A DNA stretch of 64,000 bases from Alphaproteobacteria bacterium (lineage in GTDB: Bacteria; Pseudomonadota; Alphaproteobacteria; JAUHZY01): contig JAUHZY010000001.1 of the NCBI GenBank assembly GCA_030425825.1, positions 310,001 through 374,000 on the forward strand. Reading direction: 5' to 3'. Shown here piece by piece: positions 1-64,000 of the stretch. The notes beneath the pieces were generated by a model, which did no database searches, was not told the origin of the DNA, and saw only the letters and a program-made list of their open reading frames with translations. How positions within the stretch are numbered: position 1 is the stretch's first letter; the number at the start of each line of letters is the position of its first letter. A program made the position numbers and the translations under genes.

Positions 1-276
1 AATAAGGTCATTAACAGGCAGGCCATACCCACGATACCCCATCGCAATCTTTGCAACCAAACGCAGGTGAGATGTTACCAAGTGATGTGCTGCTTCAACA
101 TCACCATCTTCAGTCCATTTTTTAGCGTAATTAAATTCTTCTTCATGCGTCAAAATAGGGTATTTACGGATTTCTTGTAGGTAACGGTTTAGGTCACCCT
201 CAACAATTAAATGTCCCGCAGATCCGCGTGACGTTTTTTTAGTTAAAGCCGTAGATGTACCAGTAGATTGAGTCAT
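1..276 (-). CDS. rpoH: RNA polymerase sigma-32 factor RpoH, N-terminal part (cut by window edge)
   Basis: Only the first 92 residues are in the window. The segment LIVEGDLNRYLQEIRKYP followed by TSHLRLVAKIAMGYRGYG is the sigma-70 region 1.2/2.1 block typical of heat-shock sigma factors. A strong Shine-Dalgarno (GGAGG, 286-290) lies upstream of the ATG at 274-276, and a consensus promoter lies at 362-390. RpoH directs core RNA polymerase to heat-shock promoters. The family assignment is from recognised motifs. The alphaproteobacterial paralogues (RpoH1/RpoH2) cannot be told apart from this fragment. Confidence 0.9.
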   Translation of the reverse strand, partial: MTQSTGTSTALTKKTSRGSAGHLIVEGDLNRYLQEIRKYPILTHEEEFNYAKKWTEDGDVEAAHHLVTSHLRLVAKIAMGYRGYGLPVNDLI

Positions 277-361
277 GTTCTATCCTCCAAAATCCCATAC
301 AGTGATGGGGAATCTATCTTAACTAAGTTACCTAAAAAAACAATCTTTAAAACTTAAAATA

Positions 362-390
362 AATATAGGTATTATGATGGCAAATTGCAA
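362..390 (-). promoter_or_regulatory. Promoter of rpoH
   Basis: On the minus strand, TTGCAA (385-390) and TATATT (362-367) are separated by exactly 17 bp, a good vegetative sigma-70 match. The start point would be near 355, giving a leader of about 80 nt before the rpoH ATG. Confidence 0.6.
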
Positions 391-420
391 TACCCTAGTA
401 AAATAGTTGGGTATTTTTTT
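389..420 (+). terminator. Hairpin with T-run, oriented on the plus strand
   Basis: AATACCC (389-395) and GGGTATT (409-415) form a perfect 7-bp stem followed by a T-run to 420. The T-run makes it an intrinsic terminator for plus-strand RNA, although both neighbouring genes are on the minus strand. The left arm overlaps the -35 box of rpoH, so it may also fold in minus-strand read-through RNA from the upstream gene. Confidence 0.45.
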
Positions 421-1834
421 AATTTCTTTGGAACGATCTGTCATAAGCTTGCGCCGCCTGACGTGCATTTGAAAAGTTTTTATTCAATTCGCCCGCCCAT
501 TTCATTATCATCATTTGACGATTGGATTCATTAGGATTCTGATTGATCTTTTGAATAGGTGATGCATCACCTATTTTAACACTTTCTTGTGCGTTAAATG
601 AGAGGTTAGTTGTTAGGGAGGTTGGTGAGCTCACTAATTGCTTTCTCTTCGCGCTAATGATTTTTTTCTCTTTAGCAATAATGTGTTTGAAAACAATTTT
701 TTCATCACCGTCAATCAAACTTTGTGCAAGCTTTGTAGCCTTTTTAATGGCATTTCCGTGCAGTCCTTCAAGTGTTAAGGTCTGTGTTTCAGACACATCT
801 CTTGTATTATAGTGTGCGCCAGATTGTGTGGCCTGGGACGCATCTACGATCTCTGGTGTTTTTTCTCCTTGTTTAAGCCGTATAAAAAAACTACCCCAAA
901 ACCTTACAAAAGAAGTGCGGCTTCCATTTCTCTTGACGGTGACTTTTTGATTGTATTGTTTGTCTTTTCCTTGTTTTCCGTAATCTATAACAAGTGCTTC
1001 ACCGGGATGAAATATTTTCCTGTAAAGGGCAAACCCCCAATGTGCATTTTGAGCAGCTTCTTCAGTTTTCTTGATGTCATTTGATGATGCTTTCCAATGC
1101 TGTTTAATTATTTCTTCTCCTTCTCTTGCTTTATGAACAATATCACCTTCAATATATTCAAAATTGTCTTTTGTCTTTCTTATAAACTCTTCTAAGGCCG
1201 CAAATGTATTGATGTTTTTGATGCTTTCAGGTTCTTCTAAGCCTTGTTGTTTTCTGACTTTTTTTAATAAATGTTTTATGAAAGATTTTTCACCATCAAG
1301 AGTAAATGACTCGATTCTTTTTCTAGCTTTGTGGCATTCATCCTTATGAGTTCCTTCAATTAAAGTAACTCCAGTCTTTGTAAGGTTTCTCATGCCTGAA
1401 AAATCTGCATTTTCTAACAGAACAATCCCTTGGTTCGTTGCATGATTTTTTGTATCAATATCAAACATATAAAAGAAATTTTCTGTAATGTGTGAAAAGC
1501 AGGTTTTTAAACCACTATTTACTTGGAATAATGTTAAGTCAAAATATCCGGATTCTTGTTCTTCACCATAATAAGTGACAGCACCTTTTGAACTTATGTT
1601 GTGTTGAATAAGAAAAGTGCCAGTCTCTATGTTTTTTACGTTCTCTGAGATTTTTTTTGTGTCGTTTCCATTTCTTTTCCATTTTTGGCTAGTGATTGAT
1701 TCCCCATCATTTTGTACAACGTCTATATGTTGAGGGTAGTATTGGAAGCTAATGGATAGTTTTTGTTGAGGAGTAAGGTGTTTTACATACTCTTCAAGAC
1801 TTTTATAATCAGAAAATTCTCTTATATCTCTCAT
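419..1834 (-). CDS. Unknown protein with an internal tandem duplication
   Basis: 471 residues, no signal peptide or membrane segment, function not recognised. The protein is two copies of one unit, about residues 1-203 and 204-400. WKRNGNDTKKISENVKN in the first matches WKASSNDIKKTEEAAQN in the second. LIEGTHKDECHKARKR with the following DGEKSFIKHLLKK matches LEGLHGNAIKKATKL with DGDEKIVFKHIIAK. The C-terminal 70 residues are polar and low-complexity. It lies upstream of rpoH on the same strand. General style (long, polar, beta-rich stretches, no known domain) resembles the unknown proteins at 11711 and 13728, but direct homology to them is not shown. Confidence 0.7.
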   Translation of the reverse strand: MRDIREFSDYKSLEEYVKHLTPQQKLSISFQYYPQHIDVVQNDGESITSQKWKRNGNDTKKISENVKNIETGTFLIQHNISSKGAVTYYGEEQESGYFDLTLFQVNSGLKTCFSHITENFFYMFDIDTKNHATNQGIVLLENADFSGMRNLTKTGVTLIEGTHKDECHKARKRIESFTLDGEKSFIKHLLKKVRKQQGLEEPESIKNINTFAALEEFIRKTKDNFEYIEGDIVHKAREGEEIIKQHWKASSNDIKKTEEAAQNAHWGFALYRKIFHPGEALVIDYGKQGKDKQYNQKVTVKRNGSRTSFVRFWGSFFIRLKQGEKTPEIVDASQATQSGAHYNTRDVSETQTLTLEGLHGNAIKKATKLAQSLIDGDEKIVFKHIIAKEKKIISAKRKQLVSSPTSLTTNLSFNAQESVKIGDASPIQKINQNPNESNRQMMIMKWAGELNKNFSNARQAAQAYDRSFQRN

Positions 1835-1948
1835 TCTTTGTGCCTTCTTTTTTTCTTAATTCTAGCCTTTAATTCCAATTTGTCAACAATTGATCCTTTC
1901 GGAAACTTACAAGGTTGTTTTTTAATCGTTTTTTATTGGAAAAACCCC

Positions 1949-1977
1949 TTGCGAGGGGGGAGGGAACATGCTATAAG
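1949..1977 (+). promoter_or_regulatory. Promoter of the rpsB-tsf operon, with leader
   Basis: TTGCGA (1949-1954) and TATAAG (1972-1977) are separated by 17 bp. The predicted leader of about 115 nt begins with a small hairpin (TCCCC 1983-1987 with GGGGA 1998-2002). In other bacteria S2 represses its own operon through the leader RNA. Whether this leader does so is inference. Confidence 0.6.
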
Positions 1978-2099
1978 ACCGCTCCCCTCAATGTTGTGGG
2001 GAAATACACATGTAAAAGTAAAATGATCCAGTGGTTCTTCGGAATGCACTAAAAAACAAACTTTTACAGAGGCTTAACTGGAGATAAGGAGATAAAGCA

Positions 2100-3125
2100 A
2101 TGACTTTACCATCATTTACTATGCGAGAACTATTAGAAGCAGGTGTTCACTTTGGTCACCACACACGCCGTTGGAACCCGAAAATGGAAAAATTCATTTT
2201 TGGTGAGCGTGATAACACACACATTATTAACCTAGATCTTACAGTGCCAATGCTGCACCGTTCATTACAAGCAATTTATGAAGTTGCTTCAAGTGGCGGT
2301 CGTGTTCTTTTTGTTGGAACAAAACGTCAAGCGTCTGGCCCTATTGCAGAAGCTGCAAAAAAATGTGGTCAGTATTTTGTGAATCACCGTTGGTTGGGTG
2401 GTATGTTGACGAATTGGTCGACTGTTTCAAAGTCAATCAAAAAACTGAAAGAGCTGGAAGAAGTTCTGAATAGTGAATCAGCTGCTGCATTGACAAAGAA
2501 AGAAGTTTTGAACCTTACACGTAGCCAAGAAAAACTTGAAAAGACACTTGGTGGAATTCGTGAGATGGGTGGGTCTCCAGATATGTTGGTTATTCTTGAT
2601 GTAAATAAAGAAGACCTTGCGTTGAATGAAGCAAATGTTTTGGGTATTCCTGTGGTTGCAATCGTTGATACGAATTGTTCACCAGACGGTATTACATATC
2701 CAATTCCTGGGAATGATGACGCTGTTAAGTCAATTAACTTGTATCTAGATCTTTTCTCACAGACGATTTTGCAAGGTATGCGTAAGCAAATGGTTGCAAC
2801 GAAAAAAGATATTGGTGAGATGGAAAACCCACCAGTAGAAAAGCTTGATGACGCTTCAAACAAAAAAGAAGCTGATGCAAAAGCAGAAGAAAAAAAGGAA
2901 GAGAAGAAGCCTGCTAAAAAAGCAGCTCCTAAGAAAACAGCAACAAAAAAAGCAGCTGCGGATAAGAAAAAAGAAGAAGTAAAAGAAGAAAAGAAAGCAC
3001 CCGCAAAGAAGGCCACGAAAAAGGCAGCTGCATCTAAAGAAGATGCTCCTAAAAAAGCACCTGCAAAAAAGGCAGCTCCTAAAAAAGCAGCCAAAAAAGC
3101 AGATGAAGAAAAAGCATCTAAGTAA
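2100..3125 (+). CDS. rpsB: 30S ribosomal protein S2 with a long Lys/Ala-rich C-terminal tail
   Basis: Residues 1-235 carry the S2 signatures: [20 protein letters not shown] at the N-terminus and [20 protein letters not shown] near residue 195. The family is usually about 240-260 residues long, whereas this protein has 341. The last 95 or so residues are repeats of KKAAPKK/KKAPAKK type, like histone H1 or the tails of some bacterial nucleoid proteins. S2 is assembled late on the small subunit and is needed for S1 binding. The ATG follows a GGAGATAAAG Shine-Dalgarno. First gene of the rpsB-tsf pair, with a hairpin attenuator between them. Confidence 0.95.
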
Positions 3126-3133
3126 GTTGTTTA

Positions 3134-3168
3134 GAAGGGCGGTCGCGCTGACATGCCCTTCATTTTTA
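3134..3168 (+). terminator. rpsB-tsf intergenic hairpin
   Basis: GAAGGGC (3134-3140) and GCCCTTC (3155-3161) form a perfect 7-bp stem with a 14-nt loop, followed by ATTTTTAT. The short T-run suggests a partial terminator that lowers tsf relative to rpsB, as is known for this gene pair elsewhere. Confidence 0.65.
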
Positions 3169-3197
3169 TCAGAAATTAATTAAGAAAAGGTGAAGCT

Positions 3198-4124
3198 ATG
3201 TCTGAAATTACAGCAGCAAAAGTAAAAGAACTTCGTGAAAAATCTGGCGCGGGGATGATGGATTGTAAAAAAGCACTTACAGAAGCAGGTGGCGATATGG
3301 ACGCGGCTGTTGATTGGTTGCGTAAAAAAGGTCTGTCTGCAGCAGAAAAGAAATCTAGCCGTGTGGCTTCAGAAGGTCTTGTCGGTGTTATGACATCTGG
3401 CACAAAAGGTGCCGTGATCGAGGTGAATTCTGAAACAGATTTCGTATCACGTAATGACAAATTTCAAGATCTTGTTAAAAACTTAACGCAGGTAGCGCTA
3501 GATCAAGAAGGTGATGTTGACGCTGTTAAAACAGCAACTTACCCAGGTACTTCTCACGCTGTGACAGAAGAGATGACAAACGCAATCGCTACGATTGGCG
3601 AGAACATGAATATTCGTCGTTCGACGGCATTGTCTGTAAATAGTGGTGTTGTTGTTAGCTATATTCACGGTCAGGTTACCGAAGGTATGGGTAAGATTGG
3701 TGTTCTTGTTGCGCTGGAATCAACAGGTGATGCTGCAAAGCTGGAAGCTGTTGGAAAGCAAATTGCAATGCATATCGCAGCAACAAACCCACAAGCTTTG
3801 AACCGTGAAGGCGTTGATGCAGAATTGCTTGAGCGTGAAAAATCTGTTCTGCGTGATCAAGCGAAGGCAAGTGGTAAGCCTGACGAAATCATTGAAAAAA
3901 TGATGGAAGGTCGTTTGCGTAAGTTCTATGAAGAAATCGTTCTTTTGGATCAAACATTCGTTATCGATGGCGAAACAAGAATTTCAAAAGTCGTTGAAAA
4001 TGCTGCGAAAGATGCTGGCGCAGATGTAACCCTAACAGGCTTTACACGTTTTGCACTTGGTGAAGGCATTGAAAAAGAAGAAACAGATTTCGCCGCAGAA
4101 GTTGCTGAGCAACTCGCTGGCTAA
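3198..4124 (+). CDS. tsf: Elongation factor Ts
   Basis: 308 residues, normal length. The N-terminal UBA-like module is clear ([19 protein letters not shown]), followed by the core signature [14 protein letters not shown], with the dimerisation domain toward the C-terminus. EF-Ts catalyses GDP-GTP exchange on EF-Tu in the cytoplasm. The Shine-Dalgarno is AAAGGTGA. It follows the rpsB hairpin and is closed by a terminator at 4153-4188. Confidence 0.97.
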
Positions 4125-4152
4125 TTCGTTTGAAAAAACTAATTCACAAAAA

Positions 4153-4188
4153 GGCTGCATGCTGTTAGATTGGCGTGCAGTCTTTTTT
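4153..4188 (+). terminator. Intrinsic terminator after tsf
   Basis: GGCTGCATGC (4153-4162) pairs with GCGTGCAGTC (4173-4182) over 10 bp with two G-T wobbles, followed by six T. It separates the rpsB-tsf unit from pyrH, whose ATG is only 17 nt downstream, so some read-through or a promoter inside tsf is likely. Confidence 0.75.
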
Positions 4189-4204
4189 GTATCTGGAGAA
4201 AAAA

Positions 4205-4921
4205 ATGAGCACAAAACCAGTTTATAAACGCATTATGTTAAAGCTGTCAGGGGAAGCCTTGATGGGGGATAAAGAAATTGGTTTAGACCCTGAGATTGTA
4301 GATCGCGTTGCAGGCGAAATCGCCGCTGTTTCTAAGCTTGGTGTTGAGGTTTGTTTGGTTGTTGGTGGTGGAAATATTTTTCGTGGTGTTTCTGGTGCTG
4401 CAAAAGGTATGGACCGTGTGTCTGCTGACCATATGGGGATGCTTGCCACGGTAATTAACGCGTTGGCGTTACAAAGTGCGCTAGAGCAACAAGGTATTGT
4501 AACACGTGTACAGTCTGCGATTACGATGAATACAATCTCTGAACCTTATATTCGACGCAAAGCAATGCGTCATATGAGTAAAGGACGTATTGTCATCTTT
4601 GCTGCGGGAACAGGAAACCCTTTCTTTACTACAGATAGTGCCGCTGCTTTGCGTGCTTCTGAGATGGGGTGTAACGCACTTTTCAAGGCGACAAAAGTTG
4701 ATGGTGTCTATACAGCCGATCCTGAGAAAGATCCAAGCGCAACAAGATATGATGAAGTGAGTTATCAAGACGTTATTGAGAAAAATTTGCAGGTTATGGA
4801 TACAGCAGCAATTGCACTTTGTCGTGAAAATAATATTCCAATGGTTATTTTTTCGATCCGTGAGGCAGGTGAGTTGGCGAAAGTTGTTTGTGGAAATGGT
4901 AAGTTCACACTTGTGAAATAG
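4205..4921 (+). CDS. pyrH: UMP kinase
   Basis: 238 residues, amino-acid-kinase fold. Visible are the phosphate-binding segment KLSGEAL, the glycine loop [10 protein letters not shown] and the nucleotide-binding stretch [14 protein letters not shown]. The enzyme converts UMP to UDP with ATP and is the bacterial hexameric type, unrelated to eukaryotic UMP/CMP kinase. The ATG at 4205 has GGAGAA 5 nt upstream. An in-frame ATG at 4175 lies inside the tsf terminator hairpin and was not used. Confidence 0.95.
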
Positions 4922-4949
4922 TAGATATATAAAACGATAGGGGTAAAAA

Positions 4950-5495
4950 ATGAAAGATGATCTAAGTAAAAGAATGGATGGTGCCGTTGAAGCTTTTAAG
5001 CGTGAGCTATCTGGTTTTCGCACAGGGCGTGCTTCGGTCAACTTGCTCGACAGCGTTGTTGTTGATGCTTATGGATCAAAAATGCCAATTAACCAAGTTG
5101 GCTCAGTAGGGGTTCCTGAACCACGCTTGCTAACAGTTCAAGTTTGGGATGCCGGTTTGATTGCAGCAACAGAAAAAGCTATTCGTGATTCTGATTTAGG
5201 GTTGAACCCTGCGGCTGAAGGAAATTTGATTCGTATACCACTACCGGAATTGAACGAAGAGCGTCGTAAAGAGCTTGTGAAAGTTGCTGGTAAGTCTGCC
5301 GAGAATGCTCGCATTTCTGTGCGTAACGTGCGTCGTGATGGCATGGATGACATTAAGAAACAAGAAAAAGATGGTGATATTTCGCAAGATGATGCGAAAA
5401 AACTGTCTGATGATGTTCAAAAGTTGACTGATGATCATGTGAAAAAAATTGATGAATTGCTTGCAAGTAAAGAGCAAGAAATTCTTCAAGTATAG
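4950..5495 (+). CDS. frr: Ribosome recycling factor
   Basis: 181 residues, close to the usual 185. The tRNA-mimicking helical domain includes [12 protein letters not shown] and the C-terminal helix bundle ends in [12 protein letters not shown]. With EF-G it splits post-termination ribosomes. It starts 28 nt after pyrH with an AGGGG Shine-Dalgarno, so pyrH, frr and uppS probably form one operon. Confidence 0.96.
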
Positions 5496-5516
5496 CATCT
5501 AGCAGGTCTTACACGT

Positions 5517-6188
5517 ATGTCAAATTCGATACCGCAGCATGTTGCAATTATCATGGATGGCAATGGTCGCTGGGCAGAAAAACGTCGATTACCAAGAACT
5601 GCAGGGCATCGTGAAGGTGCAAAGTCAGTGCAGCGTGTTGTGGATGCAGCATTGCTTTCAGGCGTTAAGTATTTGACACTGTTTGGTTTTTCTTCCGAAA
5701 ACTGGAATCGTGACCAAGAAGAAGTTAACGAATTAATGAGCCTGTTGCGCCGTTACTTAAAAAATGAAACCAAACAATTAATCGAAAAAGAAATCCGTTT
5801 TTCCGTTATTGGTGATCGTACGCGTCTAGAACAAGATATCGTAGACATGATTCAAAAAGCAGAAGCAGACTCTAGAAGCTTTGAGAAGCTGCACGTTGTT
5901 TTGGCATTAAGTTACGGAGGGCGTGATGAAATTATTCGTGCCTGTCAGAAAATGGAAGGCGATGTGACGGCTGAAAGGTTCGAAGCTGCACTTGATACCG
6001 CAGGCATTCCTGATCCAGACCTTCTTGTGCGTACAAGCGGTGAACAGCGTATCAGTAATTTCTTGTTGTGGCAGATGGCTTACACAGAGCTATATTTCAC
6101 AGACACATTATGGCCAGATTTCGGTGAAAAAGACTTTGAAGCAGCTTTGCAAGATTATCAAAGTCGTCACCGACGATTTGGGAAATAG
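5517..6188 (+). CDS. uppS: Undecaprenyl diphosphate synthase (cis-prenyltransferase)
   Basis: 223 residues. The signature IIMDGNGRWAEKRRLPRTAG with GHREG (catalytic Asp, diphosphate-binding Arg) is at the N-terminus, and RTSGEQRISNFLLWQ lies near residue 175. It adds isopentenyl units to farnesyl diphosphate to make the C55 carrier of peptidoglycan and O-antigen synthesis. It ends 2 nt before the convergent Hpt gene. In most alphaproteobacteria cdsA would follow directly; here it is 4.5 kb away. Confidence 0.96.
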   Translation: MSNSIPQHVAIIMDGNGRWAEKRRLPRTAGHREGAKSVQRVVDAALLSGVKYLTLFGFSSENWNRDQEEVNELMSLLRRYLKNETKQLIEKEIRFSVIGDRTRLEQDIVDMIQKAEADSRSFEKLHVVLALSYGGRDEIIRACQKMEGDVTAERFEAALDTAGIPDPDLLVRTSGEQRISNFLLWQMAYTELYFTDTLWPDFGEKDFEAALQDYQSRHRRFGK

Positions 6189-6190
6189 GT

Positions 6191-6523
6191 CTAATGTAGT
6201 CCTTCTAAGAAAACCTTAACGGCACTGTATTCAGCTTTTATCTTTTCTAGTAATGTTGTTTTTTCGGCAGCTGACATATCTTGTCCTTCTTGTGCGTCTT
6301 TACACATTTGTCCTAGCTTGTCTGCGCCAAGGTTCAGCGCTGTGCCTTTGAAAGCATGTGCATTTGAGCGCCAAATCTCATTTTCACCGTCGACACAATT
6401 GCTTTCCATTGCTGTAATGCATTCTTCAGAAGATGAAAAGAACTCCTCAAAAAGTTCTTTTTCCAGCTCGACATCGCCATCTGTCATCTCACGAAAATTT
6501 GTTAGGTCAATTACATCTGTCAT
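6191..6523 (-). CDS. Histidine phosphotransfer (Hpt) protein
   Basis: 110 residues, a single Hpt domain. The phosphorylatable His lies in AHAFKGTALNLGA, the classical H-x-x-K-G-x-x-x-x-L/I-G-A motif. ATG at 6521-6523 is preceded by a near-perfect GGAGGA. It lies 13 nt downstream of the response regulator at 6537 and is surely co-transcribed with it. Its likely role is to shuttle phosphate between the REC domains of the neighbouring hybrid kinase and a response regulator. Confidence 0.88.
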   Translation of the reverse strand: MTDVIDLTNFREMTDGDVELEKELFEEFFSSSEECITAMESNCVDGENEIWRSNAHAFKGTALNLGADKLGQMCKDAQEGQDMSAAEKTTLLEKIKAEYSAVKVFLEGLH

Positions 6524-6536
6524 TATTTCCTCCTGA

Positions 6537-7418
6537 TTATTTGTGGGCTTTAAAATTTTCAATGCTCTGTAAAATCTTTTGTTTACTATATGGTTTTAAA
6601 ATAAAGCCTTGCACTTTGTTCTGTTTTGCAAGTGTTACATCTTTCATGTGATTGTTTGCTGTGACCATGACAAGGTAGGATTTAGGATCAGATTCGCGAA
6701 ATAGTTTTGCCAGCGAATGACCATCAGTATCGGGAAGCTCAATATCTAGAAATGTTATGTCTGGCGCGTGTGTTGCGTATAAGGTAATAGCCTCTCGCCC
6801 ATTCTTGGCAACGTGGCATTTATACTGACTGCTTAGGACGCTTAAGATTAATTTGCATGAAAAAACCTGATCTTCCACAATTAAAATTTCTGGCGCTGTA
6901 CGGCTTTCGCGATCAAAAATATTTTTGATTAGCAGGTTGAGCTGCTCTGGAGAGAATTTTGCAGATATTTTCTCAACAGGGATATGTTTGGCAATTGTTG
7001 TTTTGCGTGCGGGCTCTTCAATGGCTCCCATGGCTTTTAATTTTTTGCGACACTCTATACGTAGCTCTTCGCCATGTGCGTGCGAGTCATAAAGTTGGAA
7101 AAAATTTCCTGGCAAGTCATCATAGTTTCTTTCTTTACAGTATCTTTTTGCCATTTCTTCAAAGGTTGATATCACGTCTTTTGCAGCGCCTTTCCATTGT
7201 AAAAAAAGATCACCATCTTCGCAGTAGAAAATTTTTCCTTCACGGTCTTTTAGAAGTTCTTTTCCTGTAAAAAGAACGAAATCTTCATCTGGAGGGGTGA
7301 GGCCTAGTAAAGAAAAACGACACTGAAAAAAGTTTCGATTCAAAGACTTGCCGGTAATATCTTCAAGATTGTGAATGATTTGTTTTTCGGCATCTATGGC
7401 AATGATTTGTATTAACAT
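6537..7418 (-). CDS. Response regulator with an unknown N-terminal sensor-like domain
   Basis: 293 residues. Residues 1-125 form a compact domain without a recognised family and contain KIFYCEDGDLFLQWKG. Residues 175-290 are a REC domain: acidic pocket IVEDQ, phospho-acceptor in FLDIELPDTDG, VMVTAN, and the conserved Lys in FILKPYS. There is no DNA-binding or enzymatic output domain, so it is a relay or adaptor component. Convergent with uppS through the downstream Hpt gene and divergent from the hybrid kinase at 7584. Confidence 0.85.
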   Translation of the reverse strand: MLIQIIAIDAEKQIIHNLEDITGKSLNRNFFQCRFSLLGLTPPDEDFVLFTGKELLKDREGKIFYCEDGDLFLQWKGAAKDVISTFEEMAKRYCKERNYDDLPGNFFQLYDSHAHGEELRIECRKKLKAMGAIEEPARKTTIAKHIPVEKISAKFSPEQLNLLIKNIFDRESRTAPEILIVEDQVFSCKLILSVLSSQYKCHVAKNGREAITLYATHAPDITFLDIELPDTDGHSLAKLFRESDPKSYLVMVTANNHMKDVTLAKQNKVQGFILKPYSKQKILQSIENFKAHK

Positions 7419-7583
7419 TCTTTCACTTTACCCTTGTAAATTGTATCTACTATGCGCAGTCTCTACCATAGGGTGATTCATTGCATGTTGTATCATGTTT
7501 TGGGATGATTACAAAAACACAATTTTTTGTAGGTTGCAAGCTTGCGACATCCAGTTCTTGGATTGAACGAAGGAAGTGAAGAG

Positions 7584-10226
7584 ATGAAAAATAGTTTTTT
7601 AAGCGCTTATAGGTCATATTTTATTACAATTTCAATTTTGATCATTGGTTTTGCTGCCACTTTTTTTTCATACAAGGCTGTCAGAGATTCTGAGGCGATT
7701 AGGTTGGAAAAGTCATTTCTGTTAGAAAGTGAATACTATGCAAAAGATTTGCAGTCTGCATTTAATGAAATTTTATCACAAAAAATAGAGAGAAAAGAAA
7801 TACTCAGCAATCTGATCGTGGGATCTTTGTCGTTGGTGAAAAACCCAAATTTGACAGTCTCAGTTAAAGAAGTTGAAAAAACTGACTTGCTTCCCCAGGA
7901 GACAAAATCTGTCACCATAGATCAATTGCGCTATAGCAAATACTTCACAACACCTCAAAAAGCGTGGATTGCTGTTATTGTTCCGAAAGAGCGTGCCTTT
8001 AAAAGAGATGCCTTGCAAGAGTTGATGTTGTTGCTAGCCGGTGTTCTTCTTACAATTATGATTGCTGCCTTGGTTCACCAGCACCGTAAGGATCGCCAGA
8101 GGCGCCGTCGATTAAAAGAAGAAATTACGGAAAAAGAGCGTCTTAATAAAAGCATGCAAGAGTATACAGATCGTCTTGAGCAATCACGTCATGAAGCTCT
8201 TGTCGCGCAAACTGAGGCCGAAAAACTAGCGTCTTATCCTGAGAATAATCCAAACCCTGTCTTAGAAGTGAACAAAGAAAGGCGTGTATTATATACAAAT
8301 TCAAGTGCCTCAAATCTTTTCCCAAATTTAAAGGAAAATCATGAGCATCCTTTGGTGCTAAATATCTCATCTTTGATTGATATTATTCTCGAGAACGAGC
8401 AGCGCTCTGCTATGAACGAAGTTGTTATAGGTGAAAAAACATACGAACAGCGTGTGATGCGAATTGATATTGGTGATGATTATACTTTTTTTGCGTATTC
8501 TCATGACATTACAGATCGTAAAGCACAAGAAGCAGAGCTGAAAAGCGCCATCGAAGAAGCGCAAGCAGCAAAAGAAGAAGCAGAGGCTGCAAATGTTGCC
8601 AAAAGTGACTTCTTGGCCAATATGAGTCACGAAATTAGAACGCCGATGAATGGTGTTCTTGGTATGGCAGGTCTTTTGCTGGATACGACGTTGACGTCTG
8701 AGCAGCATGGGTGGGCTGATATCATTAAAAAATCAGGCGAAAACCTCCTTAACATTATTAATGACATTCTTGATTTCTCTAAAATTGAGGCCGGGAAGCT
8801 TGAGTTAGAACCAATTAATTTTGATATTGCCTCTGCTGTTGAAGAGGTGACGGATATATTACGCCTGCAAACACAAAGCAAAGGAATTGAGCTGCTCGTG
8901 AACTTTTCAGAAGATGTGCCACGATATGTTGTTGGTGATCCAGGGCGTATCCGGCAGATCCTTCTTAATTTAAATAGTAACGCTGTAAAGTTCACTGAAA
9001 AAGGCCATGTTCTTATTAGTGTGACAAGTCAGTTGGAAAATAAAAATGATGTCCGTCTACGCTTTGAAGTTGAGGATACAGGCATAGGGATACCAGAAGA
9101 TAAACTGGAGTATATCTTTAATAAGTTTTCACAAGCAGAAGAATCTACGACACGAAACTTTGGTGGTACAGGTCTGGGACTTGCAATCTGTAAAAGCCTG
9201 ATTGAAATGATGGGAGGCTCTGTTGGTGTTAGAAGCACTTTGGGAAAAGGCTCTGTTTTCTATTTTGATATATTATTGCCGGTAGGGGAAGAGCAAGAGC
9301 ACAAGAGCGGTATCCCAGATTTCGACTTGAAAGGCACCCGTGTTGCGGTTGTGGATGACTATAAAATAAATTGTGAAATTTTGTATCAGTATCTCTACAG
9401 GTGGGGAATTGAGTGCGATACTTTTCTTTCAGCAGAAGAAACGCTTGAGGCTGCCAAGAAAGCGAAAAAAGAAGGGCGCCCTTATGATGTCGTTCTTGTT
9501 GATCAGAACCTCGGTGGCATGAGTGGTCTAGAGTTTACGCAGAGAGTAAGGCGCAGCAAGTATCTCAAAGACGACTTGTTGGTCATGATTACGTCCGCTG
9601 GGTTTGTTGCCACGCCTGAAGAGTTGAAGAAAAAAGGTTTATCAGGGTTTTTATCAAAACCATTTTATCCAGAACAACTAGAAGCATTGCTGAAAGTTAT
9701 TATGGATGCGCGTAAGAATGGGAAAGAGCTAGATAAGCTGATGACACGTCACCTGATTGTTCAGATGATGGAGAGTCAATCAGAAAATCAAGAAGATGAA
9801 ATCATTCAATTTGATAATAAAAGAGCTTTGGCCGTTGAAGACATGAAGGTAAACCTTATGTTGATCACAAAGATTTTGGGAAAATATGGTCTGCGTGTTG
9901 ACACAGCTGCAAACGGAAAAGAAGCTGTCGATATGTTGAATAAGTTTGAATATGACATTGTTTTTATGGACTGTCAGATGCCAGAAATGGATGGGTTCGA
10001 GGCGACAACTGAAATCAGGCGTATCGAAGAAGAAAAAGGAAAAGATAGAACGTCTATTGTCGCCCTGACAGCAGACGCGATGACAGGTGACCGTGAAAAA
10101 TGCTTAAATGCAGGGATGGATGATTATCTTAACAAGCCTGTAAAGCCGCAGCAAATTCTTGAAATGTTGCAAAAGTGGCTGGACCCAATGCGAGAAAATG
10201 ACGAAAAGGAACCAAAAAATGAATGA
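7584..10226 (+). CDS. Membrane hybrid histidine kinase (TM-periplasmic-TM-PAS-HisKA-HATPase-REC-REC)
   Basis: 880 residues from the ATG at 7584, which has AGGAAG upstream. A TTG start 42 nt earlier is open but less likely. TM1 is about residues 13-29, the short periplasmic domain 30-142, and TM2 143-165. A coiled coil and PAS-like region run to about 320. His349 is in [11 protein letters not shown]; the N-box is [10 protein letters not shown], the G1 box DTGIGIP and the G2 box GGTGLGL. REC1 has its Asp in [12 protein letters not shown] but is diverged (VDDYKIN). REC2 is canonical ([11 protein letters not shown]). Two receivers plus the nearby Hpt protein indicate a multistep phosphorelay. Its stop overlaps the next gene by 8 nt. 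Confidence 0.93.
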
Positions 10227-10608
10227 GGCAGTAGGTGCTGGGACGCATGTTTTGGTTGTTGACGATATCAAAGTTAATGTGACCATTGTTGAAACAATTT
10301 TGAAAAAACAAGGCTTTCATGTTGATACGGCAATAAATGGTCAAGAGGCTTTAAATAAAGTCAAAAATCAATACTACGATATCATTCTTATGGATTGTCA
10401 TATGCCAGAAATGGATGGCTACACTGCAACAGAAGCAATTCGTGACCATGAAAATGCTGAAAATAAGAAAAGATCTGTCATTATTGCAATTACTGCAGAT
10501 GTGATGGAAGGGCATCGTGAGAAATGCCTCGCCGTGGGCATGGACGACTATATCAATAAGCCCGTCAGAAAAGCTCAGTTATTAGAAATGCTTCAAAAAT
10601 GGCTTTAG
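10219..10608 (+). CDS. Single-domain response regulator (REC only)
   Basis: 129 residues. [10 protein letters not shown] gives the acidic pocket, [11 protein letters not shown] the phospho-acceptor Asp, and YINKPV the conserved Lys. The ATG overlaps the stop of the hybrid kinase by 8 nt, so the two are translationally coupled. The domain closely resembles REC2 of that kinase (MPEMDGxxATxxIR...REKCLxxGMDDYxNKPV), which suggests origin by duplication. It may act as phosphate sink or shuttle, like CheY/DivK-type proteins. Confidence 0.9.
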
Positions 10609-10729
10609 GAAGAGGCTAGCTTATCCTTTTTAATGTTATTTTCATGAGCGAGGCAAAACCTATTCTTCTCTTGCATATTTTTTGAAAGACGCTAGGCTGT
10701 CGCTTCATGTTTAAGAAGGAGATAGCCTG

Positions 10730-11383
10730 ATGAAAAATATCTTTAGCGGTATAGATGGTAATCTAAAAAAACGCACGCTTTCGGCTGTGGTCTTGGGTGC
10801 TGTTGCTTTGGGACTGACGATTAAGGGAGGGATTTTGTTTCTTCTTTTTATTGGCGTCTTGTTCGCTGCAATGGGATATGAGTGGCGTGGCCTTTGTCGC
10901 GAAGGCAAGCTTGATGCAAAATGGTTTTTTGTTGGCTTGTTTTACTTTAACATTGCTTGTCTTTCTTTCTTTTACCTTCGCATGATACCAACGAATGGTC
11001 TTGATATTATTATTTGGCTGCTAAGTGTCGTGTGGGCCACGGATATAGGTGCGTATTTTGTTGGTAAGAAAATAGGAAAAACGCCTCTTGCACCGCAAAT
11101 CAGTCCAAATAAAACACGCGAAGGCGCTTTGGGAGGTCTTGTCACAGCATTAGTTGTTGGCTTTATTGTTTCTCAGGTTCTTGGTGCAACCAGTTTTGCA
11201 GGTGCGATTTTTCTAAGTATTGTCTTGTCAATTGCGGCGCAAATAGGTGATCTGTTCGAATCATGGGTAAAACGCAAAGTTGGTGTGAAAGATTCTGGTA
11301 ATCTTATTCCTGGTCATGGCGGCATCCTTGATCGTGTGGATAGCGTTCTTTTAGCTTCGATTGCCGCTGTGTTTCTTTATTAA
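10730..11383 (+). CDS. cdsA: Phosphatidate cytidylyltransferase (CDP-diglyceride synthase)
   Basis: 217 residues, mostly hydrophobic (about six membrane spans). The family signature is complete near the C-terminus: SWVKRKVGVKDSG followed by PGHGGILDRVD. It makes CDP-diacylglycerol from phosphatidic acid and CTP at the inner membrane. It is shorter than the E. coli enzyme (285), lacking N-terminal membrane helices, as in other alphaproteobacteria. AAGGAG precedes the ATG. The usual downstream dxr-rseP-bamA genes are absent here. Confidence 0.93.
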   Translation: MKNIFSGIDGNLKKRTLSAVVLGAVALGLTIKGGILFLLFIGVLFAAMGYEWRGLCREGKLDAKWFFVGLFYFNIACLSFFYLRMIPTNGLDIIIWLLSVVWATDIGAYFVGKKIGKTPLAPQISPNKTREGALGGLVTALVVGFIVSQVLGATSFAGAIFLSIVLSIAAQIGDLFESWVKRKVGVKDSGNLIPGHGGILDRVDSVLLASIAAVFLY

Positions 11384-11554
11384 TCCTGCATATCCAGTTA
11401 ACATGCTTTTGTGAGGCATAGACTCTCTTCCAAACGACATGTCTGGGTCCAGTTGTTCTGTGTCTATTCTTAAGGCTTCTTGTGGTCCCATTACGCGATT
11501 GGTTAGTGCAATTGCGTCAAGCGCAAGTGTTAACGGACCTTTTCGTTCTTTCAT
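11351..11554 (-). CDS. Small unknown protein, possible
   Basis: 67 residues from an ATG at 11552-11554; a longer reading frame to 11716 exists but is Lys/Ser-rich and looks non-coding. No known domain. The 3' end overlaps the end of cdsA by 33 nt, convergently. The composition (LTLALDAIALTNRVMGPQEA) is protein-like but the Shine-Dalgarno is weak, so the call is tentative. Apart from this the 327 bases between cdsA and 11711 hold nothing I recognise. Confidence 0.4.
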   Translation of the reverse strand: MKERKGPLTLALDAIALTNRVMGPQEALRIDTEQLDPDMSFGRESMPHKSMLTGYAGLIKKHSGNRS

Positions 11555-11710
11555 ATTTTTGATGCCTATTTTTTTATCCTTTAGGGACAAATTTAAGGTG
11601 GAGGATATCTGATTGTCAAAGAAAAAAAGCTTTGTGCTTTGCTTTTTTGTTGATTTATGTATCCTTTTAGAATATATTTTATTTTTTAAGAACATTAATT
11701 GGGATGAAAC

Positions 11711-13594
11711 ATGCAAGAAGAAACATTTAAAACGGTACTAGGTGAGTTTATTCGCAATGACAAAGATTTTTTATCATTTGAGGTGAGAGGAAGCTTGGTC
11801 GCGACACTGGCATCACAGTTCGAAGAATATAATCCAGAGTACTTAGTAGATTATTTCTCTAAATTTGATAACTCAAAATCCCAGCAGCCCCAAAGGCGCC
11901 CTGTGAACAAAGATCGTTTGGAATCTCTTATTGAAAATAATGAGGGAAAGCAGGCTAAAAAAGGAAGTATTGAATTAGATAATGGTGATGTTGTGTACCT
12001 TGGGCTTTCATCACAAACAATCACAGTAAAAAAGCGTGACCAGCACAATGTTTTGAAAGGCAGCTTTAGTTTCTCTCCAGAGTTGATCAAGGCTGAGGCA
12101 GAAGATGTTTTCCAATCAGCTTCTACTGATTACAAAAAATATGACTTTTCTTTCGACACTAAAACAGGGAGAGAAAGCATTAAGCTTCTTGATAAATTCG
12201 GTGAAGTGTTTACAGAAATCTCTGCTAACAAAAGAGATGATAGTTTTTCTGTAAAGTTTTATGAAGGCGGGAAGAATAAAAAAAGAGTTTGCCACGAGTT
12301 CTCTTACCAGAAGGATAAGGAGGCAGTTTCTAAGCATTATGATTATAAATCGAAAATTAAAGGCATCACGACAACAACGTATTATCCCGATGCAGTATCT
12401 GTTCATGAAGGCGAAACTGTAATCTCGAATGTTGTTCAGCAAATAGATTTTTCTGATCTTAAAGGAAATGCACAAACGCGTCGTTATGTTGATGCATCTA
12501 AAGAGTTATACAGGTTCAAAGCAACTAATAATGGATATGCTCGTATTGGACTTCCTAAACCAAAGAAAGAGAAGGCGCTTTCTAAAAATAAAAAAGTAAA
12601 ACCTCCAAGAACAGCAAAAGAGGTTAAGGCAGTTTTTCTAGGGTATGACTTTAATGATTTTGATAATCCAATCGAAATAAAGCCGCAAGATCGCAAATAT
12701 GTTTTTGGTCATGACGACATGACTCATATATCTTTTGCTCGAAAAAATATTCTTAATTTATCGAGTATATTATTCCCTCGAAAAAAATATAAAAAGAAGG
12801 AAGTAAAAGAGTTTCTTTTTTCTTCAAACAAAAGAATTCAAAGCCCTCAGCATCTGGATGACAAGATCATAAAAAAAGAGCTTTTTATATCTTTTGTTCC
12901 TTTTTTCCCTGACATATCTCATGACAGCATAAGCACCCATGTTCACCACAACTATTATTCACAAGATGGAGACACAGTGTATACATTGAAAGATATAGGT
13001 TTTATCAAAAATAATGATAGAAGAGGTAATGTGAGGCATCCAGTAACCATTTCTGAAGGATCCTTTAGTCTTAGAAAAAAATCAGGTTTTTTTGTGAATT
13101 TCGATGTAAATAAGCCACGAGAAAAAGAGCAAACAATTCTATTGGAGAGTGGAGAGTTTTGTTTCCAAACATTTGTCGAGGGAAAGTTATCCCAAGAAAT
13201 ACATGTGAATAAAAAAAATCAATTAATTTATATTGCACAACAGCAAGAGGATGGTTGGGAAGTGATGTTTGGCACAAGGAGTAGTAAGTTTGACGAAAAA
13301 CTAGAAGAAATTAAAGATTTCTCTAGTCAAGCGAGTCAGAGATGGGAAAGTCACGGCATTGAGGTTGCTAAAGAGCACGCCAGTGAAGATTATATGAAAA
13401 TGTTACAAGATATAAATAGTGACTGCATACAGGGCATCCAAGAAGAAATGTTAGGCTCTAAGGAAGAAAGAAGTTCTGCTGATGCGGGTTTACCTTACCT
13501 TGAAGTCTTGCTGAAAGCAGTAAAGCACAGAAGTTACGTAGGTAGCTCTGCTTTTCAGGTTTCTACTTTATTAGACCATATGTCTAGTAAATAG
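11711..13594 (+). CDS. Large unknown protein, tandem paralogue 1
   Basis: 627 residues, rich in Lys, Ser and Asn, no signal peptide or membrane segment. It shares a layout with the next gene. An N-terminal module of about 60 residues ends in a helix (SLVATLASQFEEYNPEYLV here; DSVVEHFDEMFNSFSPNAVV there). A beta-rich stretch follows, then a basic linker after NNGYARIGLPKPKK (compare KNGRYAAPAVKSAKK), and then a second beta-rich part after a segment with LG..(x)..DF. The C-terminus is helical. I do not recognise a family. Possible roles such as a secreted effector or cytoskeletal protein are open. Confidence 0.75.
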   Translation: MQEETFKTVLGEFIRNDKDFLSFEVRGSLVATLASQFEEYNPEYLVDYFSKFDNSKSQQPQRRPVNKDRLESLIENNEGKQAKKGSIELDNGDVVYLGLSSQTITVKKRDQHNVLKGSFSFSPELIKAEAEDVFQSASTDYKKYDFSFDTKTGRESIKLLDKFGEVFTEISANKRDDSFSVKFYEGGKNKKRVCHEFSYQKDKEAVSKHYDYKSKIKGITTTTYYPDAVSVHEGETVISNVVQQIDFSDLKGNAQTRRYVDASKELYRFKATNNGYARIGLPKPKKEKALSKNKKVKPPRTAKEVKAVFLGYDFNDFDNPIEIKPQDRKYVFGHDDMTHISFARKNILNLSSILFPRKKYKKKEVKEFLFSSNKRIQSPQHLDDKIIKKELFISFVPFFPDISHDSISTHVHHNYYSQDGDTVYTLKDIGFIKNNDRRGNVRHPVTISEGSFSLRKKSGFFVNFDVNKPREKEQTILLESGEFCFQTFVEGKLSQEIHVNKKNQLIYIAQQQEDGWEVMFGTRSSKFDEKLEEIKDFSSQASQRWESHGIEVAKEHASEDYMKMLQDINSDCIQGIQEEMLGSKEERSSADAGLPYLEVLLKAVKHRSYVGSSAFQVSTLLDHMSSK

Positions 13595-13645
13595 AGATGT
13601 AAGGCTTGTACCTCATTTTGTTTCGTATCTTTTTGAGACATTTTA

Positions 13646-13673
13646 TTGACGTTTGGGCTGATCTATGTACAAT
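13646..13673 (+). promoter_or_regulatory. Promoter of the second tandem paralogue
   Basis: TTGACG (13646-13651) and TACAAT (13668-13673) with a 16-bp spacer. The promoter covers an upstream in-frame ATG at 13665, which therefore cannot be the translation start of this transcript. Confidence 0.5.
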
Positions 13674-13727
13674 ACATTTCCTAAAATTAAAAGCGTGTTT
13701 AAATACGCTAAAATGAACGAGGCACAA

Positions 13728-15539
13728 ATGACATATGAAAACACAACAAAATTCCCTGTGAGGGAGTTTGAAGACCTATCTATAACAGACAAGCAGCACA
13801 CAATTTTTGGTACTATCTATACACATGATAATGCTTTCCCAACATTTCGTTTAAGAGATTCTGTTGTCGAGCATTTTGATGAAATGTTTAACAGCTTCTC
13901 GCCAAATGCCGTTGTTGATTTTTTGAATAACCTCAGAGTTGAGAAAACACAAAAAACGTTTCAGCCTTTGGATGTTGCCGCTGGCAGTGATTACGCTGCT
14001 GCAGACTCTATGTTTGTTGTTCGCAACACAGGAAACAACTTGCAAGTTAAGCGTGTTCGTGCAGAAAAAGTTATTCGAGAAATGCGCATGCAAGGTGATG
14101 CGTTTACAGTTGATGGAGATGTTTCTTATCCTTCAAAAAATATTAAGTCTTTATCTTACCGCATAGATGAAAATGGAAAAGATACTTTAAGGCTGCAAGG
14201 TCCTAAAAACACAGTTGTTAATATTATATATGACCGTCATAAAAATACTTTTCTTGTTGATCATAAAAATGGCGGGCGTAAAGTCTTTAAGCCGTTAAGT
14301 GATCATGAGATACTGGTCAGACCTTTTGATAATTCATCAATGATTGTATCGCGTGATTTTACAAAAAAACAAGAGACACATCTTATTAATCATCCCAAAA
14401 GCAGTATAACAAGCAGCTCCTTTCCTTTGACAGAAAGCGCTATGAAAAAAGAGATGCCAGAAAGTTGCTATATCCATAACAATGGTGATGCCGTAACAGT
14501 CTTAAATATCGCCGTTCAAAAAGACGTCGTAGACCTGAAGACAGGTCAACCAATTCAATCAGAAATGACATTGAAAAACGGAAAAAACTTGTTTGTCAAA
14601 GCATCTAAAAATGGTCGCTATGCAGCGCCTGCTGTGAAAAGTGCAAAGAAAACAGCTGAGAAAACTGAGCGCCCTAGCACTTTTAAGCTTACACCAGAGG
14701 CAATACAAGAGCTTGTTTTAGGAATGAAAACATCTGATTTTGCACTCTTTAAATCTGAAAACTTAATTGCTTCTGCACCGGGCACTGTTAAAACGTTAAG
14801 ATCTTCTGTTTATAGCGGAAATAATGATGACATGTTTTGGGAGATATATGTTGATCCAAAGTCCATGAAGACACGAAAACAAAAATTAAATGCTCGTTTA
14901 ACTTTTGATAAAACAAGCTTGATTATCCCTAAGCTAGGTGGCGTTAAAAAAATGGTGGTTCGTTTTCCTAAAGAAAGCCTTAATGAGGGAAAATATGAAA
15001 GTGTTCAATTCTATTACTTTATGAACAACAACTTGGAGATTCATAGGGAGAAAGTAAACTTTGAAACAGGTGTTGATATACAAAATGTGTTTGACAGAAC
15101 AGATGATAAAGATTTTTGTCATGCATTTAATGAGCAAATTGCTGCAGCATTTTTACAAAACAAGCATATATCAGAAATGTCTGTTTATGATATGTCTCGG
15201 AAACAAGGAACGGGAACACATTTTTTTGATACAGGAATTGAGCAAACACAATACAGCCAATATGGCCTGATAAATCGAGGGTTTGATATACAAGACTTTA
15301 GCTTAAAAAAAGTGATAGAAGTTAATACTTTTGGTGAGGTGGTGCATCACTCTGAATATAATGGTCAGAATGAACCTACGATTTTAAAGGGATCACCAAT
15401 CACATCTGACCAGAAAAAAATGGGCCCCAAAACGCATAATGCAGCTTTAAAAAAATTATTGAGTATAGGTCATCCGGTACCTTTGCACCCTTCTGTTGTC
15501 CCGGCGGCTGCAATATTGGAAAAAGTGAAAGAGATTTAA
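13728..15539 (+). CDS. Large unknown protein, tandem paralogue 2
   Basis: 603 residues from the ATG at 13728, chosen because GAGG lies 5 nt upstream and because the frame's earlier ATG (13665) falls inside the promoter. ATG 13713 is an alternative. Related in layout to the gene at 11711: an N-terminal module (FRLRDSVVEHFDEMFNSF), beta-rich halves and a basic Ala/Lys linker near residues 300-320. No known domain, signal peptide or membrane segment. The two genes are 130 nt apart and the second has its own promoter, so they probably arose by duplication and are separately controlled. Confidence 0.75.
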   Translation: MTYENTTKFPVREFEDLSITDKQHTIFGTIYTHDNAFPTFRLRDSVVEHFDEMFNSFSPNAVVDFLNNLRVEKTQKTFQPLDVAAGSDYAAADSMFVVRNTGNNLQVKRVRAEKVIREMRMQGDAFTVDGDVSYPSKNIKSLSYRIDENGKDTLRLQGPKNTVVNIIYDRHKNTFLVDHKNGGRKVFKPLSDHEILVRPFDNSSMIVSRDFTKKQETHLINHPKSSITSSSFPLTESAMKKEMPESCYIHNNGDAVTVLNIAVQKDVVDLKTGQPIQSEMTLKNGKNLFVKASKNGRYAAPAVKSAKKTAEKTERPSTFKLTPEAIQELVLGMKTSDFALFKSENLIASAPGTVKTLRSSVYSGNNDDMFWEIYVDPKSMKTRKQKLNARLTFDKTSLIIPKLGGVKKMVVRFPKESLNEGKYESVQFYYFMNNNLEIHREKVNFETGVDIQNVFDRTDDKDFCHAFNEQIAAAFLQNKHISEMSVYDMSRKQGTGTHFFDTGIEQTQYSQYGLINRGFDIQDFSLKKVIEVNTFGEVVHHSEYNGQNEPTILKGSPITSDQKKMGPKTHNAALKKLLSIGHPVPLHPSVVPAAAILEKVKEI

Positions 15540-15601
15540 TAGATCTTATCGCTTTTTTATGGTAGGCTGCGCGTCCTTTATTAAACATTTTCAGGGTGCA
15601 A

Positions 15602-16717
15602 ATGACAAATTCACTAGGCATTGACAAACCAGTTTCTGAAACGCGTGTTGTCGTAGCAATGTCGGGAGGCGTTGACTCATCAGTTGTTGCTGCAATGCTG
15701 AAAGATGAAGGTTATGACGTTATTGGTATCACGTTACAACTTTATGACCATGGCAAGGCTATCGCAAAAAAGAATGCTTGTTGTGCTGGGCAAGATATTA
15801 AGGATGCTGCTCGTGTTGCCGAACAAATGGGTTTTCCACATTACGTTTTGGATTACGAGTCACGTTTTCGTCAGGATGTAATAGATGATTTTGCAGACAG
15901 CTATTTGCGTGGTGAAACGCCGATCCCTTGTGTTCAATGTAATCAAACGGTCAAATTTCGTGATCTTTTAAAAACAGCTAAGGACTTAGATGCAGATGTG
16001 CTGGCAACAGGACATTACGTACAGCAAAAACAGGGTAATATAAAATCCGAGATGCACCGAGGTGCAGACCAAACAAAAGACCAGAGTTATTTTTTGTTTT
16101 CAACAACGCAAGAACAGCTTGATTTTCTGCGCTTCCCATTAGGCCATATGAATAAAGACGAAACACGCCAGTTGGCACGTAAATATGATTTGATTGTGTC
16201 TGACAAGCCAGACAGCCAAGATATTTGCTTTGTTCCGAATGGTAAATATGCAGACCTGGTTGAAAAGCTGCGCCCTGAAGCGATTGTTCCTGGTAAGATC
16301 AAGCATGTTGATGGGCGTGAAATGGGTGACCACAAAGGAATTATTCATTATACAATCGGCCAAAGAAAAGGCCTGAACTTGGGTGATGTTACGACGACAG
16401 ACCCCTTATATGTTTTGAAAATTGATGCTGATACACAAGAGGTGATTGTTGGGCCCAAAGAAGCTTTGGCAAAAAAAGAAGTTATGATCCAAAATGTGAA
16501 CTGGATTGGTGATCAAGCGTTAAGCGAGAAAGAAATAAGCGTTGATGTGAAGTTGCGATCGGTCCAAAAACAATCCCCTGCAATGATTCGCTCTACACAG
16601 GATGGCAGTGTTATTGTGACGCTACATGATCCTGAATACGGTGTTTCACCAGGACAAGCCTGTGTTTTTTATGCTGATGACCGTGTACTTGGTGGTGGTT
16701 GGATCAAGCGTCATTAA
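15602..16717 (+). CDS. mnmA: tRNA-specific 2-thiouridylase
   Basis: 371 residues. PP-loop [15 protein letters not shown] at the N-terminus, catalytic Cys in [11 protein letters not shown], second (persulfide) Cys in QDICFVP, and the central GHYVQ motif. It thiolates U34 of tRNA-Lys, -Glu and -Gln with ATP and sulfur from the IscS relay. The ATG at 15602 has AGGG upstream; an in-frame GTG lies two codons earlier. The 3' end overlaps the convergent unknown gene by 4 nt. Confidence 0.96.
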
Positions 16718-17181
16718 ATCCGATTGTTTGCACGGATAAAGTTATAAAAATCCTTGTTCGCAGGAGTTTTTATGCCGAAAAAGGGCAGGGCTGTTGTGTA
16801 CATGCTCGGTTTTTCAACTGCAATTTCCATTAATTTCTGTCCAAGCTTCTCAAGAAGAGGGCGGTTTTGTTGTACGCCATGCCTTTGAAGAAGATTCCCC
16901 GCAGCTTGATACATATTTTGTAGTTTTTCGGCACAAATTGGTTTAGAGCGAATATTCATATTAAGATGACCAAGGTCCTGTTTATATTCGTGCTTCAACC
17001 CTAAGTCGACAATGATTTGGATCATTTTTGTTCTGTTAAGAACAGCTTTTCTAAAAGGTATTTTTGTTTTTTTTGCTGTCTTTGTTGAGCTTTCTTGAAT
17101 GCTTAATATTTTTTTAAGGACTGTAAAAAGATCTTTTAGTGAAAAAGTATTGTGTTCATTTTTTTCGGTTATATACGCCAT
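16714..17181 (-). CDS. Unknown protein, 155 residues
   Basis: Basic, mainly helical, no signal peptide, no known family. The middle part ([20 protein letters not shown]) and the C-terminal [20 protein letters not shown] look conserved in style. It converges on mnmA with a 4-nt overlap and lies upstream of tRNA-Met on the opposite strand. No function proposed. Confidence 0.6.
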
Positions 17182-17259
17182 TTTTATTCTCCAATCAGAA
17201 GTGGACAGGAAATACTAGGTCCCAGAGAATAGTTTTGTCAAATGTTTATGTGTTTTGAC

Positions 17260-17288
17260 TTGACGGGTGAGGGGGGATGGATTATGAA
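17260..17288 (+). promoter_or_regulatory. Promoter of tRNA-Met
   Basis: TTGACG (17260-17265) and TATGAA (17283-17288), 17-bp spacer, 25 nt before the tRNA. Confidence 0.55.
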
Positions 17289-17313
17289 TGATACCCTTCG
17301 ATCAGAGTGCTTT

Positions 17314-17390
17314 GGCGGAGTAGCTCAGCTGGTTAGAGCAGCGGAATCATAATCCGCGTGTCGGGGGTTCAAGTCCCTCCTCCGCTACCA
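17314..17390 (+). tRNA. tRNA-Met (anticodon CAT), elongator type
   Basis: 77 nt with encoded CCA. Acceptor GGCGGAG pairs with CTCCGCT (first pair G-U). The D arm is GCTC...GAGC. The anticodon stem GCGGA/TCCGC encloses the loop ATCATAA, and the T arm is GGGGG TTCAAGT CCCTC-like. It closely matches alphaproteobacterial elongator tRNA-Met. The Ile2 (lysidine) tRNA, which also reads CAT, has a different anticodon stem in this class. Confidence 0.93.
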
Positions 17391-17402
17391 CCTTAAAATC
17401 AA

Positions 17403-18953
17403 TTAACGATCTTTGTTGCCAGAAAACAGTCGTGTAACAACGCCTTCATCATTTTTATCGTTATTGTCATGTTTATCAGGGTGGTAATCAGATTTTTTTC
17501 CAATATTAAAAAGGCCTTTGCGAGCGTCAATATCAAGCCCTTGCTCTTTCTTGTATGCTTTTTGAAAGCTTTTCACAGCTGCTTTTTCCCAGCCATCAAT
17601 TTTCTTATCTTTTGATTCCATGATCCTGTTTAATTCTGTAAATATTTCAGGCAGCATTTTTTTATGCATTTTGCTGGCATCTGGGTCAGATAACTTTGCG
17701 ACCAAAGCATCAATTTTTTCAGGATGTTTTGAAATATCTTCTTCTTTAGCAATCTCTTTTATTGATTGCGCCCAAAACTCTGCATATCTTTCATAAAAAT
17801 CGCCTAGCATGATGTTGCCATCGTCGCCAATCTTGATTTGGTAAAGATCTGTACCTTCAACCTTTTCAAAAAATGGATTGATAAGGTCTTTCTCGATTCT
17901 ATCTTGCTGATCTTCTGGGATATGTAAGGCGCCAAAAAGCTTATCTTTAGAAATTGTAAATTGTCCTTTTTTCTCTTCACTTGTCATTTCGTCAAAGCTT
18001 TTCAGATCGTCTGGATTAACCTCAAGCTTTTCAAGCTCTTCTATGCGGGCTTCTTCGGCGGCTTGTTCAGCTTCGATTTCTGTAAGTGCTTCTTCAATTT
18101 CAGCTTCGATTTTTTCTTGAATAGCGCGCTCTTGCGCAACTTTTTCAGCCACTTTTTCTTGAAGTGCTTCCATCATTTTCAGTTTTGCTTTTGGATGCCC
18201 AAGCTCGTTTCCTTTTACAGAGGTCATGCCATCAACATCTTGAACAAGGTCTGGAAATTCTTGCTTGATACGATCAAACATTTCTTGCTGCTTTTTCGCC
18301 CATTCAATTTGTGGTGCTTCAATTTTTTTGATCTGCTCTGCCGTTAAGTCGTCATTGGTCTTGCCGTTTTGGTACAAGCCTTCAATCCTGGCATAAACAC
18401 CCTTGTTCCAGGCATTTGCCATTTCAAGGTAAGCTTCTTGTGCAGCAGTAAATTGATCCGCATCACCGCTTTTAATACTTTTTTCCATATTTGATAGGAT
18501 AGCATCCGCTTTTCCTGATTCCATGTATTGCTCTTGAAATTTTTTCGATGCAAGTTCTGCAGTTTCGACGCGCGCAGGGTCAGAATAATAAGATGTTTTG
18601 CCGTTAACTGTTTCACTTTTTACAACAAGTTCATGGCCCAGCTTTTCGTCATCATAATAGGTTCGCAGAATATCGACCGACTTTTCAATACTTTGATCAT
18701 GTAAGTTGTTCGCTTTGATCTCATCGAGTAAGTAAGATTTGTCGACGCTTGTGCCAAGCTTGGAAACATCAAAACCCTGGTAAAACTTGTATGTGCCATT
18801 GTCGCTAACTTCACCGATTTTGATAAATTCTGTTGGAGATGTTTTCTGGTCATCCACGCTGCCATCTGGCTTGATAATCGCCAGTGTAAGGTCGCCATTT
18901 TCTTGTTTTTTGAAAGTAACAGTACCAAGAACTTCGTTCAGTGCGTCGGGCAT
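17403..18953 (-). CDS. Unknown coiled-coil protein, 516 residues
   Basis: Acidic and Lys/Glu-rich, no signal peptide. The N-terminal 70 residues are beta-like (GTVTFKKQENGDLTLAIIKP). A long coiled coil spans about residues 255-310 (QEKIEAEIEEALTEIEAEQA). The C-terminus is charged and disordered, ending in a His/Asp/Asn-rich stretch. AGAGGA precedes the ATG. It lies 74 nt downstream of another large unknown gene on the same strand, so the two may form an operon. No family recognised. Confidence 0.75.
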   Translation of the reverse strand: MPDALNEVLGTVTFKKQENGDLTLAIIKPDGSVDDQKTSPTEFIKIGEVSDNGTYKFYQGFDVSKLGTSVDKSYLLDEIKANNLHDQSIEKSVDILRTYYDDEKLGHELVVKSETVNGKTSYYSDPARVETAELASKKFQEQYMESGKADAILSNMEKSIKSGDADQFTAAQEAYLEMANAWNKGVYARIEGLYQNGKTNDDLTAEQIKKIEAPQIEWAKKQQEMFDRIKQEFPDLVQDVDGMTSVKGNELGHPKAKLKMMEALQEKVAEKVAQERAIQEKIEAEIEEALTEIEAEQAAEEARIEELEKLEVNPDDLKSFDEMTSEEKKGQFTISKDKLFGALHIPEDQQDRIEKDLINPFFEKVEGTDLYQIKIGDDGNIMLGDFYERYAEFWAQSIKEIAKEEDISKHPEKIDALVAKLSDPDASKMHKKMLPEIFTELNRIMESKDKKIDGWEKAAVKSFQKAYKKEQGLDIDARKGLFNIGKKSDYHPDKHDNNDKNDEGVVTRLFSGNKDR

Positions 18954-19027
18954 TTTTTATCCTCTCTTTTAAGGTATTATTTCTCTCATTATACTTTAAA
19001 AAGGAGAAAAGGTAAACCCTTGCAGAG

Positions 19028-20704
19028 CTACTTGGCGCGTTGGTTGCCCTGCCTGTTTGTCGTGTTTTGTTGTTTGTCAGCCGGATCACTTGAAAGCTTT
19101 TCTAAAGCATCAAAATTGATAATATCCGCATTCGTGCTGTTATCATGTTTAATTGCACTTTTGTAGATAGAGTCTTTAATTTCAGCTTCTGTCTTCTGAA
19201 TAGGCTGGGGTGCTTTGGTGTCATTTGCCTTAAAGGGGTTATGCTTGCCGACAACAAAGACTGTTGTTATGAGTAGGGCAGCAGACATGACGAGGGCCTG
19301 GCGAGAAAAGGTCGTCGGGCGATTGATTTTAAGTTTTGGCTTTACCTTTTTTGCTATACGGATTGTTTTTAGAGCCGTTTGTTGAGCGTCTTGTACTGAT
19401 GTTGTTAATCGGTTTGTGACATCGGCTTGATATTGTCCTAAGTAAAACCTTGTTTTTTCGTAATTTTCTTGTGCTGTTTTGAGAAGGTTTTTTGACGTAT
19501 CTTCTGCATAGCTCTGAATTTGTTGCCTTGAGGGGATTAAGTTAATCGCTTTGGTGGCAAGTTGGTTTATTTGGCGGCGTCCTTCTTGAAGGCCACCAAT
19601 AAAATAGGCAGCTTCTGTTGACGCTTTTTTCTTAAGAGCATTAAAAGCGGATGTCAGCTTGTTAGCAACTAAGTCGCGCTGATGTTTAACAGGCTCTAGT
19701 TTCTTTTGGATGAAGATCTTTCTTTTTCTTTTCTTCCATTTATATTTTCGAAGGAGTTTATTGATCTCGAAATATTTTTCATTAAATCTTTCAAGAAATT
19801 CTCTTTGTTTCTCATTGTTTGCCAGATTAGGGTCGTATTGAAGGCGCACAGAACCTTCCTGAACCATTTTATCTAGTATGCCAGGATGTAAAATGGCAAT
19901 TTGTTCGATAACCTTAAACATTATTTCATCTGTGTTAATTCCCTCAAGGTTTGAGTTCAGAAGCGATTCTTCAAAACCAATGGCCTTGTGTTTGAAGGGA
20001 GCGCTTAGAACTTTATTACTTAGTAAGTCATCTGGAAGATATAAGAACTCTCTTCTGTCTTCTCGTCTGCCATTGCGCGGCTCTAAGAAAATGCGATCTA
20101 GGCCTTGTCCATTAAAAGTCATGATAATAGATTGACCAAGATAAGGTGATGGGTAAATTGTACAGCCTAAGAGGGTGCTTTGAATTTCTGTAGCTTCTTT
20201 TTTGTGACGTTTTTTTATTGAAAGAGATGTTGTTGTTTTTGATCCAGGTGTCTTTGCGTGTTCATTTTGATATGTGAATCTATCTTCTATATCTGGGTGT
20301 GTATCGTGTGTGCTGGTTCTCTCTGATACAAGGCGTCCTTTTGGGTCATAATTTAAAGCCGCACTTTCGGTTGCAAATGGCTTCGCGCCTTTATCCGGAT
20401 CAAATGCATGTGGCGGTTTTTCATAATAAAAATAGCGTGTCGTTTTCTTCGTTATATTTCCATGAGAGTCATATGCATAGTCGATTACAACATGATTATT
20501 ATGATTTTCGTCTTTGCGATTTTTAGAGGGTAGAAAAACAATTTGTGCTGGCAGGTTTATGTTAAGCTTTTTGATGAAGGCTGTTTTCCTTATAATAGGA
20601 GAAGCCTCCGAGAATCCTCTGTTTTCAAGGTCCTTACGGACGTTTTCGGGGAGGTTTTCTCGGCTTGCTGGAGCAAGCTTATCATTTATTATCGCTAAAT
20701 TCAT
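19028..20704 (-). CDS. Unknown protein with C-terminal membrane anchor
   Basis: 558 residues from the ATG at 20702-20704 (a TTG three codons earlier, at 20713, is possible). The first 250 residues are beta-rich with YD-repeat-like phrases (VIDYAYDSHGNITKKTTRYF; LNYDPKGRLVSERTST). Residues 330-470 are amphipathic helices likely to form a coiled coil. One hydrophobic segment (QALVMSAALLITTVFVVG) lies about 50-70 residues from the C-terminus, followed by a polar tail. This suggests a tail-anchored or single-pass protein. No known family. Confidence 0.7.
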   Translation of the reverse strand: MNLAIINDKLAPASRENLPENVRKDLENRGFSEASPIIRKTAFIKKLNINLPAQIVFLPSKNRKDENHNNHVVIDYAYDSHGNITKKTTRYFYYEKPPHAFDPDKGAKPFATESAALNYDPKGRLVSERTSTHDTHPDIEDRFTYQNEHAKTPGSKTTTSLSIKKRHKKEATEIQSTLLGCTIYPSPYLGQSIIMTFNGQGLDRIFLEPRNGRREDRREFLYLPDDLLSNKVLSAPFKHKAIGFEESLLNSNLEGINTDEIMFKVIEQIAILHPGILDKMVQEGSVRLQYDPNLANNEKQREFLERFNEKYFEINKLLRKYKWKKRKRKIFIQKKLEPVKHQRDLVANKLTSAFNALKKKASTEAAYFIGGLQEGRRQINQLATKAINLIPSRQQIQSYAEDTSKNLLKTAQENYEKTRFYLGQYQADVTNRLTTSVQDAQQTALKTIRIAKKVKPKLKINRPTTFSRQALVMSAALLITTVFVVGKHNPFKANDTKAPQPIQKTEAEIKDSIYKSAIKHDNSTNADIINFDALEKLSSDPADKQQNTTNRQGNQRAK

Positions 20705-20822
20705 TGTTCCCAATATATTTGTTTGTTTTTAAGCGCATGATAATATGCTATTTGGAGAAAGATGTAAATCTAATAAAGCCATTATTCTTCATTTTTTTGA
20801 GGTTTCAGAAAAGAGACTCGTC

Positions 20823-20851
20823 TTGACATTTAATTTTCTCTGGCGCATGAT
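20823..20851 (+). promoter_or_regulatory. Promoter of EF-hand gene and sdhE
   Basis: TTGACA (20823-20828), 17-bp spacer, CATGAT (20846-20851). A strong AGGAGG precedes the ATG at 20881. Confidence 0.55.
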
Positions 20852-20880
20852 TCTGCCTCTCATTTTATCAGGAGGTTTCA

Positions 20881-21342
20881 ATGCCCTATATTCTTGCAGC
20901 TCTTATCATTTTTCTTTCTTACAACGCCCATGCACAGCCATCTGACGTACCGCCGCAAGGTAAGCCAGATTTTGAAAAAATATATAATGCGATGGATCAA
21001 GATGGGAATGGCGTTGTCACGAAAGAAGAAGCGAAATCTTTTCATGAAAAGCGTGGTGAAAGAAAACGTGGTCAGTGGAAAGGCCAAAAAGGCGAGCGTG
21101 GACAGGAAAGAATTAATAAGCATGGTGAAAAAAGACAGAAACCTGCAGGGTTTTATGGTCAGGCAGACGTCAATAAAGATGGCATAGTGAGTGAGTCAGA
21201 GGCTTTGCAAATGCATCTTAAGAAGTTTAAAGAGATTGATATAAATAGTGACGGCATGATTTCCCAAGAAGAATTGAAAGCGCATCATAAAAAAAGACGC
21301 GATATGCGCAACAAGATGCCGCGCAAGAATAAGTCAGAGTAA
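20881..21342 (+). CDS. Secreted EF-hand protein
   Basis: 153 residues. A signal peptide of about 18 residues ends in YNAHA before QPSD. Three EF-hand loops are visible: DQDGNGVVTKEE, DVNKDGIVSESE and DINSDGMISQEE, with a very basic Lys/Arg/Gln-rich insert between the first and second. It probably binds calcium in the periplasm. The stop overlaps the ATG of sdhE (TAATG), so translation is coupled although the functions seem unrelated. Confidence 0.85.
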   Translation: MPYILAALIIFLSYNAHAQPSDVPPQGKPDFEKIYNAMDQDGNGVVTKEEAKSFHEKRGERKRGQWKGQKGERGQERINKHGEKRQKPAGFYGQADVNKDGIVSESEALQMHLKKFKEIDINSDGMISQEELKAHHKKRRDMRNKMPRKNKSE

Positions 21343-21626
21343 TGACCGATCCTTTAATATCTCTTGATGCGCGACGCAAGAAGCTCGTTTACCGTGGGTG
21401 GTATCGTGGTACAAAAGAGAACGATTTTCTGATAGGCGAATTTGTGAAAGCCAAAATCCATGAGCTAACAGATGAGCAGCTTGATCGATTTGAAGACCTT
21501 ATCCAAAATGTTGATGAGCAAACCCTTTTTCGCTGGGTTATTGGGACGCTTGATATTGACCCAAGCTATGACACAGATGTTTTTCGTATGATCGTTGAGT
21601 ATAACAAGACTTTTGTTTCACAATAA
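21342..21626 (+). CDS. sdhE: Succinate dehydrogenase assembly factor 2 (flavinylation factor)
   Basis: 94 residues of the SdhE/SDH5 family. The helical core ARRKKLVYRGWYRGTKENDF corresponds to the family's RGxxE region, and WVIGTLDIDP to its C-terminal part. It promotes covalent FAD attachment to SdhA. Its place just upstream of mfd (here with a channel gene inserted) is the usual alphaproteobacterial neighbourhood. The family Glu is present in KENDF. Confidence 0.88.
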   Translation: MTDPLISLDARRKKLVYRGWYRGTKENDFLIGEFVKAKIHELTDEQLDRFEDLIQNVDEQTLFRWVIGTLDIDPSYDTDVFRMIVEYNKTFVSQ

Positions 21627-21747
21627 ATTTGTGATTTTAAAACTGCATCAAAGGTGTTTTATTGCGTCGCAACATATTAATATTGCTATCTTTTTATGCG
21701 CCTATGTGCTTTGTATCAATGTGAATGTAATGTAAGGCACAAAAAAT

Positions 21748-22446
21748 ATGACAAAATATTTAAAGCAATCGCGATACTTCCTTCTTTTGGTGTCACTTTC
21801 CTTGCTTTTTATTGTTTACCCATTCTTTTCAGGCGTGTTTTCACAAGGCGCTGTTTTTCAGCTCTTCTTTTCGATTGTGTTGATAAGCGCTTTGTTTATT
21901 AACCATCCTAAGCGCATTAACTTTCGTGTGGCAATAGCCTTAATGGTACCAAGTATCGCCTTTACTTGGGCGCATATTGTTTATCCCCCACTTGATTTAA
22001 TGTTGTGGGGGATGTTCTTCCAGCTTATGTTTCTTAGCTTTATTGCAACGCGTATTGTGATTCGCTTTTCAATGAAAGACGAGATCGAGCTTGACCAGAT
22101 TTTCGGTTCAGTATGTGTTTATTTCTTGATTGGTATGATTTGGGCGATTGTTTATTTTATGATCGAAGATATTTTTCCCGGGTCATTTAAAATGGTTGAG
22201 GTGCTTTCTTCTGATGGAGAAGCGCATAATAGCTTTCGCTATCTACACAATTTTATGTATTTTTCTTTTTCTACGCTCAGTACGCTAGGTTATGGTGATA
22301 TTACACCATCATCACCTGTCGCGCGTTCTTTGACATCAATCGAAGCAATGATGGGGCAGTTTTATATGGCTGTTTTAGTGGCACGTTGGGTTGGATTGCA
22401 CATTGCGGATACGATTTATAAAAAGAAAGTCGCGCGGAAGAAGTAG
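21748..22446 (+). CDS. Putative two-TM-pore ion channel (potassium channel family)
   Basis: 232 residues, about five or six hydrophobic helices. The C-terminal part holds a pore loop and selectivity filter TLSTLGYGDITP, followed by a last membrane helix (MMGQFYMAVLVARWVGLH). The TxGYGD filter defines the Ion_trans_2 (KcsA-like) class. There is no RCK/TrkA_N domain, so gating is unknown. It lies between sdhE and mfd. Confidence 0.88.
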   Translation: MTKYLKQSRYFLLLVSLSLLFIVYPFFSGVFSQGAVFQLFFSIVLISALFINHPKRINFRVAIALMVPSIAFTWAHIVYPPLDLMLWGMFFQLMFLSFIATRIVIRFSMKDEIELDQIFGSVCVYFLIGMIWAIVYFMIEDIFPGSFKMVEVLSSDGEAHNSFRYLHNFMYFSFSTLSTLGYGDITPSSPVARSLTSIEAMMGQFYMAVLVARWVGLHIADTIYKKKVARKK

Positions 22447-22488
22447 AGTAGGGTTGACCCAGCTCTGATCCAATGACAAAATCCGCGA

Positions 22489-25400
22489 ATGTCATTTTTT
22501 AACGCGAAAAACTATCCTGATTTTTTGACTGTGTGTTCTGTGCCGATGGGTGCGGAAGCCTATGTTTTATCACAAGCAGTGAAAAAAACACCACAGATCA
22601 TACATATCGCAGAAAACGAACAACGCCTTAATGAGCTTGTAGAAACATTAACGTTTTTTACAGGGCCATCTGTTCGTATTTTACCTTTCCCAGGGTGGGA
22701 TTGTTTGCCATATGATCGTGTGTCACCTCATGCCTCAACATTATCAATGCGCATAGAGACATTGTGTGCGTTATCTGTACCTTCTGATCAGCCGACGATT
22801 ATTGTTGCAACGGTGAATAGTTTTTTACAAAAAATTCCAAAGTCGCATTTCTTTGCTCAGTCAATTCGTCATATTAAAGTGGGTGATCATCTTTCAACAC
22901 ATGAATTTAGTTTATCCCTTGTTAAGCAGGGATATCACCGTAGTGATGTCGTGCGTGAGCGTGGTGAGTTTAGTATTCGAGGCGATATCGTTGATTTATT
23001 TCCCATGACTGATGAAAATCCAGTGCGATTGGATTTGTTCGGTACAGAAATTGAGAAAATGCGTCGCTTCGATGCTTTGTCACAAATGACGATTGAGCAA
23101 GTCGACCAGATGACATTGCTGCCTGCAAATGAATTTTTGTTCGATGATGAATCGATCGGTCGATTTAAACAAAAATATAAAGAACTTTTCGGAACACATG
23201 CGGTCAATGATCCGCTTTATGAGGCTGTGAATGAAAAACGTTTATTCGCAGGGATGGAGCATTGGCTGCCTTTATTTCATCAAGAACTATCTCATATTAC
23301 GGATTATCTTGAGAGCGCACGTTTGTCTTACGGTGGTGATGTTCATGATATTATGCAGAGTCGTTTTGACCTGATTTTAGAATACCATCAAGCACGTCTT
23401 GACGTAACAGATGTGAAAAGTCATGAGGCTTATAGGCCGCTTGCGCCAAATGCTCTTTATTCCGAGCCAGAGGAAATAGACAGGTTAATGACGTCTAAGC
23501 CAGTCTTTAAGTTATATGGGTACGAGCTTCCAGAGGCTGAAGGCGTTCTCTCTGCAAATTTAAAGTTAGCACCAACATTTGCAGCAGAACGTGTGAACCG
23601 TGAAAGTTTTCTAGATGATCTTATCGACAAGATTCACGCGTCACTTGCTGCAGGGACGAAGGTTGTTATCTCGGCTTTTTCAGAAGGCTCAAAAGTACGC
23701 TTGGAAAAAATGTTAAATGAAAAAAATTTAACGGTTAAAGAAATTAGCACGATTGCTGACGCACGACAGAAAGACACGCCCTACCTGACGCAACTTCAAA
23801 TGGAAACAGGTTTTAGCAGTGATAAGCTTTTGCTAATTACAGAAAATGATATTTTTGGTGAGCGGATTGTTGGTGCTGTAAAGCGCCGTCGTCGCTCTGA
23901 TTTAATTATTGAAGAAGCCTCGCACATGGGGCGTGGTGATTTAGTTGTACATATGGAGCATGGTATTGGTCGTTATGACGGCCTAGAAACAGTGCAAGTC
24001 GGGACAGGGGAGGTGCATGATTGCGTGCGCCTTTTATATCTGAATGACGATAAGTTGTTTGTGCCTGTTGAAAACATTGATGTTTTGTCGCGTCATAGCG
24101 GCGAGGGTGAGTATCATTTGTTGGACAAGCTTGGTGGCACAGCTTGGCAAATGCGTAAAGCAAAAGCCAAAGAAAAGATTCGTCAAATTGCAGAAGACTT
24201 GATCAAGGTTGCTGCCCAGCGCGAAACCAAGAAAGGTGAGGTTGTTGAGGTTGCGCCAGGAGCATATGATGAATTTTGTGCGCGCTTTCCATATGCCGAG
24301 ACGGAAGATCAGCTGAAAACAATCTCAGACACGCTGGCAGATATGGCTTCAGGCAAGCCGATGGACCGTTTGGTTTGCGGGGATGTTGGTTTTGGGAAAA
24401 CAGAAGTTGCCTTGCGTGCAGCTTTTGTGGCTGCGATGTCTGGTAAACAAGTTGCCGTTGTTGCGCCAACAACATTACTTGCACGACAGCATTTTGAAGG
24501 CTTTATGAAGCGCTTTAAGGGGTTCCCTATCAATTTAGGGCGCTTGTCACGTTTGGTCTCGGCAAAAGAAGCCTCGGCGACAAAAGAAGGTCTAAAAGAT
24601 GGCAGTATTGATATTGTTGTTGGTACACATGCTGTGCTGGCAAAGACTGTGGACTTTGATCGTTTAGGGTTGGTGGTTATTGACGAAGAACAACGTTTTG
24701 GCGTTAAACAAAAAGAACGCCTGAAAGAATTAAAGTCAACGGTCCATGTCTTAACGCTAACAGCCACTCCAATTCCGCGTACTATGCAACAGGCCTTAAG
24801 TGGCGTGAAAGAAATGAGTATTATTGCTACGCCGCCTGTGAATCGCTTGGCAATACGTACTTTTGTTCTTCCTTACGACCCCGTGGTCGTGAAAGAAGCT
24901 ATTTTGCGTGAATACAATCGTGGTGGGCAAGTCTTTTATGTCTGTCCACGTATTCAAGACCTAACATTATTAACCGAACGCATTCAAAAACTAACACCCA
25001 ATCTAAAAATTGCTGTGGCTCATGGACAAATGGCAGGCAGTGAGCTTGAAAAAGTGATGACGGCTTTCTTGAACCGTCAGGCTGATATTCTTATCTCAAC
25101 ACATATTGTTGAATCAGGTCTTGATATTCCTTCTGTTAATACGATCTTGATACATCGCGCAGACCGCTTTGGCCTTGCGCAGCTTTATCAGTTGCGTGGG
25201 CGTGTGGGGCGGTCGAAGTCACAAGCTTATGCTTACTTAACAACGTCACCTAATACACCGCTTTCAGACCAAGCGCGTAAACGCCTTGATGTGATGGGAA
25301 CACTGGATTCGTTGGGGGCAGGGTTCAGTATTGCTAGCCATGATATGGACATTCGAGGCGCAGGGAATATTCTTGGCGAAGAACAGTCCGGGCACATAAA

Positions 25401-25932
25401 AGAAGTCGGCGTTGCCTTGTATCAGCATATGTTGGAGGAAGCGATTGCCAACGCCAAAGGTAATATAGAAGACATACAAGATGATTTCAGCCCCGTCATT
25501 AATATTGGCATCAGTATTATGATTCCTGAAGACTATATTCAGTCACTTGATTTACGCCTGAGCTTCTATCAACGCATTGCAGGGCTTAAAACAATGGAGC
25601 AGTTGGATGGTACAGCTGCTGAAATGATTGATCGTTTCGGCCCAATACCCAATGAAGTTAATAACTTGTTAGAAATTGTTATGATTAAAAACTTCTGTCG
25701 TATTTCGAATATTGAAAAATTAGATGGCGGACCAATGGGTGCTGTGATTACTTTCCGTAATAACAGCTTTCCTAACCCTGAAAAGCTGATCACGTTTATT
25801 GGGTCTCAAGCGGGAACAGTCAAACTGCGTCCTGATCATAAACTTGTTGTCACACGCGCCTGGGGAACTGTAGAGAAGCGCCTAAGTGGTGCAAAAGATT
25901 TAACTAAAGAGTTGGCGGAGATGTGTTGCTAG
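22489..25932 (+). CDS. mfd: Transcription-repair coupling factor
   Basis: 1147 residues, full length. UvrB-homology module in the first 350 residues (ILPFPGWDCLPYDRVSPH). RNA-polymerase-interaction domain around HMEHGIGRYDGLE. Walker A GDVGFGKTEVALRAAF, DEEQ box VVIDEEQRFG, helicase motif III TATPIPRTMQ, and motif VI/TRG region QLRGRVGRSKSQAYAYL. It removes stalled RNA polymerase at lesions and recruits UvrA. No clear Shine-Dalgarno precedes the ATG. Confidence 0.97.
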   Translation: MSFFNAKNYPDFLTVCSVPMGAEAYVLSQAVKKTPQIIHIAENEQRLNELVETLTFFTGPSVRILPFPGWDCLPYDRVSPHASTLSMRIETLCALSVPSDQPTIIVATVNSFLQKIPKSHFFAQSIRHIKVGDHLSTHEFSLSLVKQGYHRSDVVRERGEFSIRGDIVDLFPMTDENPVRLDLFGTEIEKMRRFDALSQMTIEQVDQMTLLPANEFLFDDESIGRFKQKYKELFGTHAVNDPLYEAVNEKRLFAGMEHWLPLFHQELSHITDYLESARLSYGGDVHDIMQSRFDLILEYHQARLDVTDVKSHEAYRPLAPNALYSEPEEIDRLMTSKPVFKLYGYELPEAEGVLSANLKLAPTFAAERVNRESFLDDLIDKIHASLAAGTKVVISAFSEGSKVRLEKMLNEKNLTVKEISTIADARQKDTPYLTQLQMETGFSSDKLLLITENDIFGERIVGAVKRRRRSDLIIEEASHMGRGDLVVHMEHGIGRYDGLETVQVGTGEVHDCVRLLYLNDDKLFVPVENIDVLSRHSGEGEYHLLDKLGGTAWQMRKAKAKEKIRQIAEDLIKVAAQRETKKGEVVEVAPGAYDEFCARFPYAETEDQLKTISDTLADMASGKPMDRLVCGDVGFGKTEVALRAAFVAAMSGKQVAVVAPTTLLARQHFEGFMKRFKGFPINLGRLSRLVSAKEASATKEGLKDGSIDIVVGTHAVLAKTVDFDRLGLVVIDEEQRFGVKQKERLKELKSTVHVLTLTATPIPRTMQQALSGVKEMSIIATPPVNRLAIRTFVLPYDPVVVKEAILREYNRGGQVFYVCPRIQDLTLLTERIQKLTPNLKIAVAHGQMAGSELEKVMTAFLNRQADILISTHIVESGLDIPSVNTILIHRADRFGLAQLYQLRGRVGRSKSQAYAYLTTSPNTPLSDQARKRLDVMGTLDSLGAGFSIASHDMDIRGAGNILGEEQSGHIKEVGVALYQHMLEEAIANAKGNIEDIQDDFSPVINIGISIMIPEDYIQSLDLRLSFYQRIAGLKTMEQLDGTAAEMIDRFGPIPNEVNNLLEIVMIKNFCRISNIEKLDGGPMGAVITFRNNSFPNPEKLITFIGSQAGTVKLRPDHKLVVTRAWGTVEKRLSGAKDLTKELAEMCC

Positions 25933-25977
25933 TTCGCAGTGATTTTTTAAAACAATCAACGCAATTACTATTATAGG

Positions 25978-27687
25978 TTGAATTCTTGTTGGCTTCTTTA
26001 TACTTTAGATTTTATGGAAAGTGCAAAGCATAAAGCAATCTCAGATGGCTGGATCGCAGCAGAAAAAACACCTGATGAAGAGGCGCGTCAGAAAGCACTG
26101 GATCATTACTGTATTTTGGATACGGGGCCAGCCGAGAACTTTGATCATATTACAGAGCTTTTAAGTCGCCAGCTAGGGACTGCATTTGCGCTTGTTTCTC
26201 TGGTTGATAAAAGTCGACAATGGTTTAAGTCTGCTTGTGGAATTGATGCGACAGAAACACCGCGTGACATGGCATTTTGCGCACATGCAATATGGTCTGA
26301 TAAACCTTTTGTTGTCCTTAACGCATTAGAAGATGAACGCTTTAGAAAAAACCCACTCGTTGATAGTGAGCCCCATATTCGGTTCTATGCGGGTATGCCA
26401 TTGATCACTGAAGATGGTTATCGTCTTGGGACGTTATGTGCGATCGATACGAAGCCACGCAAGAGCCTTTCCAAACAAGAAGAAGATATTTTAAGCACGC
26501 TTGCCAAGCTTGTTGTTGATGCAATGGCGTTGCACTTGGCGAATGTTGAGATGAAAAAACAATCTGATGCAAAGTCAATTTTTCTTGCCAACATGAGTCA
26601 TGAAATTCGAACGCCAATGAATGGTGTGATAGGCATGGCAAATCTTTTGGGAAAAACAAAACTAACAAAGAAACAAGGTAATTATCTTGAGGCGATTTTG
26701 CAGTCAGGCGAGTCGCTTATGGGAATTATTAATAACATTCTCGATATCTCAAAGATCGAAGCTGGAGGATTAGAAATAGATGAGCATGTCTTTGACTTGC
26801 ATCATGTTTTAGAATCTATCAAAAATCTTTTCATGCCGCATGCGACAGAAAAAAATATTGAGATCATTTTCGAATATGATTCCAGGCTTCCTCTTCACTT
26901 CATTGGCGATTCAGGTCGCATTCGTCAAATTATTACAAACCTTGTTAATAATGCAGTGAAATTTACGCATGAAGGCAGTATCTCTCTTGAAGTAAAGTTT
27001 TTGAGCAAAAATAAAGACATTATTTCGCTAGAAATGATTGTGAAAGATACAGGTGTCGGCATTCCAGCAGAACACCAAGACAAGATATTTGATAAATTCT
27101 CTCAATCTGATGCGTCGACAACTAATACATATGGTGGCACAGGTTTGGGACTGTCAATCTGTCGTACTTTATCCGATGTGATGGGGGGAAGCATATGTGT
27201 GGATAGCGAACAAGAAAAAGGGTCAACATTTACGGTAAGCTTGCCCTTATCGATCGCCAAAAAATCACACATAGATCAAGCCATGAAAGCAACAAAGAAT
27301 GACGATATGTCAGACAAAGAAATCAAAGCACGCATTCTTGTTGCAGAAGATAACCTCATCAATCAAATGGTCATTAGATCAATGCTGGAGAGTTTTGGCT
27401 GTACGGTGGACATAGCAGAAAATGGTAATGTCGCAATAGAGCTTGTAGAAAAAAATCAGTATGATCTTGTTTTGATGGATTGTCTGATGCCAGAAAAAGA
27501 TGGTTATCAAGCAACGGAAGAGATAAGAAAAAACAAGAAGCTGGCAGGTTTGGCCATTGTTGCATTAACGGCAGATGCATTTAAAGAAAATCAGAAAAAA
27601 TGCCAAGAAGCTGGTATGAACGACTTTTTAAGCAAACCTCTTCAAGAAGAGTGCTTAAAAGAAAAAATACAGCAATGGGCGCGTTAA
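25978..27687 (+). CDS. Soluble GAF hybrid histidine kinase
   Basis: 569 residues from a TTG preceded by AGG; an ATG at 26014 (557 residues) is an alternative start without Shine-Dalgarno. GAF domain about residues 45-190 (FYAGMPLITEDGYRLGTLCAID is the usual end block). HisKA with His208 in [11 protein letters not shown], HATPase with NLVNNAVKFT and GGTGLGLSIC, and C-terminal REC with LMDCLMPEKDG. No membrane segment, so it senses a cytoplasmic signal. Together with the kinase at 7584 and the Hpt gene it may feed the same phosphorelay. Confidence 0.92.
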   Translation: MNSCWLLYTLDFMESAKHKAISDGWIAAEKTPDEEARQKALDHYCILDTGPAENFDHITELLSRQLGTAFALVSLVDKSRQWFKSACGIDATETPRDMAFCAHAIWSDKPFVVLNALEDERFRKNPLVDSEPHIRFYAGMPLITEDGYRLGTLCAIDTKPRKSLSKQEEDILSTLAKLVVDAMALHLANVEMKKQSDAKSIFLANMSHEIRTPMNGVIGMANLLGKTKLTKKQGNYLEAILQSGESLMGIINNILDISKIEAGGLEIDEHVFDLHHVLESIKNLFMPHATEKNIEIIFEYDSRLPLHFIGDSGRIRQIITNLVNNAVKFTHEGSISLEVKFLSKNKDIISLEMIVKDTGVGIPAEHQDKIFDKFSQSDASTTNTYGGTGLGLSICRTLSDVMGGSICVDSEQEKGSTFTVSLPLSIAKKSHIDQAMKATKNDDMSDKEIKARILVAEDNLINQMVIRSMLESFGCTVDIAENGNVAIELVEKNQYDLVLMDCLMPEKDGYQATEEIRKNKKLAGLAIVALTADAFKENQKKCQEAGMNDFLSKPLQEECLKEKIQQWAR

Positions 27688-27745
27688 CCTTACCGCTTTT
27701 TTAAATACCATAACCCGTTTCTCTTTTTCTATGATTTCAGCTGAT

Positions 27746-27774
27746 TTGACAAAAGTTATATTATGTCTTATTTT
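27746..27774 (+). promoter_or_regulatory. Promoter of lipoprotein gene
   Basis: TTGACA (27746-27751), 17-bp spacer, TATTTT (27769-27774), 25 nt before the ATG. Confidence 0.5.
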
Positions 27775-27798
27775 CCTTAAAAGAACATAAGGCGTAAA

Positions 27799-28203
27799 AT
27801 GAATAGATTAGTGATTTTTCTGACCTCTCTCGTTCTCAGCAGTGGCTGCGAAATGCGTAAGCTGGCAAGGGAAAACGTAAAATATAATCGTTTGACCGAA
27901 AAGGCTCTTGATACGAATGGATATGAGACAGCGTCTCGTTACACAGCAAAGTCTCACCAAGCCATGTTGAAGGCAATCTCAACGGACACGACTGTTATGC
28001 ATGCGCTGTATCGTAAAACAGATACATTCTGGTTTAACAGTGGCAAGATGCCATGTTTTGAGGTTGTTGAGTCTGCTGAGTGGCGTGTGTTTGACGCAAA
28101 TGATACCAATAAGGTTTACGACATGCGGAAATTTCCAGTGATAGATTCACAAAAGGCTGATCAGTTCTTTAGAATCACACAGCAAATGCATAAAAGACGC
28201 TAA
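27799..28203 (+). CDS. Small lipoprotein of unknown function
   Basis: 134 residues. The signal peptide ends in the lipobox LSSGC, so the mature protein starts at Cys17 and is lipid-anchored. The mature part is basic, with no known domain. Only 4 nt separate its stop from that of the convergent lipoprotein gene at 28208. Confidence 0.75.
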   Translation: MNRLVIFLTSLVLSSGCEMRKLARENVKYNRLTEKALDTNGYETASRYTAKSHQAMLKAISTDTTVMHALYRKTDTFWFNSGKMPCFEVVESAEWRVFDANDTNKVYDMRKFPVIDSQKADQFFRITQQMHKRR

Positions 28204-28207
28204 GGTC

Positions 28208-29023
28208 TTATTCTTCTAAAACTTTCAGTTTTAAAATTTTAGGTTCTTGTTTAACAGGCGTTGTTGGTGCTGCTGTGACGCTTGGGGCATCCTTGTTAAA
28301 GATAATAGGGGCTGGTTTTGGTTGTTCGGGAAGGTCATTAACCAGCGAACGAATCATTGCTGGTGCAGAGGGAATAATGCTTTCAGTGTTTTCTGTTGCT
28401 GTTGCTTGTGCTTCGTAAAAAACTTCACTTTCAGGATTTTTCAGTGAAAAATAATCAACAATTTTTAATTTAAAATGTTTCATGAAAACAGTATGTGAGA
28501 ACTGTTTGTATTCTTTCACGCCATAAACAGGTTGTTGCACATTTTGTTTTGCATAATTGCCTTTTTCGCCACCTTTATGTGTTACATGTGTTGTAAAACC
28601 AGGAGATGTCAGGCCGTATACAGGCACTTTGTGCGACTGAATCATTTTTGGTTCAACCATGTAATCTACAAGAACAGCTAGGTCTGGTGTGCGCTTCAGT
28701 CGTTTGTTCGTGGTATTTTTGGGTTCAATATAGGGCTGATAGCCTTTGCGTGCAATCTCATCAATGATAAAGCTGCGAATGATTTCAAACTCTTTTTCAC
28801 CATAATTCCAACGGTTCTCAGGTGCAACCACAAAGCTGATTTGACGTGATCTTGGAAGGTCGGCAGCAGGAAGAGGTACTGTCTTTGCCTTTTCTTTTTC
28901 ATCAGAAAGCGACAGGTCTGGAAGAATGTCTGGTGTTTCAGGCAAGTTACTCACCAGAGATTCAACAGTAGAACACCCACCTAAACTGATTAACGTCGCA
29001 ATTATAACAATAAAATGTTTCAT
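28208..29023 (-). CDS. Lipoprotein, possibly DUF4136-like
   Basis: 271 residues. Signal peptide MKHFIVIIATLISLGGC ends in lipobox LGGC. The middle part (REIIRSF-like helix, ARKGYQPY, TPDLAVLVDY) and the C-terminal phrase PAMIRSLVNDLPEQP follow the layout of DUF4136 envelope lipoproteins. That family link is by eye only. A Pro/Ala-rich tail ends the protein. Function unknown. Confidence 0.72.
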   Translation of the reverse strand: MKHFIVIIATLISLGGCSTVESLVSNLPETPDILPDLSLSDEKEKAKTVPLPAADLPRSRQISFVVAPENRWNYGEKEFEIIRSFIIDEIARKGYQPYIEPKNTTNKRLKRTPDLAVLVDYMVEPKMIQSHKVPVYGLTSPGFTTHVTHKGGEKGNYAKQNVQQPVYGVKEYKQFSHTVFMKHFKLKIVDYFSLKNPESEVFYEAQATATENTESIIPSAPAMIRSLVNDLPEQPKPAPIIFNKDAPSVTAAPTTPVKQEPKILKLKVLEE

Positions 29024-29118
29024 ATAAGTATTTTACCGCTTTCAACAATTGAGACAAAACGGATTCAGCTGTTTTTATTCTTGCCGATCATGCTCTGTGG
29101 CAAAAGTAACCTTTTTGT

Positions 29119-29604
29119 TTAAGTCTCAAACAATAAGTTTGCGAGGAAATCTGCTCCAGAAATGATGCTCGTTTCATCTGTTTCTGACAGTGATTCTAGT
29201 AAATCTTCAAGTGGAGAAACTTCTTCCTCCTCTTCCTCTTCTTCGCTGCTGATGTTAGATGTTTCTTGCTGCTCTAGTAATTGTAAGATATTAGAAGAAG
29301 AAAGAGGTCCGCCCTCAAGTCCAGGCGGCGGCCTCCCACCAGGAGGAGGTGGCACTGCGCCTTCAGGGGTATTTTGATGGCCTTCTTCCAATTCGGCTTG
29401 TGTGAGCGATCCATCTCCGTTTGCATCAAGTGCGTTAAATATTTCTTGAAGAGCAGAAGAGCCGTCTTTTTCTACAACACCTTTTGCGTCATCTTCTTCA
29501 CAGCAATCTTCGCCAGGCAATGTCCCTGTGATTTCTTTGTAAAACGTTTCACGAATTTGGATGAATGTGGCTGTGTTTGATGATGAACCAATGCCAGAAA
29601 CCAT
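29119..29604 (-). CDS. Acidic single EF-hand protein
   Basis: 161 residues from the ATG at 29602-29604 (GAGGA upstream); the frame is open a further 11 codons. One EF-hand loop, DANGDGSLTQAE, followed by a Pro/Gly-rich linker and a run of eight Glu near residue 125. Paired Cys (GEDCCEED) lie near residue 33. No signal peptide. Last host gene before the phage junction. The region 29605-29786 holds no gene I can support. Confidence 0.65.
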   Translation of the reverse strand: MVSGIGSSSNTATFIQIRETFYKEITGTLPGEDCCEEDDAKGVVEKDGSSALQEIFNALDANGDGSLTQAELEEGHQNTPEGAVPPPPGGRPPPGLEGGPLSSSNILQLLEQQETSNISSEEEEEEEEVSPLEDLLESLSETDETSIISGADFLANLLFET

Positions 29605-29786
29605 AATTGCATTCCTCGTTTGAGAGTGTATGTACAAAAACAGTTTTAGTCTTCATACATACGAAAAATACAAATGGTTTTTCCAGAGGCGATTTTATCA
29701 TGCAAAAACAATGTTCAAAATAATTCCAAGGCCTTGTGTGTGAAACTATTTTTGCTGTGATGTTTTTGCGCAATATGTATGTGGAT

Positions 29787-30036
29787 GAAGTTAAGAGGAT
29801 GGGAAGAGGAAAGGTTTTAAATGGTCGGGACAGCAGGATTTGAACCCCACTAGCCGAAGCACGGAGTGCGTGGCGTATATCGAAGTTAAGAGGGTGGGAA
29901 GAGGAAAGGTTTTAAATGGTCGGGGCAGCAGGATTTGAACCCCACTAGCCGAAGCACGGAGTGCGTGGCGTATATCGAAGTTAAGAGGGTGGGAAGAGGA
30001 AAGATTTTAAATGGTCGGGACAGCAGGATTTGAACC
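29787..30036 (-). repeat. 95-bp tandem repeats carrying tRNA-Pro 3' ends
   Basis: Two complete 95-bp units (29787-29881, 29882-29976) and a third partial unit (29977-30036). They differ by only a few bases. Each contains, on the minus strand, the last 25 nt of a tRNA-Pro gene including CCA (29822-29846, 29917-29941, 30012-30036). In units 1 and 2 the tRNA sequence is followed by an unrelated stretch with GCACGGAGTGC. In unit 3 it continues into true tRNA sequence. This looks like duplicated integration scars beside the phage attachment site. Confidence 0.85.
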
Positions 30037-30060
30037 TACGACCTCTACACCCCCAGTGTA
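30012..30060 (-). other. Left attachment site: 3' half of tRNA-Pro(GGG)
   Basis: Read on the minus strand it comprises the anticodon stem-loop TACA-CTGGGGG-TGTA (anticodon GGG), variable loop, T arm GTAGG TTCAAAT CCTGC, acceptor strand GTCCCGA and CCA. The D arm and 5' acceptor strand are missing: sequence above 30060 is not tRNA. This is the expected remnant when a tyrosine recombinase inserts at a tRNA 3' half. The integrase gene starts its 3' end 75 nt away. The exact crossover cannot be set without the right end. Confidence 0.8.
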
Positions 30061-30134
30061 TCCTTCGACCTAATAAAGTATATTATATTTCAATGGGTTA
30101 AGTTTTTAGAAAATCAGTTTGTGTAAGAATTGTG

Positions 30135-31193
30135 TTATTTGCCCATTTTTAAGGCTGCCAACATTGCCTTTCTTCTTTCGGATGTTTTGCGGTGAGCATA
30201 GCGTCTTGTTGTCTTAATATCAGCGTGCCCTAGAACTTCCTGAACAAGGTCTAATGGAACGCCCGCATTTACCATCCAAGTTGCGGCTGTATGGCGCAAG
30301 TCATGAAATCTGAAGTCTTTTATCTTCGCCTCTTTTAGGGCAGTCTTGAAGCTTTTCTTGATATCTTTAACTGGCTTTCCGAGATAGGTAAATACATAGT
30401 CTTCATCTTTCGCGTTTTCTGGTCTGTGCTTGGTGAGGTATTCGTAAAACTCCGTCACAATTGGAAGGGTTAGGTTCTTTCCACCAGGTCGTAAGTCTTT
30501 TACTTTGAGGTGTACTTCTTTGTTTTCTAAATCAATGTTTCCCCATCTTAGAGACGTGATGTTGGCGCGCCTCATGCCTGTATACAGCGCACAAAGAATA
30601 ATTCCCTTTAGATGCTCTGGTGAGCAATCAACGAGTTTTTTTGCTTCCTTTGTGGTTAGCCACCTTGTGCGTAAGTCAGGTTCTGCCAGTCTGTGTTTTT
30701 TGTAATTCACATTTGCAACAGAATATTCCCATTTTTCTTTCACGGTGTTTACGAAAGATTGTAGCGTTTTTAGTTCGCGATTGATGGTGAGGGGGCTAAT
30801 AAGGTTCCCGCTTCTTCCTTTTTCTCTCCTTCTTTGAGCAACATAGTTACTAATCATGCTATCTGTTAATTGAGAAAGCAGGGTGGCCTTGCCAAATATT
30901 CTTGTGAAATGACTAAGATGATATTCAATAGTTTCAGCAGAAGATAGATGTTCTGCAACCTCTAAAAGATACCTGGCAGATGCTGCATCAATTGTAATTT
31001 CGGGTTTTTGCTGCCAAAGCTCACCATTTAGGATTTCATTATACCACCTTGCGGCTACCGCTTTTGCCTTTTCTTCTTCAGCAAAGCCCGTGCTTCGTCG
31101 AACCCTGATGGGTGATCTGTTTGGGATTTTGACAGTGAAATATGCTTGCCAGTGCGGACTGTCTGGCCTTTTTCTAATGAGGGATTTTGACAT
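30135..31193 (-). CDS. int: Tyrosine recombinase integrase
   Basis: 352 residues. SAM-like core-binding domain about residues 70-155, catalytic domain from 175. Catalytic residues are visible: Arg208 (GMRRANI), His297 and Arg300 (HDLRHTAATW), His323 (LGHADIKTTR) and Tyr332 (RRYAHRK). It catalyses insertion at, and with the excisionase removal from, tRNA-Pro. Its 5' end overlaps the upstream excisionase gene by 139 nt. No internal Met can serve without losing the arm-binding domain. Confidence 0.96.
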   Translation of the reverse strand: MSKSLIRKRPDSPHWQAYFTVKIPNRSPIRVRRSTGFAEEEKAKAVAARWYNEILNGELWQQKPEITIDAASARYLLEVAEHLSSAETIEYHLSHFTRIFGKATLLSQLTDSMISNYVAQRRREKGRSGNLISPLTINRELKTLQSFVNTVKEKWEYSVANVNYKKHRLAEPDLRTRWLTTKEAKKLVDCSPEHLKGIILCALYTGMRRANITSLRWGNIDLENKEVHLKVKDLRPGGKNLTLPIVTEFYEYLTKHRPENAKDEDYVFTYLGKPVKDIKKSFKTALKEAKIKDFRFHDLRHTAATWMVNAGVPLDLVQEVLGHADIKTTRRYAHRKTSERRKAMLAALKMGK

Positions 31194-31405
31194 TTTTCAA
31201 ATACCTTGCCTTGTTGTCTCCATGCTTCCAAATCTTCTGGTAAAATTTTCTTTCTTTTTTTTACCTGCTTGTATGGGATTTCACCCGAATCCACCAGCTC
31301 GCGGAAATGATCGTAATCGACGCCAATCATTTTAGCTGCCTCATGCTGTGAAAGGAGCAGGGGCTTGCCCGATATTAGCTCCCTAAAATGTGCGCTCTGA
31401 TCCAT
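31055..31405 (-). CDS. Excisionase-like winged HTH protein
   Basis: 116 residues. The N-terminal MerR/excisionase-type helix-turn-helix is clear: LSQHEAAKMIGVDYDHFREL, then a wing and ILPEDLEAW. The C-terminal 55 residues are basic and disordered and are encoded in the 139-nt overlap with int. Its position directly upstream of int supports a role as recombination directionality factor. It could instead be a transcription factor. Confidence 0.78.
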   Translation of the reverse strand: MDQSAHFRELISGKPLLLSQHEAAKMIGVDYDHFRELVDSGEIPYKQVKKRKKILPEDLEAWRQQGKVFEKCQNPSLEKGQTVRTGKHISLSKSQTDHPSGFDEARALLKKKRQKR

Positions 31406-31406
31406 G

Positions 31407-31580
31407 TTATTGCCTCACTATTTTAAACCCTAACGCTTCTAGCGTTTCTTCCATTAATGCATATGATTCGATGTTTCTGTCAGCAGATTTATTCACGTCG
31501 GCGCGAAACAAAATATTTGCGATATTAGGCTCTTGTTTTGTTGCTTTGTGGTCTAATTGATGATCTATAATTGCATTCAT
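31407..31580 (-). CDS. Small phage protein, 57 residues
   Basis: Starts MNAIIDHQLDHKATKQ and ends two bases before the excisionase ATG. Preceded by AGGAG, and its ATG overlaps the TGA of the gene upstream (ATGA). No known family. The tight coupling on both sides is the main evidence that it is real. Confidence 0.55.
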   Translation of the reverse strand: MNAIIDHQLDHKATKQEPNIANILFRADVNKSADRNIESYALMEETLEALGFKIVRQ

Positions 31581-31717
31581 TCCGTCGTGCTCCTTATGAT
31601 GTTTTCTTCACCTATATCGACTTCGATTCCTGTGTAGGGGATGATGGTTGTGCTTTTCTCATCCTCATCATATTTACTCGAATTGGCCCAATTCCGAGGG
31701 GCATTATAAATAGGCAT
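31577..31717 (-). CDS. Small phage protein, 46 residues
   Basis: Acidic, starts MPIYNAPRNWANSSKYDED. Its ATG overlaps the stop of the YopX gene (TGATG) and its TGA overlaps the next ATG (ATGA). No known family. Translationally coupled member of the early leftward operon. Confidence 0.5.
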   Translation of the reverse strand: MPIYNAPRNWANSSKYDEDEKSTTIIPYTGIEVDIGEENIIRSTTE

Positions 31718-32184
31718 CACCCCTCCAAAAGCCCTTGGTTGTCGAAGCAGTTGCCTATGACTTCACACCCATCAAACACATCGCTGAGAAGAAATGTTTT
31801 CACAATCGTTTCTGATAGAAGCCACAAGTTAGCATTGCCATCTATTATTTTTACAAGATACTTGTCTTTTTCATCGAGCAATAAAATATCCCTCTCAAAG
31901 ATCAGCTTACCGCTCTTGTCTTTTAACCCTGTACACTGGCACAGGGTGGCGGGGTCTATTTCATGCCTCCTCCATCCATCAGGAGAAACAATGGTTACAC
32001 CCTCATAGCCACATGGTGGACACACAAAACCCTGTTCCCAATTATTCGTCTTTTTAATTACCTTGATCTCATCAAGCTTCTCACGGCTAATGTTGTTCCC
32101 GCAGAAAGAAAATGGCGGCAAATCTCTCTTAAAAGAAACCTCTATTACCTTCCCCCTCGCAAGGAACCTGCCTTCAATCTTCAT
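31717..32184 (-). CDS. YopX-family phage protein
   Basis: 155 residues. The C-terminal part follows the YopX pattern: CTGLKDKSGKLIFERDI (the 'TGLKDKNGKEIYEGDI' block) and EVIGNCFDNQGLL (the 'GNIYDNPELL' end). The family is common in early operons of temperate phages and its function is unknown. A CxxC pair (FVCPPCGYEG) lies in the middle. ATGA-type overlaps on both sides. Confidence 0.8.
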   Translation of the reverse strand: MKIEGRFLARGKVIEVSFKRDLPPFSFCGNNISREKLDEIKVIKKTNNWEQGFVCPPCGYEGVTIVSPDGWRRHEIDPATLCQCTGLKDKSGKLIFERDILLLDEKDKYLVKIIDGNANLWLLSETIVKTFLLSDVFDGCEVIGNCFDNQGLLEG

Positions 32185-32615
32185 CTTTCATTCCTACCTA
32201 GTAGTTTTTCCATTTGCCTGTTATCATATCCAGCGTATTCGACATATATAAAAGCTTCTCGAAGATTATGACTCTGATACTGCAAATATTCTTGCGCTGC
32301 TTTTCTGGTTAAAAATACAGCTTTATATCTGTCAACCCAAAACCGTGTTAATATCTTATGTTCTTCATCATCGTCATCTGGAAGCCCTTCTATAAATTCT
32401 CCGCCTCCAAAATCATCCTCTAAAATATACCCCACCTCTGGTCGCCTTCCAGAACTTGAAATTGGAAGGCTATAAACTGCCTCTCCCTCAATATAGTTTT
32501 CCTCTGGAATATAGACCATGTATATGGGGTAGGCTGTACCTTGGTTGTCCCCTAATTTTATCTCCTGCTCTCTCTGAGGTATAATCTCTTGTTTTAAATA
32601 TTCTAAATCCATCAC
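32181..32615 (-). CDS. Phage early protein of unknown function, 144 residues
   Basis: Acidic, with the pattern VFLTRKAAQEYLQYQSHNLREAF that recurs in phage early proteins of Ea22/ead-like type. Overlaps the YopX gene by 4 nt (ATGA) and the upstream 61-residue gene by 4 nt. No biochemical role known to me. Confidence 0.65.
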   Translation of the reverse strand: MMDLEYLKQEIIPQREQEIKLGDNQGTAYPIYMVYIPEENYIEGEAVYSLPISSSGRRPEVGYILEDDFGGGEFIEGLPDDDDEEHKILTRFWVDRYKAVFLTRKAAQEYLQYQSHNLREAFIYVEYAGYDNRQMEKLLGRNER

Positions 32616-32797
32616 TCACTTCCCTCTATCTCTATGGTTGGTAGTGTTTTAAAAGATTCCTCAAGATATGATATATGATCTTGACTCTTTTCTGATGTAT
32701 ATTGACGGCTCTCAACTAAATAATGAAGAAGCCATGATAGAAGTTGGTTCGATATTGCTTTGGCACCCTCAAGCTTCACGTACTTAACTTTAGTCAT
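32612..32797 (-). CDS. Small phage protein, 61 residues
   Basis: Starts MTKVKYVKLEGAKAISNQ and is mostly helical. No known family. Overlaps the next gene by 4 nt. The first 20 nt of the gene are nearly repeated at the start of the micro-ORF just upstream (32872-32874). Confidence 0.55.
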   Translation of the reverse strand: MTKVKYVKLEGAKAISNQLLSWLLHYLVESRQYTSEKSQDHISYLEESFKTLPTIEIEGSE

Positions 32798-32874
32798 TTT
32801 CTATACCCTTTCTTATAACCTCTTCCTATCTGATGCAGTATGTAAGAAAATCTTACATACTTAACCTTGGTCAT
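32794..32874 (-). CDS. Micro-ORF with duplicated start, possible
   Basis: 26 codons. The first seven residues (MTKVKYV) equal those of the next gene, and 16 of 20 start-region bases match. Its TGA overlaps the next ATG. It begins inside the end of the 90-residue gene. It may be a decayed duplicate or a leader peptide; the 11-bp palindrome lies inside it. Confidence 0.3.
   Translation of the reverse strand: MTKVKYVRFSYILHQIGRGYKKGYRK
32837..32861. repeat. Perfect 11-bp inverted repeat
   Basis: AGTATGTAAGA (32837-32847) and TCTTACATACT (32851-32861) with a 3-nt spacer. It ends at the stop codon of the 90-residue gene. It could be an RNA hairpin, processing site or protein-binding site. Confidence 0.6.
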
Positions 32875-33133
32875 CCTGTGTTACCTCTTGTAAGCGGCCC
32901 TGAAAACACATCATGTAGTAGTTTGACGCATCCTCTTTAGCCGCATTAAGGCTGCCAAGACTCTTTTCAGTTATCATCATTTTTCCATCAAAAATCTGCA
33001 ACAGCGCACCGCCCGTAAGTTGTATTATTTGAAAATAAACAACCCCTATTCCATATGCCGTTATCCGCATAGGCCCTAGAGTTTTACACTCTTCCCACTC
33101 CAAAGGCTTAATCTTGTATAGCTTATCTGTCAT
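32861..33133 (-). CDS. Phage early protein, 90 residues
   Basis: Starts MTDKLYKIKPLEWEE, resembling short phage proteins that begin 'IKPLEWEE' and have a compact fold with a GxYxI-like core. Function unknown. Overlaps the upstream ASCH gene by 11 nt. Confidence 0.6.
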   Translation of the reverse strand: MTDKLYKIKPLEWEECKTLGPMRITAYGIGVVYFQIIQLTGGALLQIFDGKMMITEKSLGSLNAAKEDASNYYMMCFQGRLQEVTQDDQG

Positions 33134-33662
33134 TTTCTATCCTCTCAAATTCAACAACCCACACCCAGGGATTATCAGCCCAAGAGCCTTCACCATGTAT
33201 GGATTCCCAAAGCTGTTTAAACGATTCTATTGCATCGTGTGCCCTTCCAGTCTCTCGCCACTCTGCACGCCATGCGCCTTCGTCTATGCAATCATCCCCG
33301 CATATATCATTAATGCGCTCAATTCGGACACCTGTCACTTCTAGCCAAATACGGCAATACTTTTTAGGCATGTGAATAGAGGGCTTTTTCCTCATTATCT
33401 TGCTGCTCTCATCTGCACCATAAATAACCACGCCATCTGTTGGCTCGTAGAATGACTCACGCACCCAAAGTCTATCTCCAACATATCCGTAAGGGCATTT
33501 CTCTGGAATAAATCCCTCTTGCCAAGCCGCATTCACTTCTGCGCTTGTTCTAGGGCGGTCAAATACAGGTTGCGGCTCTATCAGACGCCTTGTCTGTGTC
33601 TTGCGACCATCAAGAATCGCACGCACCATATCACCATTAAATAATATTGGTCTTTCTTTCAT
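33123..33662 (-). CDS. ASCH/PUA-like phage protein
   Basis: 179 residues from the ATG at 33660-33662, which has AGGAGG 5 nt upstream (a GTG two codons earlier is in frame). RPILFNGDMVRAILDGRKTQ plus TRR opens the family, followed by GDRLWVRESF, MPKKYCRIWLEVT and the ending WVVEFERI. ASCH-domain proteins are thought to bind RNA or modified nucleotides, and in phages the role is unknown. Confidence 0.82.
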   Translation of the reverse strand: MKERPILFNGDMVRAILDGRKTQTRRLIEPQPVFDRPRTSAEVNAAWQEGFIPEKCPYGYVGDRLWVRESFYEPTDGVVIYGADESSKIMRKKPSIHMPKKYCRIWLEVTGVRIERINDICGDDCIDEGAWRAEWRETGRAHDAIESFKQLWESIHGEGSWADNPWVWVVEFERIENDR

Positions 33663-33764
33663 TCTCACCTCCTAATATAAGTGCCGTCTCTCCGAGCTGT
33701 CACACCACTTTAGCGTCTTTTCACATGGCAGGTGTCGCGCCTCACTGGGCTTCTTATTAATTCA

Positions 33765-33851
33765 TCAACTATCCATGATTCCAATAAACGCAGCAAATAC
33801 GCACATGGAAAGCGCAACCACTGAGACTGTGAGGGCAAGAGATAAAAGCAT
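33765..33851 (-). CDS. 28-residue membrane peptide, possible
   Basis: MLLSLALTVSVVALSMCVFA and eight more residues form one hydrophobic helix. Five nt downstream of the preceding gene's stop, with AAGG before the ATG. Small phage membrane peptides are common, but with this length the call is tentative. The stretch 33663-33764 holds nothing else I can support. Confidence 0.4.
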   Translation of the reverse strand: MLLSLALTVSVVALSMCVFAAFIGIMDS

Positions 33852-33856
33852 AATTC

Positions 33857-34009
33857 TTACCTTTCACTGAATGATGCAAAAGGGCGGTATGATCCGTTCT
33901 TCCCTCTTGATAAAAATGTTGTTTTGATAAAAGTGTCATCACCCGACTTGCTGGAATGACTTACCATGACAGCTGGCTGCTTACTGTCGATGTGTGTAAC
34001 GATGCACAT
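33857..34009 (-). CDS. Small phage protein, 50 residues
   Basis: Start MCIVTHIDSKQPAVMV at 34009, chosen because AGAGG lies 6 nt upstream and because it begins just after the stop of the gene at 34012. Basic C-terminus. No known family. Confidence 0.5.
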   Translation of the reverse strand: MCIVTHIDSKQPAVMVSHSSKSGDDTFIKTTFLSRGKNGSYRPFASFSER

Positions 34010-34011
34010 GG

Positions 34012-34440
34012 TTAACCTCTCATTTCTGTTTTGATCGGGGAGGGTGGTACGTAAATGCCGTTCGATCCTGCCCACTTAACCGAGGCGTCAATCAACGCCG
34101 ACATCGCCTGAATATCCGTTTCGCTTTTAAATGCGATTGACTGGGGAACGTCTGTGATGCTTCCGTCAGGCAAAACCATTGTCTTGCTGTAAAACATTTT
34201 CTTGAGGAAATAAGAAACCTCTTCGGAAGTGCTATCATTGCCAAGTTCATGCAGAGCCCTTTTGATTGACCCAACAACTTGGCTCCAATAGTACCGAAGC
34301 TGCTGCAATGTGTGCTTGCCCTGCACCTTCTTGATGGTAATTTTAACCATCTTTGCTTTTGGGTCCGAAAAGTGCTTTAACAATTCGTCCATGACGTTTA
34401 GAACATCTTCTCGTTTTGATAGCATGATCGGGTCAGACAT
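34012..34440 (-). CDS. Recombination-module protein, possibly NinB-like
   Basis: 142 residues. LQQLRYYWSQVVGSIKRALH and a C-terminal helix (DASVKWAGSNGIYVPPS) recall the layout of lambda NinB, a ssDNA-binding recombination mediator, but similarity is weak by eye. Placed directly downstream of ssb and the RecA-like ATPase, which supports a recombination role. Confidence 0.55.
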   Translation of the reverse strand: MSDPIMLSKREDVLNVMDELLKHFSDPKAKMVKITIKKVQGKHTLQQLRYYWSQVVGSIKRALHELGNDSTSEEVSYFLKKMFYSKTMVLPDGSITDVPQSIAFKSETDIQAMSALIDASVKWAGSNGIYVPPSPIKTEMRG

Positions 34441-34451
34441 TTTGAACCTCC

Positions 34452-34925
34452 CTAAAATGGAATATCGTCATCAAGATCAACGCCTGGCTCGTAAGTTGAT
34501 GCGCCCGCGCCCTCTTGGCTTTGGGAGGCTGTGGACGCATCTGTGCCAGCCGCATTATCTTCGGAGGTGCGATCGGCCTTTGAGTCGAGCAGGGTTAACT
34601 CACCCTTAAATCTTTGCAGGACAATTTCAGTGACGTATTTTTCAGCACCGTCTTGATCTGTCCACTTACGTGTTTGAAGCTGCCCCTCGATGTAAACCTT
34701 TGTGCCTTTTTTGGCATAGTCCTCGGCGACTTTGACAAGATGCTCATTAAAGATAACAACACGATGCCACTCTGTTTTTGTTTTACGCTCGCCGCTTTGT
34801 TTATCTTTCCAAGATTCAGATGTTGCGATTGAAAGCTTGGCAACCTTATTGCCGTTTTGCATGGTAGAAACTTCAGGATCTTTCCCTAAATTACCAATCA
34901 ACATGGCTTTGTTAAGATATGACAT
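34452..34925 (-). CDS. ssb: Single-stranded DNA-binding protein
   Basis: 157 residues. OB fold with NKAMLIGNLGKDPEVSTM at the N-terminus, WHRVVIFNEHLVKVAEDYAK and GTKVYIEGQLQTRKW. A disordered Ser/Gln/Gly linker leads to the acidic tip DDDIPF that binds partner proteins. Phage-encoded. The ATG overlaps the stop of the RecA-like gene by one base. Confidence 0.95.
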   Translation of the reverse strand: MSYLNKAMLIGNLGKDPEVSTMQNGNKVAKLSIATSESWKDKQSGERKTKTEWHRVVIFNEHLVKVAEDYAKKGTKVYIEGQLQTRKWTDQDGAEKYVTEIVLQRFKGELTLLDSKADRTSEDNAAGTDASTASQSQEGAGASTYEPGVDLDDDIPF

Positions 34926-35812
34926 TATGCGGCCTCCTGCGTTTGTTTGTCGAAATCGGCAGTTTTTTGATTAATAATCATTGATAGTGCCTTAATTTGA
35001 TCGTCAGAGAATGCCGCCTTGTGCAGTGAGCATTCTTTCTTCAGGTCATCTAATTCTTTTGTGCTTGAAACGTTCAAAAGCTTTGTATGAAGATCATTGT
35101 ATTTCTCAAGAGTAGGTGATTCAGCCCCACCTTCTAGCCAGTCAACAACCTCTTTCCCTGTGCCCTGATTAATCTTGAAATACTTACCATCAAACAAGGA
35201 TGTCCTGTCTTTTGATGCGTGAGCCGTATGGTTCATGTCCATATCAAGCATAATTGTAAATTCGTACTCCATGCCGTCACGCTGAACAGGAGCAAGCCCC
35301 ACTTTTCTGATTTGCGTCTTGCCGCTTTTTTCATCTCGCTCTTGAACGTAATCTTGCTTTGAGCGCATTGTTGCTATGATATGGCAAGGACTTCCGAGCA
35401 TAGCGTTTACGAGAGCATTGTGGTCTGGTGTAACCTGCCGCCACGCGGTATAAGAGTTGCCTCTACCGCTATCTGCTATTTTTCCTTGCTTATCCAGGAG
35501 GCCGCCATCACCAGCCCAAGCATGAGAGAGACTGTCAATGATGATTGTGTCGTATCCAGCAGCCTCAAAAGCCCTGATTGCCTCAAGGTATTTTTGCACT
35601 GTATAGGGTGCTGAAAGAGATATAATATCATATTCGCCAAGATGAGCATACAAATCACCAGAGCCATACTCTGTATCAATCATCCCGATCTTTCCACCAA
35701 TGCCAAAGGCAAGAAGGAGAGAGGAGTATGTTTTTCCTGCGCCACTTGGGGCAGCAATGCCAAGCCTTAGTTTTGCTTTTGTTCTTTGTGCTTTTCTAAT
35801 TTCAATAGCCAT
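34925..35812 (-). CDS. RecA-like ATPase, Sak4-type annealing/recombination protein
   Basis: 295 residues. Walker A APSGAGKTYSS near residue 20, Walker B YDTIIIDSLSH near 90, and a truncated RecA core (AAA_24-like) with a C-terminal helical extension. Phage proteins of this type act in single-strand annealing or replication-linked recombination, usually beside ssb, as here. The start ATG overlaps the Gp157 stop (TGATG); a GTG one codon earlier is ignored. Confidence 0.85.
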   Translation of the reverse strand: MAIEIRKAQRTKAKLRLGIAAPSGAGKTYSSLLLAFGIGGKIGMIDTEYGSGDLYAHLGEYDIISLSAPYTVQKYLEAIRAFEAAGYDTIIIDSLSHAWAGDGGLLDKQGKIADSGRGNSYTAWRQVTPDHNALVNAMLGSPCHIIATMRSKQDYVQERDEKSGKTQIRKVGLAPVQRDGMEYEFTIMLDMDMNHTAHASKDRTSLFDGKYFKINQGTGKEVVDWLEGGAESPTLEKYNDLHTKLLNVSSTKELDDLKKECSLHKAAFSDDQIKALSMIINQKTADFDKQTQEAA

Positions 35813-36318
35813 CACTTCGCCCTCACTATTAAGCTTTTGCCGCCATTAGACAGGTATGCAAAGCTGAATGTTTTGCCGTCCTTCATGGCGTCTTTTAGCT
35901 TTTTCTCGTCGATTGTTGGGTCGGCGACTTTCAAAAACTCATCAGGGACTTGCGTTTCATCAGCAATCACCAGCTTTGCAGGTGTGTTGCCAAGAGATAC
36001 TGTTGCATTTGATAATTGAAGCGGCCCTTTTAGCTCGGCTTTCTCGAAGGCTTCGCGCACAATGTCACGCTTTTTCTTGGCGCGGTCTTCTAGGCGTTTT
36101 GCGCGCCCTTTAATCTCTTGCAGTCTTGCCTTTGTGGCTTGTGCCATTTTTTCATCAAGAAGGGCGGAGCCAACAAGCTCATCAATCGCCTCAAGAAGAT
36201 TTGTTTCGCCGCTTAATGTATCAAGTAATGTTTCGTCATCTAGTCCCTCAAATTCGCTTTGAAGGGCTTCCTTCATATATTTGAAAGCGTGCAATTCACG
36301 GTCAATATTGTTTTTCAT
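35812..36318 (-). CDS. Siphovirus Gp157-family protein
   Basis: 168 residues. Long coiled coil (about 50-95: RLQEIKGRAKRLEDRAKKKR), followed by the family's C-terminal block PLQLSNATVSLGNTPAKLVI and VPDEFLKV...DEKKLKDAMKDG. Family function is not established. In many phages it sits beside recombination genes. Coupled by TGATG to the RecA-like ATPase. Confidence 0.85.
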   Translation of the reverse strand: MKNNIDRELHAFKYMKEALQSEFEGLDDETLLDTLSGETNLLEAIDELVGSALLDEKMAQATKARLQEIKGRAKRLEDRAKKKRDIVREAFEKAELKGPLQLSNATVSLGNTPAKLVIADETQVPDEFLKVADPTIDEKKLKDAMKDGKTFSFAYLSNGGKSLIVRAK

Positions 36319-36572
36319 GACAACTCCTCCGTTAGCTTGATGTAATCAATCGTTGCGTTAAGAAGCTCAACCGCACCTTGAAGGTCAGCGGCATCACCTG
36401 CGCGATATTTCTGGCGGTTTTCAAAAACCTCCTCTGCTTGTTGACAGACATCCCAAACAGCCATTTCATGCTTTACGTCTTTTTCTGCTGGCTTGATAGG
36501 GGCCTGCGCAGCAAACATCTGATTGATGATTGATTGCCCTTGCTGGTATGAATGTTTTATGCGTTGTTGCAT
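36315..36572 (-). CDS. Small phage early protein, 85 residues
   Basis: Helical, starts MQQRIKHSYQQGQSIINQMF. No known family. Overlaps Gp157 by 4 nt (ATGA) and the upstream 42-residue ORF by 16 nt. Confidence 0.6.
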   Translation of the reverse strand: MQQRIKHSYQQGQSIINQMFAAQAPIKPAEKDVKHEMAVWDVCQQAEEVFENRQKYRAGDAADLQGAVELLNATIDYIKLTEELS

Positions 36573-36685
36573 TGTTCCCGTTCCTTTCTTTCTTGTTCGT
36601 CACGTTTGCGCGCGGCCTCTAATTCGTGCCTAGGGATTCGACCGTCGTATTTAAATTCCAGTGCTGCGACATGTGACATTCTCAT
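36557..36685 (-). CDS. Small phage protein, 42 residues
   Basis: MRMSHVAALEFKYDGRIPRH followed by a Glu/Arg/Lys-rich helix. The ATG overlaps the TGA of the 27-residue ORF upstream, and GGGGA lies 6 nt before it. No known family. Confidence 0.5.
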   Translation of the reverse strand: MRMSHVAALEFKYDGRIPRHELEAARKRDEQERKEREQCNNA

Positions 36686-36765
36686 GACTGATCCCCAAAG
36701 CTTCTGTGGAGAAAAATTGCGAGGACGTCACAAAGCTTGAAAATTGATTTATCCAGTAAGTTCAT
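36682..36765 (-). CDS. First micro-ORF of the leftward operon, 27 residues
   Basis: MNLLDKSIFKLCDVLAIFLH and seven more residues. AGAGGG precedes the ATG, and the TGA overlaps the next ATG. It opens the early leftward transcript about 70 nt after its predicted start. It may be a leader peptide. Confidence 0.45.
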   Translation of the reverse strand: MNLLDKSIFKLCDVLAIFLHRSFGDQS

Positions 36766-36787
36766 CTTGTCCCTCTGTCCACCTGCT

Positions 36788-36820
36788 GCATTTAAACCCC
36801 CAAAAACCCTGTTTAAATGC
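36788..36820. repeat. Perfect 10-bp inverted repeat in the pL leader
   Basis: GCATTTAAAC (36788-36797) and GTTTAAATGC (36811-36820), 13-nt loop rich in C/A (G/T on the minus strand). It lies between the leftward promoter and the first ORF, where lambda has nutL, so it could form a leader-RNA hairpin. Function is inference. Confidence 0.6.
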
Positions 36821-36842
36821 GATGGGGTGGGTTGTTAAAATG

Positions 36843-36871
36843 ATATTAACCAATATGGCTAAACTAGTCAA
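36843..36871 (-). promoter_or_regulatory. Leftward early promoter (pL)
   Basis: On the minus strand TTGACT (36866-36871) and TAATAT (36843-36848), 17-bp spacer. A near-perfect palindrome TTAACCA-ATA-TGGCTAA lies in the spacer, so a bound repressor would block it directly. Confidence 0.7.
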
Positions 36872-36907
36872 TGATTAATTTAGCCAAAAATATAAAAAAT
36901 TTAGCCA
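36856..36907. promoter_or_regulatory. Left operator cluster, three TGGCTAAA boxes
   Basis: TGGCTAAA at 36856-36863 (plus strand), and TTTAGCCA at 36879-36886 and 36900-36907. The last two are 21 bp apart, two helical turns. The same octamer recurs three times at the right operator. Probable binding sites of the repressor and/or Cro. Confidence 0.65.
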
Positions 36908-37001
36908 CATTCTATAAAATTGTTGCAAATCCTTGTTTTTCGCTTGCAAATTTTTTTTGATAAATGCAATTTATGGGAGTGATTTTTGTTAAAGATAACG
37001 T

Positions 37002-37553
37002 ATGGGGTGTGTTGTGCGGGTGGCTGTTTTTGTTTTGATTGGGGTGTTTATCTCAATATCTGTGAGGGCGGAAATAAAAGAGACGATTGAGCACAAGTAT
37101 ACCTCGTCAATACAAATGTCTGAATCTGGTCAGGTGGAGTTTTGTTCTATTAATTTTGGGGCTGCTGTTGCGGGGAAAAGTGCAAAAGAGCCAGTTATTG
37201 TTACGGCGTCGTTCAGTACGTTTCCTGAGTTTGTCGCATTAAAGGTGACAGCATCAGAGGGCGAAAAAAAGAAATCTGTAAAAAATGCGGTGTTTTTTGG
37301 CCCCAAAGAAAATTCATCCAATTACTTTAAAGATGTTGGCTTTGCTGATAATGGGGGGTTCCTTGCTGGGGGGGAGATTGGTGGAAAGGCTTCGGAGCTG
37401 ATGTTGGACGCTTTAACGTCGAAAGACTGGCTGCTTCATGTTTCAATTGAGGGTGAGGATGACATAAGTCTTCGAGCGGAGGGTGCTATGGTGTCTCATC
37501 GAAAGCAAATACGGAATTTTGTTAAATGCTCAAAAGGCATGATAAATCAGTAA
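37002..37553 (+). CDS. Secreted cargo protein in the immunity region
   Basis: 183 residues. Signal peptide of about 23 residues (VAVFVLIGVFISISVRAE; a GTG at 37017 could also start it). The mature part is soluble and beta-rich, with two Cys. No known family. It lies between pL and the repressor and points rightward, convergent with the repressor gene. A place outside both lytic operons suggests lysogenic conversion, such as an envelope change or exclusion of other phages. The function is inference. Confidence 0.65.
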   Translation: MGCVVRVAVFVLIGVFISISVRAEIKETIEHKYTSSIQMSESGQVEFCSINFGAAVAGKSAKEPVIVTASFSTFPEFVALKVTASEGEKKKSVKNAVFFGPKENSSNYFKDVGFADNGGFLAGGEIGGKASELMLDALTSKDWLLHVSIEGEDDISLRAEGAMVSHRKQIRNFVKCSKGMINQ

Positions 37554-37738
37554 TGGGTTGCTAACCTGCTGTTTTTCAGGGTGAAAATCTAGCATCACAA
37601 TTTTACACACCTGTATCGCAATAGTACACTTGGCGCTTCAAATTTGGCACGATGTGTGCGATAAAAATTGACGTGGCGGGATATAAAATTAAAAAACCAG
37701 CTGCCGAAGCTGTGTGCCTTCCTCCATCCGAGTAACCC

Positions 37739-38380
37739 CTACATCCTGCTGCCTTTCCACACCACTTTACCAATGATTTTAATATCATCGGGGTTTACGC
37801 CGTCAATGGGTGGATAAGATGTATTGTCAGAGCATATAATCGCCAGCTTGCGGATAGGGTCCACGCGAACACGCTTTGCCATCAAGCCGTCATCATATTG
37901 CACGATATACACGCCGTCCTTGCCGACCTTCTTCACGGTCATATCGACCAGCACAACGTCATTATGGTTAAGGGTGGGGTACATAGAATCCCCATTTATT
38001 TTAATCGCGACCAGCTTGTTGTGTGGTGCGGATGTCACTTCGCTTAGGAAGTCAGGCTTAAAGGCGAGCTGTGAGACGACATTTTCCTGCGTAATAACGA
38101 GGCCACTTCCAGCAGAAGCCGCCACGTCATAGACGTTAATCATTGTGAGGTCTAGTGGTGCGTGTTCTTTGTTGCTGTCAAATAAAAGATCTTGCGCCTT
38201 TACATTTAGGTGGGGCGCCAATCTTTCCGCCCATTCAACAGAAAGTTTTCTTCCGCCATTTTCAAGCCTAGAGATTTGCACATAGTTAGTGTCCGCTAAG
38301 TCAGCCAGCTTTTGCTGACTTAATCCAACCTTCTTTCTAATTTCACCAAGTTTATTTTTCATACCGAGGATATTACACAT
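37739..38380 (-). CDS. Phage repressor, LexA/CI type (XRE HTH plus S24 peptidase)
   Basis: 213 residues. HTH in residues 17-45 (LSQQKLADLADTNYVQISRL). Self-cleavage site Ala90-Gly91 (VAASAGSG). Catalytic Ser132 in GDSMYP and Lys169 in MAKRV. It should be cleaved when RecA is activated by DNA damage, inducing the prophage. ATG at 38380 has AGGA 9 nt upstream; an ATG six codons on is an alternative. Divergent from the Cro-like gene, with operators between. Confidence 0.94.
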   Translation of the reverse strand: MCNILGMKNKLGEIRKKVGLSQQKLADLADTNYVQISRLENGGRKLSVEWAERLAPHLNVKAQDLLFDSNKEHAPLDLTMINVYDVAASAGSGLVITQENVVSQLAFKPDFLSEVTSAPHNKLVAIKINGDSMYPTLNHNDVVLVDMTVKKVGKDGVYIVQYDDGLMAKRVRVDPIRKLAIICSDNTSYPPIDGVNPDDIKIIGKVVWKGSRM

Positions 38381-38407
38381 ATTTATCCATCCTGGTAATT
38401 GCTGTGT

Positions 38408-38460
38408 TGGCTAAATTTGGCTAAAAATTTTCTTGACATTATTTATCCACAGTGGCTAAA
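38408..38460. promoter_or_regulatory. Right operator cluster, three TGGCTAAA boxes
   Basis: TGGCTAAA at 38408-38415, 38418-38425 and 38453-38460. The first two are 10 bp apart, on one face of the helix. The third overlaps the -10 box of the rightward promoter. Confidence 0.65.
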
Positions 38461-38461
38461 T
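38433..38461 (+). promoter_or_regulatory. Rightward early promoter (pR)
   Basis: TTGACA (38433-38438), 17-bp spacer, CTAAAT (38456-38461). The start point would fall at about 38468, on the first base of the Cro-like ATG, so the message may be leaderless. Confidence 0.65.
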
Positions 38462-38467
38462 ATCAGC

Positions 38468-38701
38468 ATGACATTAAAAGAGTTTATTAATCAGCAGAAA
38501 ATCGCGCTTGAATCCTTTTGCAAAGAGATAGGTCTTGGCGCCAGCACGTCTATTTATAGATACATCCGAGGCGAGCGCATACCCGCGCCTGACGTCATGC
38601 GTCGCATTTACGTTGTAACAGGCGGCAGTGTCCAGCCGAATGATTTTTATGACCTTCCTCCTTTGGATCAAGTGGAGGAAGAGGAGGGGAAGACCACTTG
38701 A
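38468..38701 (+). CDS. Cro-like HTH regulator
   Basis: 77 residues from the ATG at 38468; a frame extension upstream would run through the promoter. HTH-like segment SFCKEIGLGASTSIYRYIRG and GGSVQPNDFYDLPP, the usual C-terminal phrase of phage Cro/YdaS-type proteins. Divergent from the repressor. Acidic tail EEEEGKTT. An attenuator-like double hairpin starts at its 3' end. Confidence 0.8.
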   Translation: MTLKEFINQQKIALESFCKEIGLGASTSIYRYIRGERIPAPDVMRRIYVVTGGSVQPNDFYDLPPLDQVEEEEGKTT

Positions 38702-38720
38702 TCCTGGAGGGATCTTTTTT
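38665..38720 (+). promoter_or_regulatory. Overlapping hairpins with T-run at the end of cro
   Basis: GGATCAAGTGG (38665-38675) pairs perfectly with CCACTTGATCC (38694-38704). The last five bases, GATCC (38700-38704), can instead pair with GGATC (38710-38714), which is followed by six T. The two structures exclude each other, as in an attenuator. Confidence 0.5.
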
Positions 38721-38763
38721 GAGTTGTTTTTATTTTTCATGATTTAATTTTAGGAGGGGAACA

Positions 38764-39204
38764 GTGAACAAAGAAATGTCAAAGGATTCTATTTTTTCCA
38801 GAGAAAAATATCAGGATAACTTAACGACTGCATTGCGCCGTCATATTGGACGCGATGGAGCTTTCACAAAATATAAATTTGCTGATTTGGTGGATGTTAA
38901 AGACCGCACTTTAGAGAGTCATCTTCAAGGTGAATCCATGCCATATAGCCATGTTCTATTTAACTATATGGCGGTATTGCCCATTGAATTTGCGAACGAA
39001 ATCTTAGCACCGCTTAACCTGTCTGTTCAGCGCAATGAACCGCAGCATGTTTCAGATAACACAGCATTGAGGCTGTCGGCTAATACCGCATTTGAATTCG
39101 CAAAGGCTTTAGAAGACGGAAAGATTGATTGCAAGGAGATGGAAGCGTTAAAGCCAATCGTGAGGGAGGTCGTTTCGACGCTTAATGACTGGCTAAATAA
39201 ATAA
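38764..39204 (+). CDS. Phage regulator in the CII position, possible
   Basis: 146 residues. GTG start with AGGAGGGG upstream; an ATG four codons on is possible. The first 85 residues look like a HTH domain (FTKYKFADLVDVKDRTLESH LQGESMPYSH in two parts). The C-terminal 40 residues form an acidic helix. Placed just after cro, where lambda has cII, but no sequence similarity to CII is claimed. Confidence 0.65.
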   Translation: MNKEMSKDSIFSREKYQDNLTTALRRHIGRDGAFTKYKFADLVDVKDRTLESHLQGESMPYSHVLFNYMAVLPIEFANEILAPLNLSVQRNEPQHVSDNTALRLSANTAFEFAKALEDGKIDCKEMEALKPIVREVVSTLNDWLNK

Positions 39205-39221
39205 AACAAGTAGGGGGGAAT

Positions 39222-39671
39222 ATGCTTAGGAAGAAAGAGAAAAAGTTATCTGATGATGATTTAAAAGAGTTAATCATGCCAGATGCCAGGGAATATCCTA
39301 CGTACAACTTCAAAGGCGAGGATAAGTTCACAGTTGAAATAGCTAATTTCCTGAGAAGGAAAACTATTGATGGCGGTCTACAAACTACGTGGTTTCATAT
39401 ACCTAATGAGGGCAAGTCCAACTCAAAAGCTGGTTATAAAAAAAAGGCGATGGGTCGAATTAAAGGTGCGCCTGATTTTGCTTTTATGGGTAAAAAAACA
39501 TGCTTCTGCGTTGAACTAAAAATAATCAACGATCATGGTAAGAAAAGCACGCAAAGCACAAGTCAGAAGCTGTATGGAAAGTGGTGCGAAGACAACGGTG
39601 TTGGTTACTATGTGGCTTATAGCGAAGAGGCTGTGATTAAGGTCTTAGAAGACGAAGGGGTTTTGTCATGA
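39222..39671 (+). CDS. VRR-NUC type nuclease
   Basis: 149 residues. Pattern of VRR-NUC/PD-(D/E)XK enzymes: FTVEIANFLRRK, then FHIPNEGK, GRIKGAPDFAFMG (Asp) and CFCVELKI (E-x-K), Q...W, and GVGYYVAYSEEAV. Phage members are thought to resolve branched DNA. Start ATG with a weak GGGGG upstream. Its end overlaps the replication gene by 4 nt (ATGA). Confidence 0.82.
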   Translation: MLRKKEKKLSDDDLKELIMPDAREYPTYNFKGEDKFTVEIANFLRRKTIDGGLQTTWFHIPNEGKSNSKAGYKKKAMGRIKGAPDFAFMGKKTCFCVELKIINDHGKKSTQSTSQKLYGKWCEDNGVGYYVAYSEEAVIKVLEDEGVLS

Positions 39672-40501
39672 AGAAAAAATCAACGCGCTTTTCTGCCATC
39701 CCATCCAAGGCGGTTTTTGATCCTGATTTGTCGGCGACTTCTTTGAAGGTTTTGGCGGCACTGGGAACGCATTCTGATATGGACGGTTATTGCTGGCCTT
39801 CACATGGTTCATTGGCAGATGATTTGCGTATTTCTAAGAAGACTGTTCGCAGGGGTTTAGCGCAGTTAATCAGCCTTGGTTATATCAAGGCAAGTAAGCG
39901 TGTAAGAACGGATGGCAGCCAAACAAGCAATGGGTATTTTATTTTGTTTGATCAGGCTGTTGAAAAGGCGTCAGAAGAGGTTATTGATACAGATACCCCC
40001 CCTACCCCAAAAATGACCACCCCCCTGGTCAAAAATGACCACCCCCCTGGTCACCTAGATGACCACCCTTATATGAACAAACCCATTGAACTAAATAAAA
40101 AAGAAAAAAATAAAACAAAAAAAGAAAAGTTCTGGGATGGTTTTGAAGAGTTTTGGAAAATCTATACCCCGATCAAGGTGACTAGTGGCAAGCATGTGGC
40201 AAAGGGACCGAAAGGGGACGCCTTTGAACGATACGTTGCTGCGCTGAAAGAGATCAGTCATGTTGATTTGCTTGTTGCATTGCAGTGTTATTTGAACCAT
40301 TGCAGGCAAAACGATCGATACACGTTGCAGGTCTTCAGGTGGCTGAAAGACAGGAAATACCTTGAGGAATGGGACGATGACAACGTTGTTTGTGCTGATC
40401 CCACAGCGCAGCAGAGGCGGCAATCATCACATCCAGCAGCATTGGCGGCACAAAAGCTGATCGAGGCAGAAAAGCGAAGGGAGCAAAGCGAATATGCTTA
40501 A
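39668..40501 (+). CDS. Replication initiator with HTH_36-type winged helix
   Basis: 277 residues. Winged-helix N-terminus (SLADDLRISKKTVRRGLAQL, then LGYIKASKRV), a disordered middle rich in Thr/Pro/Lys, and a C-terminal helical domain (FWKIYTPIKVTSGK; VFRWLKDRKYLEEW) like lambda O-type proteins. The middle segment is encoded by iterons and an A-rich tract, so the origin lies inside the gene, as in lambda O. Confidence 0.85.
   Translation: MKKKSTRFSAIPSKAVFDPDLSATSLKVLAALGTHSDMDGYCWPSHGSLADDLRISKKTVRRGLAQLISLGYIKASKRVRTDGSQTSNGYFILFDQAVEKASEEVIDTDTPPTPKMTTPLVKNDHPPGHLDDHPYMNKPIELNKKEKNKTKKEKFWDGFEEFWKIYTPIKVTSGKHVAKGPKGDAFERYVAALKEISHVDLLVALQCYLNHCRQNDRYTLQVFRWLKDRKYLEEWDDDNVVCADPTAQQRRQSSHPAALAAQKLIEAEKRREQSEYA
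40009..40135 (+). other. Putative phage replication origin (iterons plus A-rich tract)
   Basis: Two exact 22-bp direct repeats (40009-40030 and 40031-40052; core ATGACCACCCCCCTGGTC) and a partial third (40059-40068). Each full unit contains the inverted repeat GACCA-CCCCCC-TGGTC. About 60 bp of nearly pure A (one strand) follow, a plausible unwinding element. Confidence 0.7.
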
Positions 40502-41138
40502 AATCGGTGAACAGATTGACAGGGTCATCCGCGATAACGCACAGGCCACAGGCAATCAGCTTGTTATTCAGAAGAACAAAGGCTTTGAGCTTGTGAAGAT
40601 TTCAAGCGGTGATTACTTGTCGGATGAGAGGGAAGATTTGTTTTTGGAGTTGGAGCGTCAAAGGGATTTGTTATCCAAAAATGACATGATCCAGATTGAT
40701 AATCTTGTTGAGATGTTGCCGAAAATCAATATCACATGGGAGGATGTCAGCGATAATTTAAAACCTTGGAAAGCAAAGACGATGGTAAGGCGCAGGGGGT
40801 TATCACGTGACCTTAGCGATGGAGAGGTTGATATCTTGAAAGAGATCTGTCGCCCATCCACAAAATCAAACCGCTTGGCATACATCTCGAAGCTAACAGC
40901 TTACCGCCCAACTGCCAAAGGCACAGAAGACCAATATACACTGATGTTGAATGATCTTGCTGATGATCTTGCGGGATATTGTGATTATGCGGTGATGAAG
41001 GCCATTGATGATTTGCGTAAGCAGGGTGGCTTCTTTCCATCGGCGAATGAAATCATCCAAGCCGTTAAGTATTACGATCAGACAATGAAATCAATTTTAT
41101 TTATGGGCATGAGGGGGGAAAGACATGAACAAGGATGA
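40494..41138 (+). CDS. Phage replication-module protein, possible helicase loader
   Basis: 214 residues. The C-terminal 100 residues (YCDYAVMKAIDDLRKQGGFF and PSANEI) follow the pattern of phage replication accessory proteins in which helices end in 'FFPSxxEI'. The N-terminal half is charged. It overlaps the initiator by 8 nt, the place of lambda P, so a role in loading the host DnaB helicase is plausible but not shown. Confidence 0.6.
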   Translation: MLKIGEQIDRVIRDNAQATGNQLVIQKNKGFELVKISSGDYLSDEREDLFLELERQRDLLSKNDMIQIDNLVEMLPKINITWEDVSDNLKPWKAKTMVRRRGLSRDLSDGEVDILKEICRPSTKSNRLAYISKLTAYRPTAKGTEDQYTLMLNDLADDLAGYCDYAVMKAIDDLRKQGGFFPSANEIIQAVKYYDQTMKSILFMGMRGERHEQG

Positions 41139-41556
41139 GCTGAAGCAGTGGAAAGAAAGGTTACGTGTTGCTGGTGATGTATGGCTACGCATTAGAGACG
41201 ATCATAAGGCCTGTCTTACAAAAGCAGAGGCGGCAATCTGGCCTGAAGTGATTCATGATCCACGAGATGCTTATAAACATGATGATGTTGAATTTTTCCA
41301 AAGGCCAAGCCCACAGGAAATTGATGATGCGATGGTCATTTATGAGGGGATACGAGAAGTTGATAAAATAGAAGGTGAACAGTCAGGATGCGTGCTATCA
41401 GCGTTTGCTATTGGGTTGCCTTGGGCGGGCATACAGAGAAAGCTGGAGAAAATTGCAAAAAAGAAAATATCACGCAGCACAGCCAATAGACGCCTTGATG
41501 TTGCTATTTTTTATTTAGATAAGGCATTGAAAAATATAGATAATGTTAAAAAGTGA
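41125..41556 (+). CDS. HTH protein in the late-regulator position (DUF6362-like)
   Basis: 143 residues. The C-terminal half holds a HTH-like segment (WAGIQRKLEKIAKKKISRS followed by TANRRLDVAIFYL), as in phage late activators of ArpU/RinA type and DUF6362. It overlaps the previous gene by 14 nt. It lies directly upstream of the promoter-terminator unit at 41575-41723, as lambda Q does, which makes it the best candidate for late gene control. Confidence 0.6.
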   Translation: MNKDELKQWKERLRVAGDVWLRIRDDHKACLTKAEAAIWPEVIHDPRDAYKHDDVEFFQRPSPQEIDDAMVIYEGIREVDKIEGEQSGCVLSAFAIGLPWAGIQRKLEKIAKKKISRSTANRRLDVAIFYLDKALKNIDNVKK

Positions 41557-41574
41557 AAAAAAGTAAGTACAGTT

Positions 41575-41605
41575 TTGACACAAGTGACACAAAAAATGGT
41601 ATGTT
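41575..41605 (+). promoter_or_regulatory. Putative late promoter
   Basis: TTGACA (41575-41580) and TATGTT (41600-41605) with a long 19-bp spacer, which suggests need of an activator. The direct repeat TGACACAA (41576-41583, 41585-41592) overlaps the -35 box and could bind it. Confidence 0.5.
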
Positions 41606-41611
41606 AATTTT

Positions 41612-41723
41612 GAGAATGGGGGAATGCACCCGAAAGGTTGATCGCTTCATTCTCAATTGCTTTTTCAGAAGCTTTTTCATTTTCCGAGCCGCTCCTTCCC
41701 TTTGGGGATCGAGTGGTTTTTTT
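41612..41723 (+). ncRNA. Short late-leader RNA (lambda 6S RNA analogue)
   Basis: About 112 nt from the predicted start to the terminator. GAGAATG (41612-41618) pairs perfectly with CATTCTC (41648-41654), enclosing a GGG...CCC hairpin. A T-rich linker follows, then a strong terminator. No convincing ORF. Transcription beyond it would enter the terminase genes, so it probably serves as control point by read-through. Confidence 0.5.
41689..41723 (+). terminator. Strong intrinsic terminator before the late genes
   Basis: CCGCTC (41689-41694) with GAGTGG (41711-41716), inner stem TCCC/GGGA, then seven T (41717-41723). Confidence 0.8.
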
Positions 41724-41747
41724 ATGTCAAAATTTAAGGATGTTTAG

Positions 41748-42185
41748 ATGATGATGGGCAAGGCTCTTTTGTCAAAGGAAGATCGTGATGATTTGCTGAT
41801 GTCATTGGCGATGGGTGAAAAACCTAGCCACCTTGCAGAGGATTACAGCCTGACCGTTAAGCAGGTCATGAAAATGAGAAACAATTACAAGGCCAAGTTT
41901 TATGATTTTAAAAAGATTCTTGAAGAGCAAGAGGCTAAAGAATCAAAAAGAAACGGTCACACTTCTGACCCGATAATGACAGCCTTGATCGCCCTTAATG
42001 GGAAAGCGAGCGTTTGCCAAAAAACGTATAGGGCATATTTGAACGGTAGACATGTGTCTTATCCGCAATTGGTTGAAGCAGCAAACAATATTCTAACTGA
42101 ACAGAAAAAAGAATTAATCAGATACCCAGGAGTTAATGCCATTTACAGCATTGAAGGGTCTTGTGGTCCAAGCATGAGAATATGA
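41748..42185 (+). CDS. HTH-like protein upstream of the terminase
   Basis: 145 residues. The N-terminal 50 residues look like a homeodomain-type HTH (RDDLLMSLAMGEKPSHLAED, then LTVKQVMKMRNNY). The C-terminal half is mixed. AAGGA lies 7 nt before the ATG. Position suggests a packaging-site recognition factor or regulator. No family assigned. Confidence 0.6.
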   Translation: MMMGKALLSKEDRDDLLMSLAMGEKPSHLAEDYSLTVKQVMKMRNNYKAKFYDFKKILEEQEAKESKRNGHTSDPIMTALIALNGKASVCQKTYRAYLNGRHVSYPQLVEAANNILTEQKKELIRYPGVNAIYSIEGSCGPSMRI

Positions 42186-42188
42186 CAA

Positions 42189-42644
42189 ATGTCTAAAAAA
42201 GGTTTGACGGCAAAGCAAGAGTCTTTTGCTAGAGCTTACGTTGAAAATGGCGGGAACGCTTCCGAGGCATATAGGTCTGCATACAACGCTGAAAACATGA
42301 AGCAGGAGACAATTCACTCGAAGGCTTGTCTTCTTTTGAAGCAGGACAATGTGACGGCAAGGGTTAAGGAGCTTCAAGAAGAAGCCCAGAAAATAGCCGA
42401 CAAGGAGTTTGAAATCACAATCAAAGAGGTGACAAAAAACCTGATTCGATTGTCTAAGGGAGCGGAGGCAGATAGACAGTTTTCACCCGCAATTAAAGCG
42501 CAGGAATTGCTTGGCAAGCACCTTGGCATGTTTGGCAAGGATATAGAGATCGCCGTGAATATAGGTGATTCAATTACTGAAAAAATAAAGATCGCAAATG
42601 AACGACGAAGAGATAATGACAGCAGTCCAGATATGGATGGATGA
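42189..42644 (+). CDS. terS: Terminase small subunit
   Basis: 151 residues, Terminase_2 family. LTAKQESFARAYVENGGNAS and EAYRSAY are the family's N-terminal HTH block. IRLSKGAEADRQFSPAIKAQ leads to the oligomerisation part. It binds the packaging site and recruits the large subunit. No clear Shine-Dalgarno; the gene starts 3 nt after the upstream stop. Its 3' end overlaps terL by 47 nt. Confidence 0.92.
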   Translation: MSKKGLTAKQESFARAYVENGGNASEAYRSAYNAENMKQETIHSKACLLLKQDNVTARVKELQEEAQKIADKEFEITIKEVTKNLIRLSKGAEADRQFSPAIKAQELLGKHLGMFGKDIEIAVNIGDSITEKIKIANERRRDNDSSPDMDG

Positions 42645-43974
42645 TCCTGTCGCGTTTGTTGAAGATGTCTTCGGTGCAACGCCATCAGAATGGCAAGCCA
42701 AAGGGCTTAGGAAGGTTGCTAAAAGTAAAAAGGTTGCGATTCGGTCGGGTCATGGGGTTGGCAAGACGGCTTATTTGTCTTGGTTGATTCTGTGGTGGCT
42801 GTGTACACGTCACCCTGCGAAAGTTGCTTGCACTGCACCGACATCACATCAGTTGAAAGACGTGTTGTGGTCTGAGGTTAAGAAGTGGCACGGCAAGATG
42901 CCAAAAGAATTACGTGACATGATTACGATCAATGAGACACGCATTGAAATAAAAGGATTAGATAATTTTGCGGTAGCACGTACGGCAAGACGTGACCAGC
43001 CAGAGGCATTTCAGGGGTTTCACAGTGAAAACATGCTGTTCATTGTTGATGAGGCTTCAGGTGTTGAAGACATCATCTTTGAGGTGGGTCAGGGCGCAAT
43101 GTCAACAAAGGGTGCAAAGACCGTTATGACAGGAAACCCGACAAGGCGGTCGGGATACTTCTTTGAGGCGTTCCATACAGCACGCAAGTTTTGGGAAACC
43201 TTTAAGGTCTCCTGCGAAGACGTGCCGACGGTTGATAAAGATTTCATCGAAGAGATGAAGGAAAAATATGGCGAGGATTCTAATGTTTATCGCATTCGTG
43301 TTCTTGGCGACTTTCCAGACAGTGAAGATGATGTTGTCATTCCCATGCACCTTGTCGAGTCAGCCGTTCATCGTGACATTGAAACACTTAGTTCGGCAGC
43401 CGTTATTTGGGGATTGGATGTTGCAAGGTTTGGCAGTGATAGATCTGCTCTTGCTAAGCGACAAGGGAACGCAATCACCGAGCCAATTAAATCATGGCAG
43501 GGAAAAGACCTGATGCAGCTTTGCGGAATCGTTAAGGCGGAGTACGACAAAACGCACGAAAACTACAAGCCTAAGATGATTTGTGTTGATGTGATTGGGC
43601 TTGGAGCAGGGGTAGTGGACCGCTTGAGAGAGTTAGGCTTGCCTGTTTACGGCGTCAATGTCGCAGAAGTGCCGAGTGTTGGTAAGCGTTATCTCAAGCT
43701 AAAAGATGATTTGTGGTGGCACATGCGTGAATGGTTCGAGGCACGTGATGTCAAGATGCCCGAAGACAAAGAGCTGATCGCAGAGCTTTGCACACCGAAA
43801 TACAATTTTACGTCAAACGGTAAGCTGAAAATCGAAAGCAAAGACGAGATGAAGAAGCGTGGCGTTGCATCACCAGACCTTGCAGAAGCGATGATGCTTA
43901 CGTTCGCTTGGGGCAGTGATTCGGTCAGTGATTGGTCGAAGCCAGTAAAACAAGATTTACGCTGGATTGTTTAA
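42598..43974 (+). CDS. terL: Terminase large subunit (packaging ATPase/nuclease)
   Basis: 458 residues. Walker A SGHGVGKT at residues 50-57, Walker B MLFIVDEA near 145, coupling segment MTGNPTR, and nuclease Asp in IWGLDVARFGSD and VDVIGLGAGV (RNase H-like). It translocates DNA into the prohead and cuts it. Length is normal for headful-type enzymes. Confidence 0.96.
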   Translation: MNDEEIMTAVQIWMDDPVAFVEDVFGATPSEWQAKGLRKVAKSKKVAIRSGHGVGKTAYLSWLILWWLCTRHPAKVACTAPTSHQLKDVLWSEVKKWHGKMPKELRDMITINETRIEIKGLDNFAVARTARRDQPEAFQGFHSENMLFIVDEASGVEDIIFEVGQGAMSTKGAKTVMTGNPTRRSGYFFEAFHTARKFWETFKVSCEDVPTVDKDFIEEMKEKYGEDSNVYRIRVLGDFPDSEDDVVIPMHLVESAVHRDIETLSSAAVIWGLDVARFGSDRSALAKRQGNAITEPIKSWQGKDLMQLCGIVKAEYDKTHENYKPKMICVDVIGLGAGVVDRLRELGLPVYGVNVAEVPSVGKRYLKLKDDLWWHMREWFEARDVKMPEDKELIAELCTPKYNFTSNGKLKIESKDEMKKRGVASPDLAEAMMLTFAWGSDSVSDWSKPVKQDLRWIV

Positions 43975-43990
43975 CAAAGGAGTAGAAAGC

Positions 43991-44344
43991 ATGGAAGAAG
44001 TAAATAGAGTCGTGATGAATAATCATCAGAGTCAAAAAGATCACCGACAAATTGTTAATTTGACGAATAATTATGACCGCCTTGAAAAGAAGGTTCAGGA
44101 AGCAGTTGCCAGCTTTGAGAGTGGTTTTGAAAACATTCAAAAACAGCTCGCAAAACTTGACCCTGCATATATCGACCAGCTGCGCGCTGAACATGACCAT
44201 GTTCAAAATAACCTGATTAAAATGCGTGAGGAAATCATTAATGGATTTGATCAAACCGCCAATGATTTTAAGCAATCAACAGCACAAATGTTGAAAGAGT
44301 TCAATATTGCCGCAAGTCGTCTTGATAAAGTGAAAAAGAAGTAA
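43991..44344 (+). CDS. Coiled-coil phage protein, 117 residues
   Basis: Start MEEVNRVVMNNHQSQ with AAGGAG upstream; an earlier in-frame ATG overlaps terL. Almost entirely helical, charged. Lies between terL and portal. Unknown role, perhaps a minor head protein. Confidence 0.7.
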   Translation: MEEVNRVVMNNHQSQKDHRQIVNLTNNYDRLEKKVQEAVASFESGFENIQKQLAKLDPAYIDQLRAEHDHVQNNLIKMREEIINGFDQTANDFKQSTAQMLKEFNIAASRLDKVKKK

Positions 44345-44347
44345 CCA

Positions 44348-46372
44348 ATGAAAACTGGAAAACTTACCAAAGACGAGCTGAAAGCCAAGGTATCGAAAGC
44401 TATTGATGACGCCAAATCATACGCTGATGGCACGTTGAAGGCCGAGCGCAAAAGGGCAATGGATTACTATTTTGGCAAGCCTTTTGGTGATGAGGTCGAG
44501 GGGCGCAGCAAAGTTGTGTCAACGGATGTTGCAGAGGTGATCGAGTGGATTCTGCCCGACTTGATGAAGATATTTACCAGCACAAACAGCCCTGTCAACT
44601 TTGATCCAGAGGGGCCAGAAGATGAAGCTGGCGCAAAACAAGCAACCGATTATGTCAATTATATTTTTACCAAGGAAAACACGTCTTTTCTTGTGCTTTA
44701 CACGTGGTTCAAGGATGCCCTTTTACAGAAGAACGGCGTTGTTAAATATGGCTGGCAAACAAAAGAGAAGGTTAAAGAAGAAACCTTTCCTGAAGTCAAT
44801 GACATGGCTTTTGGCGTGTTTATGGATGAGATCGGAGACGGCAAAGAAGATGAAAACGGCAATAAGGTTGAAGTTGTAGATCACACAGAAACAGAATCAG
44901 AACCTGACGAGTTTGGTGTTGTTAACAAGTTTCACAGGTTTACTGTTCGTACGACAAAAAAGAAAGACACTTTAAGAGTTTACAATTTACCGCCTGAAGA
45001 GTTCTTGATTGACAGTGGCGCGAAGACAATTGAAGACGCAACATTTGTTGCACATTATTGTGAGAAATCACGATCCGATCTAATCGAGATGGGTTATAGC
45101 CGCAAAGAGGTTGACGAGCTGACATCAGATGATGCTTTAAGCATCGATGAATCAAGCCAATCGCGGGAATTGTATGATGATTGGGATGATAATGATCGAG
45201 ATGACCAAACAACAAAAGTGCCTGTTTACGAATGTTATATGAACATTGATCTTGATGATGACGGCATTGCAGAGCTGAATCGTATTGTTGTCGCGGGTGG
45301 TCAACGTAAGGTAATGGAGGTTGAGAAGGCAGAAGAAAAACCTTTTGCGTCAATTTGTCCTGTGCCAACACCACATGAGTTCTACGGTCAATCCGTTGCC
45401 GATCTTGTTATGGACCTGCAAAAGATCAAGTCAACGATATTGCGCCAGATTCTAGATAACATGTATCTGACAAATAACAGCCGCAATGTTGTTGTTGATG
45501 GGCAAGTAAACCTTGACGACCTGATGACCAATCGTCCTGGCGGTGTTGTTCGAGCCAAAAGCATTGGAGCCATTCAGCCTCTTGTTACACAGCCATTATC
45601 ACAACAAGCCTTTGGCATGTTGGAGCAGATGAATAATATCCGTGAAGAGCGCACAGGCGTAACAAAATATACGCAGGGCATGGATGCTGACACGTTAAAC
45701 AAAACGGCATCAGGCATTAACCAGATTATGAACGCCAGCCAGCAGCGCATTGAGTTGATTGCGCGTATCTTTGCAGAAACTGGCGTGAAGCGTTTATTTA
45801 AGTTGTTGTTGAATACGGTCGTTAGAAATGCGGACTCGCAAAAATCAGAAATGATACGGCTTCGCAATCAATGGGTTGAAATGAGTCCTGGCCAGTGGGA
45901 TCCAGATATGGACTTGACCGTCCAAGTCGGGCTTGGCACAGGGAATAAAGATCAAAACCTTGCGCATCTTAATAATATTTTGAATGTTCAAAAAGAAGCG
46001 ATTGCCGTGCAAGGTGGTGTTGATGGTCCGTTGACAAGCGTTAAATATCTACATCACACGATGGAAAAAATCATTGAGAATAGCGGGCAGAAATCAACAG
46101 AGATGTTTATGCCTGAACTTGAAAGCTATCAACCGCCACCACCACAGCAAGAGCCGCCATCACCAGAGATGATGAAGGCGCAGGCGGAAATCGCCGACAT
46201 GAACAAAAGAACAGATGCAGAAATTGCAATTAAGGTTCGAGAGCAGGATCGAAAAGATAGAGAACTTGCTTTGAAAGCAGAACAAATGAACAGAGAAACC
46301 GCACTAGAGGTCCAGAAAATTGCAACTAACGCCCCAGGTGGGGACGGAAATATCCCAGACGTTTTTAGGTAA
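44348..46372 (+). CDS. Portal protein
   Basis: 674 residues, typical of podovirus portals of the P22/SU10 class. STDVAEVIEWILPDLMKIFT and the following LFTSTNSPV-like part lie at the N-terminus. HEFYGQSVADLVMDLQKIKS and ILRQILDNMYLTNN mark the clip/stem region. The C-terminus (residues 590-674) is a long Glu/Gln-rich helix. The portal dodecamer is the DNA gate of the capsid. Confidence 0.9.
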   Translation: MKTGKLTKDELKAKVSKAIDDAKSYADGTLKAERKRAMDYYFGKPFGDEVEGRSKVVSTDVAEVIEWILPDLMKIFTSTNSPVNFDPEGPEDEAGAKQATDYVNYIFTKENTSFLVLYTWFKDALLQKNGVVKYGWQTKEKVKEETFPEVNDMAFGVFMDEIGDGKEDENGNKVEVVDHTETESEPDEFGVVNKFHRFTVRTTKKKDTLRVYNLPPEEFLIDSGAKTIEDATFVAHYCEKSRSDLIEMGYSRKEVDELTSDDALSIDESSQSRELYDDWDDNDRDDQTTKVPVYECYMNIDLDDDGIAELNRIVVAGGQRKVMEVEKAEEKPFASICPVPTPHEFYGQSVADLVMDLQKIKSTILRQILDNMYLTNNSRNVVVDGQVNLDDLMTNRPGGVVRAKSIGAIQPLVTQPLSQQAFGMLEQMNNIREERTGVTKYTQGMDADTLNKTASGINQIMNASQQRIELIARIFAETGVKRLFKLLLNTVVRNADSQKSEMIRLRNQWVEMSPGQWDPDMDLTVQVGLGTGNKDQNLAHLNNILNVQKEAIAVQGGVDGPLTSVKYLHHTMEKIIENSGQKSTEMFMPELESYQPPPPQQEPPSPEMMKAQAEIADMNKRTDAEIAIKVREQDRKDRELALKAEQMNRETALEVQKIATNAPGGDGNIPDVFR

Positions 46373-46378
46373 ATAATC

Positions 46379-46669
46379 ATGACAGATTTTGACAGGATGG
46401 ATCGTGATCTACGTGATTACGAAGAGGAAAGACGTGCGAAAGAAGTGCGCGACCTGATGGAAAACAAACACTTAAATGAAGCGTTTGAAGTCGTTGGAAG
46501 GGCTTATTTGGACGCGTGGTTGAAAACATCCGAAAAGGATGTTGCGGGGCGTGAGCGGCTGCATATTGCGGCAAGTTCATTGGATAAAGTCAAAGGTCAT
46601 CTTTTGGCTGTCATAGAGAGCGGCAAGGTCGCCGAGCAAACAATAAACAGGTTTAGAAAAGGAAAGTAG
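46379..46669 (+). CDS. Small head-module protein, 96 residues
   Basis: Helical and charged, starts MTDFDRMDRDLRDYEEERRA. The helix DAWLKTSEKDVAGRERLHIA is conserved-looking. Between portal and scaffold; similar small proteins occur in SU10-like head modules. Function unknown. Confidence 0.7.
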   Translation: MTDFDRMDRDLRDYEEERRAKEVRDLMENKHLNEAFEVVGRAYLDAWLKTSEKDVAGRERLHIAASSLDKVKGHLLAVIESGKVAEQTINRFRKGK

Positions 46670-46670
46670 C

Positions 46671-47699
46671 ATGCAAACAGAATCAGCAGCACCAGAGCAA
46701 GTGGACGGTCCGCTTACAGACGATCAAGCGGCGGGCATTTTAGAAGAGCGACTAGGCATTAATCAACCCGCGCCTGAAAACCAAGAGATGCAAGAACCTG
46801 AAACAGAAGGGGCTAAAAATGATAACACCGATGAGGCCGAAGATGACGCCAAAGAAGATGACGCTGAAACAGAAGATAGCCAAGAAGATCAAAATGATGA
46901 TGCGGAACTTGAAAAAGAAGAAGTAGCCGAAAAGCAGGAAGAAGACCTTCCTAAGATCGGGTTATTGAAGCAGGAAGATACACAAGAAGAGGCGGAGCAA
47001 AAGGAAGAAAAGCAAGATGCCACAAAGCAAGAAGAGTCTTCTGGTGATGAGGTCACGGAGGACGCCGTTAATATGCTTCGCTTCCAGCACACACAAATGA
47101 GTGATGCAATTGCCCAAACTGAAGGTTTAATCACACAAGCAAAGGGCGGTCGTTCGATGACGCAGATCGCAGAAGAATCACCTGAATTGTTCACGCAAAT
47201 ATCAGCGGCGCAAATGGAACTAGACACTATGAGGTCGCAACTTACACAAATTAAGTTACAGCATGACGAAAAAGCGAGCCAGCTCAATGAAAGCCGCAGC
47301 ACGCAGTCTAAGAAGCAAGCCGAAGAAATGGCAAAAGCCGAGCGCGAAAGAATTCTCGAAGCCATTCCCACATGGTCAGATGAAAAGGTGCTGGCGAAGG
47401 ATTCTGCAAGAATATCATCTTACCTTAAAGAAAAAGGCTATCCCGATGAGGCAATCGGAAAACTTGGTACGATTTCAGGGCATCATGTTTTGATTCCGAT
47501 CCTGCTTGAGGCGATTGAGGGGCGCGAATTGAAAGCGCAAGCCGCGAAGGGCGCAGAGAAGGTGAAAGATCTTCCAAAGCACATGACGCCCAACAAGGGC
47601 GTACAAAACTTATCTTCCACAAGAAAGGATGCGATCAAGCAATTGAAGCGCGTCACTTCTACGGAAGATCAGGCGAAGATCCTACAAGGTCTTCTTTAA
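46671..47699 (+). CDS. Capsid scaffolding protein
   Basis: 342 residues. The first 130 are extremely acidic (Glu/Asp/Gln runs). The rest is helical with basic C-terminus. DQAAGILEERLG near the start recurs in scaffolds. Its position directly before the capsid gene and its composition (disordered acidic N-terminus, coiled coil, basic tail) fit a scaffold that is removed on maturation. Confidence 0.78.
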   Translation: MQTESAAPEQVDGPLTDDQAAGILEERLGINQPAPENQEMQEPETEGAKNDNTDEAEDDAKEDDAETEDSQEDQNDDAELEKEEVAEKQEEDLPKIGLLKQEDTQEEAEQKEEKQDATKQEESSGDEVTEDAVNMLRFQHTQMSDAIAQTEGLITQAKGGRSMTQIAEESPELFTQISAAQMELDTMRSQLTQIKLQHDEKASQLNESRSTQSKKQAEEMAKAERERILEAIPTWSDEKVLAKDSARISSYLKEKGYPDEAIGKLGTISGHHVLIPILLEAIEGRELKAQAAKGAEKVKDLPKHMTPNKGVQNLSSTRKDAIKQLKRVTSTEDQAKILQGLL

Positions 47700-47730
47700 C
47701 CACTGTGACATTTAAAAGGAGGACTTACCA

Positions 47731-48678
47731 ATGGCACAACCAACTAATACTTTTGATTCTTACGATGCAGTAGGCAACCGTGAGGATTTAAGCGATATTG
47801 TAACGAATATTTCACCAGTTGATACACCTTTCATGTCGATGGCCGGCACGGCTAAGGCAACAAATACACTTCATGGGTGGCAAACAGACTCACTTGCAGC
47901 AGCAGATGATTCAAACGCTGCTATTGAAGGTGATGAAGCAGCTGGCAGCTCGCTTGCATCAACAACACGCGCCGAAAACTACACACAGATCAGTGACAAG
48001 GTTGTTGTCGTATCTGGTACGCAAGAAGCAATTGAAAAAGCTGGTCGTAAATCAGAACTTGCTTTTCAGGTCGTTAAGGCTGCGAAAGAGCTGAAGCGTG
48101 ATATGGAAAAAATCATCACAGGTAATCAAGCGCGGGTTGTTGGTAATTCTTCAACAGCAAGAAAGCTTCGCTCTCTTGAATCTTGGTACACAACAAATAC
48201 AAATCGCGCAACGACTGGTACGGCAGGCGTGAGTGGTTCAACATCTGCAGCAGCCACTGATGGAACGCAGCGTGCATTCACAGAAACACTTGTCAAAGAC
48301 GTAATTCAGCAAGTTTATGTTGCAGGTGGTAATCCTGATTGCATTATGCTTGGTCCTATTAACAAGCAAGTTTTCTCTGGTTTCACAGGTGGTGCAACGA
48401 AGTTCACTGAAACAAAAGATAAAGCTTTGAATGCTGTCGTCGATATTTATGTTTCTGATTTTGGTGATATGAAGGTGATTCCGAATCGTTTTCAGCGCGA
48501 TCGTACAGCACACATTCTTCAAAAGGATATGTGGTCTATTGCGTATCTTCAGCCCCACAATGTGCAAGATTTAGCTAAAACAGGGAACAGCATGAAAAAG
48601 CAAGTTCTTGCTGAATACACACTTGTTGCGAAAAATGAAGCTGCAAGTGGCGTTGTTGCCGACCTAAACGTTTCTTAA
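47731..48678 (+). CDS. Major capsid protein, SU10/DUF5309 type
   Basis: 315 residues. N-terminus TFDSYDAVGNREDLSDIVTN and ISPVDTPFMSMAGTA are the family's opening block, followed by ALKRDMEKIITGNQAR-like helix and IMLGPINKQVFSGF. HK97-type fold is inferred from the family. A strong AGGAGG upstream fits high expression. Followed by a terminator. Confidence 0.92.
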   Translation: MAQPTNTFDSYDAVGNREDLSDIVTNISPVDTPFMSMAGTAKATNTLHGWQTDSLAAADDSNAAIEGDEAAGSSLASTTRAENYTQISDKVVVVSGTQEAIEKAGRKSELAFQVVKAAKELKRDMEKIITGNQARVVGNSSTARKLRSLESWYTTNTNRATTGTAGVSGSTSAAATDGTQRAFTETLVKDVIQQVYVAGGNPDCIMLGPINKQVFSGFTGGATKFTETKDKALNAVVDIYVSDFGDMKVIPNRFQRDRTAHILQKDMWSIAYLQPHNVQDLAKTGNSMKKQVLAEYTLVAKNEAASGVVADLNVS

Positions 48679-48700
48679 TTGTTAGTTAAACCTTAACCTT

Positions 48701-48724
48701 GGGGGCTTTGCGCCCCCTTTTTTT
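48701..48724 (+). terminator. Terminator after the capsid gene
   Basis: GGGGGC (48701-48706), loop TTTGC, GCCCCC (48712-48717), seven T. It would leave the tail genes at lower expression than the capsid. Confidence 0.85.
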
Positions 48725-48738
48725 ATGGAGTAAGAAGA

Positions 48739-49053
48739 ATGCTAGAAGAAAAACAATTAGAATTTATTGATGATAGCGGCACAATTTTTGATCTGCGTAT
48801 TGTCGCGATTGGTCAAGAGGGACTGATGCACGTTATGGGCGACGTGAAGGTCGCCGACATCAAAGAAAAACCTGCGCTTGAGTTTGAAAAAGACGGCTTT
48901 AATTATGTCCTTGGTATTGAGCATGACGTGAAAGAGTCACGCGTGTTTGGCGTTAGGGGGGCGGTTAAAAAGATTGAGGTCAAAAAGTCTGCAAAGAAAA
49001 AAACAGCCGTCGAGAAGGTAAAAGAAGCCATCACTGGCAAGGGAGATGAATAA
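48739..49053 (+). CDS. Small structural or head-module protein, 104 residues
   Basis: Beta-like first 65 residues, then a Lys-rich tail (KKSAKKKTAVEKVKEA). Follows the capsid terminator. The stop overlaps the next ATG by one base. No family assigned. Confidence 0.7.
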   Translation: MLEEKQLEFIDDSGTIFDLRIVAIGQEGLMHVMGDVKVADIKEKPALEFEKDGFNYVLGIEHDVKESRVFGVRGAVKKIEVKKSAKKKTAVEKVKEAITGKGDE

Positions 49054-49355
49054 TGGGAAGTTACAAAGGTCATTTCCAAACACTTCGTCCCATTGCGGCA
49101 TCCGAAGCGGTTTCTTTTAATGGCACATCTGCGCAATCCGCAGTAATGCCAGACCATTGCTTTGAGGTTCGTCTTGTAGCAACGGAAGACTGTTTTGTTG
49201 AGTTTGGCAGCAATCCTACGGCGGCTGCCAATACATCAATGCTGATTAGCGGTGATAAGGGGGAGCGTTATTTTCACATTCATCCAGGTGAAAAAGTTGC
49301 TGTGATTGAAGGATCGACTGGCGGCACGTTATACATCACTCCGATGGGCAGGTGA
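49053..49355 (+). CDS. Possible head decoration protein, 100 residues
   Basis: Beta-sandwich-like protein without signal peptide: HCFEVRLVATEDCFVEFG, then YFHIHPGEKVAVIEGSTGG and TLYITPMG. Position next to the capsid gene suggests a decoration protein. Family not recognised. Confidence 0.65.
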   Translation: MGSYKGHFQTLRPIAASEAVSFNGTSAQSAVMPDHCFEVRLVATEDCFVEFGSNPTAAANTSMLISGDKGERYFHIHPGEKVAVIEGSTGGTLYITPMGR

Positions 49356-49358
49356 TCC

Positions 49359-49664
49359 ATGGAAAAAAGAATTATTGATAATGAGGGCGGAATCAAAACA
49401 GTCGGTCATTATGATGACCTAAAAGACGAGATGATTGTTGAGCGTGTGCAGGATGTTGAATCAGTCTTGAAGAGCAACAAAGCGCTTTACAATGAAACAA
49501 CTGGATACACGCCATCTAAAGACATGCGTCATGTTGCAAGCATACCTGCCGTTGTTGTTGAGGATTTGATTAAAAGAAAAATCTGGGACGATAAGAAGAA
49601 AATGAAACAGTGGTTGAATGATCCTGATAATCGCTTCTTCCGCACGTCTCATGGGGCGGTGTAG
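49359..49664 (+). CDS. Small head-module protein, 101 residues
   Basis: Charged, with the phrase MRHVASIPAVVVEDLIKRK and WLNDPDNRFFRTSHGAV at the C-terminus, both seen in many podovirus head modules. Function unknown. Ends one base before the adaptor ATG. Confidence 0.72.
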   Translation: MEKRIIDNEGGIKTVGHYDDLKDEMIVERVQDVESVLKSNKALYNETTGYTPSKDMRHVASIPAVVVEDLIKRKIWDDKKKMKQWLNDPDNRFFRTSHGAV

Positions 49665-50276
49665 ATGAATACGTTTGACAGCTTAAAATTAAATATTGCT
49701 TCATGGCTTCGGCGCACCGATCTTGATGATATTATAGATAGCCTTGTTGCGCTGGGCGAGCGTCGTATCGCAAGGGACTGTAAAGACTTCTTGCGCGGCA
49801 TGGAAGCTGATTTAAGTGAGACGATTTCATCTGGCGAGGTTGCATTGCCAACGGGATATGTGGGCCTGAAGCACGCTTACATTGACGGTAGCCCCACGCA
49901 AGCTTTAGAAAGAAAATCTGCAAAGTGGATTTATAAATATTATCCAACGCGCAGTGCAGACGGCAAGCCAGTATATATTGCACGTGAGAATGATGCTTTT
50001 ATCTTTGGCCCGTATCCAGATAGCAATTATACGGTCAAGGGCGTTTATTTAAAGACTATTACGTCATTATCGGAATCGAATCAAACAAACTGGCTGACAG
50101 ATAATGTGCCAGAGCTGCTTCTGTATGCCTGCCTTGTAGAGACACAGGGATATTCTAAAAATCCACAAGGAATGGCGTTGTGGGAAAACAAATATCAAGA
50201 CCTAGTTGATGAGCTTCGTATGAATTATGAGGGTGAAGACTGGTCGGGGTCAACGTTGACGCAAACACCGAGCTAA
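49665..50276 (+). CDS. Head-tail adaptor protein
   Basis: 203 residues. NTFDSLKLNIASWLRRTDL, DSLVALGERRIARD, and the middle beta part ending FGPYPDSNYTVKGVYLKTI match the phage adaptor family that docks onto the portal ring in short-tailed phages. It forms the connector between portal and tail. Confidence 0.85.
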   Translation: MNTFDSLKLNIASWLRRTDLDDIIDSLVALGERRIARDCKDFLRGMEADLSETISSGEVALPTGYVGLKHAYIDGSPTQALERKSAKWIYKYYPTRSADGKPVYIARENDAFIFGPYPDSNYTVKGVYLKTITSLSESNQTNWLTDNVPELLLYACLVETQGYSKNPQGMALWENKYQDLVDELRMNYEGEDWSGSTLTQTPS

Positions 50277-50278
50277 TT

Positions 50279-50524
50279 ATGCAAGAAGAGATTCAAAAAT
50301 TAACTAACAATGTCGAGTTGTTAGAGAGGCGCATTCGTGCGCTTGAACTGGGCGGGTTACTACCTGTTCATCCAAGAAAAATAACACAAGCAGGATTGCC
50401 GGACGCCTCACTGAGAGAGTGGCGTGATCGGATCATCATGGTTGATAAAACGGCAGGCGATGTTGTGCCTGCGTACAGCGATGGAACGGATTGGATCAAT
50501 ATTGTTGATGGCACGACTTTATAG
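50279..50524 (+). CDS. Small virion-module protein, 81 residues
   Basis: N-terminal coiled coil (LTNNVELLERRIRALELGG), then a short domain ending DGTDWINIVDGT that resembles the C-terminal phrase of tail-fibre-associated proteins. Role unknown. Confidence 0.65.
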   Translation: MQEEIQKLTNNVELLERRIRALELGGLLPVHPRKITQAGLPDASLREWRDRIIMVDKTAGDVVPAYSDGTDWINIVDGTTL

Positions 50525-50533
50525 GGGAAGAAA

Positions 50534-51634
50534 ATGACGGATTCACTATCACCGCACAATAATGCGCGGCTGCAAGAATATAATACCAATGATGATAATT
50601 GGGGCGACCCAAACCTTAATGAAATCTTTCAAAAGCTTGATGATAATATTAACGGCTTTGAGACAGTTTCTTTAACAGGTGACAAAACATTTACAAACCC
50701 TAATTACATTCAAAATGAGTTTGTGCAGGCAGGCTATAAATTTACCGATGGTGGAATGTCGGCAGCGGCATCTGTCACATTTCCCTCAACAGAGTTTGTA
50801 AAGGTCGCTTATAACGCAACCGGTTATACATTAACACTGAAGCTTTCTGGGGATACAGGCATCACCTTGACGGCAGGAACGCTTGCGGTGATTTCTTCTG
50901 ATGGCACGAATGTGCGCCTTGTGGCGGGTACGACAATGGGCGGCGGTAGGCTGCAAAATCTTGGCACGCCAACGGCAACAACTGACGCTACGACAAAGCA
51001 GTATGTTGACAATTTGATTGCAGCAGTACAGGCCGCAATTGGCTCTCCGAATGATAATGACTGGGGCGATTTAACAGGCGGCAGCGGATCAGAAGCTTAT
51101 CAACGAAGACGCGGCACAACGGCAGAAAATGATGCGTTCACAGGGCTTGTGGGCGAGGTCGTTGTTGACACGGATAAAAGCACGCTTCGTGTTCAAGACG
51201 GCGTAACGGCTGGCGGGCATGAGGTGGCGAAGGCAGATCTGTCTAATATTTCAGAGATTGACGGAGAAATCACAATCTCTGGATCAAGTGGAAGTCTTGT
51301 TGATTTTGATGTCCCTTTAGAGGGGTGGCGCAGAACATTCGAGGATAACGGCGGCAGCCGCACGCTTGATTTAACGGATGTTGGGTGTGATATTTTGTTT
51401 TCAAACGCATCAGGTTTTTCAATCACATTCCCAGGCGACGCACCGATTGGAGCGGAAATTGATTTTTGTATTGGTGGCACTGGAGGCATGTCTTTGGTGG
51501 GTGCAAGCGGAGACGTTCTTGTGTCTTCCTTAACGCAAGACACGATTTCAACGGCTACCTTCACACAGTATTCTGAAGGTCGCGCAAAAAAAAGAAAAGA
51601 AAACGAAATTTGGATTGCGGGGATTCATAGCTGA
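50534..51634 (+). CDS. Tail fibre-like protein, 366 residues
   Basis: N-terminal virion-anchor-like part (NDDNWGDPNLNEIFQKLDDN), then beta-rich stretch and the fibre repeat phrase RLQNLGTPTATTDATTKQYV, common in phage tail fibres. A second segment RRRGTTAENDAFTGLVGEVV with VDTDKSTLRVQDG is the 'major tropism determinant' type motif. Probably a fibre or its adaptor. Stop overlaps the next ATG (TGATG). Confidence 0.75.
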   Translation: MTDSLSPHNNARLQEYNTNDDNWGDPNLNEIFQKLDDNINGFETVSLTGDKTFTNPNYIQNEFVQAGYKFTDGGMSAAASVTFPSTEFVKVAYNATGYTLTLKLSGDTGITLTAGTLAVISSDGTNVRLVAGTTMGGGRLQNLGTPTATTDATTKQYVDNLIAAVQAAIGSPNDNDWGDLTGGSGSEAYQRRRGTTAENDAFTGLVGEVVVDTDKSTLRVQDGVTAGGHEVAKADLSNISEIDGEITISGSSGSLVDFDVPLEGWRRTFEDNGGSRTLDLTDVGCDILFSNASGFSITFPGDAPIGAEIDFCIGGTGGMSLVGASGDVLVSSLTQDTISTATFTQYSEGRAKKRKENEIWIAGIHS

Positions 51635-52572
51635 TGTTTGGACTTCGTGCAGGATGTTTTGCTGGTCAAACATTTGAAAACATCCAAACTTTCACATCTT
51701 CGGGAAGCTTTATTGTTCCTGCTGGTGTCACAAAGCTAATTGTAAAGGCTTGGGGTGCTGGTGGCGGATGGGGTGAGGGTGGCAATAACACATCAAATTC
51801 AGGCAGCGGGGCATCTGGCGCAAGTGTTACGGCAAAAGTTCCTGTGACACCTGGCGAAACACTCTCTTACGTTGTCGGACTCTTGGGGAAAAGCTCTAAT
51901 GTGGCAACTCCCTCATCCGAGTCAACAGGGGTTGGTGTGCGCGGTTTTGGTGTTGATTTTGAAGGTGCAAATGGCGGCGGCTACACTGGCATATTTAGAG
52001 GCGCAACACCTCTTGTTATTGCTGGCGGCGGTGGTGCTGGTGGATCTGCTGATGCTGGAAGCGGTGGAAATCCAGGTGGATCTGGCGGTAGAGGCGGTGC
52101 GCCGAGCGGTGAAGATGGCACAGACGGAACAGGATCAGGAAATCTTGGATCTGGCGGAAGTGGAGGCACGGTTGTATCAGGTGGAGCAGGCGGGAATGAT
52201 GGCGGTGGCGGCTCTGCCGCTGGTGGTAAGGCTGGCACGTCTTTGCAAGGTGGTGACGGTGGATATGACAGCCCCGCTGGAACAGGATTAAGCGGATACA
52301 GATCAGGCGGCGGTGGTGCTGGTGGCGGCTATTATGGCGGCGGCGGCGGTGGTGCTGGTGGAGATGGTGGATCTTCAAGTGGTGCTGCTGGCGGTGGTGG
52401 TGGCGGATCATCCTACATTATAGGGACTGGGGTAGACACGGCATATTATCAAGGTGCATCAAGAACCGCACCCGCAAACACATCTGATGATGATTATAAC
52501 GCCAGCTATAACGGCGCAGCAGGAGTTTATTCAACTGCTGCAAAAGGTGGCTATTTGGTGTTGAGGTACTAG
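51634..52572 (+). CDS. Glycine-rich tail/receptor protein
   Basis: 312 residues. The first 85 form a beta domain (FTSSGSFIVPAGVTKLIVKA, then WGAGGGWGEGG). Residues 115-265 are about half glycine (runs GGGGAGG, GGGSSYI), as in Gly_rich tail-tip proteins that form polyglycine-II sandwiches and bind receptors. The minus strand here carries long open frames, which are shadows. Confidence 0.75.
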   Translation: MFGLRAGCFAGQTFENIQTFTSSGSFIVPAGVTKLIVKAWGAGGGWGEGGNNTSNSGSGASGASVTAKVPVTPGETLSYVVGLLGKSSNVATPSSESTGVGVRGFGVDFEGANGGGYTGIFRGATPLVIAGGGGAGGSADAGSGGNPGGSGGRGGAPSGEDGTDGTGSGNLGSGGSGGTVVSGGAGGNDGGGGSAAGGKAGTSLQGGDGGYDSPAGTGLSGYRSGGGGAGGGYYGGGGGGAGGDGGSSSGAAGGGGGGSSYIIGTGVDTAYYQGASRTAPANTSDDDYNASYNGAAGVYSTAAKGGYLVLRY

Positions 52573-52573
52573 C

Positions 52574-54649
52574 ATGGCAGAAATTTCAATCATTCCCCTG
52601 CGTCCAGGATTAAACCTGGATGACAGCGATACCGCTATATCTATAGATGCGTCTGGCAAAATACAAAAGCGTCCTGGGCGTGGTGATTTCAGATATACGG
52701 ATTATGGTCGCTTTGTGGAGGGTTTTTTTCAGGCTGTTGGAGGCTATGAAACGTTATCATCAACAGCTTTAAGCGGTGTATGCCGCAATATGTTGGGATG
52801 GAAGAAGGACGGCAATCTTTTGTTTGCGTTTGGCACGCACACACATTTACAGGTGTTTAAGGGCAATACGCTTTATGACATCACGCCAATTGAGGCGCGC
52901 ACAGGAACGTTATCAGGCGCAATATCAACGACAGATACCAGCGTTACGGTGTCGGTTGCACATACGGCTCACGGTCTTGCGGTGGACGATATTATACAGT
53001 TTTCAGGCGTTGAGGCGGTTGGCGGCATTACACCAAATGGTCAGTTCACGGTGAAGGCGGTAGCAGACGCAGATAATTACAGCTTTGACTTCACATCGGC
53101 GGCAACGTCAACGGTTGGCTCGGCTGGTGGATCAGCAATTGCTTATAAATATTTTGATGATTCAGGTAGTGAAACTGATGTCATAGATTCAACAGATACA
53201 GAGGCGGTATTTAATTTTAATATCACTGGACATGGTCGTGATACGAATGATCGCTTTGAATTGTTGGATGATGTGTCCATTGCAGGTGTGACGTTAAGCG
53301 GTGAATATGTTGTCACAAAAATTGATGATGATAACTTCACAATCACGCATAGCGCGGCGGCAACGTCAACGGTTTCAGGTGGGGGTGGCACATTCCGTTA
53401 TCTTTATTACTTGAAGTCAGGGCGCATTAATGGTGATTCTGGTGGATTTGGGACAGGGCCATACGGCGTTGGCGGTTACGGCACAAGCGATCAAGATCAT
53501 ATTTTTCCTCGTAAATGGTCTTTGGAAAAATGGGACGATCAGCTAATCGCCAACCCAAAGGGCAAGGGCATTTTCTTCTGGAGCGGTGATGTGACAAGTC
53601 GCGCCATACAGATTTATAATGCACCTGAAAGGGCCGATCACGTATTGGTCACACCGCAACATCATGTGATGGCATTTGGCACGAATGATCCAACTACAGG
53701 CGAATACAAGCCTTATCTGGCAAGGTGGACGAATCAGAACAATTATGAAGATTGGGCGGTCACAGAAACAAGCCAGGCAGGGTTTTTGGTGTTGGGGCAG
53801 GGCGGCGGCTTTATTGATGTTGTGCGCGCCAGAAAAAACATTATTGCTTTTACAGGCGATCAGCTTATTACGCTGACCTATGAAGGCAATCCAAACACAG
53901 TTATTTACGCCTCTGACTTTGTAGAGCTGGCAGCACCGCCAATATCAAAAGACAGCGTTGTTACAATTAATGGTGATGTGTTTTGGATGACACATAAGTC
54001 AGGCTTTTACAAGTATTCAAATGGCACAGTGGGTGAGATCCCTTGCTACATTAAGCAAGATATTCGTGACAATCATAAACCATCACAGATTGAAAAGGTT
54101 GTGGCGCATTATGATAAAGACGTGAAGGAAATCACATGGTCATATGTTGATCGCCGTGACAACACGTTGGAAATCAGCCGCCTTGTAGGCGTAAACGTCA
54201 GTGATTTTTCTTGGTGTACAAGGACATCTGATCGCACGGCTTGGTGGTCTGGTGCGGTTGCCGAATACCCTGTTGGCGTAAAATATGATGGTTCGGTCCT
54301 GTATCATGAAAAAGGTTACACCGATGAGAATGGCGGACCTATTCCTTGGGAATATGAAACGGTTCCTATTTCTATCCTGTTTGGTGAAAACATGGCAGAT
54401 ATTGACAAATTTATCCCAGATAATAAAGGGCTGCAAGGGGGGGTTGATTTAACAATCAAGACCAAGAACAGGCCAGCGGACACATACCTTGAAAGCGGTC
54501 CTTATTCATATAATGCCGCAACAACGGATGTCAGTTTAAGCCTTTCGGCATCTTTTGTTTCTGTGCGTGAAAAAGGCACAGGCACACCGACATACACCCG
54601 CAAGGGCGGCATTAATATCGAGATTCAAGATTCAGGCATGAAACCATAA
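52574..54649 (+). CDS. Tail tube/nozzle protein candidate with duplicated Ig-like modules
   Basis: 691 residues. The opening phrase PLRPGLNLDDSDTAISID with KIQKRPG is typical of short-tail stem proteins. Two related beta modules lie at about 120-195 and 205-280 (AHGLAVDDIIQFSG versus GHGRDTNDRFELLD, ending in SAATSTV/AAATSTV). The rest is a beta-propeller-like body (WSLEKWDDQLIANPKG). Fits a nozzle at the tip of the short tail. Confidence 0.75.
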   Translation: MAEISIIPLRPGLNLDDSDTAISIDASGKIQKRPGRGDFRYTDYGRFVEGFFQAVGGYETLSSTALSGVCRNMLGWKKDGNLLFAFGTHTHLQVFKGNTLYDITPIEARTGTLSGAISTTDTSVTVSVAHTAHGLAVDDIIQFSGVEAVGGITPNGQFTVKAVADADNYSFDFTSAATSTVGSAGGSAIAYKYFDDSGSETDVIDSTDTEAVFNFNITGHGRDTNDRFELLDDVSIAGVTLSGEYVVTKIDDDNFTITHSAAATSTVSGGGGTFRYLYYLKSGRINGDSGGFGTGPYGVGGYGTSDQDHIFPRKWSLEKWDDQLIANPKGKGIFFWSGDVTSRAIQIYNAPERADHVLVTPQHHVMAFGTNDPTTGEYKPYLARWTNQNNYEDWAVTETSQAGFLVLGQGGGFIDVVRARKNIIAFTGDQLITLTYEGNPNTVIYASDFVELAAPPISKDSVVTINGDVFWMTHKSGFYKYSNGTVGEIPCYIKQDIRDNHKPSQIEKVVAHYDKDVKEITWSYVDRRDNTLEISRLVGVNVSDFSWCTRTSDRTAWWSGAVAEYPVGVKYDGSVLYHEKGYTDENGGPIPWEYETVPISILFGENMADIDKFIPDNKGLQGGVDLTIKTKNRPADTYLESGPYSYNAATTDVSLSLSASFVSVREKGTGTPTYTRKGGINIEIQDSGMKP

Positions 54650-54661
54650 GGAGGAAATAAA

Positions 54662-55552
54662 ATGGCAGATCCATTCACAATGGCAACGGCGGCAAAGTAC
54701 GCCCTTCCCGCCCTAGGATCAATCGCAGGCGGTTTAGGCGGTCAAAAGAAAAGTTATCTTGAGAAGCTTTACGAAGGCGAGACAGGTGCAAACGCCGAAC
54801 AGTTAAGGCGTAATATTGGCACAGCAAATACAGATCCTTTTGCATTCACAGCACATGCAACGCCTAACGAGGTAACGGCATATAACTATGCAGAACAATT
54901 GCCTAACAATTATGATATGGGCGTGGGGCACGGTATCGCACAGGATGTTGGGCAGAACTTTGAGCTGCAAAAGATTAAGGGTGCGGATTTATCAGGGTAT
55001 ATGAACCCTTATCTTGACCAAGTGTTAACGCCAACATTGCGTGAGCTGCAAAATCAATATCAGATGAATCAATCAGCCACAAATGCTGCGATGACAAAGG
55101 CGGGGAATTTTGGCGGATCAGCACAGGCACTTAATAATGCGCAAGTGACACAGGATTATTTAACGAATGTTTCTGACACAACAGGGCGCGCAAATTATGA
55201 CGCTTATAATCAGGCAATCAATAATCTGTCCCTTGATAACCAGTTCACGACACAAGAGGCGGCAACACGCCTTAATGCGTCTGATGCAATGGGCCTTGCA
55301 GCACTGCGTAAGAACGAGCGTGACACAGGCATCCTTAATGGATTGTTAAGCGTCGGCGGTTATGAGCGTGATTATAATCAAGGTGTTCTAGATACGCCGT
55401 TCAAGCTGATGCAGCAACAGCAGCAAACCCTTGCAGGTGTGCCAAGTTATCAGCCAACGCAGGAATCAAATCGTATTGCGGGGATGCTGCAGGGTGGTAT
55501 TGGAGCTGCGTCAATTGGCAATCAGTTTGGTCTTTACAAAAAAAATTCTTAG
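54662..55552 (+). CDS. Internal virion/ejection protein candidate 1
   Basis: 296 residues. Hydrophobic Ala/Gly-rich first 30 residues (ATAAKYALPALGSIAGGLGG), then helical Asn/Gln-rich body (MNQSATNAAMTKAGNFGGSA). First of three consecutive genes in the position of podovirus ejection proteins. AGGAGG precedes the ATG. Confidence 0.65.
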   Translation: MADPFTMATAAKYALPALGSIAGGLGGQKKSYLEKLYEGETGANAEQLRRNIGTANTDPFAFTAHATPNEVTAYNYAEQLPNNYDMGVGHGIAQDVGQNFELQKIKGADLSGYMNPYLDQVLTPTLRELQNQYQMNQSATNAAMTKAGNFGGSAQALNNAQVTQDYLTNVSDTTGRANYDAYNQAINNLSLDNQFTTQEAATRLNASDAMGLAALRKNERDTGILNGLLSVGGYERDYNQGVLDTPFKLMQQQQQTLAGVPSYQPTQESNRIAGMLQGGIGAASIGNQFGLYKKNS

Positions 55553-55561
55553 GGGGAAAGA

Positions 55562-56545
55562 ATGGTTAAACCTTTTTTATTGCTGCCTGAAGAGCCGCCT
55601 AAGTTGGGCATTCAGGATCCACAAACAGCTATTAATATACAGATGAATCAGCTTAGGCAGCAGATGGCAGATAGGAACAACAAGAACGACTACTTGTTCA
55701 GCGGTGCAGGGCTTGGTGCGGCACAGATTAATGATACAGACAATCTTGGCGCGATGATCTTAAAGGTCAGCATGGGCCTTAACAAAGGCAATGCGGACTG
55801 GATCAACAAGCAAGACGAATTTACAAAGGGCCTTATAAATCATTATCAATCTTTGGACAGGTTGAAGCAGGGACTAAATATAAGAAACCAATTCCAGATT
55901 GACGCTGAGGACAGAAAGCAAGGTGCTTTGGATAACCAGCGTGATGTCGCGCTTGCAAATATGGCGGGGCAGCAAGCCGTTATCCAGGACCGTCAGAAGA
56001 TGGGCCTTCCAGTGAATAATGTTGTTTCTACAGGTGGTGAGAAAATTGGTGAGAGATTTGTTTTACCTGAAGGACACACTTTGCCAAAATCAGACGTATC
56101 AAAGATAAGAGATATTGATAAACAGTATGATATTGTTGCAAAGGCTGTTGACAACTACAAAGCAAGGTTGGATGAGTTGGGCGGCCCTCGATATGCTCCT
56201 GGCGCATTTGGATATGAGTTTACTCACGGTCCAGAGGGAAAATCTTTGGATGCAGCCCATGGTGAATTGATTGTTGAGATGAAAAACCTCTTTGAATTGG
56301 GGGCACTTCAAGCACCTGATATTGCTATTCTTGAAAGATTTCTTAGCGATCCAAACTCTATTACCGCCCAGAGACTCGGGAAAGATGGTCTTGTGGCGCA
56401 ATTAAAGAGGGTTGTCGAGAAAGTTAATGAATCAAAAGCCTCTGTTGCCAACTCATACGGTCTTGTTGATTTAGGTGTGCAAAAAGAACTATCCGCCCAA
56501 AATGAGGGTTCCAGTAACTTCAAAACAAAATATGGACTTGAATAA
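55562..56545 (+). CDS. Internal virion/ejection protein candidate 2
   Basis: 327 residues, helical, Gln/Asn-rich (NIQMNQLRQQMADRNNKND). C-terminal half has KLSDVSKIRDIDKQY-like helices. No family recognised. Stop overlaps the next ATG by one base. Context gives the role. Confidence 0.6.
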   Translation: MVKPFLLLPEEPPKLGIQDPQTAINIQMNQLRQQMADRNNKNDYLFSGAGLGAAQINDTDNLGAMILKVSMGLNKGNADWINKQDEFTKGLINHYQSLDRLKQGLNIRNQFQIDAEDRKQGALDNQRDVALANMAGQQAVIQDRQKMGLPVNNVVSTGGEKIGERFVLPEGHTLPKSDVSKIRDIDKQYDIVAKAVDNYKARLDELGGPRYAPGAFGYEFTHGPEGKSLDAAHGELIVEMKNLFELGALQAPDIAILERFLSDPNSITAQRLGKDGLVAQLKRVVEKVNESKASVANSYGLVDLGVQKELSAQNEGSSNFKTKYGLE

Positions 56546-58749
56546 TGGCAGATTTAGATCGCATTAAAAGAAATGTCGCAAAGATGGCTGGCATGAATGC
56601 GCCAGAATCTGATATTGACGGATATATTGCATCAGAAGGCGTAAGTATTGATCAGGTGAGAGATCACACGATTGGCAGTGATTTAATTAAACCTGATGAT
56701 TCTAATTTTGCGAAGACAGCAAAGACCATTGGCGGCATGGGGCAGCGTGCTGGTGATATGCTTTCTGGTGGTTTATTTGATGAGGCTCAAGGCGGTATTG
56801 ATGCGGCGGGTACTTTTGCAGGGGCAAATGCAGCAAATATCATTAACTATGCTTTGGGTAGAAAAGATAAGGTTGTTGATCCGATTGCTGAGGCTGGAAG
56901 GGCTTACAATGAAAAGGCGCAATCTGTGCGTGACCTTAATCAAAACTTTGGCAGTGAGAATCCTGTTCCTGCTTTTATTGGTGATGCGGCTGGCGGCATA
57001 GTGGGTGGCGTTGGATTGACACGACTTGCCGCAAGGCATGCACCCAAGGCTCTTGGTGCGGTATTAAATCCATCAACTTTGCGGGGTAAATCTTTGGTAG
57101 GGGCTGCAACAGGTGCAGGAAGCGGATATGCTTACGGTTTTGGCTCTGGTGAAGGTGGGTATGAAGCAAGAAAAGAGAATGCAAGAAGCGTGCGAAATCT
57201 CGGCGCAGGGTTTGGTGCTGTTTTACCTCCTGCCGTCGCAGCCTTGTCTAGGGTTGCAAAGCCAGCACTAAAACCACTGGCAAACAAGATACTTAATTCA
57301 AGGCAGGCGGCGGAACAGTCTGTAGAAAGCGTTGTTGAAAGCCCATCTTCACAACCCACATCTTCCCTTGCGAGTGCGGAAAGGCAAATTGGTGCATCTC
57401 TGCCAGAGGACTTTGATTTTGGAGCGGCGATACGTGAGCTTTCAGATAGTCGAAAAAATAAAACGCCAGTGGCATTGGCTGATATTTCTGGTGCTGATTT
57501 TAAGGGGCAAGTCAGAGGTTTGGCAGGAAGGTCTGGGTCTGCAAGGGATATTATAACAAAAAGACTTGATGATCGTGCCAGCGGTGCAGTTGATCGCACA
57601 TATCAAGAATTAACAAGAAGCATCTCGCCCGTTGGTAAATATTTTCAACATGTTGATGAAATCATTAGTGAGAGAGCAGGTAAGGCCAAGAACTTCTATG
57701 ATCGTGCCTTTGGTGTGAGGGAGTCTGGTATTGTATCAAACAGTAATGCGCAGGGAATCTTAATTAAAGACCCTGTTGTTGATTCATTAATAAAAGATCA
57801 TACAATGGTAAAAAATGCCCTTGCAACAGCAAGAAAAGAAATTGCAGATGACATGCTGGTTGGCGGTTATAAGCAAGGCGCAATCGGCAGTCTTGGTAAA
57901 TTACCAAATAATCATATTATTGTTCTTGATTCAGTGAAGAAAAAGCTGAATCAAACAGCAAGGGAGGCATACCGTGCAGGGCGTAATAATGATGGGCGCA
58001 GAGCGTCAGAGGCAGCAGATTATTTAACCAGCACATTAAAGCGTCAAAATCCAAGATACAGGCAAGCCTTGAAGATTTATGCCGATGATTCAAAGGTTCT
58101 TGGGGCGGTTGAAGACGGCAGAATATATGACCGATTGCGCCCTGAAGAAATTGCCAGAAAAATGAAAGATATGTCAGCATCAGAGGTTGAAGCGTTTAAA
58201 GTTGGTGTGCGTGAAAACCTACAAAAGAAAATAGGACGTGTGCGTCTTGGATCTGGCGATAATGGCAGCACGGACCCTGTTAAAAAGATATTTGGCAGCA
58301 AGGATCAGCGTGATCAATTACGTGAAGTATTCAGGTCAAAGGAAGAGTTTGGCGCATTTGAAGAGAGGTTGAAGGCTGAAATTCGAGGGTTTGAAACAAA
58401 GGCAAATATAATAGGCGGATCAAACTCGGATTTAAATATTGCCAAGCTTGGTTTGAACAAGTTAGCCGTTGCGATGCAACAAATCAGAGGCGGTAAGAGT
58501 GAGGTTTTGAAAAAGATCTCTGAAAAGCTTGGTCAGGTTGACGATAAGACAGCAAAGGAAATAGCGGACATTGTGACAGACTTTGAAAGTGATAAGGCTG
58601 TGCGTGTGCTGCAAAGAATCAAGAGAGATAGAAAGCTGCAAAAGATTTTGAAAGAAATTGCAGAAGATCAGAGCTTTGGCGGGGCGATTGATCCTGCATT
58701 CTCATCTGGCATTGGTGGAGGTTATTTTGGCGTTTCTGTTGGGAATTAG
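56545..58749 (+). CDS. Internal virion/ejection protein candidate 3
   Basis: 734 residues. An N-terminal 40-residue helical module (KRNVAKMAGMNAPESDIDGY). Residues 60-240 are Gly/Ala-rich with membrane-active character (IGDAAGGIVGGVGLTRLAAR; GAATGAGSGYAYGFGSGEGG). The rest is a long helical region. Such proteins are ejected into the host envelope with the DNA. Overlaps the minus-strand gene by 4 nt at its end. Confidence 0.7.
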   Translation: MADLDRIKRNVAKMAGMNAPESDIDGYIASEGVSIDQVRDHTIGSDLIKPDDSNFAKTAKTIGGMGQRAGDMLSGGLFDEAQGGIDAAGTFAGANAANIINYALGRKDKVVDPIAEAGRAYNEKAQSVRDLNQNFGSENPVPAFIGDAAGGIVGGVGLTRLAARHAPKALGAVLNPSTLRGKSLVGAATGAGSGYAYGFGSGEGGYEARKENARSVRNLGAGFGAVLPPAVAALSRVAKPALKPLANKILNSRQAAEQSVESVVESPSSQPTSSLASAERQIGASLPEDFDFGAAIRELSDSRKNKTPVALADISGADFKGQVRGLAGRSGSARDIITKRLDDRASGAVDRTYQELTRSISPVGKYFQHVDEIISERAGKAKNFYDRAFGVRESGIVSNSNAQGILIKDPVVDSLIKDHTMVKNALATARKEIADDMLVGGYKQGAIGSLGKLPNNHIIVLDSVKKKLNQTAREAYRAGRNNDGRRASEAADYLTSTLKRQNPRYRQALKIYADDSKVLGAVEDGRIYDRLRPEEIARKMKDMSASEVEAFKVGVRENLQKKIGRVRLGSGDNGSTDPVKKIFGSKDQRDQLREVFRSKEEFGAFEERLKAEIRGFETKANIIGGSNSDLNIAKLGLNKLAVAMQQIRGGKSEVLKKISEKLGQVDDKTAKEIADIVTDFESDKAVRVLQRIKRDRKLQKILKEIAEDQSFGGAIDPAFSSGIGGGYFGVSVGN

Positions 58750-58979
58750 GCGAAGTAAACACCGCCAAGATAATGTATGGCAAAAAGGATAATTGCTAGA
58801 CCTAAAAGCAATATGTTTGGGTTTTCAATTTTTCCATCAACAAGCCACGGTTTAAGATCGAAGAGCTTATTAAGCATGAGAGCAAGGCAGAATACGAACA
58901 AGAACCCAAGCGAGTCCTGTGTGTTGCTCATCTTGCCTTCCAACTCCGCCACTTTTTGTATGAGTTCTGCATTTGTCAT
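58746..58979 (-). CDS. Small two-TM membrane protein, antisense cargo gene
   Basis: 77 residues: a 20-residue N-terminal helix (MTNAELIQKVAELEGKMS), then two hydrophobic segments (LGFLFVFCLALMLNKLF and ILLLGLAIILFAIHYLG). The only minus-strand gene in the late region. A consensus promoter ends only 7 nt before the ATG. Such genes in phages are usually expressed from the prophage and often exclude other phages. No family is recognised. Confidence 0.65.
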   Translation of the reverse strand: MTNAELIQKVAELEGKMSNTQDSLGFLFVFCLALMLNKLFDLKPWLVDGKIENPNILLLGLAIILFAIHYLGGVYFA

Positions 58980-58986
58980 GGCGGTG

Positions 58987-59016
58987 ATTATACCTGAAAA
59001 CATCTGAAAGAGACAA
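58987..59016 (-). promoter_or_regulatory. Promoter of the antisense cargo gene
   Basis: On the minus strand TTGTCT (59011-59016) and perfect TATAAT (58987-58992), 18-bp spacer. The start point would lie at or just before the ATG (58977-58979), predicting a leaderless message; no Shine-Dalgarno is present. Confidence 0.6.
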
Positions 59017-59023
59017 GAAAAAC

Positions 59024-62000
59024 ATGGTACAAATTGCACGGCCACAATATTTGCTGAACTCGGTGAATAGTGGCTTTAATCCTAAAAATACAGGATCGTT
59101 GCTGACATGGCATTTTAGACAGGATGCACTTAACGGTGAGATTGTTGATTTGATGGGGCAACAGATAAGAACCGTTCAGCCTGGTCGCTGTTATGAATTT
59201 GACGGCGTGGATGATTACGTAACTTGTGGTGATATAGGAAATAGCCTAACAAGCCTTTCCTGTTTTGCTTGGATCAAGACAACGGCCTCGGCAACTGACT
59301 ATGTTCTTTCAAGGTACGAGACACTTAGCAATCAAAGAGCTTTCTTTATCGGCGTTAATGCCACTGGCGTATTGGATGTCTTTCTAAGTGAAGATGGTCA
59401 ATATGCTAACTCAAGCAAGATTTACGAATCAACAACAGTCGTAAATGATGGTGACTGGCATCATGTCGGTTTTACGTGGGGAAGTGGGGTATTAAAGGTC
59501 TTTATTGATGGTTCGGAAGCAGCAGTCACTAAAACCCAAGATGACAGCTTTACAGAAATTCACGATTCCACAAATTCGTTTTTGATCGGGGCAATAAGGA
59601 CTGGGATTGATAACTTTGATGGGTCAATTTATGGCGTTCAGGTGTTTAATAATGCTCTTTCTTCAAGTGAAGTTTCACGGTTGCATGCTGATCTTGGAGA
59701 TTATGATGCCACCTTAATAGGGTTTTGGAAGTGTGATGAGGGCGGGGGATCAATATCATATGATGCTTCTGGCAATGAAAATCACGGAGAAATTAATGAT
59801 GCAACGTTGAGTATGTTTCATGGTACGGATATTGGCATTATTAAGTCTTGGCAAAATGACTTTGGCTATACAAACTACGGGTTTCAATCAGGTGATTATG
59901 CACAAGCATCAACAGGTATCCATTGGAATATTGGTGACACAATACGTATTCAGACATTGTGGCAAGATTATCAAGATTCATCAAATGGTACAGTGATTGG
60001 ATCTGAATCAAATGACAATTACATTTTTGGTCTGGTAAATGACAGCTTCGCTATACGGATGGGAGGATCTTATTATAGTCAATCTACAGGTCTTGATCTA
60101 TCAGATTTAGGAACATTTTATTATGACATTGAGATCACAAGAGATGCATCAAATGATGCGAGTTACAATGTATATATCAGAGATAAGGGTGATTTTAATA
60201 CTGTTCTTGCGTCTTATTCTGTGAGCAATGTCGGGGGGGCATCTTTTGGAACGCTTTCTATGCTTTTCACCAGTATTCAGGCTGGCAGCGCTCAAAGAAA
60301 ACCAAATGGTCGATTTGACTATGTCACGGTAACAAAAAACGAGGCCCCTTACCGCAACTGGACCTATGTAGGTGGTAGCGAGTGGATTGAAAGCGTTGCT
60401 GGCGATAATGCCAGTATTATAATCAGCGACGGGTCGACAGAAAGGTATATACCGCGAGATGAATCAGATACATCGAAAGATGTTCAAGGTCGCGCGCTTC
60501 AACACACGGGGCGTGTGAAGTATAATCTTGACTTAACCAACAGCCATTGCGCCTCCTTTGACGGTGTTGATGATTATATAGATCTTGGTAATCCTAACTC
60601 AATGCAATTCGCAGGCAGCGACTCTTTCACTTTGTCAGGGTGGTGTGACCTAAGCAGTACAACAAACACAAGTTTTGCGATCATGAACTTTGCAGCTGGT
60701 GGTAGCGGTGGGTTCAGGTGGACAGCAGGCGTTCATAGAACCACACAGTTTTGGTTTAGTAATGGCTCACGGACATCTCAATGGCAAACGCCTAATGATG
60801 AAACAGATTACCGTAACCCTATACATTTCACGCTTACCTATGATGGCTCTAGCTCCTCTGGAACTTATGGGGTCGTTAAGATGTATGTTAATGGGGAAGA
60901 GGTAACGGTCAATTCTCCTTCTGGCTCTTTCTACACAGATCACTCATTTAATTATAGTGGAGCAACATTAAAGGTTGCCGACGCAATATCGTCAATAAAC
61001 AGTTTTGAAGGGTCGATCTGGGGTGTTGGAGTGTGGTCAAAAGCTTTAGATTCAAGCGAGATATCTTCTTTGTATAGCGGAGAAATTCCTTCTGAATCTC
61101 TAGAAATGTATTTGCCCTTAGCAGAGGGTGGAGGTTCGGTGGCCTATGACGCTTCTGGCAATCAAAATCATGGTTCAATCACAAATGCGACCTTATCAAG
61201 TTTTTGGGGAGCCACACAGGATGTATATCATTACAACTTAACACAAGGTTTCAGTGCATACTCTGGCTTCGAGCAGGCTGGCGGGTCAAGGATAGATATT
61301 GATTCAGGCTCTATTAATCTAGGGGTCAACAACACCTTCAATATTTGGATGAAGTGGAATCAGAATGAATGTACAATAGTAGGAAATAGCGGTGGTTATA
61401 TATTTTCCCTTCGCCCCTTTGGCCCTTACAGTTTTTACGCTCAAACAGGGTCAGGCGGTCAGGCGGTATTGTTTTCTGACACTTCAATGGAAGATGGCAA
61501 ACTTCACATGGTGACAATGGTCAGAGAGGATGAAGACTTTCACCTTTATATTGACGGTGTTTTTTCTGAGACAATTTCAGAGCCGCTTAATGGTGGTCTT
61601 GACACCTTGATTCAGCATCTTAGCATTACAGGCGTTACGCGAACCTATAATGGCCTTTTAATTGACACCTCATTCTTTGATGTAGCTTTAAGCCCATCAG
61701 AGGTGGCAGAAGCATACAATGGCGGTAAGCTGATGGACATGTCAAGCCACACACAATCAGCTAACTTGATAGCTCAAATGCGCGATAACGGAGATGGGAC
61801 ATATACCGATTTAACTGGAACTTATACGCCAACATATTCTGGAACGCTTTATCCAATGAAAGCACCTAAAGGCTTTTCTTCTTTATGTGTAACGAATCCA
61901 TCTTTTTACGGGCACAATGATGCTGAAACTCAATTTAGGCAACAGGCCGTTGCGCCAGCAGTGAAGTTGGCAGATGACAATCTAACAGCTGATTTCTGGT

Positions 62001-62188
62001 ATAATAGTGGCAGCGCTTATGCGATCAACGAGCTTGGGTATGACGACTTGGAAAACAATCCTGATGATGACAACGGCATATATGTCGATGAGCATGAAAA
62101 TAATAAAAAATATAACCTTTTGACGTTTGACCCTCTCTTGTCAGGTGACGAGGCCGATGATGTTAATGATTTTGTAAATGGGAGCTAG
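59024..62188 (+). CDS. Tail fibre/receptor protein with three LamG-like domains
   Basis: 1054 residues. Concanavalin/LamG-like units at about 55-250, 510-720 and 750-910. The first two open with EFDGVDDYVTCGD and SFDGVDDYIDLGN and end with YDASGNENHGEINDATLS and YDASGNQNHGSITNATLS. All contain SxxEV/EI 'ALSSSEVSRL' segments. These domains bind sugars, so the protein probably recognises host surface polysaccharide. The N-terminus (RPQYLLNSVNSGFNPKN) is the virion anchor. Confidence 0.85.
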   Translation: MVQIARPQYLLNSVNSGFNPKNTGSLLTWHFRQDALNGEIVDLMGQQIRTVQPGRCYEFDGVDDYVTCGDIGNSLTSLSCFAWIKTTASATDYVLSRYETLSNQRAFFIGVNATGVLDVFLSEDGQYANSSKIYESTTVVNDGDWHHVGFTWGSGVLKVFIDGSEAAVTKTQDDSFTEIHDSTNSFLIGAIRTGIDNFDGSIYGVQVFNNALSSSEVSRLHADLGDYDATLIGFWKCDEGGGSISYDASGNENHGEINDATLSMFHGTDIGIIKSWQNDFGYTNYGFQSGDYAQASTGIHWNIGDTIRIQTLWQDYQDSSNGTVIGSESNDNYIFGLVNDSFAIRMGGSYYSQSTGLDLSDLGTFYYDIEITRDASNDASYNVYIRDKGDFNTVLASYSVSNVGGASFGTLSMLFTSIQAGSAQRKPNGRFDYVTVTKNEAPYRNWTYVGGSEWIESVAGDNASIIISDGSTERYIPRDESDTSKDVQGRALQHTGRVKYNLDLTNSHCASFDGVDDYIDLGNPNSMQFAGSDSFTLSGWCDLSSTTNTSFAIMNFAAGGSGGFRWTAGVHRTTQFWFSNGSRTSQWQTPNDETDYRNPIHFTLTYDGSSSSGTYGVVKMYVNGEEVTVNSPSGSFYTDHSFNYSGATLKVADAISSINSFEGSIWGVGVWSKALDSSEISSLYSGEIPSESLEMYLPLAEGGGSVAYDASGNQNHGSITNATLSSFWGATQDVYHYNLTQGFSAYSGFEQAGGSRIDIDSGSINLGVNNTFNIWMKWNQNECTIVGNSGGYIFSLRPFGPYSFYAQTGSGGQAVLFSDTSMEDGKLHMVTMVREDEDFHLYIDGVFSETISEPLNGGLDTLIQHLSITGVTRTYNGLLIDTSFFDVALSPSEVAEAYNGGKLMDMSSHTQSANLIAQMRDNGDGTYTDLTGTYTPTYSGTLYPMKAPKGFSSLCVTNPSFYGHNDAETQFRQQAVAPAVKLADDNLTADFWYNSGSAYAINELGYDDLENNPDDDNGIYVDEHENNKKYNLLTFDPLLSGDEADDVNDFVNGS

Positions 62189-62192
62189 AAAG

Positions 62193-62777
62193 ATGGCTGT
62201 AATCGTAGAGGCAAAAGACCACAAGGAAAATTCAACAGTGCAGTCCTTAGCAAATCAGATAATACCAGACAAGCTTTCGGTTGGTATAACACACCAAGAG
62301 TTTGAAGACTGTTATGCAGCAGGCATTCCTATTGATAATTTTAGGGGCGGCGTGATTGTTGACATTGATTTTCTGGATGAGGAAGTGCCAGAAGGATTTC
62401 CAAGAAGAAGCTATATTGATGAAGAAGATAATGAAGTCATCAAGAAGTGGCGTGAGTACACCCTTTATTACACCAACGAAAAGCGAGATGAGAACGACAA
62501 TATCACCACAGAGGCAACACAAGCTTTGCTTGATATGGATAGGGCTGGATATTGCAGTGCTGGACGGACAAAAGATTTTGACAATGACGAGCTTGTCGCG
62601 TGGTGCGATTATTTCGGGGATGGCCTGGATCTTTCAAGGATTCTCACTTTCTCTGAATTTAAGCACCAAAAGACAACAATGTTCAACCCGTACTATGTGC
62701 CAGAAGAAGAGGCTGGCGTTGACATCAATCAGGACGGCGTTATCAAGTCGTTTTTCAAAAACTTGTTGGGGATATAG
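62193..62777 (+). CDS. Unknown phage protein after the fibre
   Basis: 194 residues from the ATG at 62193 (GGGAG upstream). Acidic, soluble. C-terminus has a DxNxDG-like loop (VDINQDGVIKSFF), an EF-hand-like fragment. It may be a fibre chaperone or minor virion protein. Begins 4 nt after the fibre stop. Confidence 0.7.
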   Translation: MAVIVEAKDHKENSTVQSLANQIIPDKLSVGITHQEFEDCYAAGIPIDNFRGGVIVDIDFLDEEVPEGFPRRSYIDEEDNEVIKKWREYTLYYTNEKRDENDNITTEATQALLDMDRAGYCSAGRTKDFDNDELVAWCDYFGDGLDLSRILTFSEFKHQKTTMFNPYYVPEEEAGVDINQDGVIKSFFKNLLGI

Positions 62778-62789
62778 GGAGGATGAGTA

Positions 62790-63116
62790 GTGGGAATTCA
62801 GGAAGGCGCGCACATATATATAAGCGGACTTTTGGGCGGTTCTTTTGCAGCTGGGGTCATCTGTTCGATTATCGGATACTTAATAAATAGGGCGGTAAGG
62901 GACATGGACCATAAAATTGACACAATGCAAGCCTCTGTAAATAGCTGCAACAAGTCAATTCAGGTTGTATCAAAGGATTTAAATGTGTTTAAGGAGCATG
63001 TGCCGCAAGAGTATTCCACCAAGCGTAATGTGGACCGCTTGGAGGACAAGTTTGAAAAGAACCTAGAGCGCATTAATGACAAGCTCGATCAAATATTAAT
63101 CAAGATGACAGGGTAA
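62790..63116 (+). CDS. Membrane-anchored coiled-coil protein (lysis cassette)
   Basis: 108 residues, GTG start with GGGAGG upstream. One N-terminal membrane helix (GLLGGSFAAGVICSIIGYLI), then a coiled coil to the end, like XhlA-type proteins. Lies just before the endolysin. Could be a holin partner or a signal-anchor component. Confidence 0.65.
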   Translation: MGIQEGAHIYISGLLGGSFAAGVICSIIGYLINRAVRDMDHKIDTMQASVNSCNKSIQVVSKDLNVFKEHVPQEYSTKRNVDRLEDKFEKNLERINDKLDQILIKMTG

Positions 63117-63120
63117 AATC

Positions 63121-63525
63121 ATGAAAAAAATAGAATATGAACACTGGGGCCTTGTTCCAGTGAACCGTTGGCGCTGGAAATATTTCACCCCCAAAGAGCT
63201 GGCTTCCAAGGGCAATGGCAGCATCAAAATATTAGAGCATGCGCTTGATAAGCTCGAGCGAGTTCGTGAACAACTGGGAAGGCCGCTCGTCATTAATTCG
63301 GCATACCGTGATCCTGAATATAACGCTCGAATAGGGGGCGCGCGGATGAGTCGACACAAGGTTGGTGATGCATTTGATATCTCGCTGAAGGGACAAGATC
63401 GTCATAAGCTTCATCGTCTCTGCAAAGACGCTGGATTCACGGGGTTTGGCTTGTATAAAACATTTTTACACGTGGATTGCGGTCCACGAAGGCAATGGGG
63501 CAAATGGTCCCAGGAAGCCCAATAA
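63121..63525 (+). CDS. M15-family peptidase endolysin
   Basis: 134 residues. Zinc and catalytic residues: His79 and Asp86 in SRHKVGDAFDIS, and His117 in FLHVDCG, with NSAYRDPEYNARIG before. The D-Ala-D-Ala carboxypeptidase/endopeptidase fold (Peptidase_M15_3) cleaves peptidoglycan cross-links. No signal peptide, so release needs the holin. Confidence 0.9.
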   Translation: MKKIEYEHWGLVPVNRWRWKYFTPKELASKGNGSIKILEHALDKLERVREQLGRPLVINSAYRDPEYNARIGGARMSRHKVGDAFDISLKGQDRHKLHRLCKDAGFTGFGLYKTFLHVDCGPRRQWGKWSQEAQ

Positions 63526-63552
63526 GGGCATTAACTCAAAGGAGAAATAATC

Positions 63553-63744
63553 ATGACATATCTTATCAACATTTTTAAATGGATTGGCGCACGCTTGAAA
63601 GAGCCATCTACACACGCCGCCCTTTTGCCTATTTTCGGCACAGTTGGCTACACGGCAACAGATGTTCAGCTTCAAGCCCTTGGTGGCGCATTCGCTGCTT
63701 TATCTGCCGTTTTGGCTGTTTTCTTGCCAGAGGGCAAAAAATAA
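63553..63744 (+). CDS. Holin-like protein
   Basis: 63 residues with one or two hydrophobic helices (HAALLPIFGTVGYTATDV; LQALGGAFAALSAVLAVFL) and a charged C-terminus (PEGKK). Follows the endolysin, AAGGAGA upstream. Its stop overlaps the next ATG (TAATG). Confidence 0.75.
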   Translation: MTYLINIFKWIGARLKEPSTHAALLPIFGTVGYTATDVQLQALGGAFAALSAVLAVFLPEGKK

Positions 63745-63959
63745 TGCTGGCTTTGGTTTCAACTGCTTTCGGGTTTTTAAAAGGTCTCCTGGATTTGTTT
63801 CGCAAGTCCAGGGATCAGAAAATTATTGAGAAGGCTCACGATTATGAAAGATTAAAAAAACATGCAGAACGCCTTGAACAGACTATTTCTATTATGCACT
63901 CTACTGATGGTGATGATTATCAACGCAGGGTGTACGCAGAAGATTTTGATGAATCGTGA
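63744..63959 (+). CDS. i-spanin-like protein
   Basis: 71 residues from the ATG at 63744, which overlaps the holin stop. Weakly hydrophobic N-terminus (MLALVSTAFGFLKGLLDLF), then a charged coiled coil (HDYERLKKHAERLEQTI). The arrangement resembles inner-membrane spanins (Rz). An out-of-frame lipoprotein gene begins within it. Confidence 0.6.
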   Translation: MLALVSTAFGFLKGLLDLFRKSRDQKIIEKAHDYERLKKHAERLEQTISIMHSTDGDDYQRRVYAEDFDES

Positions 63960-64000
63960 GATTTTGATGAATTCTGATTGTTTATCATATGGGCGCATAA
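63862..64000 (+). CDS. o-spanin lipoprotein (Rz1-like), cut by window edge
   Basis: At least 46 codons with no stop before the window end, in the +1 frame relative to the i-spanin gene. Residues MQNALNRLFLLCTLLMVMII are a basic-then-hydrophobic signal peptide, and INAGC is a lipobox with Cys24. Embedded Rz1-in-Rz arrangement is classical for spanins. The message lacks its own clear Shine-Dalgarno. Confidence 0.65.
   Translation, partial: MQNALNRLFLLCTLLMVMIINAGCTQKILMNREILMNSDCLSYGRI

Follow-up and report, generated by a model that had tools for sequence, protein, structure and literature searches.

The stretch at 41557-41747 of the window (the whole 64,000-nucleotide piece of DNA analysed here) is best read as the late switch of a prophage, a Q-type arrangement of promoter, Q-binding element, pause element and terminator (pR'-QBE-pause-tR'), and we put the probability of this reading at about 0.84. 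The gene directly upstream belongs, as an outlying member, to the DUF6362 family; its product most likely lets RNA polymerase pass the terminator and so turns the late genes on. The evidence comes from the anatomy of the stretch, from the family and predicted fold of the upstream protein, and from a layout that recurs downstream of the same gene in other genomes and phages.

A promoter, a repeat and a terminator between early and late genes

The prophage lies within the window, in a host genome of 1.95 Mb. Its left part includes, both on the minus strand, an integrase gene (30135-31193) and the gene of an S24/LexA-type repressor (37739-38380; PF00717 and PF01381). Divergent from the repressor gene, an early operon runs on the plus strand from 38399 to 41556, and its last gene (41125-41556) encodes the 143-aa DUF6362/phrog_6836 protein proposed as a 21Q-type late antiterminator. 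The promoter/terminator stretch is the gap that separates this early block from the late block, also on the plus strand, which opens with a 145-aa gene lacking a confident family (41748-42185) and continues from 42189 onwards with genes for the terminase small subunit (42189-42644; PF03592, phrog_51), the terminase large subunit (42598-43974; PF03237, phrog_2), an SU10-type portal protein (44348-46372; PF23899, E 7e-217), the major capsid protein and the adaptor. An initial annotation of this DNA had pointed to a helix-turn-helix (HTH) gene directly upstream, in the place that Q occupies in lambda. The gene is indeed so placed, where the early genes give way to those for terminase and head, with its stop codon at 41556, the -35 element starting at 41575, and terminase, portal and capsid genes downstream.

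Two features of the left part may be recorded here. A tRNA-like fragment on the minus strand (30020-30083; Rfam tRNA, 32.5 bits, missed by ARAGORN) adjoins the integrase gene at 30135 and is a candidate for the prophage attachment site. A 183-aa open reading frame on the plus strand (37002-37553), with a signal-peptide-like start and no Pfam match, adjoins the repressor gene and is possibly an accessory gene expressed in lysogeny.

The promoter pairs a TTGACA -35 element (41575-41580) with a -10 hexamer TATGTT (41600-41605) across the 19-bp spacer first annotated; a preceding TGG makes the hexamer an extended -10 as well (TGG-TATGTT, TGGTATGTT, 41597-41605), a feature absent from the initial annotation. 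The direct repeat reported earlier proves to be two exact copies of TGACACAA at a 9-bp period, one (41576-41583) overlapping the -35 element and the other (41585-41592) lying between -35 and -10. These copies are the proposed half-sites of a Q-binding element. At the predicted transcript start stands a -10-like element, GAGAAT followed by GGG (GAGAATGGG, 41612-41620), 12 nt past the start of the -10; the offset is the one seen in DUF6362 relatives, and the element is a putative site of sigma-dependent pausing. By the score used here, this promoter and five others share the top rank when all 52,320 possible -10/-35 pairs of the window are compared. When 41557-41747 is shuffled 2000 times, TTGACA with a properly spaced extended -10 arises in 0.05% of the shuffles and an 8-bp direct repeat, wherever it may lie, in 4%; none has such a repeat just 5' of an extended -10.

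The transcript predicted from this promoter is structured. Folding of 41612-41730 gives -41.4 kcal/mol, against -30.0 +/- 3.5 for shuffles (z -3.3; 0 of 200 as good). It begins with a 5' leader hairpin (41612-41654; -17.5 kcal/mol, z -2.8) and leads to an intrinsic terminator, the proposed tR' (41686-41723), in which a stem with a 2x2 internal loop and a UUUG loop (41686-41719) carries a U7 tail (41717-41723); its -20.4 kcal/mol (z -4.3) is reached by 0 of 200 shuffles. The 3' end of the U-run is 24 nt ahead of the ATG at 41748. A structured stretch ending in a strong terminator, close before the first late gene, had been part of the initial annotation and stands. Promoter, repeat and terminator are all beyond chance. 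A generic scanner missed both the promoter and the terminator because it accepts spacers of 16-18 only and terminator stems without an internal loop. The 5' hairpin starts at the predicted transcript start, and the -10-like sequence forms part of its 5' arm. A 64-aa open reading frame over the stretch (41553-41747) has no PHROG or Pfam match and was rejected as a gene.

As the stretch carries a promoter and a terminator and folds into two stable hairpins, it could also be an independent small-RNA gene, its 112-nt hairpin RNA acting in trans and the late genes having a promoter of their own. Terminated late leaders can double as regulators, with a precedent in IsrK, from a late region of Gifsy-1 (PMC4825925). 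We think this very improbable for the present stretch: no Rfam family matches it, a search for DNA similarity in the phage collection gave chance-level matches only, the terminator leaves a mere 24 nt before the first late gene, and what persists among relatives is the promoter, the -10-like element and a hairpin, the leader sequence itself being variable.

Family and predicted fold of the upstream protein

By its profile matches the 143-aa protein is an outlying member of DUF6362/phrog_6836. It matches the Pfam model of DUF6362 (PF19889) at E 9e-6 with 26.4 bits, which is below the curated cut-off of 31, and phrog_6836 at E 0.0073; all 53 aligned DUF6362 members match phrog_6836, a family labelled "unknown function." Residues 65-139, the C-terminal half, also match phrog_79, "anti-termination protein Q-like" (E 6e-4), which few other DUF6362 members reach (2 of 53). 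This PHROG family holds the 21Q type, because E. coli K-12 QuuD hits it at 1e-52 and hits the PDB sequence of 21Q at 7.6e-7. Comparison by hhalign of the window protein with a profile of seven 21Q relatives gives E 7.6e-5 with 28% identity over 72 columns, and comparison of the whole DUF6362 profile with the 21Q alignment gives a weak E 0.015. Judged by these alignments, the sequence relationship to 21Q is remote rather than close.

Other searches mark out the neighborhood of the family. Against PDB sequences the window protein has no match, and the DUF6362 profile has only weak ones, to HTH domains of the sigma4/LuxR type. Exact-peptide scans of genome and viral contigs, and tblastn against phages, found no close relatives of the window protein. 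A Pfam scan returned DUF6362 only, with no GafA-type family, and the protein does not match the lambda Q family of Pfam at E 0.01; its two cysteines are widely spaced, an arrangement that does not suit the zinc finger of lambda Q.

The fold adds to the sequence evidence. An AlphaFold model based on an alignment of 67 sequences (pLDDT 84, pTM 0.72; a model made without alignment, at pLDDT 45, was set aside) opens with a long helix, goes on to a poorly determined loop that includes a short helix (31-62), and closes with four helices ending in the HTH, in the order described for 21Q (PMC6606751). The nozzle region is modelled with low confidence (pLDDT 52-66). Foldseek against the PDB ranks 21Q first (6p18; E 0.08, probability 0.99, TM 0.55/0.51). 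In VIA, ranks 1-5 are all 21Q, with Z 8.7-10.0 over residues 1-143, followed by sigma region 4 domains (at most 7.2) and AlpA (6.0); such Z-scores for small helical proteins are moderate and of limited weight by themselves, and they carry weight here because they are consistent with the sequence evidence and with the position of the gene. Together with the layout described below, this leads us to see in DUF6362 a predicted family of late antiterminators of the 21Q type, carried by prophages of Pseudomonadota.

The layout downstream of other DUF6362 genes

The arrangement found in the window is conserved with the gene. DUF6362 is common: a class sample of 385 genomes has 65 with a match, and a phylum sample of 398 has 50 (33 of these outside the class). 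For comparison we took the DNA 3' of the stop codon in 84 non-redundant DUF6362 members, with other gene ends from the same loci as control. One locus, L222 (APSE-7), was left out of the analysis because its flank runs into a toxin cassette. A strong terminator lies within 200 nt past the stop in 25 of the 84; the corresponding rates are 5.3% at control gene ends and 5.5% in shuffled sequence. At least two coding-strand copies of GACA occur in 36%, against 6.9% of controls, and the reverse complement TGTC is not in excess, so the signal is strand-specific. A -10-like hexamer stands 11-12 nt past the -10 start in 14 of 23 distinct GACA promoters, where nearly all other offsets have counts of 0-2. 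The bipartite pattern is present in 17/84 cases and 13/683 controls, for a Fisher p of 4e-10 that is optimistic because the pattern was first spotted in the same data that were counted.

A test set of 19 later loci bears this out. With the terminator criterion kept, 14 of the 19 have a terminator (74%; p 1e-12). A looser bipartite pattern is found in 8/19 against 27/683 (p 9e-7), a partly blind comparison, the pattern having been partly chosen afterwards. The strict pattern with GG is present at three of the 19 loci only, because other clades have CGCG or CACGG in its place.

These counts bear on two further explanations. Terminators are common at operon ends, and the one in the window might merely close the early operon, the late genes living on leaky read-through and the upstream protein doing something else; this we regard as highly unlikely, given that terminators follow 14 of 19 test-set DUF6362 genes, beyond an intervening promoter, but only about 5% of genes otherwise, and given the predicted 21Q fold of the protein. 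Somewhat less improbable, though still unlikely, is that the DUF6362 protein is an ordinary activator that recruits polymerase via the repeats, with a terminator that just ends early transcripts or damps leakage. Many relatives have GACA copies at -35, -50 and -65, the nearest spaced 17 bp from the -10, which would fit activator sites, and a sigma4-like HTH in the C-terminal half suits activators as well. The promoter, however, is upstream of the terminator, both here and in many relatives, so that activation alone would yield a short RNA. Activation also has no role for a -10-like element at fixed distance or for the full-length 21Q fold, and the TTGACA and extended -10 of the window look functional without an activator. 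Antitermination of the Q type accordingly remains the preferred reading.

Alignment of the stretch in related phages, a step suggested in the initial annotation, succeeds for one clade of viruses. An alignment program places GACACAAGTGACA, TATGTT, GAGAAT and GGGG of the window on corresponding columns of this clade, a match that covers the repeat, the -10, the -10-like element and the GGGG. Directly 3' of the gene, its 67 distinct viral sequences, related to L044, show GCAACA, GACA-N5-AACA, TATTCC, CAAGAT, GGGGAGAG, a hairpin and TTT; the GACA/AACA pair of the clade has a 9-bp period, as does the TGACACAA pair of the window. A subclade of the L044 relatives keeps promoter and -10-like element and has the first hairpin replaced by a different one with a T-rich tail. 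(The swapped hairpin, CGCCCGCGA...TCGCGGGCG-TTGTCGTTT, is seen at L349, L350, L351, L361, L374, L375, L382, L386 and L387.) Relatives of the window's terminase, in 80 viral loci at 53-62% identity, have no DUF6362 gene upstream. The switch is therefore modular, and its conservation is argued from other phages that carry DUF6362 rather than from sister phages.

Several observations from the same loci concern neighboring sequence. At L396, L399, L405 and L406 the late -10 overlaps the DUF6362 stop codon, and some letters belong to both promoter and gene. Among 62 first large downstream genes, 23 (L033-L207) encode a ParB-like nuclease-DNA methyltransferase fusion, with which the late operon opens instead of a terminase. 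A conserved element, GGGTCCTTCCTGGC...TATGC/GGGGGCGG..., separates the DUF6362 leader from the ParB or terminase genes at L034, L037, L045, L212, L217 and L393. The same GGGTCCTTCCTGGC element is found at L407:2230-2266 with L409:1-40, and the record of Rhodobacter phage RcDormio, whose homologue of the DUF6362 gene is gene 69, ends and begins exactly inside it; the element is therefore probably the cos site of these phages.

The proposed switch and its known counterparts

In the scheme that we infer, RNA polymerase would start at a constitutive late promoter (41575-41605) and pause on the -10-like GAGAATGGG, because sigma region 2 would rebind it there. Without Q it would stop at 41717-41723 and release a leader RNA of roughly 112 nt. 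Inactivation of the repressor (37739-38380) would turn on the early operon, and with it synthesis of the DUF6362 protein. The sigma4-like HTH of the protein would bind both TGACACAA half-sites, and the protein would load onto the paused polymerase, its N-terminal loop (residues about 31-62) entering the RNA exit channel as a nozzle. Traveling with polymerase, it would keep the terminator and later hairpins from terminating, and the terminase, portal and capsid genes would then be transcribed. It is conceivable, more tentatively, that the DUF6362 protein replaces sigma region 4 at the -35 element, raising initiation at the late promoter before riding along as antiterminator. The idea arises because half-sites of this family frequently fall on the -35 hexamer (GACA at -35, 17 bp from the -10, with further copies 15 bp upstream). 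The window also departs from phage 21, with half-sites one turn further upstream, over the -35, and a longer leader that has an additional hairpin, and these differences would allow the protein to act on initiation too.

Q-dependent antitermination, the pause element and the binding element are textbook matters (PMC6606751, PMC9371919), and there are known precedents in AlpA (PMC7969949) and Caulobacter GafZ (PMC11150451), unrelated-looking antiterminators of which GafZ is already alphaproteobacterial. Sinorhizobium prophages are said to carry "transcription antiterminators" (PMC12429752). What is new is the assignment of the DUF6362 family, together with its cis-elements. A literature search found no paper naming DUF6362, and in isolated Rhodobacter phages the sole annotation of the gene is "helix-turn-helix DNA binding domain protein"; the useful part is thus that a widespread family without a name would gain a function. 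If it is true, late-gene control becomes predictable for many Pseudomonadota prophages, the 21Q mechanism reaches well past enterobacterial phages, and genome readers gain a signature: a DUF6362 stop codon, GACA repeats, a -10, a -10-like element and a terminator.

The initial annotation had proposed a late switch like lambda pR'/tR' with a Q-like protein. Sequence, fold, place and recurrent layout support it computationally, with the amendment that the switch is nearer to phage 21 than to lambda. The window protein is like 21Q (PDB 6P18, 6P19, 6JNX; PMC6606751) in its predicted full-length fold, with remote sequence similarity. At pR'21, in a record annotated from experiments (OL657228.1), the Q stop codon is followed by -35, two half-sites, -10, start, pause element and terminator; both loci show TTGACA as the -35, two half-sites in direct orientation (proposed ones in the window), a -10-like element where the transcript begins or is predicted to begin, and a terminator ahead of the late genes. 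They differ in that the half-sites of phage 21 are ATTGAGCA/AATGAGCA at an 8-bp period inside the spacer, whereas the TGACACAA pair of the window has a 9-bp period with its first copy over the -35. Relative to the presumed start, the window's half-sites span about -36 to -20 and those of 21Q about -27 to -12, which puts the former about one helical turn further upstream. The leader is about 112 nt with an extra hairpin in the window and about 50 nt in phage 21, and the first late genes are for terminase and head in the one, for lysis in the other. Lambda Q with pR'-tR' shares the logic (Q gene, promoter, pause, short terminated leader RNA, late genes), but lambda Q folds differently and contains a zinc finger (PMC6606751, PMC9371919), and the window protein has no Pfam match to it.

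AlpA of Pseudomonas aeruginosa (PMC7969949, PMC9371919; PDB 7XYB) resembles the proposed switch in an HTH that binds an element within the promoter, a -10-like pause, a nozzle and a 21Q-like fold. The model of the window protein matches it at Z 6.0, no sequence similarity between them was found here, and AlpA differs in having a single site (GGGACG), extra helices and a lysis program under its control. GafZ, from the gene transfer agent of Caulobacter crescentus (PMC11150451), is set apart from the window protein by the Pfam scan, which gives no link between the families, and by the form of its element, palindromic where the window has a direct repeat; it also works with GafY and IHF, and its terminator comes after the first gene. 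It is nonetheless an alphaproteobacterial antiterminator with a sigma-like HTH and an element between -10 and -35, and it opens transcription of head genes (PMC11150451), as we propose for the switch in the window.
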